From assembly GCF_017571465.1 (NCBI RefSeq), contig NZ_JAGETV010000006.1, forward strand, positions 1 to 64,000: a DNA stretch of 64,000 nucleotides. Direction: 5' to 3'. A program made the position numbers and the translations under genes. Below, one piece after another: positions 1 to 64,000 of this stretch. Below the pieces are notes generated by a model, which did no database searches, was not told the origin of the DNA, and was given only the letters and a program-made list of their open reading frames with translations. Within the stretch, counting starts at the first letter, position 1. Every line of letters begins with the position of its first letter. The DNA is from Thiomicrorhabdus marina. GTDB lineage: Bacteria > Pseudomonadota > Gammaproteobacteria > Thiomicrospirales > Thiomicrospiraceae.

Positions 1-157
1 TAGCCAAATTTTGCAAAGCCCCTACGGGCGAGGTTTGGAAGCGTCACTTCGTTGTTAGGCTTCTTAACCATAGCGATGGCTATGCTTTGCGAAACTGCCT
101 AGAATTGACTGCTTCAAACACCTCGCTGAAGTCAATGGGGACTTATTCTGCGTTTCC
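1..157. repeat. Dispersed inverted-repeat element, family 1, copy A (left end outside window)
   Basis: The right end (about 120-157) carries the sequence CGCTGAAGTCAATGGGGAC followed by TTATTCTGCGTTTCC, shared with copies near 7.3, 10.4 and 11.8 kb. The interior (GCAAAGCCCCTACGGGCGAGG) resembles the interior of the 7.1 kb copy. The matching left terminus is not visible, so the element probably begins before base 1. A further short right-end remnant lies at 262-288. No transposase is encoded; the element looks MITE- or REP-like. Confidence 0.6.
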
Positions 158-186
158 TTAAGGAAACGAACATGAGTTGAAGGAGA

Positions 187-226
187 AATAAAAAACGGAC
201 AACAGCCATAAAGATCGTTGTCCGTT
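187..226 (-). terminator. Rho-independent terminator of the Gly/Leu-repeat gene
   Basis: A perfect 10-bp inverted repeat AACGGACAAC / GTTGTCCGTT (194-203 and 217-226, 13-nt loop) is followed on the minus strand by a T-rich run (TTTTTATTT). It lies about 105 bp past the stop codon of the leftward gene ending at 331, so it probably ends that transcript. Confidence 0.75.
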
Positions 227-261
227 AGGGAGAGGCAAAATAAGTTCCTATTAACTAAAGT

Positions 262-288
262 CATTTAGACTTATTCTGCATTTCCTTA
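262..288. repeat. Family 1 repeat, right-end fragment (A')
   Basis: The bases GACTTATTCTGCATTTCC at about 268-285 match the right terminus of the other family 1 copies. A degenerate counterpart (GGCAAAATAAGT, about 234-245) may be the left arm of a minimal copy. Confidence 0.45.
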
Positions 289-330
289 GAGTCGTGTTTA
301 ATTTTTGGCTTAATTGGTTAGCCAAGTTAA

Positions 331-1422
331 TTAAAGTAGACCGCCAAGTAGCGAGTTATCGTCACCGCCTAGGCTTAGAATGTTTAGCAATCCGCCGCTT
401 GAAGCAGTTTCAGCTTCTACGGTGACATTTGCACTTGCATCTGCACTTCCAGTTAGGCCACCTAGCAAGCCGTCAAGTAGCCCGTCTTCACCACCTAATA
501 AGCTGCTTAGGTCTAGAATGCCACCGCTTGTCTCGTCGCTACCGCCACCTAATAGGCCACCAAGCAATCCACCTTCGCTGCTACCGCCGCCTAATAGATC
601 ACCAACGATTGGAAGTCCGCCTAGAAGGCCGCCCAACAGGCCGTCACCGCCTAGAAGTCCACCTAGTAAACCGTCGCCGCCAAGTAGGTCACCAACGATT
701 GGTAGGCCGTCAAGTAGGCCGGTCACCGTACCAACTAGACCAGACACAACACCTTCTGGACCGATAAGAGGGGTAAGTAAATTGCTTACAAGTCCGTCAT
801 TACCTAGAAGACCACCAAGTAGACCGTCATCACTCAGAAGGCCACCAAGAAGACCGTCACCGCCAAGTAGTCCACCTAGCAGGCCGTCACCACCGAGGAG
901 ACCGCCTAAAAGCCCGTCGTCACCACCAAGTAAGTCGCCAACAATCGGTAGACCGCCTAACAAGCCGCCAAGTAGTCCGCTGTCACTCTCGCCGCCTAAT
1001 AGATCACCAACGATAGGCAGGCCGTCAAGAAGACCGGTCACCGTTCCTAAAAGACCGCCGACTAGGCCAGTCGGTGCCAATAGTGAAGGAAGCAATCCTC
1101 CTTCACTGGTAATTCCACCAAGCAGGCCATTATCTAGCTGTTCTACTAGGCCTAGTACATCGTTAACTACAGGAAGACTGGTTACTGTATCTAGTAAATC
1201 ATTGACTAAAGCACCGCCTGGTAGAGTTGCGTGCAGAGTCGAAGTTAGGAATTTAACGTCTTCACCAAGAAGTGGTAGGCCATGCAAGGTGTCAAGAAGT
1301 GGTCCGACAGAATCGCCTAGAACTGGTAGGTCTTTTAGTTGTCCAACCGTCGCAGCAATAAGGTCATCATCATTAAATTCATCAGGTGTTGGCGTGTTTA
1401 GCCCTAGTAGTGAAGCAAGCAT
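331..1422 (-). CDS. Gly/Leu/Asp-rich low-complexity repeat protein, function unknown
   Basis: The 363-residue protein is built almost entirely of short Gly/Leu repeats. The unit DGLLGGLLGG recurs about nine times and GLPIVGDLLGG four times, and a longer block (GLVGTVTGLLDGLPIVGDLL) occurs twice, near residues 122 and 230. I see no Cys, Trp, Tyr or Arg and only two Lys, so it is strongly acidic. There is no signal peptide, clear membrane segment, or RTX nonapeptide. The start is supported by GGAGA six bases before the ATG. It stands alone between its terminator and a long AT-rich upstream region. Similar GLLGG-rich proteins in other gammaproteobacteria are usually left hypothetical or labelled collagen-like. 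A surface or matrix protein is possible but is only a guess. Confidence 0.75.
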   Translation of the reverse strand: MLASLLGLNTPTPDEFNDDDLIAATVGQLKDLPVLGDSVGPLLDTLHGLPLLGEDVKFLTSTLHATLPGGALVNDLLDTVTSLPVVNDVLGLVEQLDNGLLGGITSEGGLLPSLLAPTGLVGGLLGTVTGLLDGLPIVGDLLGGESDSGLLGGLLGGLPIVGDLLGGDDGLLGGLLGGDGLLGGLLGGDGLLGGLLSDDGLLGGLLGNDGLVSNLLTPLIGPEGVVSGLVGTVTGLLDGLPIVGDLLGGDGLLGGLLGGDGLLGGLLGGLPIVGDLLGGGSSEGGLLGGLLGGGSDETSGGILDLSSLLGGEDGLLDGLLGGLTGSADASANVTVEAETASSGGLLNILSLGGDDNSLLGGLL

Positions 1423-2147
1423 GTGATTCTCCAGAAAATATGTAAATAAGTAACTTTAAAGATTGAGTGAGTTCTGCAAAAAGCGAATAGTCAATCAACT
1501 TGCTTTGCAATCTCTCAGGTAAAAGTACCTTAAAGTGAAAAGAAAGGCAATGGTCAAGAGTAAAATAAATGTAAAAATAATACAGATGTAATTATTGCCC
1601 ATAAAGTTAAGTGAGTATGTTCAGATTATTACGATTATTTAGGTTTTTTCTGGTTTATTTGAGTAATTGTTATTTATAAAATACTGTAATTCAAAAAAAA
1701 CATTAATAAAAAAGTTGCAAAAAAAGATTCTTTAACTAAAATTAACTCCATAAACAATTTCATTAAGTAGTGTTTATTTGCTTGATAAGTCCATTGTTTA
1801 TAAGCTTCGTATATCTTGTAACCCGCATGGAGTAGTGCCCATTGCGGGTTTTTTTATGTAAGAAGTTGGTGAAGTGATGCACGTTGTAAATTCTTGGCTT
1901 GTTGAAGCTTTGTTGGAAATTATTTGGGTAGCGGCTGCCTCCCCGATGGTTGTAATAGCAATCGAAGATCGTAAGAGATGCTGAGTTTTTCAGTGCCCTT
2001 AGGGGGAGCTGAACATATCATCATTCTGTGTTGCTCAGCGCATACTTGGAATATCCAAACCACAATCCGAACGCCTTGACCTGAAAATTTTGGTGTTGCC
2101 AGAAATTAATCTGATTCAATCAGAGGTTCCTTAAGAGATCCTGGAAT
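1423..2147. other. 725-bp gene-poor interval
   Basis: The part nearest the repeat gene (1430-1790) is very AT-rich and should hold that gene's promoter, but I cannot pick a convincing -35/-10 pair. A plus-strand terminator hairpin lies at 1820-1855 with no recognisable gene in front of it. The remainder (1857-2147) holds only a 35-codon open frame without a ribosome binding site and a small palindrome TCTGATTCAATCAGA at about 2110-2124, just past the kinase stop codon. Confidence 0.6.
1820..1855 (+). terminator. Orphan rho-independent terminator
   Basis: Stem AACCCGCA (1820-1827) pairs perfectly with TGCGGGTT (1843-1850), followed by a T run to 1855. The T-tract direction is rightward, but no rightward gene precedes it within 1.8 kb. 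It may end a small RNA or be a remnant of a lost gene. Confidence 0.65.
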
Positions 2148-5100
2148 TTATGATTGGTTTTCGTGTATGTGGGATTCGGCCGCAGCAATTGAGGCGAGGA
2201 TAATTTGTTCCAGTTGTGGGCGGAGGCGTTGCTTTTCTTCGGCACTTTTTGCTTGGTAGTAGGCTTTACTGACTGCAAACAAACGGTTCATGCACATTAC
2301 CGATGCCACGCCTTTTAGGGTGTGGATTTCGCGGTCAAATTCGGCACTGCTCGCATCAAGTGAATGGTTTTTCTCAATGAAATCGAGATGCGTTTTGATG
2401 AATTCTTGCAATAGGTAATTAATCTTGTCGGCCTTAAGATAGCGCTCCATCATTTCATCGAGGTCGATGAGTAATTCGTCTGCAAATGCTGTTGAGACTT
2501 CATCTATAGGATTCTTTTGTGGGTCATCAAGCGATGGTTTTTCGGATTCTTCCGAGGTTGTTTTTTTGTGGTTATGCTGTTCAGCTTGATTTGGCAGGTA
2601 TTCGCTAAGCGCTTCACATAATTTTTGAATGGTAATCGGTTTACTCAGATGTTGGTTGATTCCAGCTTGACGGCATTGTTCGACGTCTTCCTCAAGTACG
2701 GCGGCGCTTAGGGCGATAATCGGCGTGTCTTTGTCTTGTTGGCGAATAATGCGAGCAGCCTCGAAGCCGTCCATTACCGGCATCTGTAAATCCATCAAGA
2801 TTAAATCAAACGATTCTTGTTTACTGAGATCGACAGCCTCTTGTCCATTAACCGCTTCAACTACTTCTATTCCAAAATCGTCCAGGTAGTCGCGCGCGAC
2901 AAAACGGTTAATGCTGTTGTCTTCGACCAACAAGACTTTGGCATTGAAACGATACAGCTCGTCGCTTTCGGTAGTGGTCAAGTCGGCCTTTTTCAACAGC
3001 AGTAATTGGCGAATTAGTTTACAGTAAATCAGCGGTTTATTAATGATTGCGATAATTTTTTCTTGTAACGGCGTCGCTAGCTTATTCAGGTTTTTCTGCT
3101 GTTCTTGCGAAGCGATAATAATGATGGAACCGGAAAATTCATCAAGCTTGATTTCCTGTTGCAACTCGCTGAAATCATGTTCTCCGAGTTCGATAATCAG
3201 TCGGTTGTAATCCTGTTTCTCTAGAGCCGTTTTGCAGTCGGAAAGTGTATCGCAGTTAGCAAACTTAATTCTTTCGTGTTGTAAATGTTCGGCGAGGTTT
3301 TTCGCTTCATCTTGACGGCTGAGCAGGGCAAGTACATTCAGTGATTCGGGTGCTTGCATGTTGGAAGTGTCGGCTAATTGTTTCTGCTGTTGCGGTATTT
3401 TGAGTTGTAAGGTGAAATGGAATTGGCTTCCCGAATAGTATTTACTGTCTAGCCAAATACGCCCGCCCATGTGCTCCACAAGTTCGCGACTGATTACCAA
3501 TCCGAGGCCGGTGCCGCCGAATTTACGAGTATTAGAACTTTCTGCTTGCGAGAAAGGTTTGAATAGACGATCTCGGTGCTCAGCGTTGATACCGATTCCG
3601 GTATCGGTAACGGTAATTTCGATTTCGGTTTGTGAGCCTTTTTGTTTTAACTGTTCGATGCTGATACGGATTTCGCCTTTTTCGGTGAATTTCAGTGCAT
3701 TGCCGACCAAGTTGTTGAAAACTTGTGAAATTCGCAGTGGGTCACCGAGTAGCTGACTTGGAACTTTCGGGTCAATCAAAAAGACTAGTTCAATACCTTT
3801 GCGTTCTGCTTCCAGAGAAAAGAGGTCGGCTAAGCTTACCAGTAGGGTGCTAAGATCGAATTCCGTATGCTCTAGGTTTAGTTTGCCGGCTTCGATTTTG
3901 GAGTAATCAAGGACGTCGTTAATGATATTCATCAGGGCATTGGAGGTGCGCACGGATTTCTGTAAATACTGCTGCTGCATTTCAGTTAAGTTGGTTTTTT
4001 GTAGCAGTTCGTTAATGCCGATAATACCGTTTAACGGGGTACGGATTTCGTGCGACATATTGGCCAAGAAATAGCTTTTTGCGCGGTTGGCGTTTTCCGC
4101 CTCGTCTTTGGCTCGAATCAGGTCTAATTGCAGTTGTTTGGTTTCGGTGATGTCCTGTACTGTTCCTTGTGCAGAATAGACGTTGCCTTCGGTATCTTTA
4201 CTGAAAGTGGCTCGTTCCAGAACGTGTTTAATCCGACCGTCAGCCATTAATATACGGTGCTCGACTTGATAAAGTTTGCCGGAATCTTTACAGTAATTGA
4301 ATTCATATAAGACTTTCTGTTGGTCCTCTGGATGGATTGAGTCTATGAATTTGTCGAAACTTGGATCGTAGGAAATCGGGTTTCTTTCGAAGATGGTGAA
4401 GACTTCTAGAGACCAAGTGAGTTTATGGGTGAAGAAGTTATAACTCCAGCTCCCCAGTTTACCGAGACTCTGTGCTTGAACTAAACGCGAACCTTGTTCT
4501 TCTAGACGATTTTGAATGCGTTTGAACTTACTAATATCATGCAGTATCAGATAAAGTAATGCGCGACCTTGTAAATTAATTCGACGCGCCTTAATTAAAA
4601 CGTCTTTGGCAATCCCATAGCGGTCTATTAATACGTTTTCAAATGAAATTGAGGTCTCTTGTTCCAGCGATTTTGCTCGTTGATTAATGCCTAACAAATC
4701 CTTGTCATTGTCAAGCTCCCGTAAATCAAGTTGTTGCATCTCTTCCGGTGTGTAGCTTAATAAACGACAAATCGCATGGTTGAATTCGACGATTTCAAAG
4801 GTTTTCGCATCAATCAGTAAAATACCATCGAGTGATTGTTCAAATAGATTGAAGTACTTGTTCTCATATTCGTCACGAACTTTTTGCAGAGATTGCTGCA
4901 AGCGTATATCGGTGGCGTTGAGAATCAGACCGACCTCGTGATTATCGTCATCATATTGTGTAAAGATCGATAGCATTACCGGGACTTTAAAGCCGTCCGA
5001 TGAACTCAAAGTGGTAGAAAAGCTGCGAATAGGTCGTTCTGCTAGAATTTTCAATAAACTGCTAAAACTGAGCGGTAGTTCGGTTTCGCTGATATTGACG

Positions 5101-7085
5101 TTATATTTGTTTGCGTAGTCCAGAATCTCTTGAGTATTTAGGAGCATCAAAACATTCAGTTCACCGACTACTTTGTCATGGAAATACATTAAAAGGTGTT
5201 CGGCAGTGCGATTGAATTTAGTGATGGTGCCGTCTTGGTCGCAAGTGATCAGAATACTGTCGATGGTATTGAACAGCATTTCCTGCTCCTGCGTGAGCTG
5301 CATGGCAGTTAATTCGTGCAATTTACGGGCAGTAATGTCACTGTGTGTCCCGATCATTTTTAGAGGGTCGCCATGGCTATCAAATTCGAAAACAATGCCC
5401 CGATCAAGTATCCAGTGATAATCACCGTTGCGGCCTTTGACTCGAATTTCATTTTCATAGCGAGTGCTTGAACCGTTAAAAAGGTTTTGTAGACGCAATT
5501 GGCTTTCCGCTAAATCTTCGGGGTGAACCATCGCCAGCCATTGCTTCATGTGCGGCAACTGACAGTCGTCATTGTAGCCAAGGAGCTTACAAAGCTGTTT
5601 TGAGAAGGTAATGCTATCGGCTTCGATATCCCATTCCCATAAGCTGTCGCCGGTACCAAGCAGTGCCGATTTCCACAGATTCTCTTGCGCTTTCAGTTCT
5701 CGTTGGTGGCGGCGGAAATCAGTGATTTCATAGCAGATTCCCATACAGATGCGGTCGCCTTCTGGGTCGAGCATGACATTGAATTGAAAGTACCAGGCTT
5801 GCGATTTTCCATTGGCATCAAAATCAAAGTCAATCCGTTTGGTGTGATTCAGCTTTGCATGTTTAGCCTTGTAGGCAACTTCCCGCAGACCTTTGGCAAA
5901 GCCTTCAGGAAGGTGCTCCAGTTGCGGCAGGGTAACTTCGCCATTTTCTTCAAGAAACGGTAACAAGGTTTTGATGCCACTATCGAAGTGGAAGCGCTCA
6001 TTGGATAAATCAAGTTCCCAGAAACCGATATGAGACCCTTCTATTGCTAATACTATTTTTTTGTCTAGTTGAGCGATTTTGAATTGATTTTTTTTGAGTA
6101 GGTGTATGGCAGTAAATCCGGCAAGAATCATTAATAGGGTAGCCAAAATGGTGCTGAGTGAGTAACTACGTTTATGGATCTCATCCATGCGAGTTAGGTA
6201 TTGATCGTTGACTTGAAGAATTAGGAATAAGTCCTGAGGCAAAGGCAGCTGCAATCGAACCAAAAGCATGTCTTGGTGCTCTACTAAAGGCGTCTGCTGC
6301 AACATCGAAAGTAAATATTGATAATTGGCACTGAGGTTCTTTGGCGGCTGTTGGAACATACCCCAGTTGTAGCTTGGGTCAGAGTGCAGTAATGGGTAGC
6401 CGTCACCGTCAATCAGCGTGGCAGTAATTGATGGTATAGCCATCATCTGTTGCAGAATAGGTTGTGCAAATAGGTTGATCACCAACATACCTTGAAATTG
6501 ATCGTCGTGATAGACGTCAAGCATGGCGCGAACGGTTGGACGATAAGGTTGATCCAGTTTGCCGTGTTCAATATTCAAGTCTAAATGTGAAAACTGCACT
6601 CGGTTACTTTGGTTTTTCTTCGCATTCGTAAAATAGTAACGTTGTGCTTTATTCTGTAAATCACTGTTAGCGACCCAGTATGGCTCGGAAGCTGAGCTAT
6701 TACGGTTAATACGTATGTTTTCATTCCCGTCGCTATCGATAAAGCGCAATTGCATAATATTTTCATTGGCTTGTGCCAAGCTCATAAAGAGCGTCAGGGC
6801 TTGTTGCTTGTTAGCGTTATCGTCAGTGACGTGCTTAACGTTAGCTAAATAGTCCTTGAAATTTTGGTTCTCGGCAATTGCATGCAACAGTGATTGGGTA
6901 TTGTTGAGAAGTGTGGCAAATTGCTTTTCGCTGTTCTGGACATGCTGTATTCCGCTGTCCAAGGCCATTTGTTTGGCATTCTCGCGATATAGGTCGTGGT
7001 CGGTTAAATAGACGGCTAGCAGAGTAAGTACCGTCAGCAAACTAACCAATAAACTAATTTTGACTGCGAGTGAATCTTTAGTCAT
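2148..7085 (-). CDS. Multi-PAS hybrid sensor histidine kinase with receiver and Hpt domains
   Basis: This 1645-residue membrane phosphorelay kinase has an N-terminal helix (about 8-27), a periplasmic sensor region, a second helix (about 307-328) and then five PAS-like segments between about 340 and 985, several with PAC-type motifs. The HisKA box (ANMSHEIRTPLNG) places the phospho-accepting His at 1012, followed by a HATPase domain. A receiver domain has its Asp at 1432 (LILMDLQMP), and a C-terminal Hpt domain has His 1588 (EIHTLKGVA). All relay residues are present, so it should pass phosphate His-Asp-His to an unlinked regulator. No response-regulator gene is adjacent. The ligand is unknown; five PAS segments suggest several cytoplasmic inputs. 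Confidence 0.93.
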   Translation of the reverse strand: MTKDSLAVKISLLVSLLTVLTLLAVYLTDHDLYRENAKQMALDSGIQHVQNSEKQFATLLNNTQSLLHAIAENQNFKDYLANVKHVTDDNANKQQALTLFMSLAQANENIMQLRFIDSDGNENIRINRNSSASEPYWVANSDLQNKAQRYYFTNAKKNQSNRVQFSHLDLNIEHGKLDQPYRPTVRAMLDVYHDDQFQGMLVINLFAQPILQQMMAIPSITATLIDGDGYPLLHSDPSYNWGMFQQPPKNLSANYQYLLSMLQQTPLVEHQDMLLVRLQLPLPQDLFLILQVNDQYLTRMDEIHKRSYSLSTILATLLMILAGFTAIHLLKKNQFKIAQLDKKIVLAIEGSHIGFWELDLSNERFHFDSGIKTLLPFLEENGEVTLPQLEHLPEGFAKGLREVAYKAKHAKLNHTKRIDFDFDANGKSQAWYFQFNVMLDPEGDRICMGICYEITDFRRHQRELKAQENLWKSALLGTGDSLWEWDIEADSITFSKQLCKLLGYNDDCQLPHMKQWLAMVHPEDLAESQLRLQNLFNGSSTRYENEIRVKGRNGDYHWILDRGIVFEFDSHGDPLKMIGTHSDITARKLHELTAMQLTQEQEMLFNTIDSILITCDQDGTITKFNRTAEHLLMYFHDKVVGELNVLMLLNTQEILDYANKYNVNISETELPLSFSSLLKILAERPIRSFSTTLSSSDGFKVPVMLSIFTQYDDDNHEVGLILNATDIRLQQSLQKVRDEYENKYFNLFEQSLDGILLIDAKTFEIVEFNHAICRLLSYTPEEMQQLDLRELDNDKDLLGINQRAKSLEQETSISFENVLIDRYGIAKDVLIKARRINLQGRALLYLILHDISKFKRIQNRLEEQGSRLVQAQSLGKLGSWSYNFFTHKLTWSLEVFTIFERNPISYDPSFDKFIDSIHPEDQQKVLYEFNYCKDSGKLYQVEHRILMADGRIKHVLERATFSKDTEGNVYSAQGTVQDITETKQLQLDLIRAKDEAENANRAKSYFLANMSHEIRTPLNGIIGINELLQKTNLTEMQQQYLQKSVRTSNALMNIINDVLDYSKIEAGKLNLEHTEFDLSTLLVSLADLFSLEAERKGIELVFLIDPKVPSQLLGDPLRISQVFNNLVGNALKFTEKGEIRISIEQLKQKGSQTEIEITVTDTGIGINAEHRDRLFKPFSQAESSNTRKFGGTGLGLVISRELVEHMGGRIWLDSKYYSGSQFHFTLQLKIPQQQKQLADTSNMQAPESLNVLALLSRQDEAKNLAEHLQHERIKFANCDTLSDCKTALEKQDYNRLIIELGEHDFSELQQEIKLDEFSGSIIIIASQEQQKNLNKLATPLQEKIIAIINKPLIYCKLIRQLLLLKKADLTTTESDELYRFNAKVLLVEDNSINRFVARDYLDDFGIEVVEAVNGQEAVDLSKQESFDLILMDLQMPVMDGFEAARIIRQQDKDTPIIALSAAVLEEDVEQCRQAGINQHLSKPITIQKLCEALSEYLPNQAEQHNHKKTTSEESEKPSLDDPQKNPIDEVSTAFADELLIDLDEMMERYLKADKINYLLQEFIKTHLDFIEKNHSLDASSAEFDREIHTLKGVASVMCMNRLFAVSKAYYQAKSAEEKQRLRPQLEQIILASIAAAESHIHENQS

Positions 7086-7667
7086 TAACGGACTGCTCTA
7101 AGGGAATACAAATGACATTAATGGAATCTAAGGGGGCGCAGAATAAGTCCAAATTGCCTCAGGTAGGCGATTTTTTGCAGTCATGTCTAGAACAGGCTAC
7201 CGTTAAGACAGTTTTTGCAAAGTCCTGTAGAGCGAGGACGACAAGGGCAACTCCGTGGTTAGGTTTTCCTACTTGTAACCCCTTGCTGAAGTCAATGGGA
7301 CTTGTTCTGCATTTCCCTGATTCCTGTTTTATTAGTACTTTAGCGGATTCTCTACGTTCGCGTACATAAATCTGAATCGACAAATAGATAAGGACTGAAA
7401 AAACCATATCGAACAATTTTCTTGAGGGTAGGCAAAAACGCTTAATTGTGGAGATTCAGGTAGTGGATTTTTACTTGAAATGATTACTTAACTTATTCTT
7501 GCAGTTGCATAAATTGTTGTATTTTTGCTGAAAGTTAAAATTGATTTTGGTCAATTTAAGAGATTTGCTGGTTTTTACTACGTAATCTTGCGCCTTTTGA
7601 GCGGCGAGCGAGTCGGTAAACTACAACGGTGAATATGTTAATAAAAATTTACAAGGAGAGTGTGGCG
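7086..7667. other. 582-bp interval between kinase and small membrane ORF
   Basis: It contains a complete family 1 repeat (7131-7317) directly upstream of the kinase start, then AT-rich sequence. The last part before the small ORF at 7668 includes GTCAATTTAAGAGATTTGC and a strong Shine-Dalgarno sequence AAGGAGAG. No larger gene is supported in either direction. Confidence 0.5.
7131..7317. repeat. Family 1 inverted-repeat element, copy B (about 187 bp)
   Basis: Left end AGGGGGCGCAGAATAAGTCC and right end GGGACTTGTTCTGCATTTCC are inverted copies of one another. The interior is longer than in copies C and D and matches copy A over the stretch starting TTTGCAAAG. Confidence 0.7.
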
Positions 7668-7769
7668 ATGAAGTGGTTCTCTAATATTGATACCGGCTTG
7701 CAATATATGTTGCTGATTGTTATGGGGATGACAATTGAAATGTTAGCGATTTTTATGCTAGTTAAGTAG
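7668..7769 (+). CDS. Small 33-residue membrane protein
   Basis: An ATG with a strong Shine-Dalgarno sequence (ACAAGGAGAG, about 8 bases upstream) opens a 33-codon frame. It begins MKWFSNIDTG and continues as one hydrophobic helix (YMLLIVMGMTIEMLAIFMLV), ending in LVK. The spacing, the single membrane span and a terminator hairpin 65 bp downstream support a real small gene. Function unknown. It resembles in layout the short single-span subunits of respiratory or transport complexes, but I see no specific family. Confidence 0.6.
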   Translation: MKWFSNIDTGLQYMLLIVMGMTIEMLAIFMLVK

Positions 7770-7834
7770 TTACGCTACCGAACAATGACGGCAAAATTGA
7801 TTGGTTCCGTTAGTCATGTCTCAAAAATATTTTT

Positions 7835-7866
7835 AAAGCCCCGAGAGAGTATTCTTGGGGCTTTTT
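7835..7866 (+). terminator. Rho-independent terminator, probably bidirectional
   Basis: AAAGCCCCGAGA (7835-7846) pairs with TCTTGGGGCTTT (7853-7864), with one G-T pair, followed by T residues. It lies between the small rightward ORF and the leftward msrA stop at 7883, and can serve both because the minus-strand side is also followed by TTTAAAAATATTTTT. Confidence 0.75.
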
Positions 7867-7882
7867 GTTGGTATTTAAAAAA

Positions 7883-8440
7883 TTAATCTGGATAGGGAAT
7901 GCCGGTGCCGCCCAAGCCGCAGTAGCCAAATGGATTTTTTTGTAAATAATCTTGATGGTATTCTTCGGCACGGCTGTAGTTGCGTAGTTCGGTTATTTCA
8001 GTGGTGATTTTGCCGAAACCGTGTTGTTTTAGTGCGGTTTGGTACTTCTCTAAACTCAGGCAGGCAAGATGTTTTTCTTCTTCGGTTCGGTAATAAATGA
8101 CACTGCGATAATTACTGCCGACATCATTGCCTTGACGGTCGCCTTGCGTCGGGTTGTGATTTTGCCAAAAGTGCGCCAGCAAAGTTTCTAAATCGACTTG
8201 TTGTGGATCGTAACTGACTTTAATCACTTCGGCGTGATTGCGTTGTTCGGCTAACCCCATTTGTAAGGCTTTTTCCAAAGCCAAAACTTCTTTATAAGTG
8301 GCATCTTGGCTATCGCCGCCGGCATAGCCGGATTCCACATCGATCACGCCCGGCACTTCGCTAAGGCGTTTTTCTGCACCCCAGAAGCAGCCCATGCCGA
8401 AAACAATAAATGGGTAGTCGCTTCGATTCTGATTGCTCAT
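7883..8440 (-). CDS. msrA: Peptide-methionine (S)-S-oxide reductase
   Basis: The protein reduces methionine-S-sulfoxide in proteins and free methionine using thioredoxin. The family signature GMGCFWGAE is present with the catalytic Cys at 18, and the 185-residue length is typical. The start codon overlaps the stop of the upstream peroxiredoxin gene by four bases (ATGA), so the two are translationally coupled. It is the last gene of the leftward stress arm that begins with the SDR gene. Its place here fits repair of protein oxidation, probably alongside the light-response genes across the divergent promoter. Confidence 0.95.
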   Translation of the reverse strand: MSNQNRSDYPFIVFGMGCFWGAEKRLSEVPGVIDVESGYAGGDSQDATYKEVLALEKALQMGLAEQRNHAEVIKVSYDPQQVDLETLLAHFWQNHNPTQGDRQGNDVGSNYRSVIYYRTEEEKHLACLSLEKYQTALKQHGFGKITTEITELRNYSRAEEYHQDYLQKNPFGYCGLGGTGIPYPD

Positions 8441-8973
8441 GATTTGCCTTGTAATTGTTTAAGGTCTTTCAGTATTTCGGCAACGTGTCGCTGCGGATCG
8501 ACATTGCGATAAACGCGGGCGATTTTACCATTCGGATCGATAATAAAACTGTGGCGACGAGCAAATTTAATAATGCCTAAGTTCAGTACCGCGTCATATT
8601 GCGCCGCAACCTTACCGTCTTCATCCGCTAGCAGGCTGAAAGGCAGTTCATGTTTATCGGCAAACTTCTTATGGCTTGCAACCGAGTCGACACTGACGCC
8701 TAAAATCACCGCCTGCTGGACAATAAGACGGTTGATGTTGTCGCGGAAGCTACAGGCTTCGGTGGTGCAGCCGGGGGTGTCGTCTTTCGGGTAAAAATAT
8801 AACACGACCCATTTTCCGCGTTGCTGTTGCAGACTAACGGTTTTCTGGTGTTGATCTTGTAAGCTGAATGCTGGCGCTACATCACCGATTTGCAATTCAG
8901 CGTGCGCGTTCGGAGCCAGTAGTAAGCCGATTAAATAGAACGCCGAAAGAAATAAGTTCTTAAGTTTATGCAT
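8437..8973 (-). CDS. Exported BCP/PrxQ-type peroxiredoxin
   Basis: This thiol peroxidase belongs to the BCP/PrxQ family, with the motif DDTPGCTTEACSFRD giving Cys 69 (peroxidatic) and Cys 74 (resolving). I chose the ATG at 8973 because it gives an N-terminal signal peptide (MHKLKNLFLSAFYLIGLLL, cleavage near ANAHA/PNAHA-E) and overlaps the transporter stop by 8 bases. A start ten codons upstream would put charged residues before the signal. Most BCP proteins are cytoplasmic, so an exported form is notable; it should act in the periplasm or at the membrane. It is coupled to msrA downstream. Confidence 0.9.
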   Translation of the reverse strand: MHKLKNLFLSAFYLIGLLLAPNAHAELQIGDVAPAFSLQDQHQKTVSLQQQRGKWVVLYFYPKDDTPGCTTEACSFRDNINRLIVQQAVILGVSVDSVASHKKFADKHELPFSLLADEDGKVAAQYDAVLNLGIIKFARRHSFIIDPNGKIARVYRNVDPQRHVAEILKDLKQLQGKS

Positions 8974-10288
8974 GATTTTCTCCGTCACGAGTCGTTTCAT
9001 CATTGTAATGGGAGTCGAATCTTATCAGTAGCCACCAAGCAAAAATTTTTAATACAATCGGCACGGCTGCGTACATGAGTACTAAAAATAGTTGCGGGAA
9101 GGCATCATTGCTTTGTGCCCAGTCTAACAGCGGAAAGCTAATACCGATTGCCAATGCTAACGAGAGTTTGGTGAGCATGCTCCAGATGCCGAACAATAAC
9201 CCGGCTGAATGGACATGATTTTCCGAGGCAGATTGGGTTAAGTCGGCTTGAATTGAACTTGGCATGGCGATATCCACACCGAGACTGACACCGGTGAGGA
9301 TGCAGATTAACAAGAATCCGAAAACGTCGCCAGCCTGTAGAGTAAAAACACCGGCAAAACTGAAACCGGCCAGTAGCATTGACGCTTGCCAAACTGTCTT
9401 TTTTGCAAAATGTTTAGAGAGTTCGAACCAGATCGGTAAAGCCAAGATTCCGGCGGCAAAATAGGTCAGTAAAAACAGAGCCGTGTACTCTTGCAATTGC
9501 AGGTAATCGCTGACAAAAATCATAAATAGGGTTGCTGGAATGGCATTAGCGAGATTATTGATTAAATAGCTCGGCATAATTGCGAAGACACTGCGGTTAT
9601 GGCGCCATAGCAGTGCCAAAGTATCAAGTAGACTTTTTTTCATTCTGTACGCGTCTTGTGCAAACTGCTGGGTTTGTTGATCCTGCTTGATAAAAAACAG
9701 ACTCACAACGCCGATGGCGGTCATGATTGCCAGCAGGCCGAAGGTGAGCTGATAAAACGCTGAAGAGTTTTGTTCGAGATTGAATGCAGCCGGCAGCGTG
9801 AGAATGCCGATGACACCAAAGATAGCAAAGGCTTCACGGTAGATGGCGAATTGCGTCTTATCGGTTCTCTTAACCGAAATTTCAGCATTCATTGCTTGGT
9901 GTGGAACTTGGACGAGAGTCCATCCTAAATAGGTGATGAAGCTCCAAATGAAAAGATAACTCCAACCGGTATCGACAGCAGGGAAAAACAATTGAAAGCT
10001 GCCTAATAACAGCAGTACTGCGCCGATAGAAATTTGCCACTGGCGCTTAATGCGCCCGTTGCTATCCGTTTTAAAAACATCGCTATACCAGCCGATTACA
10101 GGGTCGGTAATCACATCGACTAGGCGAGCCGCTAAGAGCGCGCTGCCGATGAGTGTCAGGCTCAATTCTAGATTTTGGTGGTAATAGTTAGGTAAATATA
10201 GATACAGCGGAATCCCGAGCAGGGCGAGTGGAAAACCGAGCACGCCATATAGAAAACCGTTCCGGTGCGGGTTATTTTTTTGTGTCAT
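8966..10288 (-). CDS. MFS transporter of the GPH (MelB-like) family
   Basis: A 440-residue, 12-helix permease with the GPH signature DPVIGWYSD near residue 58, where sodium- or proton-coupled sugar symporters keep the conserved Asp. The ATG at 10288 has GAGA upstream and is preferred over one 24 bases further up. Members of this family sit in the same conserved gene cluster (SDR, NTF2-like, FAD oxidoreductase, DUF1365, CFA synthase, photolyase) in other gammaproteobacteria. The substrate is therefore unlikely to be a simple sugar and is unknown. A family 1 repeat separates it from the upstream NTF2-like gene. Confidence 0.85.
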   Translation of the reverse strand: MTQKNNPHRNGFLYGVLGFPLALLGIPLYLYLPNYYHQNLELSLTLIGSALLAARLVDVITDPVIGWYSDVFKTDSNGRIKRQWQISIGAVLLLLGSFQLFFPAVDTGWSYLFIWSFITYLGWTLVQVPHQAMNAEISVKRTDKTQFAIYREAFAIFGVIGILTLPAAFNLEQNSSAFYQLTFGLLAIMTAIGVVSLFFIKQDQQTQQFAQDAYRMKKSLLDTLALLWRHNRSVFAIMPSYLINNLANAIPATLFMIFVSDYLQLQEYTALFLLTYFAAGILALPIWFELSKHFAKKTVWQASMLLAGFSFAGVFTLQAGDVFGFLLICILTGVSLGVDIAMPSSIQADLTQSASENHVHSAGLLFGIWSMLTKLSLALAIGISFPLLDWAQSNDAFPQLFLVLMYAAVPIVLKIFAWWLLIRFDSHYNDETTRDGENHA

Positions 10289-10332
10289 TAATTTCTCTGT
10301 CGAATGCTGCATTTTGAGCCTCTGTAATCTTT

Positions 10333-10429
10333 GGAAACGCAGAACAAGTCCAAATTTTAAAAAGCCCCTGTCTCGACTTATCTCTTCAAACTCTTCGCTG
10401 AAGTCAATTGGGACTTATTCTGTGTTTCC
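10333..10429. repeat. Family 1 inverted-repeat element, copy C (97 bp)
   Basis: This is the cleanest copy. The left end GGAAACGCAGAACAAGTCC and the right end GGACTTATTCTGTGTTTCC are near-perfect inverted repeats of about 20 bp. It sits between the NTF2-like and transporter genes, inside what would otherwise be one operon, and can fold into a hairpin in the mRNA. Confidence 0.75.
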
Positions 10430-10431
10430 AT

Positions 10432-10899
10432 TTATTCCTTGGGAAGTGCTAGGCGTTTATTTACTTTGCCAAGTAGCCAGCCCAGTACAGGAATTTGTGC
10501 ATAGATATGTTTGCCAGGGTCCCAGTAATCGATATGTGAGCAGATTAACCCATGTTGATTGAAAAGCACCTTGCTGATACCGTCGAAACGCTGCGATTTA
10601 CCCTTGTAAATAAAGCTGAATTGCCAGTATAGAAAGCCACAACTGGGCTTTTTGTCGGACAGCGAATAATCGAGAACCCGAAAGTGCGGTTGCAATACGG
10701 TTTCGAACATATGCTCAAACAGTTGTAAGGTTCGTGCCTTGCCATGCAATTGATTAAAGGGGTCTTCAAAATAGATGTCTTCCGCCAGTAGCGGAGCCAG
10801 TTCCGAATGAATGGTTTCCGGTGCAAGCTGTTCAAAGGCTTGCGCATACTGGATTAAAGATGCCGCAAAGTCGATTTTAGGGTTCGGAAAAGCTGTCAT
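10432..10899 (-). CDS. NTF2/SnoaL-like protein
   Basis: A 155-residue single-domain protein of the nuclear transport factor 2 / SnoaL-like fold. Visible features are the DIYFEDPFNQLHGK stretch after the N-terminal helices and the closing FDGISKVLFNQHGLICSHIDYWDPG strands, which are typical of this fold. Such proteins are small ligand-binding or isomerase-like cone-shaped folds. It lies 11 bp downstream of the SDR gene with GGAGC before the ATG, so the two form an operon. Its substrate is unknown; the neighbours suggest a role in lipid or membrane oxidation chemistry. Confidence 0.8.
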   Translation of the reverse strand: MTAFPNPKIDFAASLIQYAQAFEQLAPETIHSELAPLLAEDIYFEDPFNQLHGKARTLQLFEHMFETVLQPHFRVLDYSLSDKKPSCGFLYWQFSFIYKGKSQRFDGISKVLFNQHGLICSHIDYWDPGKHIYAQIPVLGWLLGKVNKRLALPKE

Positions 10900-10910
10900 G
10901 TTGTTGCTCC

Positions 10911-11681
10911 TTACAGCATCTTTTGGGTAATGGTTAGACTGAGGCGTTTCGGTAACCGCTTCAGGGTTGCTAGCAATAAACTCAAGCCGAAAGGGAAGCG
11001 CAGTTCAAAACGCTGTGGTCTATTCACCAGTAATTGCATGATTCTCTGTGCGGCCTGTTGAGGCTCCATTAAACCCGGCATCGGGAATTGGTTTTTGGCA
11101 GTCAAACGGGTTTTCACAAAACCGTGATTAATGATTTGCAAATCAATTTGTCGGGTTGCCAATTCCGGCTGTAAAGACTCAGCTAAATTTAATAGTGCTG
11201 CCTTGGGGGCGGAATAACCGCCGCCATAAGGGAGTCCAAAATCGGCTGCTAAGCTGATATTCCAAAGCCAACGCATAGCAATGTTGTGCTGTTGCTGTAA
11301 CTTGCGCAGCGGCAACATCACTTTTACCGCGCCCAGATAATTGGCTTGATTCATCATTTCAAACGCCGCTAAATCCCATTCATCAATCCGCATCGGTTGA
11401 TAGGCGCCGACATTATAAAACCAGATGTCTAGGCCATCATAAATCTGCCATGCACGCTTACAAACATCGCCTAAATCCCTACCGCTAATATCGCAATCCA
11501 ATAAAGCAAAATGTTGCGGATAGTTTTCTTGTAATTCTAGAAGTTCATGGTTGCTGGTGGCTTGGCGCGCCGACGCGACCAAGTGAAAACCTTGCTCTAA
11601 CAGCAATTTGCTTAGTTGCAGGCCGATACCCTGAGAAGCGCCAATTAGCCAGATACGCTGTGTATGGTCAGTTTGTTGCAT
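10911..11681 (-). CDS. Short-chain dehydrogenase/reductase (SDR)
   Basis: A 256-residue NAD(P)-dependent classical SDR. The nucleotide-binding motif GASQGIG is at 14-20, and the catalytic residues Ser 143, Tyr 156 and Lys 160 (YSAPK) are present. It is the first gene of the leftward arm and is transcribed divergently from the FAD oxidoreductase operon across a 346-bp gap that contains the TTGTATAA repeats. The substrate cannot be read from sequence. The conserved neighbourhood with CFA-synthase-like and photolyase genes suggests a modified lipid or its breakdown product. Confidence 0.9.
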   Translation of the reverse strand: MQQTDHTQRIWLIGASQGIGLQLSKLLLEQGFHLVASARQATSNHELLELQENYPQHFALLDCDISGRDLGDVCKRAWQIYDGLDIWFYNVGAYQPMRIDEWDLAAFEMMNQANYLGAVKVMLPLRKLQQQHNIAMRWLWNISLAADFGLPYGGGYSAPKAALLNLAESLQPELATRQIDLQIINHGFVKTRLTAKNQFPMPGLMEPQQAAQRIMQLLVNRPQRFELRFPFGLSLLLATLKRLPKRLSLTITQKML

Positions 11682-11769
11682 GTTTACTTCATCTTGCTGT
11701 TTTTTATATCTATGTCTTTTTTCTACGTAACTGCATCCAATTTGGATGTCTGTTTCGTAGCTAAATTAA

Positions 11770-11828
11770 GGAAATGCAGAACAAGTCCAACTGACTGAAA
11801 TCAATGGGGGCTTAATTCTGAGCTTCCC
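11770..11828. repeat. Family 1 inverted-repeat element, copy D (minimal, 59 bp)
   Basis: The ends GGAAATGCAGAACAAGTCC and GGGGGCTTAATTCTGAGCTTCC are inverted repeats enclosing only the conserved TGAAATCAATGGG core. It appears to be an internally deleted version of the longer copies. Confidence 0.6.
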
Positions 11829-11908
11829 TGAAATTCAATCGTTCTAAAAAATAATGCCGTTCACTTAAGAAATAAACATTGCTTCACTAGGTTTGCAATG
11901 AACGTCTT

Positions 11909-12002
11909 TTGTATAAGGCTTGTTAAGAATTCTTAGGCTATTTGTATAATAAATTTGCATTTATGTAAAGGTTTTGTATAAATTATAAAAAAGCTTATAC
12001 AA
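11909..12002. promoter_or_regulatory. Cluster of four TTGTATAA sites, candidate operators for the MerR/LitR-like regulator
   Basis: TTGTATAA occurs at 11909-11916, 11942-11949 and 11974-11981, and inverted (TTATACAA) at 11995-12002. The last two form a perfect 8-bp inverted repeat with a 13-bp spacer, 25 bp before the ATG at 12028. The second copy overlaps TATAAT. MerR-family proteins bind inverted repeats across or near promoters, and this operon encodes one. The assignment to that protein is inference. Confidence 0.55.
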
Positions 12003-12027
12003 CCAACTCTTTTTGATAGGTATAACA

Positions 12028-13365
12028 ATGTCGCAAAATCATACTTCCACATTGCATGCACCCCGACCACCCAGCAAATCGGGCTTAAAGGTTGCCGTTA
12101 TTGGTAGTGGCATCAGTGGCTTGGCTAGTGCTTGGTTTCTGTCGCAACAGCACCAAGTCACCTTGTTTGAAAAAAATGCTAAATTGGGTGGTCACACCAA
12201 TACCAAGGTGATTGAAATCGGCGGCAAATCGCAAGCTGTCGATACCGGTTTTATTGTCTTCAATCGTCCGAATTACCCGCACCTAACCGCAATGTTGCAA
12301 CATCTTGATGTGCAGACTGAAAACACCGAAATGAGCTTTTCAGTGTCGATTGATCAAGGTCGAATCGAGTACTCCGGAAATAACCTCAATACCTTGTTTG
12401 CACAACGTTCAAATCTTTTGTCGATGGCGCACTGGAAAATGATTCGCGAGATTTTGCGCTTTAACAAACAGGCTAAGAAAGATCTTTTTGCACCTGAACA
12501 AACCGCTATCAGTTTGGGGGAATATCTGCAGAAACACGGTTTCAGCGAGCGCATGCGCGATTATTATTTATTGCCGATGGCAGCGGCGATTTGGTCTTGT
12601 CCGGTGCAGACCATGATGGCGTTTCCGGTCGCGAGTTTTTTACGCTTCTTTGAGAATCACGGTTTGTTAAATATCGAGGATCGTCCGCAGTGGGAAACCG
12701 TTTCCGGTGGTTCGCAGCATTATATTGATGCCATTTTGGCGCAAGCGGATTTTGAGATGCGTTTGCATACCCCAGTGCAATCGGTCACGCACCGCGCTGA
12801 AGGTGTGCAGCTACAAACCGAACAGGGCGTGGAAGAGTTTGATCAGGTGGTTTTTGCTTCGCACGGCGATCAAAGCTGGCAGATGTTAAGTCCTGAATTG
12901 CGCCAGACCTTTACCTGTATGCAGCATTTTCAGTATCAAGAAAATATCGCCTATTTGCATTGTGACGAGTCATTGATGCCGGCACGTAAATTGGCGTGGG
13001 CCAGTTGGAATTATTTGCGCGAATCGAATACCCCTGAAACCAATGTGGCGGTAACTTACTGGATGAACTTGTTGCAGAACTTCAGTACCGAGCAACCGAT
13101 TTTGGTGACGCTTAATCCGTTGCAAGCGCCGCAAGCCGATAAAACTTTCGAGCGTATTGTTTACCAACATCCGGTCTTTGATGAAGCGGCAATGAGCGCC
13201 CAGAAACAGCTAATCAATCTGCAAGGTTTGCACAACTGCTGGTTTGCCGGAGCTTATACCGGTTACGGTTTTCATGAAGACGGCTTGCGCAGTGCCGTTG
13301 AATTGGCTCGTCGCTGGCAGATAGCGTTACCTTGGGAACAGGTGCAAAGCGAGCAGCGCGCATGA
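12028..13365 (+). CDS. FAD/NAD(P)-binding oxidoreductase (amine oxidase/desaturase-like)
   Basis: A 445-residue flavoprotein with the Rossmann motif VIGSGISG (Gly 26, 28, 31) followed by the FEKNAKLGGHTNT segment that contacts FAD, and a C-terminal GAYTGYGFHEDGLRSA motif. It belongs to the amine-oxidase/phytoene-desaturase-like group found beside DUF1365 and CFA-synthase genes. In Rhodobacter a related family member is linked to modified (furan) fatty acid formation; that role here is inference. I chose the ATG at 12028; an in-frame TTG 15 bases earlier is less likely. First gene of a seven-gene operon; its stop overlaps the next start by 4 bases. Confidence 0.9.
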   Translation: MSQNHTSTLHAPRPPSKSGLKVAVIGSGISGLASAWFLSQQHQVTLFEKNAKLGGHTNTKVIEIGGKSQAVDTGFIVFNRPNYPHLTAMLQHLDVQTENTEMSFSVSIDQGRIEYSGNNLNTLFAQRSNLLSMAHWKMIREILRFNKQAKKDLFAPEQTAISLGEYLQKHGFSERMRDYYLLPMAAAIWSCPVQTMMAFPVASFLRFFENHGLLNIEDRPQWETVSGGSQHYIDAILAQADFEMRLHTPVQSVTHRAEGVQLQTEQGVEEFDQVVFASHGDQSWQMLSPELRQTFTCMQHFQYQENIAYLHCDESLMPARKLAWASWNYLRESNTPETNVAVTYWMNLLQNFSTEQPILVTLNPLQAPQADKTFERIVYQHPVFDEAAMSAQKQLINLQGLHNCWFAGAYTGYGFHEDGLRSAVELARRWQIALPWEQVQSEQRA

Positions 13366-14171
13366 AGTCATCCGGGTCAGCGATTTATTTAGGCAATGTT
13401 ATGCATCAACGGTTTTTTCCGGTGCAGTACCGCTTTAACTATTCGGTGATGAGTTTGCGGATTGATGTTGACCGAATTGAACAGGAAGTTGCCGAACGCG
13501 GTTTACGTAGCTTGTCGTTAAACCGCTTCAATCTGTATAGCGTTTATTACCGGGACTTTGGTGCGCGCAATGCGACCGGTTGGCGAGTTTGGTTAGAAGC
13601 GCTGTTAAGCGAGTATGGCGTTGCGCAAAAACCGGCGCGTATCGAGTTGGTCTGTTCACCGCGTTTTTTAGGCATTGTTTTTAACCCCTTAGCGATGTGG
13701 TACGCCTACAACGAGGCGGGCGAGTTGGTTGCTGTGGTTGGCGAGGTCAGTAATACCTTCGGGCAATGGCATCATTATGTGCTCGGCAACGGCGGTCAAC
13801 CACTGAGCCAATTGCAAAGAACAGGATTGCAGGCTAAAGCAGACAAGGTTTTTCATGTGTCGCCGTTTATTGATATGGATTGTGAATATCACTTTCGTCT
13901 GCAGGCACCGTCTGAGCGTTTTCAGCTTGGGATCTACCAAAGTCAAAATGGCAAGAAAATGCTGGTTGCGACTCAAGTTGCTAAGGCGGTTCCTTTACAG
14001 CAAAAGCAGTTAATAAAAGCGGCGTTGCAAATGCCGTTCAATAGTCTCAAGGTGCTGGCAATGATTCATTGGTGGGCACTGAAAATCTGGCTTAAAGGCG
14101 GCAAATTCCGAAGCACGCCAAAAGCTTTAGCAAAAACAAAATACTCTCATACGGAGATGCGGCTATGTTGA
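13362..14171 (+). CDS. DUF1365 family protein
   Basis: A 269-residue member of DUF1365, recognised by the N-terminal YLGNVMHQRFFPVQYRFNY stretch and the internal FNPLAMWYAYN and GEVSNTFGQWH motifs. The start ATG at 13362 overlaps the preceding TGA (ATGA), and its own end overlaps the CFA-synthase start by 7 bases, so all three proteins are coupled. The biochemical function of DUF1365 is not established; it almost always travels with a FAD oxidoreductase and a CFA-synthase-like methyltransferase, suggesting a joint lipid-modifying pathway at the membrane. Confidence 0.93.
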   Translation: MKSSGSAIYLGNVMHQRFFPVQYRFNYSVMSLRIDVDRIEQEVAERGLRSLSLNRFNLYSVYYRDFGARNATGWRVWLEALLSEYGVAQKPARIELVCSPRFLGIVFNPLAMWYAYNEAGELVAVVGEVSNTFGQWHHYVLGNGGQPLSQLQRTGLQAKADKVFHVSPFIDMDCEYHFRLQAPSERFQLGIYQSQNGKKMLVATQVAKAVPLQQKQLIKAALQMPFNSLKVLAMIHWWALKIWLKGGKFRSTPKALAKTKYSHTEMRLC

Positions 14172-15397
14172 AGAATTCCACGACCAGTAAATCCTTATTC
14201 AGTTCAGTTTTACAAAAGATGATTGCGCCGTCCTGGGTGCATTATGCGTTGTTGAAGCTACCGTTTGATAAATTGCAAAAGGGCAGTTTAACGCTGACTT
14301 TCGAGGGCAAAAGTCACCGTTTTGAAGGTTCCGAAGCGGGGCCGCATGCCGAGTTGATCATTAACCAACCGTTTCGCAGCTACTGGTTATTCAAAACCCA
14401 AGGCGAATTGGGTTTTGTGCAAGCCTATTACGAAGGTGCAGTGGATACCACGTCTTTATATCACTTGTTAAAACTGGCGCATTTAAACCAAACCGAACTG
14501 GATGCGATTTTGGGCAATCGTCTTGGCAATTTATCGCACTTATGGCAACACCGAAAACGCCATAACTCCCTGCAAAACTCTAAGCAAAATATTTCTTATC
14601 ATTATGATTTAGGTAATGATTTCTACGCTTTGTGGCTTGATTCGAGCATGACCTATTCAAGCGCACTCTTTAACAATCAAGAAACCTCTTTGCAACAAGC
14701 GCAAGAAAACAAAAATCAGCGCATCATCGATGAGTTACAGTTAAGCGGCGGCGAGCGTTTACTGGAAATCGGTTGTGGTTGGGGCGGGTTTATGCAGACC
14801 GCCTTGCAAAATGGAGCGCAAATAAAAGGCCTGACGCTTTCGACCGAACAGCGTCAATATGCGTTGCAGCGGCTACAGAATTTTGCTCAGCAAGATTATC
14901 AGGTTGCTTTGCAGGATTACCGTCTTGAAGAGCAGCAGTATGACCATGTTGTCTCGATTGAGATGTTTGAAGCGGTCGGTAAAGAGTATTGGCAAAGTTA
15001 TTTCCAGACCTTGCAAAAGGTGCTGAAAAAACAGGGCAAAGCGGTTTTGCAAATCATTACCATCGCTGACGATAAAGCCGAGGCCTACCAATCCAGCGTC
15101 GATTTTATTCAGGCTTATATTTTCCCCGGCGGTCTCTTACCGAGTGTCTCGCAGTTGACGCAATTGGCTGAGCAGCATGGCTTCCAGATTGAGAATCGTC
15201 TCGATTTTGGGCAAGACTACGCCAAGACCTGCCAACTTTGGAAACATGACTTTAACCAGCATTCAAGAAAACTGCTGGATATGGGATATGACAAGGCGTT
15301 TCAACGTATCTGGAATTACTATCTGGATTACTGCACGGTCGGTTTTGAAAGCGGCCATATTTCGGTAAACCAAATCACTCTTGTGCACAAACAATAG
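14165..15397 (+). CDS. Cyclopropane-fatty-acid-synthase-family methyltransferase
   Basis: A 410-residue SAM-dependent enzyme that adds a one-carbon unit to unsaturated acyl chains of membrane phospholipids. The SAM motif LLEIGCGWGG is at about 199-208, preceded by the family block ISYHYDLGNDFYALWLDSSM (143-162). It has the N-terminal lipid-binding domain of full-length Cfa. Its place with FAD oxidoreductase, DUF1365 and photolyase genes resembles the light/singlet-oxygen-induced Cfa-like genes of other proteobacteria. The product may therefore be a methylated or furan fatty acid rather than a cyclopropane; this cannot be decided from sequence. Confidence 0.9.
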   Translation: MLKNSTTSKSLFSSVLQKMIAPSWVHYALLKLPFDKLQKGSLTLTFEGKSHRFEGSEAGPHAELIINQPFRSYWLFKTQGELGFVQAYYEGAVDTTSLYHLLKLAHLNQTELDAILGNRLGNLSHLWQHRKRHNSLQNSKQNISYHYDLGNDFYALWLDSSMTYSSALFNNQETSLQQAQENKNQRIIDELQLSGGERLLEIGCGWGGFMQTALQNGAQIKGLTLSTEQRQYALQRLQNFAQQDYQVALQDYRLEEQQYDHVVSIEMFEAVGKEYWQSYFQTLQKVLKKQGKAVLQIITIADDKAEAYQSSVDFIQAYIFPGGLLPSVSQLTQLAEQHGFQIENRLDFGQDYAKTCQLWKHDFNQHSRKLLDMGYDKAFQRIWNYYLDYCTVGFESGHISVNQITLVHKQ

Positions 15398-15406
15398 GGT
15401 GTTGTG

Positions 15407-15973
15407 ATGCTGTGTAATCGATTCAGACCACGACAGAAAATTCCGTTGCTGGCATTATTGTTTTCCGCTATGGCGCTACTTGCGGGATGCAGTAGCGTAC
15501 AGGTGGACGACTATGCTGAACAGACGCCTAAATTGGATATTTTTAAATTTTTTGCCGGAACCACCTATGCTCAAGGCCAGTTTCAAAATAGAAGCGGACA
15601 AGTGCTACGCCGATTTAGCGTGCAGATGGAAGGTGTAGTTGACGGCGATAAACTGGTTTTGGACGAACATTTTATTTATGACAACGGTGAAAAACAGCGC
15701 CGTATCTGGCGCATTACCGACTTAGGCGACGGCAATTACCGTGGTGAAGCGGATGATGTCATCGGTGCGGCAGTAGGCCGCAGTGCCGGTAACGCCTTGC
15801 AATGGCAGTATGTGTTAGATTTGCCATACAAAAACGACACGATCGCGGTCAATTTCAATGATTGGATGTGGTTGCAAAACGAACAGAGTATGTTTAATCG
15901 CGCCAAGGTCAGTAAGTTTGGATTTACGGTGGGTGAAGTGACGCTGTTTTTTAGCAAACAACCGCTTCCGTAA
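15407..15973 (+). CDS. DUF3833 family lipoprotein
   Basis: A 188-residue protein with a lipoprotein signal (basic start, hydrophobic stretch, lipobox LLAGC, Cys 28) and the DUF3833 body, visible as KLDIFKFFAGTTYAQGQFQNR and a repeated strand pattern typical of lipid-binding beta-barrels. ATG at 15407 follows AGGG by 7 bases; a GTG directly before it is in frame. It is probably anchored in the inner or outer membrane facing the periplasm. The family is conserved in this cluster, but its activity is unknown. Confidence 0.88.
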   Translation: MLCNRFRPRQKIPLLALLFSAMALLAGCSSVQVDDYAEQTPKLDIFKFFAGTTYAQGQFQNRSGQVLRRFSVQMEGVVDGDKLVLDEHFIYDNGEKQRRIWRITDLGDGNYRGEADDVIGAAVGRSAGNALQWQYVLDLPYKNDTIAVNFNDWMWLQNEQSMFNRAKVSKFGFTVGEVTLFFSKQPLP

Positions 15974-15994
15974 ATGCTTGATTAGGTGTCTTAT

Positions 15995-16546
15995 ATGCGT
16001 TTTTTAAAAGTCTTATTGGCAGCCTTAGCGATGATTCTGCTGCCCCAGCAAATGGTTTTGGCTTCGTTAGATAAGGATGCCAAAATCCAATTGGATAATT
16101 CGGTTCTAGGACTGTTGCCGGAGCGTTCCAGTGCTACAGCCTCTTGGTTGTTTATTGATGTTTATCGAGCGACCTTGTTTGCGCCGTCAAACCGCTCAGC
16201 CAATGAACTTTTGGATGCGCAGACACCGCTTAAATTAAAGCTCTGCTACCTGCATAAAATCAGTAAAGACGAGTTTATTGAGGCAGCCAGCGAAGCGCTA
16301 CCGGATAAACTGTCACCGGCATTGCAGCAAGCGGTTGACGGTTTGCATAGCGCTTATCAGAATGTGCAACCGGATGATTGTTATCAGCTTAGTTATACAC
16401 TGCAACAAGGTGTGGTATTGAGTTTTAATAGTAGACCGGTTTTTCAAAGTAAAGCGGCCGGTTTTAAACAGTTGTATTTCGGAATTTGGCTGGGTGAGAA
16501 GCCATTGTCAGATTCGGTTAAAGAACAGCTTTTTGAACCTTTCTAG
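15995..16546 (+). CDS. Exported chalcone-isomerase-like protein
   Basis: A 183-residue protein with a signal peptide (MRFLKVLLAALAMILLPQQM, cleavage near residue 23) and the chalcone-isomerase-like fold, seen in the WLFIDVYRATLFAP start, LKLCYLHKISKDEF middle and FGIWLGEKPLSDSVKEQL end. In the last segment the pattern resembles bacterial CHI-like proteins that bind fatty acids rather than flavonoids. Start chosen at the ATG at 15995 because AGGTG lies upstream and the signal peptide begins directly. It is periplasmic by prediction and part of the light/lipid operon. Confidence 0.85.
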   Translation: MRFLKVLLAALAMILLPQQMVLASLDKDAKIQLDNSVLGLLPERSSATASWLFIDVYRATLFAPSNRSANELLDAQTPLKLKLCYLHKISKDEFIEAASEALPDKLSPALQQAVDGLHSAYQNVQPDDCYQLSYTLQQGVVLSFNSRPVFQSKAAGFKQLYFGIWLGEKPLSDSVKEQLFEPF

Positions 16547-16571
16547 TAGGCCTTATTTCAGAGAATCCCTT

Positions 16572-18014
16572 ATGGCGAAAACAACCTTAGTTTGGTTGCA
16601 AAGAGAGTTGCGACTTAGTCATTTCCCGGCATTGGAGAAAGCGATTGCGGATTCCGAGCGTGTGGCAGTGGTGTATTTTCATGACCCGAAACAGCTAATC
16701 GGTGATGCTAACTCTGCGTGGTTGGCGCAAAGCCTGCAAACCTTAAAACAGCAGTTGCGTGCCAGAGGCGGCGAGTTGCTGATTTTTAGCGGCGACTTTG
16801 CCGATTATTTTGCGCAAGCTTTGCAGCTTATTGAACCAACGCAAGTCTTTTACAGCTTTCAGGTTGGTCAGCCCTTTTCGGCAATGCAGAACGAGGCGTT
16901 GACTATCTGTCAGCAGAATAAAGTCGCCTTGCAACCGTTCTTCTCGGAATTTTGGTTTGATCCGGGCGTGGTGGTCAATAAACAGAAAAACCCTTATGTC
17001 GTGTTTACCCCGTTTTATAAGGCGGCGCTCGCACAAGTCCATACTCTTGAGCCTTTTAATGATGAGGTTACCGAGAATAGCGCCGACTGGAAAAAGCTTG
17101 CATGGCCTGAATTCAAAGAGCAGGGGTTAAGTGTTATACCAGAGGATTTATTGGCGATTCAGCAACAGCCGTGGGCGAAAAAAATCCTTAAACATTGGAG
17201 TATCGGCGAACAGGGAGCATGGCAGAAATTACGCTATTTTATTGACGATCATCTTGATGATTACAACGAGGATCGCGATTTTCCGGCAATTGAAGCAACC
17301 AGTGCGTTGTCGCCGTATCTGCATTTCGGCGAGATTTCCAGTCGGGCGATTTATTTTGAATTGCTCGCATTGAGTGAACAGCAGTCAATACATTATCAGC
17401 CGTGGGTGCGCCAGCTATTGTGGCGCGAATTTGCTCGTCTTTTGCTATGGTTTTTCCCTTATACCGAGCAGGAACCTTTCCAGCAAAAATTCAGCACTAT
17501 GCAGTGGCAGACCGATGCAGAGCTGATTGAAGCTTGGCAGAAGGGACTGACCGGTATTCCTATTGTCGATGCCGGTATGCGCCAGCTTTGGGAGACCGGT
17601 TATATGCATAATCGTGTGCGTATGGTGGTAGCGTCTTTATTGACTAAAGACCTTAATCAAAGTTGGCTGCATGGCTTGCAGTGGTTTGCCGATACCTTGG
17701 TTGATGCCGATCCGGCCAATAATGCCATGGGCTGGCAGTGGGTCGCCGGTTGCGGTGTTGATGCGGCACCTTATTACCGTCTGTTTAATCCGTTACGTCA
17801 GAGCGAACGTTTTGATGCGGAAGGAGAATACATTCGTCAATGGGTTCCTGAGTTAAAGACCTTGTCGAAAAAGGCAATCCATGCGCCGTGGTTGCATCAA
17901 GAGGAGTGCAAGATGAAAGGTATTCAACTCGGTCAGGATTATCCTTTACCGCTCGTCGATTTAAGTCAGAGCCGGAAAAGGCATTTGCAACGTGTTGAGC
18001 AACTGAAAGCTTGA
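16572..18014 (+). CDS. phrB: Deoxyribodipyrimidine photolyase (cryptochrome/photolyase family)
   Basis: A 480-residue flavoprotein that repairs cyclobutane pyrimidine dimers using blue/near-UV light. The N-terminal antenna domain begins MAKTTLVWLQRELRL. The C-terminal FAD domain carries GIPIVDAGMRQLWETGYMHNR and DADPANNAMGWQWVAGCG, including the Asn of the FAD pocket. The first in-frame ATG after the preceding gene is 16572, 25 bp downstream of that stop. It is sixth in the operon and directly before the MerR-type regulator, a placement seen in light-inducible photolyase loci elsewhere. Confidence 0.93.
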   Translation: MAKTTLVWLQRELRLSHFPALEKAIADSERVAVVYFHDPKQLIGDANSAWLAQSLQTLKQQLRARGGELLIFSGDFADYFAQALQLIEPTQVFYSFQVGQPFSAMQNEALTICQQNKVALQPFFSEFWFDPGVVVNKQKNPYVVFTPFYKAALAQVHTLEPFNDEVTENSADWKKLAWPEFKEQGLSVIPEDLLAIQQQPWAKKILKHWSIGEQGAWQKLRYFIDDHLDDYNEDRDFPAIEATSALSPYLHFGEISSRAIYFELLALSEQQSIHYQPWVRQLLWREFARLLLWFFPYTEQEPFQQKFSTMQWQTDAELIEAWQKGLTGIPIVDAGMRQLWETGYMHNRVRMVVASLLTKDLNQSWLHGLQWFADTLVDADPANNAMGWQWVAGCGVDAAPYYRLFNPLRQSERFDAEGEYIRQWVPELKTLSKKAIHAPWLHQEECKMKGIQLGQDYPLPLVDLSQSRKRHLQRVEQLKA

Positions 18015-18056
18015 TGTGGCTGTTTCATTGCGCCTATTACAGTTTTTGTCTAAGAT

Positions 18057-18932
18057 ATGCACAACTTATCATTGATTGAAACCCTTGCCATGAATGCTAA
18101 CCAAGCTCTGTATCCAATTCGTGAAGTCTCGCGGCTAACGGGCGTTAATGCCATTACGCTCCGAGCTTGGGAACGTCGTTACGGTCTAATCGAGCCGGTG
18201 CGTACCGAGAGCGGCCACCGTCTGTACACCGATGAACACGTACGCGCGATTAAGCGAGCCGTCGAGCTCACTCAACAAGGCGTACCGATTAGTCAGGTCA
18301 AGTCGGTTTTAGAGCAACAGGCTGAAACTGAACACCTGAACCAGATGGCTGAGTTTGAGGAGCTGGAGGCGCGTTTGCAAGTGGCTCTACAAGCTTTGGA
18401 TATGCCCGCCTTGCAAGAGGCTTTGGATAGTCTTTTTATTGAGCTGGATGAATTGAGTGTCTTGCAGCTGCTAGGACGCTTTGAGCAGTTGTTGGTTGAA
18501 GCGGAGCAGAGAATTATCTGGGAATCAGCATTACTGCCTCGTCTCTATTCTCGTCTTCGTTTTGCTCAGAAGCGGATTACGTATAATTCGCCACAAAAGA
18601 ATATCTTAGTTGCCAGCAGTCCAAATCTAAATTCGCAGCTGGCTTCGGTTTTGGCAGCTCTTTGGGTTTTACAGAATGGAATGCAACCTATGCTTGTCGC
18701 ACCGAACAAGGAGCTTCCGAATATGGCAAATATGAAAGCTTTGCAATGTCAGGGTGCGGTATTGATTGCACAATCTTCGGTGCAGGAATTTGCTATCCGG
18801 GGCAAAGAAATCTATCCGGCTTTAGATTGCATTGCACTGTTAATGCGGCCGAACTTAAGTGATGATAAGGTTGCGATTCAGGTCGAACAATTACGATTCA
18901 GTGAGTTATTCCGTAATGGATCATTGCTGTAA
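18057..18932 (+). CDS. MerR/LitR-like transcriptional regulator lacking the B12-binding residues
   Basis: The N-terminal winged helix-turn-helix (about 17-86; YPIREVSRLTGVN, LRAWERRYGL, GHRLYTDE) is that of the LitR/CarH subgroup of MerR proteins. The C-terminal part keeps the length of a LitR ligand domain, but the cobalamin-contact residues are absent. Trp 155 is not followed by the EH pair, and the loop that should carry the B12-ligand His reads ASSPNLNSQLASV. So it should not sense light through adenosylcobalamin. The LOV gene 22 bp away gives a likely partner, as in the Pseudomonas putida PplR/PplA pair. The start could also be the ATG at 18090; neither has a clear ribosome site. Probably autoregulates the operon. 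Confidence 0.88.
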   Translation: MHNLSLIETLAMNANQALYPIREVSRLTGVNAITLRAWERRYGLIEPVRTESGHRLYTDEHVRAIKRAVELTQQGVPISQVKSVLEQQAETEHLNQMAEFEELEARLQVALQALDMPALQEALDSLFIELDELSVLQLLGRFEQLLVEAEQRIIWESALLPRLYSRLRFAQKRITYNSPQKNILVASSPNLNSQLASVLAALWVLQNGMQPMLVAPNKELPNMANMKALQCQGAVLIAQSSVQEFAIRGKEIYPALDCIALLMRPNLSDDKVAIQVEQLRFSELFRNGSLL

Positions 18933-18954
18933 TAAATTCAAACTTTAACCGAAT

Positions 18955-19398
18955 TTACAGTGCGTTTTCCAATTCGGCGATTCTTTGCTTTGCCTTTTCC
19001 AAGGCATTGCGCAATTCGACCTGTTCGGTCACGTCTTTTTGGATACCGATATAGTAAGTGATCTGGTCGTGCTCATCGTAAAACGGTGTGACGCTTAATT
19101 CATTCCAGAACACCGAACCGTCTTTGCGATAATTTTTCAAGATGGTTCGCACCGGTTCATTGCTGTCAATCGCTTTACGCACTTCGGTAACAGACTGCTG
19201 AGCGGTTTCTTCGCCTTGTAAGAATCGACAATCTTGATACAGAATCTCGTCGGCACTATAACCGGTTAAGCGTTCAAAGGCGGAATTAACGTAAATCAAA
19301 ATGGTGTCATTGCCTTCTTTTTCTGCAACTACGATGCCATCTTGAGCCTGTTCAACCAGTTGCAAAAGCAGGGCGTTGCGAAGTTTTGGGTCTTTCAT
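18955..19398 (-). CDS. Short LOV blue-light receptor (PplA / PpSB1-LOV type)
   Basis: A 147-residue protein consisting of one LOV (PAS) core plus short N- and C-cap helices and no output domain. The photoactive Cys 57 lies in the motif YQDCRFLQG, followed by the FMN-contact stretches NYRKDGSVFWNEL and YYIGIQKDVT. The C-terminal helix (QVELRNALEKAKQRIAELEN) is a dimer-forming coiled coil. It closely resembles the Pseudomonas putida short LOV proteins from memory. I chose ATG 19398 because GGTGA lies upstream. It converges on the MerR/LitR-like gene and probably modulates it by protein contact after blue light. Confidence 0.93.
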   Translation of the reverse strand: MKDPKLRNALLLQLVEQAQDGIVVAEKEGNDTILIYVNSAFERLTGYSADEILYQDCRFLQGEETAQQSVTEVRKAIDSNEPVRTILKNYRKDGSVFWNELSVTPFYDEHDQITYYIGIQKDVTEQVELRNALEKAKQRIAELENAL

Positions 19399-19413
19399 AA
19401 TTTCACCATTCAA

Positions 19414-19655
19414 TCAATTGCCAGACATTTTAGCCAAGGCTATCTAGGGGGGCAACCATTTAATCTGTATTGGATTGTCGGATCACTGAATCGCTAGGCA
19501 ATTCTTTCTTGTTAGAAATCAATATTGCTTGCAAAACTCCTAGTTGCGTATTAATTCCCCATCGTCGATAAAAAGTGCCTATTCATTCTTGTGCTAAGAT
19601 GCTATGAGTATGTCTGTTAAACGGCTTGCTTTAACTCCAAATTCGAGAAAGGCTA
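19414..19655. other. Divergent spacer between the LOV gene and the PBP-GGDEF-EAL gene
   Basis: 242 bp with no coding potential that I can support. It should hold both promoters, but I see no TTGTATAA operator here, so the LOV gene may not be under the same control as the photolyase operon. Confidence 0.4.
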
Positions 19656-22600
19656 ATGCAACAATTCGCTAGCTTATCTACTGCCATTAAATTTCTCAAA
19701 ACAGCAAAGTTTTGGCTGGGGTATCTGGCTGTTTCGATACTAGCGGTTTTAGTTTTTATTCCCAATTTTGCCATCGCTTCGACTGAGAATAGCTCGACAT
19801 CACCTTTGGTCGTCTCGGAAAGGGTAATTGGTGTGCTTGCATTGAATGGCTCGCAGCGCGCACTTGAGTTGTGGACGCCGATGATTGATTATCTGAATAA
19901 TCAAGCCGACTCTTATCGGTATCGCCTTAAACCGCTGGAATTTTCGCAGATCGAAAGTCAGGTGAAAAACGCCAGAATCGATTTTCTGATTGCCAATCCT
20001 GCCTTGTATGCGGCTTTAGAGAAAAAGTACGATATTTTTCGTCTTGTGACCTTGGTCAGACAGATTAATGGTCAGAAGGTCGATAAATTCGGCGGCGTTA
20101 TCATTAGCCGAGAGGGCGTTGATGTAAAGAATGTGCTTAGTCTTCATCAAGAAGCGATAGCCGCGGTTGATAGCTACTCTTTCGGCGGCTATCTGCTTCA
20201 AAAGCAGATGATTCGCGAGCAGCTAAAAATTCCGATAAACGATAACCGAGTCACTTTCTACCACAATCACCAGCATGTCGTGAATGCGGTTATCGCCGGC
20301 GACAAACAAGTCGGTTTTATCCGTACCGGTGTTTTGGAATGGGTTGATAAGGCTAGGCAACTGAGTGTTTTCTCAACGGAACAAACACCGGCATTTCCGC
20401 TACAAGTCAGTACCCGTCTTTTCCCTGAATGGCCTTTGGCTTCCTTAACTCATATTCGCAATGACGAAGCGGCTAGTTTGGTTCAGTTATTATTGAGGTG
20501 GCAATCTCCGGTGATGACTTCGGATATTGACGAACGCCTGTCTTGGACGGTGCCGCAAAATTATCTGGCAGTGCACCAGCTATTACGCGATTTTCGCATT
20601 GAGCCTTATGAGCAGTTGCCGCAACTTAGTTTCGATGAATGGTTGAAACAGTATAAAGAATGGAGCTATTTTTTAGGCGCGTTACTTTTGGGGTTGGTGT
20701 TAATGTCCGGTTTAATCGGTAGAACCACACAACGCCGTTTGCGTCATAGCGAAAGTGCGATCAAGCAGAGTAAAGAATTGCAGAACAAGATTTTGGAGCT
20801 GGAACAGAAATCTCAAGCGCTTTATCTAGAAAAAGAACGTTTGCAAGCGGTTAATAATGCCGTACATAACGGCGTTTTGGTGTTTTCTATTTCCGGTAGG
20901 GTGTTGTTTAGTAATGGGGTATCCAGTGAATTGCTTGGCTATAGCCAAAATGAATTTGCACAGATGAATATCTACCACCTTTTCCTTGATCACTTTGACC
21001 GTGACCACATGCATGCGCTGGTTTCGGCATTGGATGGTTCCGATAAGTCGGTTCAGCCAATTGAGCACCACATAGCGCGCTTAATCAATCATTCCAACCA
21101 AACGGTTTCCCTACGAATTTCAATAACGCCGGTCAAACACAATATGGACTGGTGGCTGATTATGCATTTGGAAAATGTGGAGCATGAACTGCAATTAATG
21201 AAGATTGCTAAACGCAGTTCGCGTTTGGCTGCTCTTTATATGGAGGCTTCCGGGGCTTTGGTATTTACATGCAGTGCTGATTTTAAATTGCTGAGCGTGA
21301 ATCAGCGTATTCGCGAGATGTTCCATCTGCAGGCAAATGGACGCCTAAAAGAGGTTTCGCTAGCCGATTCTGATGTTTTATTGGATGTCCGGCAAGCGGA
21401 GATATTTTGGTTGGATGAGTGGGTTCCTGAGGAATCTCGTGCAGCTCTACAGCATTTGTTGAGCGAATTACCATTACCAACAACCCCTTCGCAAATCCAT
21501 TTTGATTGGCATTTTTCCTACCGAGATCAGGTGGTGCAACTCAATCTCACCTGTGTTTATATCAATGACTCGAATCTCGAAGAGCCGTTTTATCTGTGTG
21601 TTGCACACGATGTGTCAGAATTGCGAGAAACCTCTAAGCAGTTGGCGTTGAGCCGTAAGAATTTCGATAGTGTGGTGCTGAAAAGCCAGACCGGTATTTT
21701 AGTGATTGATAGTCTTGGCGAAGTGAAATTTGCCAATGAAGCGGTTGAAGAACTGATGGGGCGTGCACGGGAACAGATTGTCGGGACGCAATTTGCCTTG
21801 CCGGTCGATATGAATCTGGAAATGCACAATGAAGTCGATATTGTGCATGATGACGGCTCAACCGGTATTGCCGAGGTCACCTACAATGAAACCGAATGGG
21901 AAGGGCAGAAAGCCTATTTGGTACTGATGTATGACATTACCCAGCTGAAAAAGGCGCAACAAGCGATTGAGTATGAAGCGACCCATGATAGCCTCACTCA
22001 GCTGCCAAACCGACGATTTTTCCAAGAGGCACTTGGACAAGCGATTAGCCGAGCGTCCAATACCAACGAGCAGTTTGCTTTACTGTATTTGGATTTAGAT
22101 CGTTTTAAAGATATTAACGACACACTCGGCCATCAGGTTGGCGATGAGTTATTGATAAATGTTGCACTGCGTTTGAAATCGGTACTGCGTCAATCAGATT
22201 TGCTGGCGCGAATGGGCGGCGATGAATTCACCATTCTTTTGGAAGGGATTCGCGGCACCGAAAGTGTGCAGAGAATTTGTGGCAATTTGACCGCCGAATT
22301 GGAAAAACCGATTGAGATTGAAGGGCATCAAATTTACAGCGGTTGCAGTCTTGGGATTGCTATTTATCCGACCCACTCTCGTTACGCCGAAGAGTTGCTT
22401 AAAATGGCCGATGCAGCAATGTATGACGCCAAACATAATAGCGCGAAGAAATATATTTTCTTCCGTGACGAACTGCTGAAAGATTCACAGAACCGCTTTA
22501 ATTTGGAAACCGAATTGAATAAGGCGGTTGCCGAGCAGCAGTTTGTTTTGCATTATCAGCCGCAATTCCGTCTTAAAGAACAGCAGTTTACTAGTTTTGA

Positions 22601-23276
22601 AGCCTTGATTCGTTGGCAGCATCCTGAGCATGGCATGATTGCGCCGGATCGTTTTATTTCCTTGCTTGAGACGACCGGTAAGATTCACAAAGTCGGGGAA
22701 TGGGTGTTGCGTCAGGCAATTGCTGATTTCCAAAGCTGGTTTGGCGACACAAAGGTTGAGCACCGAATGGGCGTCAATGTCTCGACTATTCAGCTGATTA
22801 ATTCCGATTTTGTTAAATTATTGCAACAGATTCTGCAAGAAACCGGATTTAATCCACACAATTTAGCTATCGAAGTGACAGAAAGTTCGTTCGTCAAAAA
22901 CCACTTTGTTATGGCTAAGACTTTACACCGTCTGCGTGAACTGGGGGTGGAAATTCAGATGGACGATTTCGGCACGGGTTATTCGTCCCTGTATCGTCTG
23001 AAAAACCTACCGTTTGATGTAGTAAAAATCGATCAAAGTTTTGTACGTCAAATTATTGATGACGAGCGTGATCGGATTATGGTGTGCGGCGCGATACAGA
23101 CCATTCATGCCTTTGGGATGAAAGTTGTCGTTGAGGGGGTCGAGCATGAAGAGCAACGTAAAGTGCTTGAAGAGGTCGGTTGCGATTCGATGCAGGGCTA
23201 TCTTTTCTCGCGTCCGATTCCTGCCGATGAGTTATACAAAAACTTCATTCAAGCCGACAATTTCGATAACCTATAA
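19656..23276 (+). CDS. Periplasmic-binding-domain / PAS / GGDEF / EAL protein
   Basis: A 1206-residue cyclic-di-GMP protein. After an N-terminal signal anchor (about 17-41) comes a PhnD-like substrate-binding domain (about 55-325) that would sit in the periplasm, then a membrane helix (about 338-358), a short coiled coil and PAS segments (about 390-760). The GGDEF domain has GGDEF at 854-858 and the EAL domain has EAL at 982-984, both intact, with DDFGTGYSSL and KIDQSF also present. It can in principle both make and break c-di-GMP. The fusion of a PhnD-like sensor to output domains suggests direct sensing of a small oxyanion or organic ligand. Confidence 0.93.
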   Translation: MQQFASLSTAIKFLKTAKFWLGYLAVSILAVLVFIPNFAIASTENSSTSPLVVSERVIGVLALNGSQRALELWTPMIDYLNNQADSYRYRLKPLEFSQIESQVKNARIDFLIANPALYAALEKKYDIFRLVTLVRQINGQKVDKFGGVIISREGVDVKNVLSLHQEAIAAVDSYSFGGYLLQKQMIREQLKIPINDNRVTFYHNHQHVVNAVIAGDKQVGFIRTGVLEWVDKARQLSVFSTEQTPAFPLQVSTRLFPEWPLASLTHIRNDEAASLVQLLLRWQSPVMTSDIDERLSWTVPQNYLAVHQLLRDFRIEPYEQLPQLSFDEWLKQYKEWSYFLGALLLGLVLMSGLIGRTTQRRLRHSESAIKQSKELQNKILELEQKSQALYLEKERLQAVNNAVHNGVLVFSISGRVLFSNGVSSELLGYSQNEFAQMNIYHLFLDHFDRDHMHALVSALDGSDKSVQPIEHHIARLINHSNQTVSLRISITPVKHNMDWWLIMHLENVEHELQLMKIAKRSSRLAALYMEASGALVFTCSADFKLLSVNQRIREMFHLQANGRLKEVSLADSDVLLDVRQAEIFWLDEWVPEESRAALQHLLSELPLPTTPSQIHFDWHFSYRDQVVQLNLTCVYINDSNLEEPFYLCVAHDVSELRETSKQLALSRKNFDSVVLKSQTGILVIDSLGEVKFANEAVEELMGRAREQIVGTQFALPVDMNLEMHNEVDIVHDDGSTGIAEVTYNETEWEGQKAYLVLMYDITQLKKAQQAIEYEATHDSLTQLPNRRFFQEALGQAISRASNTNEQFALLYLDLDRFKDINDTLGHQVGDELLINVALRLKSVLRQSDLLARMGGDEFTILLEGIRGTESVQRICGNLTAELEKPIEIEGHQIYSGCSLGIAIYPTHSRYAEELLKMADAAMYDAKHNSAKKYIFFRDELLKDSQNRFNLETELNKAVAEQQFVLHYQPQFRLKEQQFTSFEALIRWQHPEHGMIAPDRFISLLETTGKIHKVGEWVLRQAIADFQSWFGDTKVEHRMGVNVSTIQLINSDFVKLLQQILQETGFNPHNLAIEVTESSFVKNHFVMAKTLHRLRELGVEIQMDDFGTGYSSLYRLKNLPFDVVKIDQSFVRQIIDDERDRIMVCGAIQTIHAFGMKVVVEGVEHEEQRKVLEEVGCDSMQGYLFSRPIPADELYKNFIQADNFDNL

Positions 23277-23337
23277 AAGAATTTTTCAAAATTTAAAAAG
23301 TCTGTAATTTTGATGTTATGATTTGCAAAAAAACTTA

Positions 23338-23602
23338 GGGTCTGTTGAAAATCCATATTTGATTCTGTTGTCGCTTAAAAGTTCGACAATCAAGGCGCTC
23401 TGAGTGCAGTTTGGTTATTCCAAATAAGGGATGAGCAACGCAGAGTTTCGGATTTTTAAGCACAACCCGAAGGGCCGTCGCCATTTTCACGCCAACTGTG
23501 TTGAAAATGCGTTCAAATAGAATAACTATTTCACACGATTTCCGCCTTGTTGGACGCAAAAATGGCAGTGGCAGAACCTAATTATGAATTCTCAACAGAC
23601 CC
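23338..23602. mobile_element. MITE-like element, family 2 (265 bp), TA-flanked
   Basis: The ends GGGTCTGTTGAAAAT and ATTCTCAACAGACCC are inverted repeats, and each is flanked by TA (23336-23337 and 23603-23604), as expected for an element moved by an IS630/Tc1-mariner type transposase. It encodes nothing convincing. A second, internally deleted copy lies at 49310-49394. Its right end abuts the Shine-Dalgarno sequence of gcvH. Confidence 0.75.
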
Positions 23603-23616
23603 TAGGAAGACTTGTC

Positions 23617-24006
23617 ATGAGTGTTTTACCAGACCATCTAAAATATGCGGATACCCATGAGTGGGTTTACATTGACTCTGACGGCTTGGCGGTTGTCGGT
23701 ATTACTGATTTTGCTCAAGAATCGCTTGGCGAATTAATGAGCGTTACTCCGCCGGAACTTGGCACGGATATTAGCCAAGGTGAAGAAGTGATGTCGGTCG
23801 AGTCAGTAAAGTCGGCATCCGATATTTTCGCGCCGATTAGCGGTGAAATTGTCGCTTTTAACGAAGAACTGGAAGACGAGCCGGAGTTGATTAATGATGA
23901 GCCGTATGACGGTGGTTGGCTGTTTAAGATTCAACCGCATGACGAGTCGGAACTTGACAGCCTAATGAGTGCAGAAGATTACCAAGCGCAAATCGACGCT
24001 GAATAG
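23617..24006 (+). CDS. gcvH: Glycine cleavage system H protein
   Basis: A 129-residue lipoyl carrier protein. The lipoylation site is Lys 65 in VESVKSASD, and the HEWV start and GEEVMSVESVKS hammerhead are typical. In the glycine cleavage complex it shuttles the aminomethyl group between the P, T and L proteins. No gcvT or gcvP gene is in the window, so it stands alone. I chose ATG 23617 with AGGAAGA six bases upstream over an ATG inside the MITE-like element. Because the insertion ends at its ribosome site, its promoter lies within or beyond the element. Confidence 0.92.
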   Translation: MSVLPDHLKYADTHEWVYIDSDGLAVVGITDFAQESLGELMSVTPPELGTDISQGEEVMSVESVKSASDIFAPISGEIVAFNEELEDEPELINDEPYDGGWLFKIQPHDESELDSLMSAEDYQAQIDAE

Positions 24007-24032
24007 TCTTCTCCACAATTTTAATCGCAACA

Positions 24033-24068
24033 GAAGAAGAGACGGGAAACTGTCTCTTCTTTTTGTTT
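24033..24068 (+). terminator. Rho-independent terminator after gcvH
   Basis: AGAAGAGAC (24035-24043) pairs perfectly with GTCTCTTCT (24052-24060) and runs into TTTTTGTTTTTT. It lies 27 bp past the gcvH stop and before the next gene. Confidence 0.85.
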
Positions 24069-24093
24069 TTTAATACCTAGAAATGAGATAAAC

Positions 24094-25284
24094 ATGCTAG
24101 CCAGTTTACGTCTGAAAAAAAACGAAGAACGCCGTATTAAACAGGGGCACCTGTGGGTATTCAGTAATGAAGTGGATATTCAAGCCACGCCGTTAAAGGA
24201 TTTTGAACCTGGGCAGCAGGTGATTATTGAAGGCAATAACGGTAAGCCTCTTGGTATGGGGTATGTCAACCCGAAAACTCTGATTTGTGCCCGTATTCTG
24301 AGCCGTTCGCCAAAGCTAGAAATGAATCTTAAGTTCCTGAAAAAACGTATCCAAGCGGCGCAAGCTTTGCGTGAACTGAGTTTCGATAAACCGTTCTATC
24401 GTTTGATTTTTGCTGAAGCAGACGGTCTGCCGGGCTTAGTCATTGACCGTTTTGGCGATGTGTTTTCGGTACAGATTTCCACTGCCGGCATGGAAGCGGT
24501 CAAGGATGACATCCTTCAGGTTCTAGAAAACCTTTATCACCCGCAAGCGATTGTTTTGAAAAACGAGTTGGCGGCGCGCGAATTGGAAGGTTTACCTCTG
24601 TATGAAGAAGTCATCGGCGAATTGCCTGAAAATCTACTGATTGAAGAGAACACGACACAGTTCGCCATTCCGGTTCAAGGCGGCCAGAAAACCGGTTGGT
24701 TTTATGACCACCGTCAATCGCGTGCCCGCCTACAACAGCTGGTGGAAGGTAAGCGTGTGTTGGATGTGTTCAGCTATCTTGGCGGTTGGGGAGTCGCTTG
24801 CGCCAATGCCGGTGCAGAAGAAGTGACTTGTATCGATGCTTCGGAATTTGCTTTGGACGGCGTGGATAGTAATGCGCAATTAAATGGGGTTCAGGACAAG
24901 GTTATCACCATTCAAGGCAATGCGTTTGATGTACTGAATGCCTTGAAGATGGAAGCTCATAAGTATGACGTGGTGATTGTCGATCCCCCGGCTTTTATTA
25001 AACGCAAGAAGGATTTCAAGCAAGGCTTTGAAGCCTATAAACGCATTAACCAGCTTGCGATGCGTGTCTTGGAAAAAGATGGTATTTTGGTCTCGGCGTC
25101 TTGTTCGCATCACTTAACGCGCGACCAGTTATTACAGGCGGTGCAGTCGGCAGGACGTCATATTGACCGTCAAGTTCAGCTCTTTGATCAAGGTCATCAA
25201 GGGCCAGATCATCCGGTACACCCTGCTATCCCGGAGACAGAGTACATCAAAACGCTGTTCTTTAAAGTTGGCGCAAGTTGGTAA
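24094..25284 (+). CDS. rlmI: 23S rRNA m5C1962 methyltransferase (RlmI-type)
   Basis: A 396-residue class I SAM methyltransferase with an N-terminal PUA domain (LKKNEERRIKQGHLWVFSNE) and the C-terminal catalytic core. The SAM motif is VLDVFSYLGGWG, and catalysis uses VIVDPPAF and the SASCSHHL motif. The family modifies a single cytosine of large-subunit rRNA. It starts after the gcvH terminator and is followed within 5 bp by a gene of unknown function, so the two are probably cotranscribed. Confidence 0.92.
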   Translation: MLASLRLKKNEERRIKQGHLWVFSNEVDIQATPLKDFEPGQQVIIEGNNGKPLGMGYVNPKTLICARILSRSPKLEMNLKFLKKRIQAAQALRELSFDKPFYRLIFAEADGLPGLVIDRFGDVFSVQISTAGMEAVKDDILQVLENLYHPQAIVLKNELAARELEGLPLYEEVIGELPENLLIEENTTQFAIPVQGGQKTGWFYDHRQSRARLQQLVEGKRVLDVFSYLGGWGVACANAGAEEVTCIDASEFALDGVDSNAQLNGVQDKVITIQGNAFDVLNALKMEAHKYDVVIVDPPAFIKRKKDFKQGFEAYKRINQLAMRVLEKDGILVSASCSHHLTRDQLLQAVQSAGRHIDRQVQLFDQGHQGPDHPVHPAIPETEYIKTLFFKVGASW

Positions 25285-25288
25285 GTAG

Positions 25289-26497
25289 ATGTCGAGCTTC
25301 GATACGCAGTTACCGTTGGTGCAATTTGCCCAACATAGCCAGTTAGACCTTCGTCAGAAGCACCTTGCTAAGTTCTGTTTCTGGGAAGAGTTTGACCAGC
25401 TTCTGGTGGTTGATGCTCGGCAGATTTTTCCGAAGCTGGGTGTTTTTGCCGTGCCGAGTTGGGACAAGATGATGATGGATGCCGAACCGATAAGCGATTA
25501 TCCGGCGTTTTTAAAACCGTTTGATTGGCCAAAGGTTTCCGAATTGCAATCATGGTTGAAGCAGATTCCGCAGTGGGTGCAAGATTCATGCAAACTGTTT
25601 CCGAACAATCAGCTCAAACTTCTTCATTATTGTGCTAAATACCCGCAAATTTTCGAACTGCTTGATCACTCGCCGATGCTGGCTTGGCGTTTGGTGACTA
25701 GCGGTATGGAGGAACCGGAAATTGTTGCTTTATTGGGTGGTAAGCGCCAGAATTTAGTGGCGCAACTCGGTTGGCCAGGTAAGACGGAAACGGTGAAGTT
25801 GCTACGTAATCTGCGTCTGCGTTTTGTTAATCAGCAGATTGCCGAACAGATTGAAACCTGTATTCTCGATCCGAAACGTCTCGACGGGCTGCAACAATTG
25901 CCACGAATTAACTCGATGGCTTTGTCCTTGGCGGCCGGTTTTCCCGAACTCATCGGGAGTCGACTGCATCAATCTCTAGCGCAGTTGCCATGTCGACCGA
26001 TGCAGTGTCAGGCGATGACCGCATTATTGGCTGATACATTGCAGTTGAGTGAATTACTGGGCAAGCCGCAGCTGGTGAAGAATATCGCCGAATGTCGCTA
26101 TCTTTCCGAAGTTGAAGAGCATTATCAGCAAACATTGTTTGCCAGCCTACCGGATGTTTCAAATTTGAATTTGCAGTTGTTGGGCGGAGCTGCTAAACCG
26201 GTCGAACATCCAGAACACCTGCAACAGTTGAGTTTAGCGGTGCAACATCCGTGGCATTTAATTGCCGAAAGACTTAGCGGTCGACAGGATATTGTTGCTT
26301 GGCAAGAAGTGGATGAAACAGATGCAACTGTGATTTGGAGTGCGTTAATTGAATGGCCGGAATTGACTAATAACCTAGCGCAAAATGCCCAACCGGAAAT
26401 CCTCAAAATCCGTGGCAGCGGCAATCAACTGGCACAAGCCAAACAGCTCAGTGACTTGCATCTTTGGCTACTGCAACAACTGCCAAAAGCAGATTAA
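25289..26497 (+). CDS. Hypothetical protein downstream of rlmI
   Basis: I do not recognise this 402-residue protein. It is soluble by appearance, rich in Leu and Gln, and predicted mostly alpha-helical, with several repeats of an LPRI/LLGG-type helix-turn pattern. It has no signal peptide, nucleotide-binding motif or metal cluster. It starts 5 bp after the rlmI stop, so an RNA- or ribosome-related role is possible but only by association. Its stop codon overlaps the end of the decayed toxin gene on the other strand by four bases. Confidence 0.8.
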   Translation: MSSFDTQLPLVQFAQHSQLDLRQKHLAKFCFWEEFDQLLVVDARQIFPKLGVFAVPSWDKMMMDAEPISDYPAFLKPFDWPKVSELQSWLKQIPQWVQDSCKLFPNNQLKLLHYCAKYPQIFELLDHSPMLAWRLVTSGMEEPEIVALLGGKRQNLVAQLGWPGKTETVKLLRNLRLRFVNQQIAEQIETCILDPKRLDGLQQLPRINSMALSLAAGFPELIGSRLHQSLAQLPCRPMQCQAMTALLADTLQLSELLGKPQLVKNIAECRYLSEVEEHYQQTLFASLPDVSNLNLQLLGGAAKPVEHPEHLQQLSLAVQHPWHLIAERLSGRQDIVAWQEVDETDATVIWSALIEWPELTNNLAQNAQPEILKIRGSGNQLAQAKQLSDLHLWLLQQLPKAD

Positions 26498-26787
26498 TCG
26501 AAGCGTTTGGATGTTTTTTGTGGATTTTGTTTTGTTGCCAGAATAGCAGATACAACAACTTCGTTATCTAAAATAGAATAATAGATGGCGTACGGAAAAC
26601 GTTTTGCGAGAAGTCGGTAGTAGCCAAAAAATTGTGGATGGATGCCTGAGTAAAATTGTCATGAATCTAAATCCGTGATTAATGCATCAATACAGTAATT
26701 ACCTAGTCCTTGTTCCAGCCTTTCATAAAACTGCCATGCCGCTTGTAAATCTTTTTCGGCTGCAGGCGTTAACGAAATGGTTTTCAT
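26494..26787 (-). pseudogene. RelE/ParE-type toxin, disrupted by an in-frame stop
   Basis: The minus strand reads MKTISLTPAAEKDLQAAWQF to codon 42, then a TGA at 26659-26661 (codon 43), then continues in the same frame as QFYSGIHPQFFGYYRLLAKR and on to a normal TAA. The two halves make one RelE/ParE-superfamily toxin of about 97 residues. Related proteins have a Leu-type codon where the TGA stands, so a point change has cut it. The start overlaps the antitoxin stop by four bases (ATGA). The toxin is presumably inactive unless the TGA is read through. Confidence 0.85.
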
Positions 26788-26993
26788 CGACGGTAATGGG
26801 ATTTTATCTGTTCTAAAGAATACCAACTCTCCGGCTCAGAAAGTTCTTGAGCACGGCTTTCTAATTCATTTTGATGCCAACTCGGTGAATTTACTTGACC
26901 TTGCTGTTGGGCTAATGAATCAGTTAATAATTCCAAAAGTTGTAGTTTTTCGGAAATAGGCATATTTTGAATTTGGATAGCATTGACTGACAT
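26784..26993 (-). CDS. Addiction-module antitoxin-like protein
   Basis: A 69-residue protein of the family annotated as addiction module component: MSVNAIQIQNMPISEKLQLL, then LLTDSLAQ and a C-terminal SWHQNELESRAQEL. This family pairs with RelE/ParE-type toxins. I chose ATG 26993 (GAGG upstream) rather than a longer frame. The partner toxin directly downstream is broken by a stop codon, so this is an antitoxin without an active toxin in this locus. Confidence 0.8.
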   Translation of the reverse strand: MSVNAIQIQNMPISEKLQLLELLTDSLAQQQGQVNSPSWHQNELESRAQELSEPESWYSLEQIKSHYRR

Positions 26994-27131
26994 TCTAGAA
27001 AACCTCAAATTTGTTGGTCATAAAGTCCGTTAAATTTCAATCATACACCCAGCAATGAGTAATTTAGAATATCTTTGCAAAATGCAGTGCAAATTTGCAC
27101 TGCGTTTATTACGTTTCATGATAATCGAGTT

Positions 27132-28382
27132 TTAATCGGCGATAACGGTTTCCAAGCCAATTAAATCGTCGTAGGTTTCACGGCGGCGAATGACATGCGC
27201 TTTATCGCCGTCGACCATGATTTCTGCAGCGCGCGGGCGCGTGTTGTAGTTAGATGCCATGGTAAAGCCGTAAGCGCCGGCTGATTTAACCGCCAGAATA
27301 TCGCCAGCTTTAAGATTTAGGCTACGGCCTTTACCTAGGAAGTCACCGGTTTCACAAACCGGACCAACTAAATCCCATTCGGCATCGGTGCCGTCGCTAC
27401 GCGGCGTAACTGCGACGATATCTTGGTATGACTGATACAGCGCCGGACGAATCAAGTCATTCATCGCCGCATCGATAATCGCGAAGTTTTTGTGGTCGGT
27501 CGGTTTTAGGAATTCAACCGCAGTCAAAAGCACGCCTGCATTGCCGGCAATGGCACGACCTGGTTCGATAATGACTTCAATCGATTTGTCGTTTAACTTA
27601 GTTAATAGCGCGCCGATATAGTCGCTGATTGCCGGTGGCGTTTCGTCGGTATATTGAATACCAAGGCCGCCGCCTAAATCCAAGTGGTGCAGTTCAATGC
27701 CTTGTTGGCCTAGCTGCTCTTTAAGCGCTAGTACACGCTCCAGCGCATCCACGAAAGGCGTGATTTCCGTTAGCTGCGAACCAATATGGCAATCAATCCC
27801 GATAGGATTGATGTGGCTGTAATCAGCTGCTTTTTGGTACAGCTCAGGCGCGGTATTGATATCAACACCGAACTTATTGTCTTTCAGGCCGGTCGAAATA
27901 TATGGGTGAGTTTTGGCATCTACGTCCGGATTTACGCGAATTGAAATCGGCGCAATCATATTCATTGCTGATGCAACGTCTTGAATACGGTCTAATTCAG
28001 CATGTGATTCGATATTGAAACAACGGATGCCAGCTTCCAAGGCGCGTTTGATTTCCGCAGGCTGTTTAGCCACACCGGAGAACACCACTTTCTTAGGGTC
28101 TCCGCCAGCGCGAAGCACACGCTCCAATTCACCCTGAGAAACGATGTCGAACCCCGCCCCGATTTTCGCTAGAACATTCAATACTGCGATATTGGAGTTG
28201 GTTTTAACCGCGTAACAAACCAAGTGCGGCTGCTCGCCGAATGCTTGGTCGAAAGCCTGCCAGCGTTCTTCAAACGCCGCGCGTGAATAAACATACAAAG
28301 GTGTGCCATGTTCTTCAGCCAGTTGTTGTAGCGATACGGCTTCTGCTTGCATGCTGCCGTTGTTGTAAGTAAATGGAGTCAT
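27132..28382 (-). CDS. lysA: Diaminopimelate decarboxylase
   Basis: A 416-residue PLP enzyme catalysing the last step of lysine synthesis, meso-diaminopimelate to lysine. The PLP Lys is residue 60 (VCYAVKTNSN). The glycine-rich phosphate loop (LDLGGGLGIQY) and the C-terminal PVCETGDFLGKGR active-site Cys loop from the partner subunit are present. It follows lptM by about 30 bp, the usual gammaproteobacterial order; dapF, often next, is absent here. Confidence 0.97.
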   Translation of the reverse strand: MTPFTYNNGSMQAEAVSLQQLAEEHGTPLYVYSRAAFEERWQAFDQAFGEQPHLVCYAVKTNSNIAVLNVLAKIGAGFDIVSQGELERVLRAGGDPKKVVFSGVAKQPAEIKRALEAGIRCFNIESHAELDRIQDVASAMNMIAPISIRVNPDVDAKTHPYISTGLKDNKFGVDINTAPELYQKAADYSHINPIGIDCHIGSQLTEITPFVDALERVLALKEQLGQQGIELHHLDLGGGLGIQYTDETPPAISDYIGALLTKLNDKSIEVIIEPGRAIAGNAGVLLTAVEFLKPTDHKNFAIIDAAMNDLIRPALYQSYQDIVAVTPRSDGTDAEWDLVGPVCETGDFLGKGRSLNLKAGDILAVKSAGAYGFTMASNYNTRPRAAEIMVDGDKAHVIRRRETYDDLIGLETVIAD

Positions 28383-28412
28383 CTTGTTGAGCCCTAAAAT
28401 TTCAGAATTCGG

Positions 28413-28574
28413 TTATTGCTTTGGTGTGTGTTCGGTAAAGCCGGAAAGTTGTTTTTGTGGTTCATCCGGTAGCGTTAAGTCGCTCTTTTTACCGCAACCA
28501 TTCAGTTGGCTTGCTAACAGTAAAAGCCCTAAGCTGTAGGCGGCTGTTTTAATCCATTTGCTGAAAGAGTGCAT
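28413..28574 (-). CDS. lptM: LptM (YifL-like) small lipoprotein
   Basis: A 53-residue lipoprotein: signal MHSFSKWIKTAAYSLGLLLL, lipobox LNGC (Cys 27) and the hallmark GCGKKSDLTLPD directly after the lipidated Cys. In E. coli LptM helps the LptDE lipopolysaccharide translocon mature. Its position just before lysA is the family's usual place. The pattern GC-G-K-K/Q-x-D-L-x-L-P makes the call secure despite its size. Confidence 0.85.
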   Translation of the reverse strand: MHSFSKWIKTAAYSLGLLLLASQLNGCGKKSDLTLPDEPQKQLSGFTEHTPKQ

Positions 28575-28717
28575 GCCGATACCTCGCGCTGATTTGCCAA
28601 AGCGTAAAAAATTGGCGCTATTTTACCAGAGCTATTCATCAATCAGTTATTAACGTTGGTAAACTTCAACGGAGTTGGTAAAGTGTTGCTCAATTATGCG
28701 TATAAAAAGGACAAAGC

Positions 28718-29374
28718 GTGTTTGCACAATTAAAACAAGAGCCGCCGGTCATGCTCGAGCCGCAAGGTGAAGTCAAAAAAGTCGTTATTTGGTTGCACGG
28801 GTTGGGTGCTGATGGTCATGATTTTGAAGAAGTCGTACCGCATTTGGGATTGCCGCCGGAGCATGGTGTGCGCTTTATTTTCCCGCATGCGCCAATTAAT
28901 CCGGTCACCATCAATGGCGGTATGCAGATGCATTCTTGGTATGACATTCGCAGCGAAGATTTTATGAACGATGTTGATCATGCTGGAATCGAGACGAGTT
29001 GCCAGCAAATCTTTGAGCTGATCGAAACTCAAATCAAGTTCGGTATAGGTGCTGAGAACATTATCTTGGCCGGTTTTTCACAGGGCGGTTTAATCGCTTT
29101 GAATGTTGCATTAAACGGGCCATATGATTTAGCAGGCGCGATGGCACTGTCCACATACTGCCCGATGGCAGATCGGTTTGAACTGCATCGCGACACGCCG
29201 GTTTTGATGATGCATGGTGAGCATGATCCAGTGGTGCCGTTTGCGATTGGTCAAGCGACTTGCAACGCTTTGCAAAAAAGCGGTTATGAGGTTGAATGGC
29301 ATAGTTATCCCATGCAACATGCAGTTTGTAGCGAGGAGTTGATGCATATCGGTAAGTGGTTGCAGGAACGTTAA
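28718..29374 (+). CDS. Carboxylesterase/phospholipase-family hydrolase (YpfH-like)
   Basis: A 218-residue alpha/beta hydrolase. The nucleophile Ser 121 lies in GFSQGG, with Asp 170 (GEHDPVVP) and His 201 (MQHAVC) completing the triad, and the oxyanion loop is LHGLGADGHDF. The family hydrolyses short acyl esters, lysophospholipids or thioesters. The start is a GTG with AGGA upstream. The next gene begins at the base after its stop codon, so the pair is cotranscribed. Confidence 0.9.
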   Translation: MFAQLKQEPPVMLEPQGEVKKVVIWLHGLGADGHDFEEVVPHLGLPPEHGVRFIFPHAPINPVTINGGMQMHSWYDIRSEDFMNDVDHAGIETSCQQIFELIETQIKFGIGAENIILAGFSQGGLIALNVALNGPYDLAGAMALSTYCPMADRFELHRDTPVLMMHGEHDPVVPFAIGQATCNALQKSGYEVEWHSYPMQHAVCSEELMHIGKWLQER

Positions 29375-29875
29375 ATGAGTGCACAAGCTATATCGGCACA
29401 ATGCCGAGAATTTTGGCAAGGGCGGCAAAGCCTGCTGTTGAGTACACAAAATGCTGACGGCCAATTGCACACTAGTCATGCACCATTTGCCTTTGACGAA
29501 TATGGCAATTTAGCGGTGTTTGTCAGTGGTTTGGCAACGCATACTCATAATCTGTTTCTTGCCAGTGAAAGAGTCAGTCAGATAAGTGCTCTTCTGGTGC
29601 AAGACGAACAAGATTGCGAGCAGATTTTTGCCCGTGAACGTTTAAGTCTTGAGCTGTTTGCACAAGCTATCGAGCGTGATACAGTACAGTTTTCTGAATG
29701 GATGATGCGTTTTGAGCAGCGTTTTGGCGACATTATTGCTACATTGAAAACCTTGCCGGATTTTGTGCTGTTTGAGATGAAGGTACAAAAGGCCGTGTAT
29801 GTGCGCGGCTTTGCCCAAGCTTATGAGTTTGCTGATGGGTTAGATAGCGAACCGCGTTTACAGAAACCACGATAG
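29375..29875 (+). CDS. HugZ-like pyridoxamine-5-phosphate-oxidase-fold protein
   Basis: A 166-residue split-barrel flavin or heme-binding protein related to HugZ. Visible features are the N-terminal REFWQGRQSLLLSTQNADGQ, SHAPFAFDEYG, and the DFVLFEMKVQKAVYVRGFAQAY closing segment. Family members degrade or bind heme, or act as oxidoreductases. It follows the esterase immediately and precedes the PilZ gene by 11 bp. No heme transport genes are nearby, so the substrate is unproven. Confidence 0.8.
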   Translation: MSAQAISAQCREFWQGRQSLLLSTQNADGQLHTSHAPFAFDEYGNLAVFVSGLATHTHNLFLASERVSQISALLVQDEQDCEQIFARERLSLELFAQAIERDTVQFSEWMMRFEQRFGDIIATLKTLPDFVLFEMKVQKAVYVRGFAQAYEFADGLDSEPRLQKPR

Positions 29876-29886
29876 GAATATTTTTT

Positions 29887-30834
29887 ATGGCTAACTCGCG
29901 CCGGTTTTTTCGTTTTGACGTCATGCTACGGATTTATTTGCAGCGTGAGAAAACCGAATTAAAACATGCCAGCCAGTTATTGAAAGGGCAGCAGCGTTAT
30001 CGACTACAACAACAAGTTCGTAGCTTGGATGGCATTTTAGGACAGTTGCTACAAGATATTTCCAATCGCGGTTCGCATTTATATGATCTGTTTTACAGTA
30101 TGAATCAGCGTCTTAATTACCTTGATTGGCTATTGAACGAACTGTTGGAACAGCGTAATCCGCAAGAGCATCCCGAATTTAAATTTCGAAGTCGTGATGA
30201 TAACAAGCACCAAGCACCGGAAGTGAAAAAGGATTCGCCGACCAGTCTGTTGGTTGCGGGTTTATATGGTGAAATCGACAATGCGTTAAAAGTGTTGAAA
30301 GACTCCGTAGAAAATGTTCTGGATGGTCGCCTTTTTATTTTTAACCAGCCGCAAAAGAACGATTTTGACAGTCGTTTTTATGTCACTAATCTTGATAGCC
30401 TTGTGGCTCGAGAAGTCACGGCTGCGATGATTCTGGATAAGCTGAGTCATAAATATAATCTACTTAACCAGTTGTTTAATCTGCTAAAAACGGCCTATGA
30501 ACCGATTTCTTCCGCGGAAGGTTGGCCGAAACAACAGATCAATCTCAGTGCGGGCGGGGTCGCGTTTCTCAGCGAAGAAAAGTATGAGGTATTACAAACC
30601 GTTGATGTTTTTATGGAATTGGATCAAATCACGCTTGCTCGTGGCAAGGTGTTGTATTCGCGCCCTGAAAATAGTCGACAAGCCGCGGCGCATCATCAAG
30701 AACTTTACCGAACTGCGATTGAATTTCAAATGCCTTCCAGCCGTACACAACAGCAGATTGATGATTATCTGCAACATCAAGAAGTCCGTCAGGCATTGCA
30801 ACAGATCCCGTCAGTCACCGCTTGGGATTTTTAA
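29887..30834 (+). CDS. PilZ-domain protein
   Basis: A 315-residue protein with the RxxxR c-di-GMP motif at its N-terminus (RRFFRF, residues 5-10) and the second motif INLSAGGVAF near residue 218. The long insertion between them (helical, Gln-rich, about 30-210) makes this an extended PilZ of the type with an N-terminal helical region. It should respond to c-di-GMP from the several GGDEF/EAL proteins in the window. The output is unknown. It converges on feoC and overlaps its end by four bases. Confidence 0.85.
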   Translation: MANSRRFFRFDVMLRIYLQREKTELKHASQLLKGQQRYRLQQQVRSLDGILGQLLQDISNRGSHLYDLFYSMNQRLNYLDWLLNELLEQRNPQEHPEFKFRSRDDNKHQAPEVKKDSPTSLLVAGLYGEIDNALKVLKDSVENVLDGRLFIFNQPQKNDFDSRFYVTNLDSLVAREVTAAMILDKLSHKYNLLNQLFNLLKTAYEPISSAEGWPKQQINLSAGGVAFLSEEKYEVLQTVDVFMELDQITLARGKVLYSRPENSRQAAAHHQELYRTAIEFQMPSSRTQQQIDDYLQHQEVRQALQQIPSVTAWDF

Positions 30835-31115
30835 ACAGACACTTTAATCTGAACAGGCAAGCTCAGCTGTTTTACTTTGCGTTCTAGCCACTGGTAGTAA
30901 GTCTGTTGGCTGGCGCAGCCGCCGGAACAACCGCCACTATTGCAGCTGGTTGTCGTCGCTGAAAAATTGTCAATGGTTTGGATATGACCCTGTTGGACTA
31001 AAGGTTGTAATAACCCGGCAGCGGCGTCTTCGCTTAAATCAAAACGATTGCAGATGTCACTGAAACTGACTCGCTCGTGCTGCCGAATATAGCGCTTAAG
31101 TTCTAATAGAATCAT
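30831..31115 (-). CDS. feoC: FeoC-like iron transport accessory protein
   Basis: A 94-residue winged-helix protein: MILLELKRYIRQHERVSFSD is the family start. Three Cys (58, 63, 67) lie in TTTSCNSGGCSGGC and resemble the FeoC cluster loop that binds iron-sulfur. It lies downstream of feoB and overlaps it by 20 bases, as expected for feoABC. FeoC may act as a redox- or iron-sensitive stability factor for FeoB. Confidence 0.85.
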   Translation of the reverse strand: MILLELKRYIRQHERVSFSDICNRFDLSEDAAAGLLQPLVQQGHIQTIDNFSATTTSCNSGGCSGGCASQQTYYQWLERKVKQLSLPVQIKVSV

Positions 31116-33453
31116 GTTTGACTCCTTTATCGCCTCGGTATCTACTGCCGAGATATTTCAGTGTAAACCAAATTGCCGCGAAAATAGCCGAGAAGATCAG
31201 CAACCAGACTGTGGAGCTACTCGGATGTTGGGTAAAGGTGGCAATTTGATAAAAACTGACGGCCACTGCGTAGCCGAGGAACAGGCTCCAAGCTCCGCTG
31301 GTCAAAGCCCAGCGCCAGCCCAATTCTTGCTTAATCGCGCCGAATGTTGCCACGCATGGAAAATACAGTAAAACTAACAGTAGATAAGCGTAGGCACCAA
31401 CGGAACCATCAAAGGCGCTGACCATTTTGTCTAGGGTGGATAGGCTGAAACCTTGCTCACTGGCAATCGCTTGTTTATCGGAAACCGACTCGATGGATTG
31501 CAATCCTAATGGGTCGGAAATATCGCCGAAAATTCCGGTCAGATTATCCGGTACAGTCTGCCAAGCCTCTAGCAACGCTGCCGCTAAATCAAAGTGCTGG
31601 TCTTCCGAGAGGTCAACCGTTTGTTGTTGATAGAGCGCATCCAGCGAACCGACCACAACTTCTTTGGCAAGCAAGCCGGTGAATAAGCCAACGGTCGCCG
31701 GCCAATTTTCTTCGGTTACTCCGAGCGGTTCGACAATCGGCGTTGCAGTTTTGGCGATGCTACTTAGAACCGACGTTTCTTGATTCTCGTGGCCGAAGCT
31801 GCCGTCGGTTCCTAGACTATTCAGAACATTCAGCGCCAACACCACTAAAATAATGATTTTACCGGCATCGAGAATGAAGCTTTTCAAGCGATTTCGTGTA
31901 TTCAATAGAACATTTAAAACCGTCGGCTTATGGTAAATCGGTAATTCCATTAGTAACGGTGGAGCTTCGCCGCCAATCAGGGTTTTCTTCAGCACCCAGG
32001 CAGTCAGTACGGCCGCTAAAATACCGATGAAATACAGCGAAAATACGATCAGTGCAGCGTTGTTTTCAAAGAAGGCGGTGGCAAACATCACATAGACCGT
32101 CAAACGTGCGCTACAGCTCATAAACGGCGTCATCATTACGGTTTTAATTCGGTCTTGTTGCGCCGGTAAAGTGCGGCTGGCGAGTACCGCCGGAATATTG
32201 CAGCCGAAGCCGATGACTAAGGGGACAAAGGCTTGCCCGGATAGACCGAGTTTGCGCATGAAATTGTCCATTATCAGCGCGGCGCGTTGCATATAACCGG
32301 TGTCTTCGAGTATCGATAACAACAGATAAAGTGCACCAATGACCGGGATAAAGGTGGCAACCACTTGAATGCCGCCGCCAATGCCGTTGGCAATTAAGAC
32401 AATTGCCCATTCCGGCAAACCGATGTTGTGCATCAGTTGTGCAGCCCCGTCAACGAAAAACGCTTGGGCACCGAGGTCAAAGAAATCGATAAAGACATTG
32501 CCAACGGCAATCGATAAAGCGAACAACAGATACATGACAGCAAAGAAAATCGGCAAGCCCCAAATTGGATGCAGTGCCCACTTGTCGATGGAATCGGTTG
32601 TGTTGCGAGTGAATTGGTCAGTGTGTACTTGACTGGCGTGCGCTGCGTCATGTGCAAATTGGAAATATAAATCTGCAGCAATCAGTGCTAGGTCTTCATC
32701 GTAGAATTCTTGTAGCCGCTGTTTTTCGGCTGTACAAAAACTTTGTAACCCCAAATCCGCGGTGTGCGGGTGAATCAGCAGTTGTAACGTTTTCCAACAG
32801 GACTCATTGATTGGTTGCGGGGCATCCTGTTTTTGCAGATCACGAATTGTATGTACCGAATTATGCAGTTCTTCCGGTAGGTCAAAGTGCAAGTCAACTT
32901 TATGATTCAATAATTGCGGAATCTGCTGCTTTAATTGGTCAATTCCTTTATTGTGATAAGCCGAAATTGGAATCACCGGACAGTGCAGTTGCTCGGAAAG
33001 TTTATCAACATCAATATGTAGATTCCGTTCTTTGAGCAAATCCATACGATTCAGCACAACGACAACCGGCAAGCCCATATGCAAAAGTTGTGCAGTCAAA
33101 AAGAGTTGGCGTTCTAAGCTAGTGGCATCGACCACATTGATGATTAGGTCGGCAGGTTGGCACTGTAGGAAATTACAGGCGACTTTTTCATCTAAACCAC
33201 ACTTATCGGATAACTCCAGACTGTAAACGCCCGGTAAGTCGATTAAATGAAAGTTTTGATTATTCAGTTTGAAGTAGCCGGATTTTTGCTCAACGGTTAC
33301 ACCAGGCCAATTCCCGGTGCTTTGTTGCGCGCCGGTCAAACGGTTGAAAAGGGTCGTTTTGCCGCAGTTTGGGCTACCTAACAACGCAATTTGCACATTG
33401 TGCTGTAACGTTTTGGTTTTGTTATGTTCGGAATTACGTGGTACTACGGTCAT
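31096..33453 (-). CDS. feoB: Ferrous iron transporter FeoB
   Basis: A 785-residue ferrous iron permease with an N-terminal G domain and a C-terminal membrane part. G1 is GSPNCGKT at about 26-33, G3 is DLPGVYSL and G4 is LNRMD. Pore segments include VIGFGCNIPAV and the second gate near PFMSCSARLTVY. It is coupled to feoA by a 4-bp ATGA overlap. A candidate Fur site lies upstream of the operon. Confidence 0.97.
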   Translation of the reverse strand: MTVVPRNSEHNKTKTLQHNVQIALLGSPNCGKTTLFNRLTGAQQSTGNWPGVTVEQKSGYFKLNNQNFHLIDLPGVYSLELSDKCGLDEKVACNFLQCQPADLIINVVDATSLERQLFLTAQLLHMGLPVVVVLNRMDLLKERNLHIDVDKLSEQLHCPVIPISAYHNKGIDQLKQQIPQLLNHKVDLHFDLPEELHNSVHTIRDLQKQDAPQPINESCWKTLQLLIHPHTADLGLQSFCTAEKQRLQEFYDEDLALIAADLYFQFAHDAAHASQVHTDQFTRNTTDSIDKWALHPIWGLPIFFAVMYLLFALSIAVGNVFIDFFDLGAQAFFVDGAAQLMHNIGLPEWAIVLIANGIGGGIQVVATFIPVIGALYLLLSILEDTGYMQRAALIMDNFMRKLGLSGQAFVPLVIGFGCNIPAVLASRTLPAQQDRIKTVMMTPFMSCSARLTVYVMFATAFFENNAALIVFSLYFIGILAAVLTAWVLKKTLIGGEAPPLLMELPIYHKPTVLNVLLNTRNRLKSFILDAGKIIILVVLALNVLNSLGTDGSFGHENQETSVLSSIAKTATPIVEPLGVTEENWPATVGLFTGLLAKEVVVGSLDALYQQQTVDLSEDQHFDLAAALLEAWQTVPDNLTGIFGDISDPLGLQSIESVSDKQAIASEQGFSLSTLDKMVSAFDGSVGAYAYLLLVLLYFPCVATFGAIKQELGWRWALTSGAWSLFLGYAVAVSFYQIATFTQHPSSSTVWLLIFSAIFAAIWFTLKYLGSRYRGDKGVKHDSIRT

Positions 33454-33671
33454 GATAAAGGTTTCACAGCTACAAGTTCGGCAATGCTTTTATCCAGTGC
33501 AAAGCGGCTACCGTCAACGGTAACGACTAAATTATTACCACGGCTCATAATCAATTCGACCACGCTATTGGTATGGAACCCCAGATTTATTAGGCGCATT
33601 TTCATATGTACGTCACCGTCAAGATGGGTGATTTGCGCGATTTGTCCATTATTGCACTGTGCTAGCCGCAT
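33450..33671 (-). CDS. feoA: FeoA family protein
   Basis: A 73-residue SH3-like protein, start MRLAQCNNGQIAQITHL and the conserved MKMRLINLGFHTN core. FeoA assists FeoB, probably by contact at the cytoplasmic face. It is first in the leftward feoABC operon, about 120 bp downstream of the Fur site. Confidence 0.93.
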   Translation of the reverse strand: MRLAQCNNGQIAQITHLDGDVHMKMRLINLGFHTNSVVELIMSRGNNLVVTVDGSRFALDKSIAELVAVKPLS

Positions 33672-33957
33672 TTTCGTTACTCTTAAATAGTATTTTTATC
33701 AGACGAAACGGAAAGAGTTAGGTCTGTTGTCGTTATCAAAGTTTTAAGATTTTGTAATTTTGCTTTTAAGCAGACTGCAAAAATCGAAAACAAATGATAA
33801 TTGTTATTATTTGCGAATGATAGCAAATAGTTGCTTGTAGCTCAAACCTTGCTGAGTGGCTATGCAACAGAAATTATTTATAGCTAATATTAGATAGGGT
33901 TTATAAATGAGTAAACGCCATATCGCCATGCGACTCAAACAGGGCGATATGAAGTGA
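33672..33957. other. Spacer between feoA and metW
   Basis: 286 bp containing the Fur site at 33790-33808 and a hairpin CATATCGCC / GGCGATATG at 33919-33951 just past the metW stop. The hairpin is not followed by a T run on either strand, so it is at best a weak or non-canonical terminator. Confidence 0.5.
33790..33808. promoter_or_regulatory. Candidate Fur box upstream of feoABC
   Basis: ACAAATGATAATTGTTATT matches the classic 19-bp Fur consensus at 13 positions, including the AATGATAAT half-site. It lies about 120 bp before feoA. Iron repression of feoABC by Fur is well established in related bacteria. Confidence 0.7.
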
Positions 33958-34569
33958 CTATTTTTTGCGGATTTGATAGAGAGCGACTTCACCGATTAGA
34001 TTTGGGGCAAGACGCATTCCTAGCGATGTTTGATGGTCTCGATTGACAACCGTGCGCGCTACGACTTTGATGTGTTTCTGTTCACAAAGGTTTTCAAAAT
34101 CTTTGAAAGTACACATATGAATATTCGGCGTGTCGAACCAGTGATACGGCAGAGTTTCTGTTTCTGGCATCTTACCGCCGAACATTAATTGCATACGGTT
34201 GCGCCAATGGCCGAAATTCGGGAAGGTAACGATACAGTTTTTGCCGATGGTTAGCATTTGATCCAATAGTTCATCAGGACGGCGAACCACCTGTAGTGCT
34301 TGGGTCATAATCACGAAATCGAAAGAATCTTCATCAAAGTAGTAGCTCAAATCATAGCTGTTTAAGTCACTTTGAATCACGTTCAACCCATTTTGCATCG
34401 CTTGAATCGATTTCTGGGCATCCAGTTCCATGCCGTAGCCGTTGATTTGATGTTTTTCGATCAAGTGTTTTAACAGTAGGCCGTCTCCGCAACCTAGGTC
34501 GAGCACGCGGCTTTTTGGCGTAATCCAGTCGGCAATCAGTTTAAATTCGGTAGAAATTTTCTGGCTCAT
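33958..34569 (-). CDS. metW: Methionine biosynthesis protein MetW
   Basis: A 203-residue SAM-binding-fold protein with the motif [10 protein letters not shown]. MetW works with MetX to acylate homoserine. The start overlaps the metX stop by four bases (ATGA), so the two subunits are made together. Confidence 0.93.
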
Positions 34570-35711
34570 ACGGATGCCTCTGCAGTCGGGATGTCATCGT
34601 AAACGCGTTGCATATAGTTACCGAAAACCCCTTCATAGTGATCGTTTGGCAATAAAAAAGCATCATGACCGTGCGCAGAAGTGATCTCGGCATAGCTGAC
34701 GTCGGCATCATTATCGAGCAGTGCCTTAACAATCTCATGCGAGCGTTGCGGCGAGAAGCGCCAGTCGGAAGTAAATGATACCACCAGAAATTTTGCCGTC
34801 GCTTGCGCCAAAGTTTTGCTCAAGTCGTGGTCGTAATCTGCGGCTGGATCAAAGTAGTCGAGCGCTTTGGTCATTAATAAATAAGTATTGGCGTCGAAGT
34901 TCATCTTAGTGGCGAACTTCTCGCCTTGATAGCGCAAATAGCTTTCTACTTGAAACTCAACGTCGAAGTTGTATTTCAATTTGTCTTCACGCAGTTCACG
35001 ACCAAATTTCGTGCCCATCATATCGTCGGATAGATAGGTTAGGTGACCCAGCATGCGCGCTAACGCCAGACCGCTTTTGGGTACGGTTTCTTGATCAAGG
35101 AAGCGGCCGTCATGAAATTCCGGGTCGGACATGATGGCACGCCGTGCGACTTCGTTGAAAGCGATGTTTTGTGCTGACAGTTTTGGCGCCGCGGCAATGA
35201 CAATTGCATGGCGTAGCTTTTCCGGGTAATCAATCGCCCATTGCATGACTTGCATGCCGCCCATTGAACCGCCGACTAGCGCCGCCCATTGTTCGATGCC
35301 AAGATACTTACGCAATTCGTTCTGGCTTTCTACCCAATCCTTACAGGTGACAATAGGAAAGTCCGCTCCGTACACTTTGCCGGTTTGCGGATTGATGGTC
35401 GTAGGGCCGGTACTGCCGCGACAACCGCCTAAGTTATTGGAGCAGACCACAAAGAATTTATCGGTATCAATGACCTTGCCTGAGCCAATATAGCCGTCCC
35501 ACCAGCCTTTTTTGCCATCGGCATCAATACCGGCGACATGGTGGTCACCGCTCAAAGCGTGGCAAATTAAAATCGCATTGGATTTATCGGCATTTAGTTC
35601 GCCATAGGTTTCGTACACCAGTTCGTATTCAGGTAGGCTTGAACCGCTTTTTAGCGGTAACGGCGCTTTAAAAGCAAAGCGCTGTTCTACTGTCGGGTTA
35701 GCAATACTCAT
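34566..35711 (-). CDS. metX: Homoserine O-acyltransferase MetX
   Basis: A 381-residue alpha/beta hydrolase-fold enzyme that acylates homoserine for methionine synthesis. The nucleophile is the Ser in GGSMGGMQ, with Asp in SFTSDWRF and His in SAHGHDAFL. Whether it uses acetyl-CoA or succinyl-CoA cannot be told safely from sequence. Its start overlaps the yggT stop by four bases. Confidence 0.92.
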
Positions 35712-36295
35712 CCAGGCATTCCTATCATTGATTGCGCGGCTGTAGCAATCGAACCGACGATAACGATTTGCACCAGTTTGATGGCGACAATCGCTAAAAT
35801 CGGCGATAAATCAAAACCGCCCATTGGCGGGAGCATACGGCGGAAAGGCTCCAGAACCGGCTGGGTCATCTGGATGAAAATCGCGGTATTTGGGTTATAT
35901 TGCGGCGACACCCAGCTCAAGATGACTTGGATAATAATTAGCCAGAACAGCATATCGAGTAGCTGATTCATTACTTCGCTTAATGCAGCTAAGGCAATAA
36001 AACCGATGCCGAAATCTCGGTTGGTCAAAAAACCGATTAAAAGCACAAACAGCGATTGCAGAATCACTGCCGTAATCACCGCAGCCCAATCCCAACGACC
36101 TTTAGTTGGAAGAGCTTTATTGAGTGGTGCGCAAATCGGGTTGGTCACTTTGGCTACAAATGTTACGACGGGATGATTCCAGTCAGCATAAGTCGCGCGC
36201 ATTAAGAAACGTAACATCAAGGCGAAGATTACCAAGCCGACCGCAAACTGTAGCAAAAACAGGCCGCCTTGGCCTAGGGGTGAACTCATTTCCAT
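35708..36295 (-). CDS. YggT family membrane protein
   Basis: A 195-residue protein with two copies of the YggT repeat and about four to five membrane helices; the repeats end in the typical ILSWVSP and [16 protein letters not shown] patterns. I chose ATG 36295 with GGAG upstream in the proC end, not a longer frame. The family has been linked to osmotic or membrane homeostasis and is almost always between proC and metX or yggS. Confidence 0.9.
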
Positions 36296-36296
36296 C

Positions 36297-37124
36297 TTAA
36301 GCTTCTCCTCCAAGCTCGTCTGCCAGTTCTTGTGCACGGTTGCGCGCTGCATTCATTGCGCCGGCAACCGTATCACGCAAGTTATGGGTTTCAAAATATT
36401 GAATCGCTTTTTCAGTGGTACCGTTTGGCGAGGTAACATTGGCACGCAGTTCTGCACAATCCTGATGCGATTCCATCACCATCTTCGCTGCACCAAGCGC
36501 GGTTTGCATGGTCAAGAGGTGAGCGGATTTGGCATCCAGTCCCATGTCTTGTGCGGCTTTTTCCATCGCTTCCATAAATAGAAAATAATAAGCTGGACCG
36601 CTACCTGATAGTGCGGTAACTACATCAATTTGATTTTCTTGTTCAACCCATAGAGTCAAGCCGGTAGCGCGCATAATGTGCTCTGCTTGGCTTTTCTGTT
36701 CGCTGTTGACTTGTGAATTAGCATAAAGACCGATAGCGCCGGTTTGAATCAACGCCGGTGTGTTTGGCATGGTACGTACGATGGCCAGTTCTCCGCCTAA
36801 CCAACGATTGATGTCGTCAGTACGAATCCCTGCGGCAACCGAGATAATCAATGGTGAACCTGCTTGTACTGTATCGCTGATTTCTGCACAGACTTGACGC
36901 AGAATCTGTGGTTTAACTGCCAGAACGATAATATCGGCATGCATCAAGGCTTCGCCGTTGTTGGCATAAGTTTGAATGGCAAACTGGCTGCTTAGGGCAT
37001 CACGCTGTTCTTGATTCGGGTCGGTTGCAAGAATATTGTTTGCGTCATAACCGCTTGCAATCAGGCCACCGATTAAGCTCTTCGCCATATTGCCGGCGCC
37101 GATAAAACAGATTTTTGCGTTCAT
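36297..37124 (-). CDS. proC: Pyrroline-5-carboxylate reductase
   Basis: A 275-residue NAD(P)H enzyme, last step of proline synthesis. The Rossmann motif CFIGAGNMAKSLIGG begins the protein, and the ALSGSGPAYYF signature is near the middle. It starts the leftward operon proC-yggT-metX-metW. yggS, normally just upstream, is 1.7 kb away across two other genes. Confidence 0.95.
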   Translation of the reverse strand: MNAKICFIGAGNMAKSLIGGLIASGYDANNILATDPNQEQRDALSSQFAIQTYANNGEALMHADIIVLAVKPQILRQVCAEISDTVQAGSPLIISVAAGIRTDDINRWLGGELAIVRTMPNTPALIQTGAIGLYANSQVNSEQKSQAEHIMRATGLTLWVEQENQIDVVTALSGSGPAYYFLFMEAMEKAAQDMGLDAKSAHLLTMQTALGAAKMVMESHQDCAELRANVTSPNGTTEKAIQYFETHNLRDTVAGAMNAARNRAQELADELGGEA

Positions 37125-37299
37125 AGTCCTCGGTCTTTTTACTTAGTTATGAGGGACATTATTATAAGCTAAAAAGAGCACTGAATTACAGCGCTTGCAC
37201 GTAATTGCACAATGCTTTTTTGAGTGATAAATTCGCTTAAGTTTTGTCGCGAACTGCCGTTAAATGTAAAACTTACCGGAATTACTTTGAGGTGCTGTG

Positions 37300-38229
37300 A
37301 TGTCTACGCCAATTGCCAATGCATTAACTGCCAATGGTTTGCTGAACCGTTATCTAAATCCGAGTCAGGATAACGCCAATCCGAAAGCCGCTGAGAATGC
37401 CGCTAATAATTTTATAAAACAGAATGAAGATGTTGCCTATACCCCCTCGGCAATGCGTGCTGGTTCGATAATGCAATCCGAACAAGCTTTCTCCTATAGC
37501 GAGAGTATGAGTCTGCAATTGACCACCAAAGAAGGCGATAAGGTGTCGGTCGATTTTCGTCAGTTATACGCCGCTTACCAATCTTATAAAGAGATGCAGT
37601 ATGCCGAGCAGAATGATGAAGCACCGCAAGGTTTTTCTGTCTATGAATCGAGAGAAGCGGTGCAGATGGCCGCTTTTGAAGAGCGGTTTGCGATGAGTAT
37701 TGAAGGCGATCTCAATGAAGAGGAATTGGGGGCGATTTTCAGTGTTTTCGAGCAGGTCGATCAAATTGCTAATCAATTTTATGGAGGCAATATCGAGCAG
37801 GCTTTACAGAGTGCGGTTGATATGGAAATCGATTTTGGTCAATTGCAGAACGTAAGCTTGAATTTAACGCAGTCGGCGACTTGGGTTAGCCGTCAGCAAC
37901 AAGCGGCTATGCAGGAATACGGTGAAAATAGTGCTGAGCAACAATCTGCGGAAACGGCAGGGGTTGAGCAACTCCCCGAATATTATCAAAAATGGCAAGC
38001 GGCGCTTGAATCACTGAATCAGTTTATGGAAGACTCGCAAACCATGTGGGATGAATTGACCGGTAAAGTATTGGCACAGCGTTTTCCTGAACAAGATTCT
38101 ACGAGTGGGTGGTTGGAACGTGTTAAAGCGTTTCATCAGCAGTTTGCTGAGTTTGCCCAAGATAACAACCAAACTACTGCCGACAGTGATGCGACCGAAA
38201 ATGAAAATAGCGTAAAAGAGCCAACTTAA
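37300..38229 (+). CDS. DUF5610-like hypothetical protein
   Basis: A 309-residue acidic protein, Gln-rich and mostly helical, no signal peptide or membrane span. The stretch MSLQLTTKEGDKVSVDF followed by the FAMSIEGDLNEEELGAIFSV region resembles DUF5610, which I judge only weakly. The ATG at 37300 has GAGGTG upstream. It is the lone rightward gene in a leftward region, with its own terminator at 38348-38377. Confidence 0.7.
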   Translation: MSTPIANALTANGLLNRYLNPSQDNANPKAAENAANNFIKQNEDVAYTPSAMRAGSIMQSEQAFSYSESMSLQLTTKEGDKVSVDFRQLYAAYQSYKEMQYAEQNDEAPQGFSVYESREAVQMAAFEERFAMSIEGDLNEEELGAIFSVFEQVDQIANQFYGGNIEQALQSAVDMEIDFGQLQNVSLNLTQSATWVSRQQQAAMQEYGENSAEQQSAETAGVEQLPEYYQKWQAALESLNQFMEDSQTMWDELTGKVLAQRFPEQDSTSGWLERVKAFHQQFAEFAQDNNQTTADSDATENENSVKEPT

Positions 38230-38347
38230 ATTTGCCTAAACGCTAAAGTTTTTGAATGCTTGCCGATATAAATAATAGAGGTAATCAATTACCCGTTATG
38301 CAGTAACCATCAATCTACAGATGTGAATACTGGCAAAAAGGAGATAG

Positions 38348-38377
38348 GCCGGTTGAGGAAACTCAATCGGCTTTTTT
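38348..38377 (+). terminator. Rho-independent terminator
   Basis: GCCGGTTGAG (38348-38357) pairs with CTCAATCGGC (38362-38371) around a GAAA tetraloop, followed by TTTTTT. It ends the rightward gene and lies just before the leftward receiver gene's stop. Confidence 0.85.
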
Positions 38378-38391
38378 CATTTTATTGCGAC

Positions 38392-38760
38392 TTAATCCTT
38401 AAGGAGCGATTGCACGGCCTTTAACAATAGCGCTTTATGAATCGGTTTACTGAGGTAGTAGCAATTTCCGACGGCCTGTGCTGAATTTTTGGTATTTTCA
38501 CTCGTGTCAGCAGATATGAAGATAATTGGTAAATGTTGTGTGTTGGTATCTTGACGAAGCGACTGCGCAAATTCAATGCCATTAATATCGGGCATGACCA
38601 CATCTAACAGAATCAAATCAGGTTGGTTTTCTTGGATTAGCTCTCTTGCCGTATAAACACTTTTGGTCACCATTAGTTCGTAATCGTCAACCAACATAGC
38701 GCCGAGAATACTTAAATTAATCCTTTCGTCATCGATGACTAAAATCGATTTCTTATCCAT
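38392..38760 (-). CDS. Stand-alone response regulator receiver protein
   Basis: A 122-residue CheY-like receiver domain without output: acidic pair Asp 10-Asp 11, phospho-acceptor Asp 53 (LLDVVMPD), and Lys 105 in LSKP. It may take phosphate from an unlinked kinase, for example a hybrid kinase of the kind at 2148-7085, or act on a partner by contact. Neighbouring genes give no hint of a partner. Confidence 0.92.
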   Translation of the reverse strand: MDKKSILVIDDERINLSILGAMLVDDYELMVTKSVYTARELIQENQPDLILLDVVMPDINGIEFAQSLRQDTNTQHLPIIFISADTSENTKNSAQAVGNCYYLSKPIHKALLLKAVQSLLKD

Positions 38761-38800
38761 ATTTACCTCTTAAAAACATAATGAAATGAATTGTGTTGTT

Positions 38801-39511
38801 TTAAGTCTGAAGTGAATAATTTCTTGCCCCGAACAAGTCGGTGCCGATGCGTACCCAAGTTGCGCCTTCGAAAATAGCCGCTTCCAAATCTCCAGACATG
38901 CCCATAGAGAGTTGATCGAGTTGCAGTTGCGGATTTTGCTGTTGCAGCTTATCTAATAAATGTTTCATTTTTGCGAAAACAGCACGTTGTTCACTGAAAT
39001 CATCTCGCGCTTTAGGGATTGTCATGAGTCCGCGTAGTGTAATATTCGGAAGGTGACTGATTTCCGCTACCGCATCGTGTAATTCTTGCGGAGTAAAACC
39101 GGATTTACTGGTTTCTTGATCGATATTGACGGCTAATAAAATCTTTAAGGGCGGTAAGTCGGTTGGACGTTGTTCGCTAAGCCGGCGAGCGATTTTTACA
39201 CGATCGACACTATGTACCCAAGCAAAATTTTCAGCGATTGGACGGGTTTTATTGGACTGAATAGGTCCAATGAAATGCCACGTTAATTGCGGTGCTTGCG
39301 TGATTTTATCAAGCGCTTCTTGCAGATAGTTTTCGCCGAAATCCTGTTGTCCGGCCTGTGCCATTGCCAGTATATCAGTGAACGGCTTAGTTTTACTGAC
39401 CGCTAATAGGTTGACTTCATCAGGATTGCGTTTGCCATCGATGCAAGCGTTCTGAATACGCTGTTGAACTTGTTGCCGGCTGTGTTGTAACTGTTGTGTT
39501 CGAGCGGTCAT
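38801..39511 (-). CDS. PLP homeostasis protein YggS/PROSC
   Basis: A 236-residue PLP-binding protein of the PROSC family with the Schiff-base Lys 40 in LLAVSKTKP and the C-terminal LSMGMSGDLEAAI motif. It maintains pyridoxal phosphate balance and has no known catalytic activity. In most relatives it is directly followed by proC; here a DUF5610-like gene and a receiver gene lie between them. Confidence 0.93.
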   Translation of the reverse strand: MTARTQQLQHSRQQVQQRIQNACIDGKRNPDEVNLLAVSKTKPFTDILAMAQAGQQDFGENYLQEALDKITQAPQLTWHFIGPIQSNKTRPIAENFAWVHSVDRVKIARRLSEQRPTDLPPLKILLAVNIDQETSKSGFTPQELHDAVAEISHLPNITLRGLMTIPKARDDFSEQRAVFAKMKHLLDKLQQQNPQLQLDQLSMGMSGDLEAAIFEGATWVRIGTDLFGARNYSLQT

Positions 39512-39714
39512 GCGTATCCTCTGTCGATGGGGTGGCGTTTATTCTAGTGAAGTGTTTTGGCGGCTAGATAGATTTGATTGTTTGCGGTCAACTTTCGCCG
39601 TTGCTTAACCAGAACAAGTGATGGCTAGAGTATACTCAAATGTTAGAGTAATTTTTAATTCGTTTAGTCAATTTTTGACAAGCGTTGCGGGTTCAGTACA
39701 GCAGAGGTGATGCG

Positions 39715-40509
39715 ATGAAGAAAGTGATATCCAGCGAGAATAACTATCCCTACGAAACCAAAATGAAGCGTTCGGAATATGAACAGCAAAAGCGTCTGTT
39801 GCAGATTGAGTTGTTGAAGTTGCAACGTTGGGTTAAAGAGAATGACGAGCGAATTGTGATGCTGTTTGAAGGGCGCGATGCGGCAGGAAAAGGGGGCACT
39901 ATCAAAAGGGTTCGAGAGCATTTAAACCCGCGTGGTGCTCGAGTAGTTGCTCTGGATAAGCCGAATGAAAAAGAAAAAGGCCAGTGGTATTTCCAGCGCT
40001 ATATTGAGCAGTTGCCGACGGCCGGCGAGATCGTCATGTTTGACCGTTCTTGGTATAACCGAGCTGGGGTCGAGCGAGTTATGGGATTTTGCACTCCGCC
40101 GGAATATAACCAATTTATGCACCAAGCGCCGGAGTTTGAACGCATGCTAGCCAATGAAGGCATTCGGTTGATGAAGTTTTGGTTTTCGGTTGGCCGCAAA
40201 GAACAATTGCGCCGTTTTAATGCGCGTAAAACCGATCCTCTAAAACAGTGGAAGCTGAGTCCAATGGATTTGGCGTCACTGGATCGCTGGGAAGATTACA
40301 CCAAAGCCAAGGAAGATATGTTCTTTTATACCAATACCCACCATGCTCCTTGGACAGTGATTAAATCGAATTGTAAAAAACGAGCGCGTTTAGAAGCGAT
40401 GCGCTTTATTTTAAATCAGATTCCGTACGATGGTAAGGATGAAGAGGTCGTAGGAGTACCTGACCCGCTAATTGTCAGTAGTGGCGAAGATATTTTTTCG
40501 GATGCGTAA
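39715..40509 (+). CDS. ppk2: Polyphosphate kinase 2 family protein
   Basis: A 264-residue P-loop kinase of the class I PPK2 type: Walker A GRDAAGKGGTIK at about 53-64, lid-module RVREHLNPRGA, and Walker B with FDRSWYNRAGVERVM. It transfers phosphate between polyphosphate and nucleoside diphosphates. I chose ATG 39715 with GAGGTG upstream. A small conserved-looking gene follows by 24 bp. Confidence 0.92.
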   Translation: MKKVISSENNYPYETKMKRSEYEQQKRLLQIELLKLQRWVKENDERIVMLFEGRDAAGKGGTIKRVREHLNPRGARVVALDKPNEKEKGQWYFQRYIEQLPTAGEIVMFDRSWYNRAGVERVMGFCTPPEYNQFMHQAPEFERMLANEGIRLMKFWFSVGRKEQLRRFNARKTDPLKQWKLSPMDLASLDRWEDYTKAKEDMFFYTNTHHAPWTVIKSNCKKRARLEAMRFILNQIPYDGKDEEVVGVPDPLIVSSGEDIFSDA

Positions 40510-40533
40510 GGTAATTGCTTAAGGAGAGAATGG

Positions 40534-40770
40534 ATGAATATTTCCCACCATGCCTATGATGTTGTAAAAGGTTTTCGTAATAGCCTCGGAGAAGAGCAGA
40601 AAGCAGTGCTTAGCCAAGAGGACTATGAAGATTTACAAATTTTAGTTGAAGCCGCGATTGCTGCTCATGCCTCGAAAGTATTGCATGATAATGCCAAGCA
40701 AATTGAAGCTTTGGCTAAAAGCACTCGTCATCTGGCTTCCAGTATTGAGCAGGATGAAGGTGATTCATGA
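40534..40770 (+). CDS. Small hypothetical protein downstream of ppk2
   Basis: A 78-residue acidic helical protein with GGAGA upstream of the ATG. I do not recognise a family. The position 24 bp after ppk2 suggests cotranscription. It has no Cys or membrane segment; the C-terminus is a run of Glu, Asp and Ser. Confidence 0.65.
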   Translation: MNISHHAYDVVKGFRNSLGEEQKAVLSQEDYEDLQILVEAAIAAHASKVLHDNAKQIEALAKSTRHLASSIEQDEGDS

Positions 40771-40912
40771 ATCGGGGTAAATGGAATGTAATGTAAATTT
40801 AATTTTGCGTACTCTCAGTAAAATACTTATACTATACGTAAAAATGCCAATATTTGAGATAATGGTTCGAATAAATGGTGGTTGTTAATAAGTTTTTATC
40901 GAGGATAGAGCA

Positions 40913-41158
40913 ATGAGTTTACAAAAGGAGAAGTGCCGAAAAGAAGGATTCTTTTTGATTGTTACCGCGGTTGCCGGTGCAGCATTATGGACATGGATGA
41001 TTATGAACCAAGGACTGGATCTAGTTCGGTCTTATCAAGTCGATCAAAGCTATCTTTTACAGATTGTTGCATTTGGGTTAAGTAGTCTGCTGTTTTTGCT
41101 AGTTTTGTGGTTATTTATTGTTGTTGGTATCAGACTGGTACGTACCAACGATATTTAA
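40913..41158 (+). CDS. Small two-helix membrane protein
   Basis: An 81-residue protein with two hydrophobic helices (about 13-31 and 45-72) and positively charged ends, so both termini probably face the cytoplasm. AGGATAGAG precedes the ATG. No family recognised. It has its own 140-bp upstream region. Confidence 0.65.
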   Translation: MSLQKEKCRKEGFFLIVTAVAGAALWTWMIMNQGLDLVRSYQVDQSYLLQIVAFGLSSLLFLLVLWLFIVVGIRLVRTNDI

Positions 41159-41263
41159 GTTTAGAGAGTTCAGTAAATGGCTTTTGGCTGAAAGAAACTG
41201 CTTACTAAGGTGGTTTTTGTTTGAATGCATCCGCTGAGATATTTGAAATTTTTTCTATGTTTT

Positions 41264-42007
41264 TTACAGGCAAAGTAAATTGATTTTCAGTGAATTTGCC
41301 TTTAGTGATGCTTGGTTAAGGAGTTCGCAACATTCTTGAGTGGTGGATTTTGTAGCAGACAGAATAACGTGCCATTCATCAATCACATTTTTAGGGCGGT
41401 GCTGTTCAGTAATTAGCGCCGTCTTTAGCCATTCGGCTAACATTTCAGCTAGGCTCATCTGAGCACATCCGGCAATAAAGTCTTCGCTACAGAGTCGATT
41501 CGCAATTTTCCAATCTTCTAATAACGTACAAGCACCAATTGCTTCAGGCGGTGTGCCTTGCACCATAAAGCGTGCCGGCTTGATGGCAAATGGGAACCTT
41601 TTTTGGGCATGAAGTAATACTAAATCACCGGTAGGATTCGTGTGGTTTTGACGCTGTTTAGCCAAGGCAAACAGTGGAGCCATGCATAACTCTTCGCCAA
41701 GCATCAGTAGCTTATCCGCTTTTAACGGTAGTGTTTTTTCTGACCAGATAATTTGTAGACAAGTGTCACTTGCAACCTCGATTTGAGAGTCACAGAGAAA
41801 TTGCAATTGCCAATGGTTATCGCTAAGTGAATGGATCGCAAATAGATTTAACGGCTGTCCGCTATTGAGAGAAAAGCGTGCCGTTATAAAGTCAACGGCA
41901 TTCTTGTCAGTAGCGTTATCCGCGGTGATTTGCAGGCTCAATAGCCAGTGGCCGTTTAGTTGTTCCTGCCACTGAAGTTGTGCAATCGAGTAGTTGGCGC
42001 TATCCAT
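41264..42007 (-). CDS. Unknown protein coupled to the pyrC-like gene; weak ferredoxin-reductase-like features
   Basis: A 247-residue protein whose ATG shares its A with the pyrC-like stop (TAATG), so translation is coupled. The order N-terminal beta-rich part, then LLMLGEELCMAPLFALAKQ, then DLVLLHAQKRFPF resembles the FAD-then-NAD arrangement of PyrK-like ferredoxin reductases. The GGG nucleotide motif and the Cys cluster of true PyrK are missing. I therefore give a tentative structural resemblance only. It is last of the pyr run. Confidence 0.5.
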   Translation of the reverse strand: MDSANYSIAQLQWQEQLNGHWLLSLQITADNATDKNAVDFITARFSLNSGQPLNLFAIHSLSDNHWQLQFLCDSQIEVASDTCLQIIWSEKTLPLKADKLLMLGEELCMAPLFALAKQRQNHTNPTGDLVLLHAQKRFPFAIKPARFMVQGTPPEAIGACTLLEDWKIANRLCSEDFIAGCAQMSLAEMLAEWLKTALITEQHRPKNVIDEWHVILSATKSTTQECCELLNQASLKANSLKINLLCL

Positions 42008-43293
42008 TAAACTTCATTGTTTTTATAGACAGGGCGGCCTTGGAAGAAAGTTTGTTCAACCTTGCCGATAAACTCCCAGCCGATAAATGGCGAGTTTTTG
42101 CCTTCGCTGATAATGCTGTCTTTATCGAACGTCCAGATGCCTTCGGGATCAATAATAGCCAAGTCAGCAGGGCGCGAAGTCTGTAATGAGCCGGTTGGGA
42201 TCTGTAAGATTTCCGCCGGTGTTTGGGTTACGGCTTTAATTGCGGTAGTAATATCTAGTTGGCCTTCTTGTACCAATTTCAATACCAGCGGCAGAAGTGT
42301 TTCCAAGCCAATAATTCCCGGTTGGCTTTCACCGAACGGTAGCAGTTTATCATCACGGTGCAGTGGTGTATGGTCACTGACGATTGCATCAATCACCCCT
42401 GAACGAACGCCGGCTAGCAATGCATCGCGGTCACGCAGACTGCGCAATGGCGGCGATACATGGAACAGGCTGTTGAAACTAAGTACGTCCATTTCCGATA
42501 GTAATAGCTGATGAATTGCAACATCGCAAGTTACCGGTAAGCCGCGTTTTTTGGCTTCGGCAATCATTTCGACTGAGCGCGCACAAGAAAGCTGCGAAAA
42601 GTGAGCACGGATACCGGATTCTTCAACCAGAACCAAATCGCGTGCTAGAGCAGACGTTTCCGCCGCTGGCGTAATCGGCGGCAAACCTAGACGTGAAGCG
42701 ACCGGTCCGTCGTGAGCCACGCCGTTGTTCTTTAAATCTTGGTCTTCACAACGCAACATCACCACTGTATCCAGTGATGCTGTGTATTCAAGTGCGTTTT
42801 TTAAAGTCAGTGCACTCTGTACCGGGCGGTTAGCTTGGCTAAGTGCCACACAACCACCCTCGATAAGTGAGTAGATGCCGCTTAGTAATTTTCCTTCCAA
42901 GCCTTGAGTTAAGGCGCCAATCGGCATGACATAAGCCGTTGCCGCTTGACGGGCACGACGTTGTATTAGTTCAGTTACGGCTTGTGTATCATTAACAGGA
43001 TTAGTGTCTGGAGGGCAGCAGATAGTTGTGACGCCGCCGGCAACCGCAGCGCGGGTTTCGCTAGCGATGGAACCTGCAAAGATACTGCCCGGTTCGCCAA
43101 GGCGCGCTTGCAGGTCTACTAAGCCGGGAACAACCCATTTACCGGTTGCGTCAATTTCTTGATCGGCGCTAAAGCCTTCCGGCGCTTCGTCGCCGATTTC
43201 GGCAATCCGACCGCGTGCCATATAGATGTTAGTGACCTTATCCAAGTCTTGACTTGGGTCGATAACTCGGGCATTTAAAATGGCTAATCTCAT
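42007..43293 (-). CDS. pyrX: Dihydroorotase-like protein, probably non-catalytic (PyrC')
   Basis: A 428-residue class I dihydroorotase homologue. The metal-binding motif that reads DxHxH in active enzymes is DLQAR here (Asp 60, Gln 62, Arg 64), and the usual HH pair before the PPLR region is IHQ. Other landmarks stay: [34 protein letters not shown]. In Pseudomonas such an inactive homologue is a structural partner of PyrB in a large aspartate transcarbamoylase, and the 4-bp overlap with pyrB fits that. An active pyrC must lie elsewhere. Confidence 0.88.
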
Positions 43294-44336
43294 TGAGGGT
43301 TCTCCATCTCGGCATTCTCTTCGGCTAGGGCGCTTTGTTCTTGTTCGGCTTGGTGTTGTGCGAGTTGTGCAGCGTTACTCATAATCACCGACATCACCGC
43401 CATGCGCACGGCGATGCCGTAAGTAACCTGTTCTAAAATGACTGATTGCGGGCCATCAGCTACTGCGGAATCGATTTCAACACCGCGGTTGATTGGCCCC
43501 GGATGCATTACGATGGCATCCGGTTTTGCTAACGCCAGACGTTTTTCAGTTAAACCGTAGCGCTTAAAGAACTCTTTTTCGCTTGGAATTAATGCCGACT
43601 TCATGCGCTCGTTTTGCAGACGAACCATGATAATGACATCAACGTCTTTCAGTCCTTCTTCAATATCGTGATAGACATGTACGCCGAGTGCTTCAGGGTG
43701 CTCTGGCAGTAGGGTTTTAGGGCCGATAACACGGATTTCACGCGCTTCCAGAATACTCAGTGCCTGAATCTGCGAACGTACTACTCGCGAATGCAGGATG
43801 TCGCCGACAATCGCAACTTTCAGGTCGAAGACATCGCCTTTTTTCTTGCGGATGGTAAACATATCCAAAAGCGCTTGAGTTGGGTGGGCGTGTTGCCCGT
43901 CACCGGCATTCAGGACATGCACATGCGGAGCGACATGTTGTGCGAAGAAGTGTGCCGCGCCGCTCTCCGCGTGGCGGATAACGAACATATCGGCCTGCAT
44001 CGCTTGCAGATTCCACAAGGTATCCAGTAAGGATTCACCTTTCTTGGTTGCGGAGGTTTGGATATCCAAGCTTTCGATATCGGCAGAAAGACGTTTTTCG
44101 GCAATTTCGAAAGTGGTTCGAGTGCGTGTACTTGGCTCGAAGAACAGGTTCATAATGCTCTTGCCGCGCAGCAGAGGTACTTTTTTAATCTTATTGGTAT
44201 TCGGATCGATAAAAGATTCAGCGGTATCAAGAATCTCGGTCAAGTGATGTTGTTTAAGACCTTCTAAGGTCAAAAGGTGTTTCAGTTTACCCAGTTCATT
44301 CAATTGCGGATTGGGGGCGGTTAAGCGCGCTGTCAT
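43290..44336 (-). CDS. pyrB: Aspartate carbamoyltransferase catalytic subunit
   Basis: A 348-residue enzyme joining carbamoyl phosphate and aspartate. The phosphate motif [12 protein letters not shown] is present, with [10 protein letters not shown] and [10 protein letters not shown] of the active site. The N-terminal extension (about 20 residues) and the C-terminal Glu-rich tail are like the Pseudomonas-type enzyme. It overlaps pyrR upstream and the pyrC-like gene downstream by four bases each. Confidence 0.95.
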
Positions 44337-44845
44337 GCAGATACCTCGGCTTTCTCTGAGATGGTCACTTCAATCGGATCCGGTCCGGTTACTTTAATGG
44401 TTTGTTGGCATTCCAGTTGCATACCGACCACATCGGCTTGGAATGGCAGTTCGCGGCAACCTTTACGATCCAGCAGGACGACGAGGGTGACACTGGCAGG
44501 GCGACCGTAATCAAAGATCTCATTCAATGCGGAACGAATGGTGCGACCGGTGTACAGCACGTCATCGACCAGAATAATGTGTTGGTCTTCAATATCCCAT
44601 GGGATATGCGCCGGTTTAACTTGTGGGTTTAGCCCGATGCGCGAGAAATCATCGCGGTAGAAAGAAATATCAATCAACCCTAGCTCTTCTTGCAACCCAA
44701 GGCGTTGGTGCAAGGCTTCTCCAATCCATTCGCCGCCGGTGCGAATACCGATCATTTTCGGGTTAGGGCGTTGTGCCATCTTCTCGTTAAGTTGTCCGCT
44801 CATGGTTTCGAGCAGCGCGCTAACATCTATGTCCAGTTGTTGCAT
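44333..44845 (-). CDS. pyrR: PyrR bifunctional attenuator / uracil phosphoribosyltransferase
   Basis: A 170-residue PRTase-fold protein with the PRPP loop [15 protein letters not shown]. In Gram-positives PyrR controls pyr mRNA attenuation by binding UMP; in proteobacteria the gene precedes pyrB and the regulatory role is less clear. I see no obvious attenuator in the 18-bp space to ruvX upstream. It overlaps pyrB by four bases. Confidence 0.93.
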
Positions 44846-44863
44846 CCTGAAAATGACTCTCTT

Positions 44864-45286
44864 CTATGTGTTTTGTTGTAACCAGTTTTCTAAAATAATC
44901 TGTGCAGCATGGTCGTCAATATGGGGTGTTTTGCTGCGCTTTTTACTGTGCGCATGGCGCTGTTCCGCTTCAATGGAGCTGAGTTGTTCTTCAATGAAAA
45001 ACACTGGGCGACCATAACGCCCGCTAAGGCGTTGTCCGAATTTGCGTGCCGGTTGCGTTAGCGGTTGTTCGCTCCCGTCCAGGCGCATAGGTAAGCCAAC
45101 CACAATCGCAGCCGGTTGCCATTTTTCAAACAGTTGAGTAATCGATTGCCAGTCGGGTTTGCCGTCTTGACTATTAACAATTGCTTCCGGCGAAGCGGTT
45201 TGAGTGACGGTCTGTCCGATAGCAACCCCAATTCGCCGCAAGCCAAAATCAAATCCGATAATGGAGCCTTCAATCGGCTTAGGCAT
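44864..45286 (-). CDS. ruvX: Holliday-junction-resolvase-like protein YqgF/RuvX
   Basis: A 140-residue RNase H-fold protein: IIGFDFGLRRIGVAIG at the start, VVGLPMRLDG in the middle and a C-terminal IDDHAAQIIL Asp motif. YqgF is proposed to take part in 16S rRNA 5' processing. It overlaps yqgE upstream by 8 bases, the usual pair. Confidence 0.93.
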   Translation of the reverse strand: MPKPIEGSIIGFDFGLRRIGVAIGQTVTQTASPEAIVNSQDGKPDWQSITQLFEKWQPAAIVVGLPMRLDGSEQPLTQPARKFGQRLSGRYGRPVFFIEEQLSSIEAEQRHAHSKKRSKTPHIDDHAAQIILENWLQQNT

Positions 45287-45845
45287 GACCGGCCTCGCTG
45301 GAGAGAAATTCTGGGGCGATACCTAAGGTGCCGAGCGCGACTTCCCAGCGTTGTTCGATAGGGGTTTCAAATAGCAGTGATGCATTGTATGGAATGGTCA
45401 GCCAACTATTGTCTTGCAACTCTCCGGCGAGTTGTCCCGGCTCCCAACCGGCAAAGCCGAGGCAGACAATAAAATCATCCGGTGCTTCGTCGCTGCTGAC
45501 TGCTTCCAGAAAATCATCGGAAACGGTCATTGATAAATCATCATTGAGGTAAACCGAACTTTTCCAGTTTCCGCCTCGCTGATGCAAGATAAACCCGCGC
45601 TCCAAATCGACAGGACCACCCATAATGATCGGCTCATCAAGGTGATGATTGCGTTCGGTATAAGGATATTCCAAGTGTTCCAATAGCGTACGCACATCGA
45701 GTTTGTGAGGCAGGTTGATAACCAGCCCCATGCTACCGTGCTCGTTATCTTCGACGACATAAATCACGGTTTTTTCAAACCAACTATTGTCGAGTGAAGG
45801 CATCGCCACCAGAATTGAATGTTCGAGAGAGTGCAACTGTTTCAT
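45279..45845 (-). CDS. YqgE/AlgH family protein
   Basis: A 188-residue single-domain protein of the UPF0301/AlgH family: LEHSILVAMPSL start, VVEDNEHGSMGLVINLP and GGPVDLERGFILH motifs. Function is poorly known; it is almost always next to yqgF. It lies 9 bp downstream of apbE. Confidence 0.92.
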   Translation of the reverse strand: MKQLHSLEHSILVAMPSLDNSWFEKTVIYVVEDNEHGSMGLVINLPHKLDVRTLLEHLEYPYTERNHHLDEPIIMGGPVDLERGFILHQRGGNWKSSVYLNDDLSMTVSDDFLEAVSSDEAPDDFIVCLGFAGWEPGQLAGELQDNSWLTIPYNASLLFETPIEQRWEVALGTLGIAPEFLSSEAGHA

Positions 45846-45854
45846 ACTGTCGGA

Positions 45855-46874
45855 TTATATCAACTTTAGCCTTTTTTCCATGCTTTTTGTTTGTGATATT
45901 TTGCCGTCATAAGCGACGCAAAAGACCTGTTCAACAGCCATTTTTTTCGCAATTTCACGCCACTGCTTCGGGCCGGCAATTAATAGCGCAGTTGCTGCGG
46001 AATCTGCGGTAGTCGCATCGGAGTGAATTACCGTGACTGAAGCAAAACCGTCGGCAGGGTAGCCGGTGTTCGGATTGATAATGTGTGAAAAACGTCGGCC
46101 TTGCCATTCATAGAAACGTTGATAAGTGCCGGAGGTGACCACGCTTTCGCCATCTTGTGCTGCAATAGAGGCAATTGGCTGCTGTGGGTTTTTTGGATGA
46201 CTAATGGCGATTTGCCAAGCTTTACCTTGTGGTTTATTGCCAAGCGCTTTCATATCGCCACCGATACTGACCAGCGCGCTTTTAATTCCTGCCGTTGCTA
46301 GGCTTTGTAAAGCCATATCCAGAGCCAAGCCTTTGGCATTGCCGCCAAAATCCAGTTGTACATCTGGATTGTCACTGAGCAGTTGATTGTCCGTAAAGTA
46401 AATGTCTTTGATCGATGGACGTTGTTGCAACCACCTATCAATTTGCTCTTGAGAGGGGGGAGGGCCTTGCCAGCTGTCGCCGTGAAAGCCCCACATGGCA
46501 ATCAGTTTGCCGATGCCCGGATCAAACAGATAATCGCTGGCCGCGCTGAGTTGTTGTGATTTTAGAATAAAGCGCTTTACGGATTCAGCAACCGTAATCG
46601 GTTTTTGGACAGCAATCGCATTGTTGATTTTGCTGAGAATGCCGCCTTGTTCCCACGCGTGCCATTCGTGGTGGAAACGCTGAAAGTCGTGATTAATTTT
46701 CGCGACGGCTTGCTCAATAACGGCTTGCTCTGGATGATAAATCGTAATATCGACTTCGGTGCCGAACACGATGATTTGAAATTGATGAGCTTGCAATGGT
46801 TGTGAACAGGCGCTAAAAAAGAGCGGCGCGCTGATGATTGCAGGAATACTTTTTAGAAAGTGCCGACGATACAT
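45855..46874 (-). CDS. apbE: FAD:protein FMN transferase (ApbE lipoprotein)
   Basis: A 339-residue exported flavin transferase that attaches FMN to Thr/Ser of target proteins, often of the Rnf or Nqr type. The N-terminus MYRRHFLKSI is twin-Arg-like and leads to a lipobox FFSACS (Cys 23). The DFGGNAKGLALDMAL metal/FAD motif and VTSGTYQRF are present. No flavinylation target is in the window. It follows gshB by 62 bp. Confidence 0.93.
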   Translation of the reverse strand: MYRRHFLKSIPAIISAPLFFSACSQPLQAHQFQIIVFGTEVDITIYHPEQAVIEQAVAKINHDFQRFHHEWHAWEQGGILSKINNAIAVQKPITVAESVKRFILKSQQLSAASDYLFDPGIGKLIAMWGFHGDSWQGPPPSQEQIDRWLQQRPSIKDIYFTDNQLLSDNPDVQLDFGGNAKGLALDMALQSLATAGIKSALVSIGGDMKALGNKPQGKAWQIAISHPKNPQQPIASIAAQDGESVVTSGTYQRFYEWQGRRFSHIINPNTGYPADGFASVTVIHSDATTADSAATALLIAGPKQWREIAKKMAVEQVFCVAYDGKISQTKSMEKRLKLI

Positions 46875-46936
46875 ATCAATTCATCCGCAAAGTAACGCCG
46901 CAATCCGTAAACTCTGTATTGTGGCGCTAGGTTACA

Positions 46937-47887
46937 TTATGCTTGGCGTTGCTGTTCTAGATGGTCAAACAACACGCCGGCGATATTCAGGCCGAATTGT
47001 GCATCCAGTTCACGGATGCAAGTCGGGCTGGTGACATTGATCTCGGTGATGTAATCGCCGATAACATCCAGACCGACAAAGTGTAGGCCTTTGGCTTGTA
47101 AAGTCGGTTTAATCTGCTCGCACAACCAACGTTCGCGTTCGGTGATCTCCATACCAATACCGGTGCCGCCAGCAGCGATATTACCGCGGGTCTCACCCTC
47201 TTTTGGAATTCGCGCCAGAGTGTAATCAATCGGTTCGCCATTAATCAACAAAACGCGCTTATCGCCTTGTTTGATTTCCGGCAGGTAAACCTGCGCCATA
47301 ATATGATGCTTGCCGTGCTCGGTCATGGTTTCGATAATCACGCTGATATTTGGGTCATCGGCTTTGACGCGGAAAATAGACGCGCCGCCCATGGCATCCA
47401 ACGGTTTAAAAATGGTGTCTTGATGCTCGGCAACGAAAGCGCGCAGTTTGTCTGCATTGGCGCTGACTAGGGTTTGCGGAATGCAGTTTGGGAACCAGCT
47501 GGCAAACAGCTTCTCATTGGCATCGCGCAAGCTTTGCGGCTTATTCACCACCAAAACACCTTCCGCTTCCGCTTGTTCCAAAATATGGGTGCTGTACAGA
47601 TAGTCGTTATTAAATGGCGGGTCTTGGCGAATCAGGACAATATCTAACTCGCTTAAAGCCGTTTCTTGGCTTGTACCGAAACCGAAAAATTGTTCATCGA
47701 TACCGCGATCCCACACTTTTAGTAACGTGGTGTTGGCATAAGCGCTACCGTTATCAAGATAGAGATCTTCGGGCTGCATATAATACAGTTCGTAACCACG
47801 ACGTTGCGCTTCTAACAGCATGGCAAAAGAGCTGTCTTTATACGGTTTGATGTTCTCAATCGGGTCCATCACGATTCCGAGTTTCAT
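46937..47887 (-). CDS. gshB: Glutathione synthetase
   Basis: A 316-residue ATP-grasp ligase joining gamma-glutamylcysteine and glycine. Signature start MKLGIVMDPIENIKPYKDS, ATP-grasp DAMGGASIFRV and C-terminal DVIGDYITEINVTSPT are present. It lies 9 bp downstream of gshA, so both steps of glutathione synthesis are in one transcript. Confidence 0.95.
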   Translation of the reverse strand: MKLGIVMDPIENIKPYKDSSFAMLLEAQRRGYELYYMQPEDLYLDNGSAYANTTLLKVWDRGIDEQFFGFGTSQETALSELDIVLIRQDPPFNNDYLYSTHILEQAEAEGVLVVNKPQSLRDANEKLFASWFPNCIPQTLVSANADKLRAFVAEHQDTIFKPLDAMGGASIFRVKADDPNISVIIETMTEHGKHHIMAQVYLPEIKQGDKRVLLINGEPIDYTLARIPKEGETRGNIAAGGTGIGMEITERERWLCEQIKPTLQAKGLHFVGLDVIGDYITEINVTSPTCIRELDAQFGLNIAGVLFDHLEQQRQA

Positions 47888-47896
47888 CTTTGGCTC

Positions 47897-49207
47897 CTAA
47901 GCGTTGTCGTCGAGCGGCGGCAGTTCACCGGTGGCATCGGCGATTTCACGCGCGGCAGCTAATAGTGCCAAACGTGCAATGACGCCATAGGCGTAGAAAC
48001 GGTTCGGTGCAGCATCCGGTTGTTGATTTTCATCCGGTAAAATGCCGGCTTCGGCATAAGAAATCGGTTGGAAATGCATACCCGGCGAGTTCAGATTATC
48101 GGTTGCTCCTTTACCGGTATGGACGCGATAGAAACTACCGACTACTTGGCTACCAATCATGTAAACCACTGGTTCTGCAACGGCACCGTCAATCTCTTCG
48201 TAGGTGTAAACCCCTTCTTGCACCAGCATTTGCTCGACGTGCAAACCTTCTTTAACCGATGACATTTTATTGCGCTGTTTGCGATTCAGGTTTAGAACAT
48301 CTTCTGCACTCTGTACTGACATAATCGCCATGCCGTAGGTACCGCTATCGGATTTAACGATGACGAAAGGTTTACAGCCGATATCATGCTCGTCGTAATA
48401 TTTTTGCGTGTCCGCTAACATCTTATTGACTGCATCGGCTAGTTGATCCAAGCCGGTACGTTCTTTGAAGCTGATCGGGCCGCACTGTTCGGAAGTCGGA
48501 GTAATTAACCAAGGGTCAATGTTAATAATTTTGGCAAAGGCTTCAGTCACTTCTGAATAGTGTTGGAAATGGTGCGTCTTGTAACGGTTGTCCCAGCCCA
48601 AGTCCAGAGGAGGAAGTAGAGTTTGTTCGATATTTTCCAGAATTTCCGGGCGTCCGCCTGACAAGTCGTTGTTCAGCAGAACCGCACATGGGAAAAAGTC
48701 ATCCACGCCGACTTGGTTATCTTTACGCATTAAAGGTTTTAAGGTGAGCGCATTGCCGGATGGCAGCTCAATCACCATCGGTGCGTCCAAGCCTTCCATC
48801 ATCGAACCGATTTGCACTTCGTAACCGGCGGTTTCGATAATCGATTTTAGAGCAAACAAGTTTTCTAAGTAAAAGGTATTACGGGTATGGTTTTCAGGAA
48901 TAATCAGCACGCCGTCGGCAATAGGGCAGACTTGAGATATCTTACTTTGCGCCGCATGCACCGCCAGAGAACGCAGTTCCGGGTGTAGGTTGTTGAAGCC
49001 GGCCGGAAATAGATTAGTGTCCACCGGTGCCAGTTTATAACCGGCGTTACGTAAATCCACCGAGCCGTAAAAAGGCGCTGGGGTTTTGCTGAACTGTTTA
49101 CGCAACCATGCCTCGATTTCATTGGTATGAGCGAGTAGGTGGCTTTCAAGTTCAAGCAGTGGGCCGGTCAAAGCGGTCTGCAAATGCGGAACGGAAGTAG
49201 CTGGCAT
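47897..49207 (-). CDS. gshA: Glutamate-cysteine ligase, proteobacterial (Thiobacillus ferrooxidans) type
   Basis: A 436-residue first enzyme of glutathione synthesis. It is not the E. coli-type GshA but the distinct family first noted in Acidithiobacillus, recognised by SVDLRNAGYKLAPVDTNLFP, the PTSEQCGPISFKERTGLDQL block and VKSDSGTYGMAIM. That type beside gshB is common in sulfur-oxidising proteobacteria. Start at the ATG with GAGAGAAAA upstream. Confidence 0.92.
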   Translation of the reverse strand: MPATSVPHLQTALTGPLLELESHLLAHTNEIEAWLRKQFSKTPAPFYGSVDLRNAGYKLAPVDTNLFPAGFNNLHPELRSLAVHAAQSKISQVCPIADGVLIIPENHTRNTFYLENLFALKSIIETAGYEVQIGSMMEGLDAPMVIELPSGNALTLKPLMRKDNQVGVDDFFPCAVLLNNDLSGGRPEILENIEQTLLPPLDLGWDNRYKTHHFQHYSEVTEAFAKIINIDPWLITPTSEQCGPISFKERTGLDQLADAVNKMLADTQKYYDEHDIGCKPFVIVKSDSGTYGMAIMSVQSAEDVLNLNRKQRNKMSSVKEGLHVEQMLVQEGVYTYEEIDGAVAEPVVYMIGSQVVGSFYRVHTGKGATDNLNSPGMHFQPISYAEAGILPDENQQPDAAPNRFYAYGVIARLALLAAAREIADATGELPPLDDNA

Positions 49208-49309
49208 TTTTTCTCTCTTTTACTTGCGCTGATTAAGAGCAGTATTATAGCGAATCTGCAATACGCATACAGCGTATGGATTGGAATAATATTTATTCTT
49301 ATAAGGTGA
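49208..49309. promoter_or_regulatory. gshA upstream region
   Basis: It should hold the gshA promoter, because the hairpin element upstream may interrupt read-through from rsmE. A short perfect inverted repeat ATACGC / GCGTAT lies at 49261-49277 and could be an operator; no known regulator is evident. Confidence 0.35.
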
Positions 49310-49394
49310 GGATCTGCTTAAAATTCATAATTAGGTTCTGCCACGGCCATTTTTAAGATGACAACAGAGTCAAATATGAATTTTAAGTAGACCC
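49310..49394. mobile_element. MITE-like element, family 2, internally deleted copy (85 bp)
   Basis: Arms GGATCTGCTTAAAATTCATA and TATGAATTTTAAGTAGACCC are inverted repeats of about 30 bp in all and match the two ends of the 23.3 kb element. The middle 180 bp is missing. The right end is followed by TA (49395-49396); that TA with the last C supplies the stop codon of rsmE. It folds into a long hairpin. Confidence 0.7.
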
Positions 49395-50128
49395 TAAATA
49401 TCGCCCCAAAGCGATTGGGCAATGGCGAGCATGGCCGGCCCAGCCGTTTCGGTACGCAGGATGCGCGGTCCCAGTTGAATCGCTGTGCAACCCTGTTGTA
49501 CGGCTAGCCCAACTTCTTCATCGGTTAAGCCGCCTTCTGGGCCGACTAAAATATTTAACGGTTGCTTGAAATTAGGCGTCGCCATCTGTGCCAAGGTTTG
49601 CTTTGCATAAGGATCGCAGACAATACCTTGTATAGAAGGGTTTTGTTGCCAGAACTCTTTTAAGGTCATGAGCGGCAGAACTTCTGGCACAAATGCTCGG
49701 CCGGACTGTTCGCAAGCGTTAATGACAATTGCTTGCCATTGTGCACGACGTTTGTCGATTTTGTCGTCTTTCAGTTTTACTTCGCAGCGCTCGGTGAACA
49801 GCGGCTGAATGGCTTTAACGCCAAGTTCAACCGCTTTTTGCAAGCTGTAATCCATGCGATCGCCGCGCGAAATTCCTTGCAGTAAAATGGTGTCAAGCGG
49901 CGATTCATTGTGTGATTGACTGACAGTACCAACTTGTACGCTAGCATCACGGCGCCCTTCGACCAGTAAAGTGCCTTGCGCCAAATTACCTTGGCCGTCA
50001 AATAGTTCCAAGACAGTGTTGTTTTTTAGGCGTAGCACGGTCAAAGCGTAATGAGCCTGTTCCTTGGTCAAACTCAAGGTTTGACCGGAGATAAACTCGA
50101 CAGGAAGGTGTAAACGAACGGTGCGCAT
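49394..50128 (-). CDS. rsmE: 16S rRNA m3U1498 methyltransferase
   Basis: A 244-residue SPOUT methyltransferase with the knot motif LVGPEGGLTDEEV and LGPRILRTETAGPAML. It modifies a universally conserved uridine of 16S rRNA. Its TAG stop is contributed by the terminus of the family 2 element, so the C-terminus may have been reset by the insertion; the length is nevertheless normal. It lies 12 bp downstream of metF. Confidence 0.94.
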   Translation of the reverse strand: MRTVRLHLPVEFISGQTLSLTKEQAHYALTVLRLKNNTVLELFDGQGNLAQGTLLVEGRRDASVQVGTVSQSHNESPLDTILLQGISRGDRMDYSLQKAVELGVKAIQPLFTERCEVKLKDDKIDKRRAQWQAIVINACEQSGRAFVPEVLPLMTLKEFWQQNPSIQGIVCDPYAKQTLAQMATPNFKQPLNILVGPEGGLTDEEVGLAVQQGCTAIQLGPRILRTETAGPAMLAIAQSLWGDI

Positions 50129-50140
50129 GCTGCTACAAAC

Positions 50141-50992
50141 TTACTTTAGGGTTAGGGCTGTAGCGATATCCAGCGTTGGCTGGGTTTTGTTCATGCTATA
50201 GAAGTGAATGCCCGGCGCGCCGGCATCCAGTAATTTTTGCGACAGCTCGGTGACCACATCTTTACCGAATTCAAGCAAACCGGCTTGGTCGTCTTCAAAT
50301 GATTCCAAACGGCATTTCAACCAACGAGGAACTTCTGCGCCGCAACCTTGAGAGAAGCGGATTAAGTTTTCGTAGTTGGTGATTGGCATGATGCCCGGAA
50401 TAATCGGTAGGTCGATACCGTTCTTTTCGCAGTTATCGACGAAATAGCGATAGCTGTCGAAGTTATAGAAGTACTGAGTAATTGCTGAATCAGCGCCTTG
50501 CTCAACTTTGTGTTTGAACCATTTAATGCCGATGTCGCAGTTGCGCGCTTGCGGATGCGTCTCCGGATAAGCAGCGACTTCTAAATGAAAGGCATCACCT
50601 TTCTGCTCTTTAATGAAGGCTACCAAGTCGCTGGCGTATTTGAATTCGCCCGGGTCCATCATCCCTGACGGCAAATCTCCGCGGAGGGCGACAATGCGCT
50701 TGACGCCCATTTCTTGATATTTATTCAGTAACTCTAAAACACTCTCTTGAGTTGCACCGATACAGGTTAAATGCGGGGCGGCTTCAAAATCGGTCTGAGT
50801 TTGGATGTAACGAACCGTTTCGACCGTTTTTTCTTGCGTAGTGCCGCCGGCCCCGTAAGTCACCGACATATATTCCGGACTCATCGCGCCAAGTTCTTGA
50901 GCGGCGGTTTTTAGGTTTTCCATGCCTTTATTGGTACGAGGCGGGAAAAATTCCAAACTCAATTTTTGTGCATATTTCTTTTGTGATTGCAT
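50141..50992 (-). CDS. metF: Methylenetetrahydrofolate reductase
   Basis: A 283-residue FAD enzyme that makes 5-methyl-THF for methionine synthesis. Signatures LSLEFFPPRTNKGMEN, SVTYGAGGTTQ and the FAD-binding ALRGDLP are present. The ATG has AAAGGAAC upstream. It lies downstream of metK across a spacer with a long inverted repeat. Confidence 0.96.
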   Translation of the reverse strand: MQSQKKYAQKLSLEFFPPRTNKGMENLKTAAQELGAMSPEYMSVTYGAGGTTQEKTVETVRYIQTQTDFEAAPHLTCIGATQESVLELLNKYQEMGVKRIVALRGDLPSGMMDPGEFKYASDLVAFIKEQKGDAFHLEVAAYPETHPQARNCDIGIKWFKHKVEQGADSAITQYFYNFDSYRYFVDNCEKNGIDLPIIPGIMPITNYENLIRFSQGCGAEVPRWLKCRLESFEDDQAGLLEFGKDVVTELSQKLLDAGAPGIHFYSMNKTQPTLDIATALTLK

Positions 50993-51031
50993 TGGATAGT
51001 TCCTTTGCTTTTAAACATATCGCTAAATTCT

Positions 51032-51136
51032 ACTAGGTCGCGCTGCGAAAGATTTTGTTTATGTGATGCGTTGCTCATTTACTCTAATGTAAACAGAGCT
51101 ATACCTCGCTAAAAATCTTTTTCGCTGTGCTCTAGT
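51032..51136. repeat. Long imperfect inverted repeat between metK and metF
   Basis: Arms ACTAGGTCGCGCTGCGAAAG (from 51032) and CTTTTTCGCTGTGCTCTAGT (to 51136) pair over about 25 bp, with an inner hairpin TTTAC/GTAAA. It may be another MITE-like insertion or a processing hairpin. No T run follows on the minus strand, so it is not a standard terminator. Confidence 0.5.
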
Positions 51137-51197
51137 GAGTTTTGCAATATGTTTTTTAGTTTTGTTCAGTATGGTCAAGCCATGCTCTAGTGACTGA

Positions 51198-52358
51198 TTA
51201 CAGTCCTGCGTCGGCACGAAGTGCGTCGGCTTTGTCGGTGTTTTCCCAAGTGAATTCCGGTAGCTCACGACCGAAGTGTCCGTAAGAAGCGGTCTTCTGA
51301 TAAATTGGGCGATATAGATCCAGCATTGCAATCAAGCCTTTCGGACGTAGATCGAAGTGTTCACGTACCAATTTCTCGATTAGCGTGATATCAACTTTCT
51401 CGGTACCGAAAGTCTCGATGCTGATTGACGTCGGTTCTGCCACACCAATCGCATAAGACACTTGGATTTCACACTTGTCTGCTAGACCGGCGGCAACGAT
51501 GTTCTTCGCTACATAACGGCCTGCGTAAGCGGCCGAACGGTCAACTTTTGACGGATCTTTACCAGAGAAAGCTCCTCCGCCATGGCGCGCCATGCCGCCG
51601 TACGTATCAACGATAATTTTACGACCGGTTAGGCCGGCATCGCCAACTGGGCCACCGATAACAAAGCGGCCGGTCGGGTTGATATGGAAGTCAGTGTCTT
51701 TATGCAGCCATTCAGCAGGTAGAACCGGCCTGATAATCTCTTCCATCACCGCTTCACGTAGGGTTTTATTGTCTACTTCAGGGTTGTGCTGCGTGGATAG
51801 TACTACAGCGTCAATTGCGACTGGTTGACCATCTTCGTAACGTAAGGTTACCTGAGATTTTGCATCTGGACGTAGCCAGTTTAGTTGACCTGATTTACGA
51901 ATTTCTGCTTGTTTTTCCATCAAGCGGTGCGCGTAGTAAATCGGTGCCGGCATAAGTACGTCGGTTTCGTTAGATGCATAACCAAACATTAAACCTTGGT
52001 CACCGGCTCCTTGTTCGTGTTCTTCAGTGTCATCAACGCCCATGGCGATTTCCGGTGATTGTTTACCGATAGATGAAAGTACCGCACAAGTTTCACCATC
52101 AAAGCCTAGATCGCCATGGTCATAACCAATATCTTTTACGACTTTACGTACGAGTTCTTCTTGGTCAACCCAAGCTTCAGTGGTGATCTCGCCACCAATT
52201 AATACCATTCCGGTTTTTACGAAGGTTTCACAGGCAACGCGTGCACGTGGATCTTGTTCTAGGATGGCGTCCAACATCGCATCGGAAATCTGGTCGGCGA
52301 TTTTATCTGGGTGGCCTTCAGAAACGGATTCAGACGTAAATACTGTGGTTTTGCTCAT
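51198..52358 (-). CDS. metK: S-adenosylmethionine synthetase
   Basis: A 386-residue enzyme making SAM from methionine and ATP. Signatures [12 protein letters not shown] and [19 protein letters not shown] are present, with [14 protein letters not shown] at the N-terminus. The ATG at 52358 has CCGAGGAAC upstream. A SAM-II-like riboswitch lies about 70-130 bases upstream, giving direct feedback by its product. Confidence 0.97.
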
Positions 52359-52427
52359 AACTGTTCCTCGGAAACGAAAACTTATAACGAGGTACGGAAA
52401 ATCAACGGGAGACAGGGATAGAGAAAA

Positions 52428-52490
52428 GCTCCTCGCTTTAGCCGTACTTATTTAATGCGCCCGCAAGCTGATGATCAAATCGGCGCTAAT
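52428..52490 (-). promoter_or_regulatory. SAM-II-like riboswitch in the metK leader
   Basis: On the minus strand the leader reads GCGCCGATTTGATCATCAGC, then TTGCGGGCGCATTAAATAAG, then TACGGCTAAAGCGAGGAGC. This follows the SAM-II layout: stem P1 (GCGCC with GGCGC), an L1 loop beginning GATTTGA, the GCTTGC turn, then ATTAAATAAGT and the invariant GCTAAAG, which docks on the loop. L1 TCATC can pair with the 3' GAGGA with one mismatch to form the P2 pseudoknot. SAM-II elements precede methionine and SAM genes, so it fits metK. I rely on remembered consensus. Confidence 0.7.
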
Positions 52491-52552
52491 CAGGTATTAT
52501 GGCATTTTTTTTTGCTGCCATCAATATTCGCTAATATTTGGTTATGTGGTGA

Positions 52553-54973
52553 TTAGTCGAAAATCTCGATAATCGGACGAGGATGGTCAAAGTAATAACC
52601 TTGTGCATAGTGTATGCCGACTTCCTTAAGCCAATTGGCGGTTTCTTGGTTCTCGACAAATTCTGCAATTGAGGAAATTTGCATTAGCTCAGAAATGTCT
52701 CGAATGGTCTGAACCATCACGGCATCGACTGGATCATTAAGTACGTCCTTAATAAAATCACCGTCGATTTTAACAAAGTCTACCGGTAGGTTTTTCAGCC
52801 AAGAGAAGGTCGCGAAACCGGAGCCGAAATCATCTAAAGCCAGTTTACAGCCGTAACTTTTGATTTTATTGAGGAAGTCAATGGTATGACTCATCTGGTT
52901 GATGGCAACGGTTTCGGTGATTTCAAAACAGATCTTGTGATTGTTTTCGAGGTTATTGTCAAGTAGTTCTAGTAAGTTACGGGTGAATTGTTCCTGGCCT
53001 AAAGATTGCCCAGAAATATTAATGTTTAGTAACTCAATTTTATCGCTATGTGCTTTAAGCCAGCGGATGGCGCGTTTGGTGATGTAGAGGTCTAAGTCTC
53101 TCATCAAATCAAAGCGTTCCGCCGCCGGTAAGAATTGGTTAGGGGTGATAATTTGAGAATCCTGATCTTTCATTCGAACCAGAATTTCAAAGCGTTGTAG
53201 TGGTTCATTACCGTTGCGGTTGAGGTCGATAATCTGCTGTGCAAAGAGTAAGAATCGGTTTTCGTCTAAGGCATAACGGATACGCCCAACCCAATCAATG
53301 ATGTTTTGGTCTTGCTGGCGGCTTTGGTCATCTTCTTGATAAGCTTCAATGCGATCTCGTCCCTTATCTTTTGCCAAGTAGCAGGCGATGTCGGCGCGCG
53401 ACAAAATCAACGCTTTGCTAAGATTGCCGTGAATTTGTGCGATACCGATACTGCTTCCGACTTGGAAGCGCTTGTTTTCCCAATAGAAACGATGTTGGCT
53501 AATACTATGTCGAAGTTTTTCGGCAAATGCTAAGGCTTCCTCCAGATCATGGTCATTTAACAGTATGGCGAATTCATCACCGCCGATTCTGGATAGAAAG
53601 CCGAAGTCTTCGGTTAGATGTGACAGCATGTTGGAAATTTGGCGTAATAAAACGTCGCCAGCAGTATGGCCGACGGTGTCATTGACAACTTTAAATTGAT
53701 CCAAGTCCAGATAAACCAGGCAACTATTATGTTGCGGGTTTTCGGCACTGATTTTAATTAACCTTTCTAGCTCAGTCTCGAAAGCGGTACGGTTGTGCAG
53801 TTCGGTCAATGTATCGTGAGTAGCTTGCCAACTAAGACGTTGTTGTAACGAGTGTTCTTCAGTCGCATCGCGGAATACCATGATTGCGCCGATAATATTG
53901 CCGTCTCGGTCGATAATCGGAGCGGCGGAATCGACTAGCGAAATCGTGTCGCCTAATCGGTTTATCAGAATCGTGTTTTTGCTTAAACCGATTACTTGCG
54001 CAGTACGCAATGCGCGTGTTCCGGGATTTTCCAGCGGTTTTTTGGTTCCTTCGTTAAACAGTTGCATGACCTCGTTAATAGGTTTGCCTGTGGCGAGATA
54101 ATGATCCCATGCGGTAATTTGTTCAGCGGCGGGGTTCATATAGGTAATGATGGATTGATTGTCAATAACCACTACGGCATCGCCGATGGAGCGTAAAGTG
54201 ATTTCGGCGCGTTCTTTCTCTTCGTAGAGGTCTTCTTCGTTTTGATTGAGTTGCGCTAGCATCGATTGGAAGTTGCGAGCAAGATCAGCCAGTTCGTCTT
54301 TACCATGGGTAGGAAATTCGATTTTACGTTCGCCTTGGCGAATGCGGCGAGTGTTGTCGATTAGTTTATAGATCCGGCTAGTTAAGTTAAAGCCCATATA
54401 CCATGCCAGTAGTGAACCGAGAATAATCGCAAAAGCGGTATAGAACAGACCTTCTTTGGTAATCACTTTAATGCTTTGGCTGGTGTTGGTTCGGCTGAGT
54501 TGAACTCGCGCCCAACCGAGTTGCGATTGATCTTTCCAGACCGGGATCGCGACATCTATGGCGTTACGGTCATTAAAGTAATAGTGTTCGCTACGTTGTG
54601 GATTAAATGGGTTTAGTTTTGGTAGTTCGATATATTTGCCGATATTTTCGCTGTGGTGTTGGTTATCGATATTGTTGTGGTAGGCGAGAATTTTGCCGTG
54701 GTTATTAACGAGCATAACAAAGTTGATATTAGCCTGATTAGCTTGTGCGGTAGCCAGTTCTTCCAGACCCGCTAAATCGTTAGAGAGCATCCACGGGATA
54801 CTATTCGCTGCCAGAGTTTTGACGATTCCTTGAGCGGCCATTTGTGATTCTTGAGTTAAAAACTCTTGCTGACGTTGCACTAAATCGAAGACGAACAGAG
54901 TCATCAGTAGCGCATGAATCAATGCGATACTGAGAATCAGTTTGTTTTTGATCGATTTAGGTATCAGCTTCAT
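52553..54973 (-). CDS. HAMP / PAS / GGDEF / EAL cyclic-di-GMP protein
   Basis: An 806-residue membrane protein: helix 1 (about 10-28), a periplasmic domain, helix 2 (about 178-198), HAMP (about 200-250), a PAS domain (about 255-375), GGDEF and EAL. The GGDEF motif is intact (RIGGDEFAILL). The EAL signature reads EIL in FEILVRM, but the later DDFGSG and KIDGDF residues remain. It lies 14 bp downstream of the PhnD-like lipoprotein gene, so the two likely form a sensor pair. Confidence 0.92.
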   Translation of the reverse strand: MKLIPKSIKNKLILSIALIHALLMTLFVFDLVQRQQEFLTQESQMAAQGIVKTLAANSIPWMLSNDLAGLEELATAQANQANINFVMLVNNHGKILAYHNNIDNQHHSENIGKYIELPKLNPFNPQRSEHYYFNDRNAIDVAIPVWKDQSQLGWARVQLSRTNTSQSIKVITKEGLFYTAFAIILGSLLAWYMGFNLTSRIYKLIDNTRRIRQGERKIEFPTHGKDELADLARNFQSMLAQLNQNEEDLYEEKERAEITLRSIGDAVVVIDNQSIITYMNPAAEQITAWDHYLATGKPINEVMQLFNEGTKKPLENPGTRALRTAQVIGLSKNTILINRLGDTISLVDSAAPIIDRDGNIIGAIMVFRDATEEHSLQQRLSWQATHDTLTELHNRTAFETELERLIKISAENPQHNSCLVYLDLDQFKVVNDTVGHTAGDVLLRQISNMLSHLTEDFGFLSRIGGDEFAILLNDHDLEEALAFAEKLRHSISQHRFYWENKRFQVGSSIGIAQIHGNLSKALILSRADIACYLAKDKGRDRIEAYQEDDQSRQQDQNIIDWVGRIRYALDENRFLLFAQQIIDLNRNGNEPLQRFEILVRMKDQDSQIITPNQFLPAAERFDLMRDLDLYITKRAIRWLKAHSDKIELLNINISGQSLGQEQFTRNLLELLDNNLENNHKICFEITETVAINQMSHTIDFLNKIKSYGCKLALDDFGSGFATFSWLKNLPVDFVKIDGDFIKDVLNDPVDAVMVQTIRDISELMQISSIAEFVENQETANWLKEVGIHYAQGYYFDHPRPIIEIFD

Positions 54974-54987
54974 AATCTCTGGTTGCT

Positions 54988-55929
54988 TTAGATTTCGTCT
55001 TGCGGGTTACGAACGGTTTTTTGAAAATCTTCAAGAAACTGTTTAACCGGTTCATAGCTCTGGTTATTTGCTATTTCAAATTTCGATAAATACATACCGG
55101 CCAAAATTTTGCGTCCTTGCTCGGATGTGTGCAAATTAGTGAGTAGATATTGCACCTGTTTACCGACATCGGTTGGAATATCGTCTCGAACAATAATCGC
55201 ATTGTTCGGCAAAGGATTGGTTTGCCACTGAACGCGAAGTTGTCGTTTAAGTTCAGGACGCTGTTGAGAAAGTAGCTCCCACGGTGGAGGCCAAGTTGCG
55301 GCAGCGTCTACTTCGCCATGAAAGACGTTCATAATGGATGACTCTTGCGAGCCGACATATTGATTGGTTAAATCGTGTTTAATATCTAAACCGTTCTGTT
55401 GTAAGAAATATTGAGGCAACATGGTTGCGGCCAGTGCGGTAGGTGCCGGATAACTAATGGTTTTGCCGCGTAGATCGCTGATTTTATTAATGCCGCTGTC
55501 TTTACGCACTAGGATAATGCCCCGAAAATTCTGATCGTCGCCCATCTTCGCAATGACGTGATAACGTTTGCTTTTAAGAGCGGTTACCGTCTGGTATGGA
55601 TTAGGCAATGCAAAATCGACGCTGGCTTGTGCCAGTTTTCGGTCAAAAGTTGGATAGTCTCGAGAGGCTTCAAGTCGAAAGTAGGCGTGCGGAATATGGT
55701 TATTGAGATATTCCATCAGTGGATTGAACACTTCGAATAAGCGCGAAGGATTGTGCAGAGGGTGCACGGCAAAGCTGTACTCCGCCTGTATAAATCGCGG
55801 TTTGTCGAGAGTTTTCGGTTGATAGTATTCAGGCGTGTCGCTCGTGCGTGAACAAGCCGTTAAACCGATAACCGCTGTAGCAAGTGTTCCAAGAAGGAGG
55901 CGGCGACTAAACCTTAGTGGTTGAGGCAT
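54988..55929 (-). CDS. PhnD-like periplasmic-binding lipoprotein
   Basis: A 313-residue substrate-binding protein of the phosphate/phosphite/phosphonate (PhnD) type with a basic signal (SRRLLLGTLATAV) and lipobox GLTAC (Cys 26). Landmarks are the FEVFNPLMEYLN and DFALPNPYQT segments, ISDLRGKTISYPAPTALAAT and GEVDAAATW. No ABC permease or ATPase is adjacent; instead the GGDEF/EAL gene follows. It should act as a sensor ligand-receptor rather than a transporter part. Confidence 0.9.
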   Translation of the reverse strand: MPQPLRFSRRLLLGTLATAVIGLTACSRTSDTPEYYQPKTLDKPRFIQAEYSFAVHPLHNPSRLFEVFNPLMEYLNNHIPHAYFRLEASRDYPTFDRKLAQASVDFALPNPYQTVTALKSKRYHVIAKMGDDQNFRGIILVRKDSGINKISDLRGKTISYPAPTALAATMLPQYFLQQNGLDIKHDLTNQYVGSQESSIMNVFHGEVDAAATWPPPWELLSQQRPELKRQLRVQWQTNPLPNNAIIVRDDIPTDVGKQVQYLLTNLHTSEQGRKILAGMYLSKFEIANNQSYEPVKQFLEDFQKTVRNPQDEI

Positions 55930-56129
55930 GAAAGTTCTTCAGTGTAAATAAACTTCAGTAAATTATAGCAATCCTTAATAATATTAAGGATTAGGTTAGT
56001 TGCCTTGGGTCAAGAACTAGAACGGCATCTTAAGCGGCTTTTGTGCTGAAACCCGATATTAAGATTAATTGTTGATTTTATTCGTAAAATCAGGAAAATA
56101 TACCCCTTTTTAAAATTAAGGCGATACTT
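55930..56129. promoter_or_regulatory. Divergent region of the PhnD-like gene and purE, with a palindrome
   Basis: A perfect inverted repeat AATCCTTAAT / ATTAAGGATT with a 3-bp spacer lies at 55970-55992, about 40 bp before the PhnD-like gene and 140 bp before purE. It is a candidate operator. I see no PurR-type site for purE. Confidence 0.45.
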
Positions 56130-56636
56130 ATGTCTCAAACATCAACACCTCTCGTTGGCGTCATTATGGGCTCAAAGTCTGACTGGCCTACTATGCAACA
56201 TGCCGTTGAAATGTTAGAACTTTTTGGCGTTCCGCATGAAGTTAAGGTTGTTTCGGCGCATCGAACTCCTGATTTGATGTTTGAGTATGCCGAGCAAGCG
56301 CAAGGGCGTGGCCTGCAAGTAATTATTGCTGGTGCTGGTGGCGCTGCGCATTTGCCGGGTATGGTCGCAGCAAAAACCGTTGTACCTGTGTTAGGTGTTC
56401 CGGTTAAATCGCGTGCTTTGAGCGGGAATGATTCGTTACTTTCTATTGTGCAAATGCCGGGTGGTATTCCGGTCGGTACGCTAGCGATTGGCGATGCCGG
56501 TGCAAAGAATGCCGGTATTTTGGCGTCCCAAATTGTCGGCAATAATATGCCGGAAATTCGTCAAGCGGTTGCCGATTTCCGCGCGGCACAAACCAAGAGC
56601 GTTTTGGAAAACCCAGATCCGCGAGTGGATTGTTAA
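56130..56636 (+). CDS. purE: N5-carboxyaminoimidazole ribonucleotide mutase
   Basis: A 168-residue purine pathway enzyme that moves the carboxyl group of N5-CAIR to form CAIR. Signature [14 protein letters not shown] and the [12 protein letters not shown] loop with the catalytic His are present. purK, the enzyme for the step before, follows by 93 bp across a hairpin. Confidence 0.97.
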
Positions 56637-56669
56637 TTCACTCGTTAAAAATTAAATTAAAGATTTCAG

Positions 56670-56713
56670 CCGTAGTGGATGTATTTGGATAAAATCATGC
56701 CTACGGTTTTTTC
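56670..56713 (+). terminator. Hairpin with T run between purE and purK
   Basis: CCGTAG (56670-56675) pairs with CTACGG (56701-56706), with a 25-base loop, followed by TTTTTTC. The long loop makes it a weak terminator or attenuator rather than a full stop, because purK needs expression as well. Confidence 0.5.
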
Positions 56714-56729
56714 ATTTTTGGAGTGTTAA

Positions 56730-57836
56730 ATGACCCCAATTAGCAAACGTATTGGTGTTTTAGGTGCAGGCCAGTTAGGTCGTATGTTGGCGTTGGCGGG
56801 GTATCCGCTTGGGCAGAAGTTCGGTTTTTACGGCATGAGCGAAGACGAGCCGTCGGCACTGTTAGGTAATATGCATCTGCATTCAGAAGAGGCCGATAAC
56901 CTGAAAGCACTGGTCGATTTTGCCGACGTGATTACCTTTGAAAGTGAGAACACTGATTTGGCAGTGGTTCGTGAAATAGCCAAGACCACGCCGGTTTATC
57001 CAGGAGAGCGTTCGTTAGAAGTTTCGCAGCATCGCGGAAAAGAGAAAACCTTGTTTCGAGACAAGGGCATTCCTTGTGCTAACTTTGCCATTATCAACTC
57101 TCTCGAAGAACTAGAGAAAGCGGTGGACGTAATAGGTGTGCCGTCGATTTTGAAAACCACGACCGAAGGCTATGACGGCAAAGGTCAATTTATGATTAAA
57201 ACCGGTGAGGAAGTTGAGCAGGCGTGGAATGAAATCGGCGGTCGCGAGTTGATTCTGGAAGCGTTTGTCGATTTTCACCGTGAGCTTTCGCTAGTGGCGG
57301 TGCGTAATGCGCATGGCGAGCACCGATTCTACCCGCTCGTGCAAAACGTTCATCATAAAGGCATTTTGCGTTACACCATTGCGCCGGCACAGGAGGTCAG
57401 CGAAGAAGTGCAAAAGCAGGCCGAGAGCTATATCCAAACATTATTAGACGAATTGGATCATGTAGGCGTTCTGACTTTGGAATTGTTTGAAACCGATTAC
57501 GGTCTGTTTGCCAATGAAATGGCACCGCGTGTGCATAACTCCGGGCACTGGACGATTGAAGGTGCGCAGACGTCGCAGTTTGAAAACCATGTGCGTGCCA
57601 TTTGCGGTTTGCCGTTGGGTTCAACGGAACCGAAACAGCCGATTGCCGCGATGTTGAATATTGTTGGCGAAACCGGTCCGGTCGAAAAGGTATTGCAGAA
57701 AGAGAACGCGCATCTGCATCTATATGATAAAGCAGAGCGAACGGGTCGCAAGTTAGGTCACATAACCATTCTTAGCGATACCCAAGATAATTTGTTTGCG
57801 GACATTAAAAGCTTGAACGACTTTTTGCCGTTGTAA
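56730..57836 (+). CDS. purK: N5-carboxyaminoimidazole ribonucleotide synthase
   Basis: A 368-residue ATP-grasp enzyme that makes N5-CAIR from AIR, bicarbonate and ATP. It starts RIGVLGAGQLGRMLALAGYP and has LKTTTEGYDGKGQ and FANEMAPRVHNSGHWT. Its last 32 bases overlap the 3' end of nnr on the other strand. Confidence 0.96.
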   Translation: MTPISKRIGVLGAGQLGRMLALAGYPLGQKFGFYGMSEDEPSALLGNMHLHSEEADNLKALVDFADVITFESENTDLAVVREIAKTTPVYPGERSLEVSQHRGKEKTLFRDKGIPCANFAIINSLEELEKAVDVIGVPSILKTTTEGYDGKGQFMIKTGEEVEQAWNEIGGRELILEAFVDFHRELSLVAVRNAHGEHRFYPLVQNVHHKGILRYTIAPAQEVSEEVQKQAESYIQTLLDELDHVGVLTLELFETDYGLFANEMAPRVHNSGHWTIEGAQTSQFENHVRAICGLPLGSTEPKQPIAAMLNIVGETGPVEKVLQKENAHLHLYDKAERTGRKLGHITILSDTQDNLFADIKSLNDFLPL

Positions 57837-59364
57837 TTGAGTCAGCTAAAAGTTTCGAGTACACAAGGCCAAGTTCGGACGGTAATAGTCCGACTTGGCC
57901 TTTTTGTTGGGCGATTCGGTCAGCGGCGCCGGCATGTAGGTTTACGCCGAGACAAGCGGCGCTGAATGGTGTCAATCCCTGAGCTAATAAGGCGGTAATG
58001 GTACCGGTCAAAACATCGCCCATGCCACCAATTGCCATGCCCGGATTTCCGGCACGGCAGAGCTCCAAGTTTTCGCCGTCGAAAATCAAAGTGCCGTTGC
58101 CTTTCAAAATAAAAATGCCGCCATATTTCTGTTGCAGGCTTTTAATTGCCACCACTCTGTCTTGCTGGATCTCTTCTACAGTGCATTCCAATAAGCGCGC
58201 CGCTTCGCCGAGATGCGGCGTATAGACGATATTGTCTTGTTTCTGCCAACTGCTGTGTTCAAGTAATAGATTCAGCGCGTCGGCATCGATAACCAGCGGC
58301 GTCTGTTGCGGTTTGTGCAGACTATGTCGGAACAGGTTTTGTGCCCATTCATCAGTGCCGAGCCCAGGGCCAATGCCGACGGCGCTAGCTTGTTGAATCA
58401 AGGCTTCACTGTTTGCGTCGTGATAACTCATGATTTCCGGTTGCTGTCCGGTGATGATGGCTAAATGCTCGCTTCGGCTAATAACTTTGCAAAGTCCACA
58501 ACCGCTTTTTATGGCGGCGCCGGCGGCGAGTTGTATGGCACCGAGCATGGAATGGTTGCCGCCCAGCAATAAGGCGCTACCTTGAATTCCTTTGTGGCTG
58601 GCGCTAGTTCGTTTGCCGAGCTGTTGGCTCCAATGTTTAAGGCTATGGCTGTGCGCCAGTTGCGGGACTTCACCAAAGACTTCCGGTGCTTTGCTGCTTA
58701 GGTTTAAATCGCTGAAAAATATTTCGCCACAAACATCCGGTCCTTGTTGACAATAGAAGCCGAATTTATGAGTGATAAAAGTGCAAGTAAAGTCAGCAGG
58801 AAGCGCGTAACCTAAAATCAGGCCGCTGTCAGTTTGCAGTCCGCTTGGAATATCGACCGCACATACCGCGGCGTCAGTATGGGCAAGTTTTTTTAAAATT
58901 TTGACCAAGCTTGGTTTTAGTTTGCGGGTTAGGCCGGTTCCAAAAAGTGCATCAACGATTAAAGTGTGTTGATCGGCTTCATTGGCATCTAACGTTTCCA
59001 GTGGCAAGGTCAGGCCGTGGATAGCTTGCCATTCGCGATAGGTCTGTTTGGCGTCATTGGCGATTTTATCTTCCGCGCCATATAAGTAGACGGTGGTTTC
59101 TAGGCCGGCCAATTTGGCATATTGGGCAATCATAAAACCGTCACCGCCATTGTTGCCTGTGCCGCATAGGATAATGATTTTATCGATATTCGGGGTCTGT
59201 TGTTGAATCACTTGCCAGCTAAACCAAGCGGCGCGTTTCATTAACAGCAAGCTAGGAATAGCGTGTTGATGAATTGCGGTTTGGTCGAGCTGTTTGCTTT
59301 GCTCGGCTGAATAGAGGCGAATGGAATCTTGCGTTGTGGTCGGGGAAATGGGTTGAGACAACAT
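57805..59364 (-). CDS. nnr: Bifunctional NAD(P)H-hydrate epimerase / ADP-dependent dehydratase
   Basis: A 519-residue metabolite-repair enzyme for hydrated NAD(P)H. The N-terminal epimerase domain has LCGTGNNGGDGFMIAQ; the C-terminal ribokinase-like dehydratase has GIGPGLGTDEW and GNPGMAIGGMGDVLTGT. The C-terminus (about 485-500) is encoded by DNA that is also a strong terminator hairpin for purK on the other strand. tsaE, a frequent neighbour, is absent. Confidence 0.95.
   Translation of the reverse strand: MLSQPISPTTTQDSIRLYSAEQSKQLDQTAIHQHAIPSLLLMKRAAWFSWQVIQQQTPNIDKIIILCGTGNNGGDGFMIAQYAKLAGLETTVYLYGAEDKIANDAKQTYREWQAIHGLTLPLETLDANEADQHTLIVDALFGTGLTRKLKPSLVKILKKLAHTDAAVCAVDIPSGLQTDSGLILGYALPADFTCTFITHKFGFYCQQGPDVCGEIFFSDLNLSSKAPEVFGEVPQLAHSHSLKHWSQQLGKRTSASHKGIQGSALLLGGNHSMLGAIQLAAGAAIKSGCGLCKVISRSEHLAIITGQQPEIMSYHDANSEALIQQASAVGIGPGLGTDEWAQNLFRHSLHKPQQTPLVIDADALNLLLEHSSWQKQDNIVYTPHLGEAARLLECTVEEIQQDRVVAIKSLQQKYGGIFILKGNGTLIFDGENLELCRAGNPGMAIGGMGDVLTGTITALLAQGLTPFSAACLGVNLHAGAADRIAQQKGQVGLLPSELGLVYSKLLADSITTAKSRSSF
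57865..57905 (+). terminator. purK terminator located inside the nnr coding sequence
   Basis: AAGGCCAAGTTCGGAC pairs with GTCCGACTTGGCCTT with a single bulged base, followed by TTTTTG. It is 29 bp past the purK stop and within the last 100 bases of nnr on the opposite strand. Confidence 0.85.
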
Positions 59365-59389
59365 GCAGAACTCCTTGGAATTGTTTCGA

Positions 59390-59776
59390 CTAGTGATTGC
59401 AGGCTTTGTTTGATGCCGGTTTTAAGAACCAACGACGATAAGCGAAATCACCGCCTTTGAGAGTAATGAGCCAAGCGGTAATGATGCCGAAACCGTTGGC
59501 GAGCATATCCATTGGGTCAAAATCACGGCCGGTGTAGGGTTGTACGAACTCGATTGCTATGCCAAAAATAAAAATTACCACAGCCAGCAACCCGCGCTTT
59601 TGGCTCGGGTAGAGTTGTGCGAACCAGTACATTAAGCCGAAGTAAGCAATAAAGTGATAAATCTTATCTTGGTGCTCAAAGTCGCCGAGATTCGGTGCAA
59701 CATAAGGTGCCAACACTGAAAGATAGAAGATGGCACCAATGACTGACCAACCGATTAATAACCAAGCGATTCGCAT
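59390..59776 (-). CDS. VanZ-like membrane protein
   Basis: A 128-residue protein with four hydrophobic segments and the VanZ-like motif DKIYHFIAYFGLMYWFA, followed by AIEFVQPYTGRDFDPMDMLANG. In Gram-negatives the family has no proven function; the phospho-lipid/undecaprenyl context with uppP 12 bp away is suggestive only. Confidence 0.85.
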   Translation of the reverse strand: MRIAWLLIGWSVIGAIFYLSVLAPYVAPNLGDFEHQDKIYHFIAYFGLMYWFAQLYPSQKRGLLAVVIFIFGIAIEFVQPYTGRDFDPMDMLANGFGIITAWLITLKGGDFAYRRWFLKPASNKACNH

Positions 59777-59788
59777 AAATGGAGTTCT

Positions 59789-60598
59789 CTAAATAAACAG
59801 ATAAATTAGTAAAGCGCCGAGTGCAAAGCGATATAGTGCGAACGGTGCCATGCCGATTTGGTTAATCCATTTTAAGAATAATGCAATCACAATATAGGCA
59901 CTGATAAATGAGATTAGGGCGCCGCCAATCATCGCTTCCCATTGAACCGGCGCAGTGCTTTCCAATAGATCTTTTAGTTTTAATAGGCCGGCGCCAAGGA
60001 TAATTGGAATGGAGAGTAAGAAAGAGAAGCGCGCTGCGGCTTGCGGCGTAAGGCCAATCATCAGTGCGGCAGTAATGGTTATGCCGGAACGCGATGTGCC
60101 TGGAATCAACGCTAAGGCCTGGGCGAAGCCGATAATCATAATGTCCTTGAAACTTAGACTGTATTCGTCTCGAACCTTTTCACCTTTGATGTCTGACCAC
60201 CACAGCAAAACGCCAAAACCGATGGTCGTGGCGGCAATAATCAATGGATTGCGTAGACTCTCTTCAATGCCGTTATTGATGATAAAGCCAAAAGCTACCG
60301 CCGGAATAGTGGCAAAAATCACCCACCAAGCGAGGCGGCTGTTGGAAGTCGGTTGGCGGGTAATTAAAGAGCTTGTCCAATCGCGCGACATTAACCAGAT
60401 GTCTTTGCGAAAATAGAGAACCACTGCCGTTAAGGTGCCGACGTGAACGGCGACATCAAACGCGAGGCCTTGGTCCGGCCAGTCAAACAATTGCGGTACC
60501 AGTACCAAGTGACCAGAACTGGAAATCGGTAGAAACTCGGTAAGTCCTTGAATTAAAGCGAGGACGGTAATTTGTAGCCAGTCTAAAATCGGTTCCAT
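59789..60598 (-). CDS. uppP: Undecaprenyl-diphosphatase
   Basis: A 269-residue, eight-helix BacA-type phosphatase that recycles the lipid carrier of cell-wall synthesis. The motifs EFLPISSSGH (catalytic Glu and Ser) and PGTSRSG are present. It follows the MidA-type gene by 8 bp. Confidence 0.95.
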   Translation of the reverse strand: MEPILDWLQITVLALIQGLTEFLPISSSGHLVLVPQLFDWPDQGLAFDVAVHVGTLTAVVLYFRKDIWLMSRDWTSSLITRQPTSNSRLAWWVIFATIPAVAFGFIINNGIEESLRNPLIIAATTIGFGVLLWWSDIKGEKVRDEYSLSFKDIMIIGFAQALALIPGTSRSGITITAALMIGLTPQAAARFSFLLSIPIILGAGLLKLKDLLESTAPVQWEAMIGGALISFISAYIVIALFLKWINQIGMAPFALYRFALGALLIYLFI

Positions 60599-60606
60599 AA
60601 TCTTTT

Positions 60607-61794
60607 CTATAGTTGGTGGCGTAGGTCGCGGACTTTAAAGCCGATCAAGCCGTTATCAATCTGCTTGGTTAAGGCGATAACTTTAAAGTTCTCGCCCATT
60701 TCGTCCGGCATGGTCAAGGTTTTAATTTGCTGTGCCGTTTTTATCTGTTTGCTTATGTCAGCTTCCGCATCGACCGACATTTCCAGTAAGCCGCTGCCCA
60801 TCAAAAAATTGGCTTGGGTGGTGTAACCGGCAATTTTAAACCCCGCATCAAATCCGGCTTCGGCCACTGCAGTGAAATCGACATGCGCGGTAATATCTTG
60901 TAAGCCCGGATAGAAAAACGGATTTTGATGCGCGCGGTGTTGATAGTGGCAGCGTAAGGTTCCCATGACACGTGCCGGCTGGTAAAACTCTTCACGGTGA
61001 TAGCCATAGTCAACCAAGAGTACCAGACCTTTTGAAAGAATGTTGCTCAGTGATTGCAGCCACGGGCCGATATTTAGGTTAATTTCGGTTTCATAACCCA
61101 AATCGGAGACCTTGCCGATATGTTCAATTAACTGATTGGCGAATCGTTGCAGTCCTTTGTCGGTGATGCGTTGATAATCCCAGTCGAAAGTCTGTTTCTC
61201 TTCGTTCCAGCAAACATAAGCTTGTAGGGCGTTTTCTGGTTCAATACGTAGGCGCTCTATTGGCATGGCGTCGAGCACTTCATTGGCAAGGATGACTGCG
61301 CTAATCGGCTTGCTTGGTAGTTGTTCAAGCCACACTACTTTATTGAACCACGCTTCGGAAAGTGTTGTTTGTAGATGCTCTTTCTGACGCTGCTTTAAAT
61401 CGGCACTGACTTCAACGATATAGTAGCGCTCTAATTCTTGTTGGTTATGTTCCAGCTCCAACAGAATGTCGCCTGCCATAATGCCGCGACCTGCACCGAA
61501 TTCGATAATGTTCTTATGCTCAAGTTGCTCCAGAACCTGTTGTGCCTGACGGGCAAGGCAACGCGAAAAAATCGGCGATACTTCCGGCGCGGTAATGAAA
61601 TCGCCGCTCTGGCCGATTTTCGGCAAGCTGTTACTGTAATAGCCCAACTCCGGTGTATACAGCGCTTTTTGCATAAACTGCGAGAAACTCATGCTGTTAT
61701 GGCGTTGTAGGTAATTGCGAATTTGCCGACTTAGTTTATCGCTAATTTGCTTGGCTTCTTCGGATGGTTGAGGGAGGTTTTTATGGCTAGGCAT
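60607..61794 (-). CDS. SAM-dependent methyltransferase, MidA/NDUFAF7 family
   Basis: A 395-residue protein. Motifs are FSQFMQKALYTPELGYYS, GDFITAPEVSPIFSRCLARQ and IEFGAGRGIMAGDIL (SAM binding). The mitochondrial relative NDUFAF7 dimethylates an arginine of complex I; the bacterial target is not established. I prefer ATG 61794; a TTG 45 bases upstream is in frame but less likely. Confidence 0.88.
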   Translation of the reverse strand: MPSHKNLPQPSEEAKQISDKLSRQIRNYLQRHNSMSFSQFMQKALYTPELGYYSNSLPKIGQSGDFITAPEVSPIFSRCLARQAQQVLEQLEHKNIIEFGAGRGIMAGDILLELEHNQQELERYYIVEVSADLKQRQKEHLQTTLSEAWFNKVVWLEQLPSKPISAVILANEVLDAMPIERLRIEPENALQAYVCWNEEKQTFDWDYQRITDKGLQRFANQLIEHIGKVSDLGYETEINLNIGPWLQSLSNILSKGLVLLVDYGYHREEFYQPARVMGTLRCHYQHRAHQNPFFYPGLQDITAHVDFTAVAEAGFDAGFKIAGYTTQANFLMGSGLLEMSVDAEADISKQIKTAQQIKTLTMPDEMGENFKVIALTKQIDNGLIGFKVRDLRHQL

Positions 61795-62001
61795 CGGATT
61801 TAAAATTGTAGGATTTTGAGAACTGTGATTATTATGCAATAGATAGCAGTGCGCCTCTAGTGAAATATCAGTGACTTGCTTTCGTTAGGCGGAATATTTT
61901 TCTGGTTAGTTTGATTGTTATCATGATTAATGGTCATTGTCTTGGCTAAGAATTTGCTATGCTTCAGATAACGTCGATTTTTACAGAATGCGGTGATTTA
62001 A

Positions 62002-62466
62002 ATGCAAGTTGGAATTAAGAAAATTCACGAAAACGAGTGGCAGGTGCATATCGGCTTCGCGGCAATCAAGATTGATCGTTTCAGTCTTGCACTATTGCAG
62101 ATTACCTTGGAGCATCTTTTGGCGCTTGAGCGCGGTGAAAAACATTCGACTCTACAGAGTTACATTAAACTCGGTATGCGCATGAAGAAGCTGTCACAAA
62201 ATCACCTGCAAACACTATTGCGGGTTTTGAATAGTAGTGACTTAGTCGTGCTGTTGCGTTTAGCTGAAGATGAGACTTTTATTAACTTAGTCTTGGAAAA
62301 CAGCGGGGCGATTATCAGTAAGCAGATTTCCCGCGATTTACAGGAAGCACCAATGGCTGACGAAGAATCGGCGAAAAATGCGATCCGCCGCATTGTTGAA
62401 AAAACGTTTGAGTTACAGGCGCTTGGCAAAATCGAATTCACCAATGAAGAGACTCGATATATTTAA
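62002..62466 (+). CDS. Small protein resembling the FliG C-terminal domain (1)
   Basis: A 154-residue protein. After a short beta segment (MQVGIKKIHENEWQVHIGF), residues about 55-150 read as a helical domain, HLQTLLRVLNSSDLVVLLRL then AIISKQISRDLQEA and IRRIVEKTFELQALGKIEF. This is the pattern of the FliG C-terminal part (bLRs ... isrdl ... G-x-I). The match is weak and from memory. No flagellar genes are near. A second such gene follows 20 bp later. Confidence 0.5.
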   Translation: MQVGIKKIHENEWQVHIGFAAIKIDRFSLALLQITLEHLLALERGEKHSTLQSYIKLGMRMKKLSQNHLQTLLRVLNSSDLVVLLRLAEDETFINLVLENSGAIISKQISRDLQEAPMADEESAKNAIRRIVEKTFELQALGKIEFTNEETRYI

Positions 62467-62486
62467 AGTGGCACCGGAGTATTTAC

Positions 62487-62951
62487 ATGGAAATTAAAGC
62501 ACAGCACGATCATTCTGGTGAACTGATTCTGGAGATGGGGCCGGTCACTTTTAATTTGCCGCATGAGGTGGTTGAAGCCTTGAGTAATGTGATTACCGAA
62601 CGTTTAGGGGAAGGCGAGAGCAGCAGCCATCAGGTGCTACAGAAAAAGCTTAAAACGTTTAGGGAATTAGCAAATAAAATGGCTCAGGTCGATGATATGG
62701 TGGTGCAGAAATTTGCCCCGCAAGTATCACCGGAACAGTTGGTGACCATTACCCGTTTGGCTTCTGGCGAAGTCTTGTATAACAAAGTGGTTCGGAATCT
62801 TTCGAAGCAGAATCAACGCCAGTTTGAAGAGGATTATGCAGCGATGGATAAAATTACCGAAGCGCAAGCCTGTCTGTATATGGAGCAGTTGATTCCGTTT
62901 ATTAAGCAAGCGGCACAAGAGCAGAAAAATCTGCACGCTCAGAAAAGTTGA
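62487..62951 (+). CDS. Small protein resembling the FliG C-terminal domain (2)
   Basis: A 154-residue protein, same length as the previous gene. After MEIKAQHDHSGELILEMGPV comes a helical domain with VSPEQLVTITRLASGEVLYN and NLSKQNQRQFEEDYA, then the EAQACLYMEQLIPFIKQ helix. The NLSKxxxxxFEED pattern is close to the FliG C-terminal NMSKRxxxxLxED motif. The pair looks like tandem paralogues that diverged. It converges on folB with a 2-bp gap. Confidence 0.5.
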   Translation: MEIKAQHDHSGELILEMGPVTFNLPHEVVEALSNVITERLGEGESSSHQVLQKKLKTFRELANKMAQVDDMVVQKFAPQVSPEQLVTITRLASGEVLYNKVVRNLSKQNQRQFEEDYAAMDKITEAQACLYMEQLIPFIKQAAQEQKNLHAQKS

Positions 62952-62953
62952 TT

Positions 62954-63316
62954 TTAAAGCGGTCGGCTACGTTGGATTATCAGGCCGACAGTTTTCGCTT
63001 TCTTTACTGCTTGTGGTTTGCTGACTTTGATTTTTAAATGCTGAATTCCTTTGAAACGGGCAAATAACTCGCTAGATAAGCTTTCCAATAAAGTCTCAAG
63101 AAGTTCGACACGGCTTTCCTCGACATATTCACAAATAAAATCACTAACGACTGCATAGTCGACGGTGTCGCCGATAGCATCGCTCTGCGCGGCACTGAAA
63201 ATGGGCACTTCCATTTCAATATCAAAAAGCAGCGGCTGTGTTTGTTGGCGCTCCCAATCATAGATGCCGATAATGGCATCGGTCGCTAGTTGTTCAATAT
63301 AAATAATGTCGTGCAT
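62954..63316 (-). CDS. folB: Dihydroneopterin aldolase
   Basis: A 120-residue folate enzyme that cleaves dihydroneopterin. It starts DIIYIEQLATDAIIGIYDWE and has the DYAVVSDFICEYV and VSKPQAVKKAKTVG motifs with the catalytic Lys. It is transcribed divergently from plsY, the usual arrangement. Confidence 0.94.
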   Translation of the reverse strand: MHDIIYIEQLATDAIIGIYDWERQQTQPLLFDIEMEVPIFSAAQSDAIGDTVDYAVVSDFICEYVEESRVELLETLLESLSSELFARFKGIQHLKIKVSKPQAVKKAKTVGLIIQRSRPL

Positions 63317-63469
63317 GGCTTGTTTTCCGTTGAAAATTCTCTGTTACCGGTATTGTAAATAAAATCGCCGCCGCGAAAGTGCATTTTCAATTTAGTCGGT
63401 TTGCCAGTAAAATTGCCGTCAATTTTATTTGTGTCGCGAAGCAAAGGGCGGCATTTTCTGGAGAGCAAA

Positions 63470-64000
63470 ATGGGTGTAGAAATTTCTATCGCGGTGTTAC
63501 TGGCGTATCTACTGGGTTCGATTTCGACCGCGATTATTGTCTGTCGTTTGATGGGCTTAGGCGATCCGCGCGAAGGCGGTTCCGGTAATCCGGGGGCGAC
63601 TAATGTTAAGCGTTTGTACGGAAATAAAGCGGCGGCGATTACCCTGTTCGGTGATTTGCTTAAAGGTGTGATTCCGGTTTTGGCGGCTTATCAATACGGC
63701 TTTAACAATACCGAAGTGTTTATTATCGGTTTTGCGGCCTTTATCGGTCACTTGTATCCGGTGTTTTTTGGCTTCCGTGGCGGCAAGGGTGTGGCGACCA
63801 TGTTGGGTATGATGTTGGCGTTGTCTCTGCCAATTGGTCTGGCGATTGTTGCGACTTGGTTATTTGTTGCCAAGGTGCTTAAAATCTCGTCTTTATCTGC
63901 TTTGGTTGCGGCCTTCTTAGCGCCGGTCTATATTTATTTTGTCAGTGGTGAAGTGAGTTGGATTTATGGTTCAGTCGTTATTACCGTCATCTTGTTCTGG
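63470..64000 (+). CDS. plsY: Acyl-phosphate glycerol-3-phosphate acyltransferase (3' end outside window)
   Basis: The first 177 codons of PlsY, a multi-helix inner-membrane enzyme that starts phospholipid synthesis. The loop motifs GGSGNPGATNVKR and FRGGKGVAT are present. The ATG at 63470 has GGAGAG upstream. The frame is open to the last base of the window; about 20 residues should be missing from a typical length near 200. Confidence 0.95.
   Translation, partial: MGVEISIAVLLAYLLGSISTAIIVCRLMGLGDPREGGSGNPGATNVKRLYGNKAAAITLFGDLLKGVIPVLAAYQYGFNNTEVFIIGFAAFIGHLYPVFFGFRGGKGVATMLGMMLALSLPIGLAIVATWLFVAKVLKISSLSALVAAFLAPVYIYFVSGEVSWIYGSVVITVILFW

Follow-up and report, generated by a model that had tools for sequence, protein, structure and literature searches.

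The window, which is the whole stretch of 64,000 nucleotides analysed from Thiomicrorhabdus marina, contains a complete SAM-II aptamer on the minus strand directly 5' of metK (Table 1). Along the minus strand, the leader (UUAGCGCCGAUUUGAUCAUCAGCUUGCGGGCGCAUUAAAUAAGUACGGCUAAAGCGAGGAGC from position 52489) includes the P1 stem GCGCC:GGCGC, GAUUUGA, GCUUGC, the AUUAAAUAAGU linker and GCUAAAG in this order. The same blocks in the same order had been named in an earlier reading of the DNA letters (the sequence-only reading), and the span which it gave, 52428-52490, agrees with the match of the independent model R1 described below. Its estimate that the aptamer ends about 70 bases before the start codon is also borne out: the distance to the metK start codon is 77 bases from the end of GCUAAAG and about 70 bases from that of the proposed P2 strand. 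A promoter-like site precedes the aptamer, with 0.7 such sites expected in shuffles. Transcription from this site is expected to start some 7 bases further along, with the aptamer's first base. Boxes similar to -35 and -10 elements precede the aptamer in most relatives too, often ending 7-9 bases ahead of P1.

Table 1. Features of the metK locus, with positions in the window.
Feature	Position	Strand	Evidence
Sigma-70-type promoter-like site, TTGATG - 17 - CATAAT	52496..52524	-	9 of 12 matches
SAM-II aptamer	52429..52489	-	RF00521 34.0 bits (52421-52496); R1 65.6 bits
P1 5' strand GCGCC	52482..52486	-	Family-invariant; covaries in wider SAM-II set
P1 3' strand GGCGC	52457..52461	-	Family-invariant; covaries in wider SAM-II set
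Pseudoknot 5' strand CAGCUUGC	52463..52470	-	In 54/54 family aptamers; pairing with 52443-52429 per known SAM-II fold
GGCUAAAG, pseudoknot 3' strand and predicted SAM pocket (U and AAA)	52436..52443	-	In 54/54 family aptamers; Rfam consensus block
Anti-aptamer outer helix HA, 5' strand GUACGG, overlapping the aptamer	52442..52447	-	Fold, pair counts, RNAalifold
HA 3' strand CCGUAC	52392..52397	-	Pair counts, RNAalifold
Anti-aptamer inner helix HB, 5' strand GCGAGGAGC	52428..52436	-	MFE fold; pair counts, weak covariation
HB 3' strand UCUCCCGUU	52404..52412	-	MFE fold; pair counts
Anti-Shine-Dalgarno CCUCG, one base in common with HA	52388..52392	-	Pair counts
Shine-Dalgarno region CGAGG, 7 bases before start codon	52366..52370	-	Fold, pair counts
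metK, S-adenosylmethionine synthetase, 386 aa	51198..52358	-	PF00438, PF02772, PF02773

On the other side of metK, the 205-base gap between metK and metF (50993-51197, minus strand) contains two imperfect copies of a stretch with CACTAGAGCA. A GGDEF-EAL protein with cache, HAMP and PAS domains is encoded at 52553-54973 on the minus strand. Its gene is preceded by that of a phosphonate-binding-type periplasmic protein (54988-55929), and these two proteins are likely to be a sensor pair.

The Rfam model RF00521 (SAM_alpha) matched the aptamer in a 321-base stretch with 34.0 bits and the E-value 3.3e-6. In the whole genome this site ranks first (E 6.8e-6), and the next-best place reaches 19.3 bits. 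The curated cut-off (gathering threshold) of this model, which is a database threshold and not a structural feature, is 36 bits, and nothing was reported at that strict setting. The clear hit that the sequence-only reading had expected was obtained as the top match of the genome, but 2 bits short of the cut-off. The independent model R1 was built from 22 aligned beta- and gammaproteobacterial aptamers that pass the cut-off, none of which comes from the window's family. With R1 the aptamer scores 65.6 bits in the window (E 2.5e-16; next place 14.1 bits) and has the E-value 1.1e-14 in the whole genome (next place 16.6 bits). The 22 aptamers show compensatory changes at three of the five P1 pairs, and P1 also covaries in a looser SAM-II collection gathered by DNA pattern. 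Because of the R1 scores and the compensatory P1 changes, the element is assigned to SAM-II despite the missed Rfam cut-off.

The core blocks GAUUUG, GCUUGC, UUAAA and GCUAAA are all present in the Rfam alignment of the aptamer, and GCUUGC is complementary to GCUAAAGC; these proposed P2 strands of the H-type pseudoknot are invariant across the window's family. The same alignment includes a four-base deletion in the alpha-type 3' region of the model. The shortfall looks like a matter of this region; other families have RNAs with an almost identical core that score 36-48 bits with RF00521. Neither the SAM/SAH riboswitch (RF01727) nor SAM-V (RF01826) was reported by cmscan from the 321-base stretch at E-values up to 10. 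The metK leader carries a real and very probably functional SAM-II riboswitch, of a class that is already known, and the earlier proposal of a SAM-II aptamer before metK in a gammaproteobacterium is supported.

In the window's family, the core was found before metK in 54 of 58 leaders; the four leaders lacking it all belong to genus g2. GAUUUG, GCUUGC and GCUAAA are present in all 54 aptamers. The core is identical across six genera while the loop and the linker vary, and P1 is invariant, so the stem is kept in relatives, a point on which the sequence-only reading had made its proposal depend. RF00521 at the E-value of 0.01 matched 48 of 63 family genomes versus none of 14 control genomes. In genome G018 (L032 and L049) some 270 additional bases separate the aptamer from metK. 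The metK of G018 may be uncoupled from its aptamer, because the conserved expression platform was not found in this longer leader. Self-complementary extra bases were recognized in the linker between P1 and GCUAAAG in G002 (L020), G036 (L079) and G062 (L083), as well as in Legionellaceae loci. The SAM-II fold seems to tolerate an extra hairpin at this position.

The stretch from the aptamer to the start codon is also conserved in the window's family. It comprises two anti-aptamer helices, HA (GUACGG:CCGUAC) and HB (GCG(A)GGAG with UCUCCCGU), followed by the CCUCG strand facing the Shine-Dalgarno CGAGG. When the window's leader is folded without constraints, HA and HB both form, and RNAalifold without guidance recovers P1 and four HA pairs. 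In a whole-leader MAFFT alignment the Shine-Dalgarno was off by one base in some rows, and the alignment was therefore re-anchored; one row (G033) still slips there but is handled by the pair counts, which were anchored on sequence motifs and not on complementarity. At each of the six HA positions, between 47 and 51 of the 51 leaders are paired, and the exchanges seen are A-U/G-C and G-C/G-U/A-U. Position 3 is A-U in 47 leaders and G-C in 4, and position 1 is G-C in 43, G-U in 3, A-U in 2 and mismatched in 3. The last anti-Shine-Dalgarno pair is G-C in 26 leaders, A-U in 10, G-U in 1, U-A in 1 and unpaired in 9, the nine all being from genus g5. None of 2000 shuffles matched this level of pairing. 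At the variable positions of HB, pairing is slightly above the shuffle expectation and is not decisive. Separate covariation pair counts agree with the motif-anchored counts. Covariation backs the platform modestly, and it amounts to few events since most pairs never vary. HA shares no more than one or two bases with the anti-Shine-Dalgarno helix, and in some folds the two can coexist (G061).

Three other arrangements of the leader were considered. A switch made by direct pairing between CCUCG and the CGAGG within the aptamer is not favoured: in G001, G012 and G016 the latter reads CGUGG, a change tolerated by HB, and in other genera the anti-Shine-Dalgarno follows the Shine-Dalgarno. An upstream metK start beside the GAGGAG of the aptamer was rejected by eye, with no suitably placed in-frame ATG, GTG or TTG. 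An intrinsic terminator was rejected as well: a scan of the window's leader found no terminator-like site, and no T-run after the CCUCG strand is conserved in the family.

Switching was modelled by folding the leaders at 25 C, with the aptamer strand withheld as a mimic of SAM binding; the pseudoknot and the timing of transcription lie outside this calculation. Opening the Shine-Dalgarno costs a median of 4.5 kcal/mol in the free leaders versus 7.5 kcal/mol with the aptamer strand withheld, and forbidding HA alone raises this cost to 6.9 kcal/mol. With shuffled platforms the cost moves only from 4.6 to 5.2 kcal/mol, and 41 of 47 leaders lie above the average of their own shuffles. For the window's own leader no switch is predicted (6.3 free versus 6.0 bound), because a second hairpin also covers the Shine-Dalgarno in the free state, and the shift is absent or small in several leaders of genus g6. 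Relatives with a strong predicted switch include G024 and G015. The modelled energies fit a SAM-dependent closing of the ribosome site in most relatives, not in the window's own sequence.

This SAM-II riboswitch is probably a SAM-dependent OFF switch that represses metK at high SAM levels, most likely by acting on translation. Transcription would begin at the aptamer. When SAM is scarce, the 3' strand of the aptamer (GUACGGCUAAAGCGAGGAGC) would pair with the downstream sequence through HA (GUACGG:CCGUAC) and HB (GCGAGG..:..UCCCGU). HA would then occupy part of the anti-Shine-Dalgarno strand, so that the ribosome site would open more easily. When SAM is bound, the aptamer pseudoknot would retain its 3' strand and CCGUACCUCG would be released. 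CCUCG could pair fully with the Shine-Dalgarno CGAGG, leaving metK untranslated. This mechanism is the best-supported reading, short of a demonstration. The analysis shows the aptamer, where it lies, how widely it is kept, and that complementarity is conserved in HA and in the anti-Shine-Dalgarno helix; that the aptamer binds SAM, in which direction it regulates and that it switches we infer. The question raised by the sequence-only reading, early termination or leader folding, is narrowed: no terminator-like site was found, and the conserved anti-Shine-Dalgarno points to translation.

Most SAM-II riboswitches described so far act on transcription (PMC6061858, PMC2258182), and the SAM-II aptamers linked to metK in five other families are followed by terminators. 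The riboswitch of the window could likewise act mainly on transcription, if SAM frees the C-rich strand (UUUUCUCUAUCCCUGUCUCCCGUUGAUUUUCCGUACCUCG) as a place for Rho to bind, or if a weak intrinsic terminator forms. The freed strand is indeed pyrimidine-rich and G-poor. This is nevertheless unlikely, considering that the leader has no terminator-like site, that the family has no conserved T-run after CCUCG, and that such a mechanism has no need of a conserved complementarity to the Shine-Dalgarno. Somewhat less probable again is that the aptamer binds SAM while the downstream helices are a static damping of translation, and the switch works through RNA stability or a ribosome standby site at GAGGAG. 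The window's own leader, with no predicted switch and low Shine-Dalgarno accessibility in both states, agrees with such a static structure, and metA of Sinorhizobium shows unexpected behaviour of this kind (PMC9373788). However, HA keeps its overlap with the aptamer as well as with the anti-Shine-Dalgarno in different genera, and the effect is not seen with shuffled platforms.

The remaining two alternatives concern the aptamer itself. Other classes of SAM riboswitch include members whose ligand has changed (PMC10853860), and the score slightly under the Rfam cut-off would be compatible with a SAM-II relative that recognizes SAH or another sulfur metabolite. Such a change is very improbable here: all core blocks conserved in Rfam are intact in all 54 family aptamers, the downstream gene encodes SAM synthetase, and neither SAH hydrolase nor the SAH riboswitch is detectable in the window's family. 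A chance resemblance or a decayed remnant, for which the score below the curated cut-off could be cited, is already refuted by the whole-genome E-value with R1 and by a core that is the same in six genera despite a variable loop and linker.

SAM-II was surveyed with RF00521 in an even draw of 229 Gammaproteobacteria genomes at the E-value of 5e-4 or better. Matches were found in 71 genomes, 20 of them above the cut-off, so most of these matches are invisible to standard annotation. SAM-II stands directly before metK in eight genomes from five other families (G105, G141, G163, G183, G193, G245, G265 and G279), and by eye a terminator-like hairpin with a T-run follows all eight aptamers. Because terminators are found in these five families and none in the window's family, one gene and one aptamer type are combined with two kinds of platform. 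The genes that follow SAM-II members found by pattern include metX, metZ, metH, a gene similar to homoserine dehydrogenase (hom), a metN-like gene and metK, all of which are methionine/SAM genes. In betaproteobacterial loci, including L089, L094, L106 and L118, the SAM-II core precedes metX or metZ, often with a terminator-like hairpin. In Legionellaceae (L096, L103 and L152) the core precedes an ABC ATPase gene, which at L096 and L103 matches MetN best in NCBIfam, though with a score under the cut-off of that model. These three loci show no evident terminator, and HB-like GCGGG..CCCGC complementarity was recognized by eye. RF00521 matches at G071 2175401 and G035 300951 (E about 0.002-0.003) were taken as false positives, the core blocks being absent.

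These counts suggest a far wider occurrence of SAM-II among gamma- and betaproteobacteria than the name of its Rfam family implies. The uncommon setting proposed in the sequence-only reading is only partly right, given the 71 genomes, the eight metK cases in five other families and the Coxiella and Bordetella members described earlier (PMC1273637). The setting is thus more usual than supposed, and the chief interest lies in the proposed translational platform.

MetJ was not found in 25 genomes checked, 16 of them from the window's family, the SAH riboswitch was not found in 16 genomes of this family, and SAH hydrolase was not found in 8. Since none of the three was found, SAM-II is plausibly the main regulator of metK in the family, and it offers this lineage, where MetJ is undetected, a likely means of controlling metK. 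In other families, metK has the gene for SAH hydrolase, together with the riboswitch of that gene, as a neighbour. The chances are evenly balanced that the aptamer 3' strand, the anti-aptamer hairpin and the distant anti-Shine-Dalgarno form a family-wide SAM-II platform not recorded before, a translational metK switch in a lineage where MetJ, the SAH riboswitch and SAH hydrolase all went undetected, whereas families elsewhere in the Gammaproteobacteria combine the same aptamer and gene with terminators. The same aptamer and gene with two kinds of platform offer a natural system for studying platform exchange. A literature search found no paper joining Thiomicrorhabdus with riboswitches, nor, by exact wordings, one joining the SAM-II riboswitch, gammaproteobacteria and metK; it covered mostly journals outside subscription.

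Corbino 2005 already listed Coxiella and Bordetella among the SAM-II carriers, with promoters next to P1 and terminators behind (PMC1273637), and Barrick and Breaker 2007 described gammaproteobacterial cases as sporadic (PMC2258182). Leyn 2014 placed SAM_alpha only in Rhizobiales and Rhodobacterales, and for betaproteobacteria described a metXZ element as distinct from it, containing a pseudoknot and a terminator (PMC4239095). The betaproteobacterial loci found here have the SAM-II core before the same genes, often with a terminator. The metXZ element is probably SAM-II itself, and this orphan element is probably explained. The SAM/SAH riboswitch before Rhodobacterales metK (PMC4239095) is likewise a SAM-responsive control of metK in a proteobacterium, but it has another RNA fold. 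SAM-V has a very similar ligand pocket and pseudoknot and is translational (PMC6061858), but it hides the Shine-Dalgarno beside the aptamer's own helix. Neither was reported by cmscan from the window's leader. The metA SAM-II riboswitch of Sinorhizobium meliloti (PMC9373788) resembles the present one in that the used start codon is far from the aptamer and translational control is proposed, whereas the gene is different and a terminator lies between the aptamer and the used start codon. Compared with SAM-II of RF00521 (the "metA element"), the window's element has P1, GAUUUGA, GCUUGC, the linker and GCUAAAG in the same order, a promoter just before P1 and a methionine/SAM gene downstream. It differs in its predicted control of metK, in its score 2 bits below the Rfam cut-off, and in the aptamer 3' strand that leads, with no terminator, into a conserved anti-aptamer and anti-Shine-Dalgarno platform, perhaps a new platform variant.
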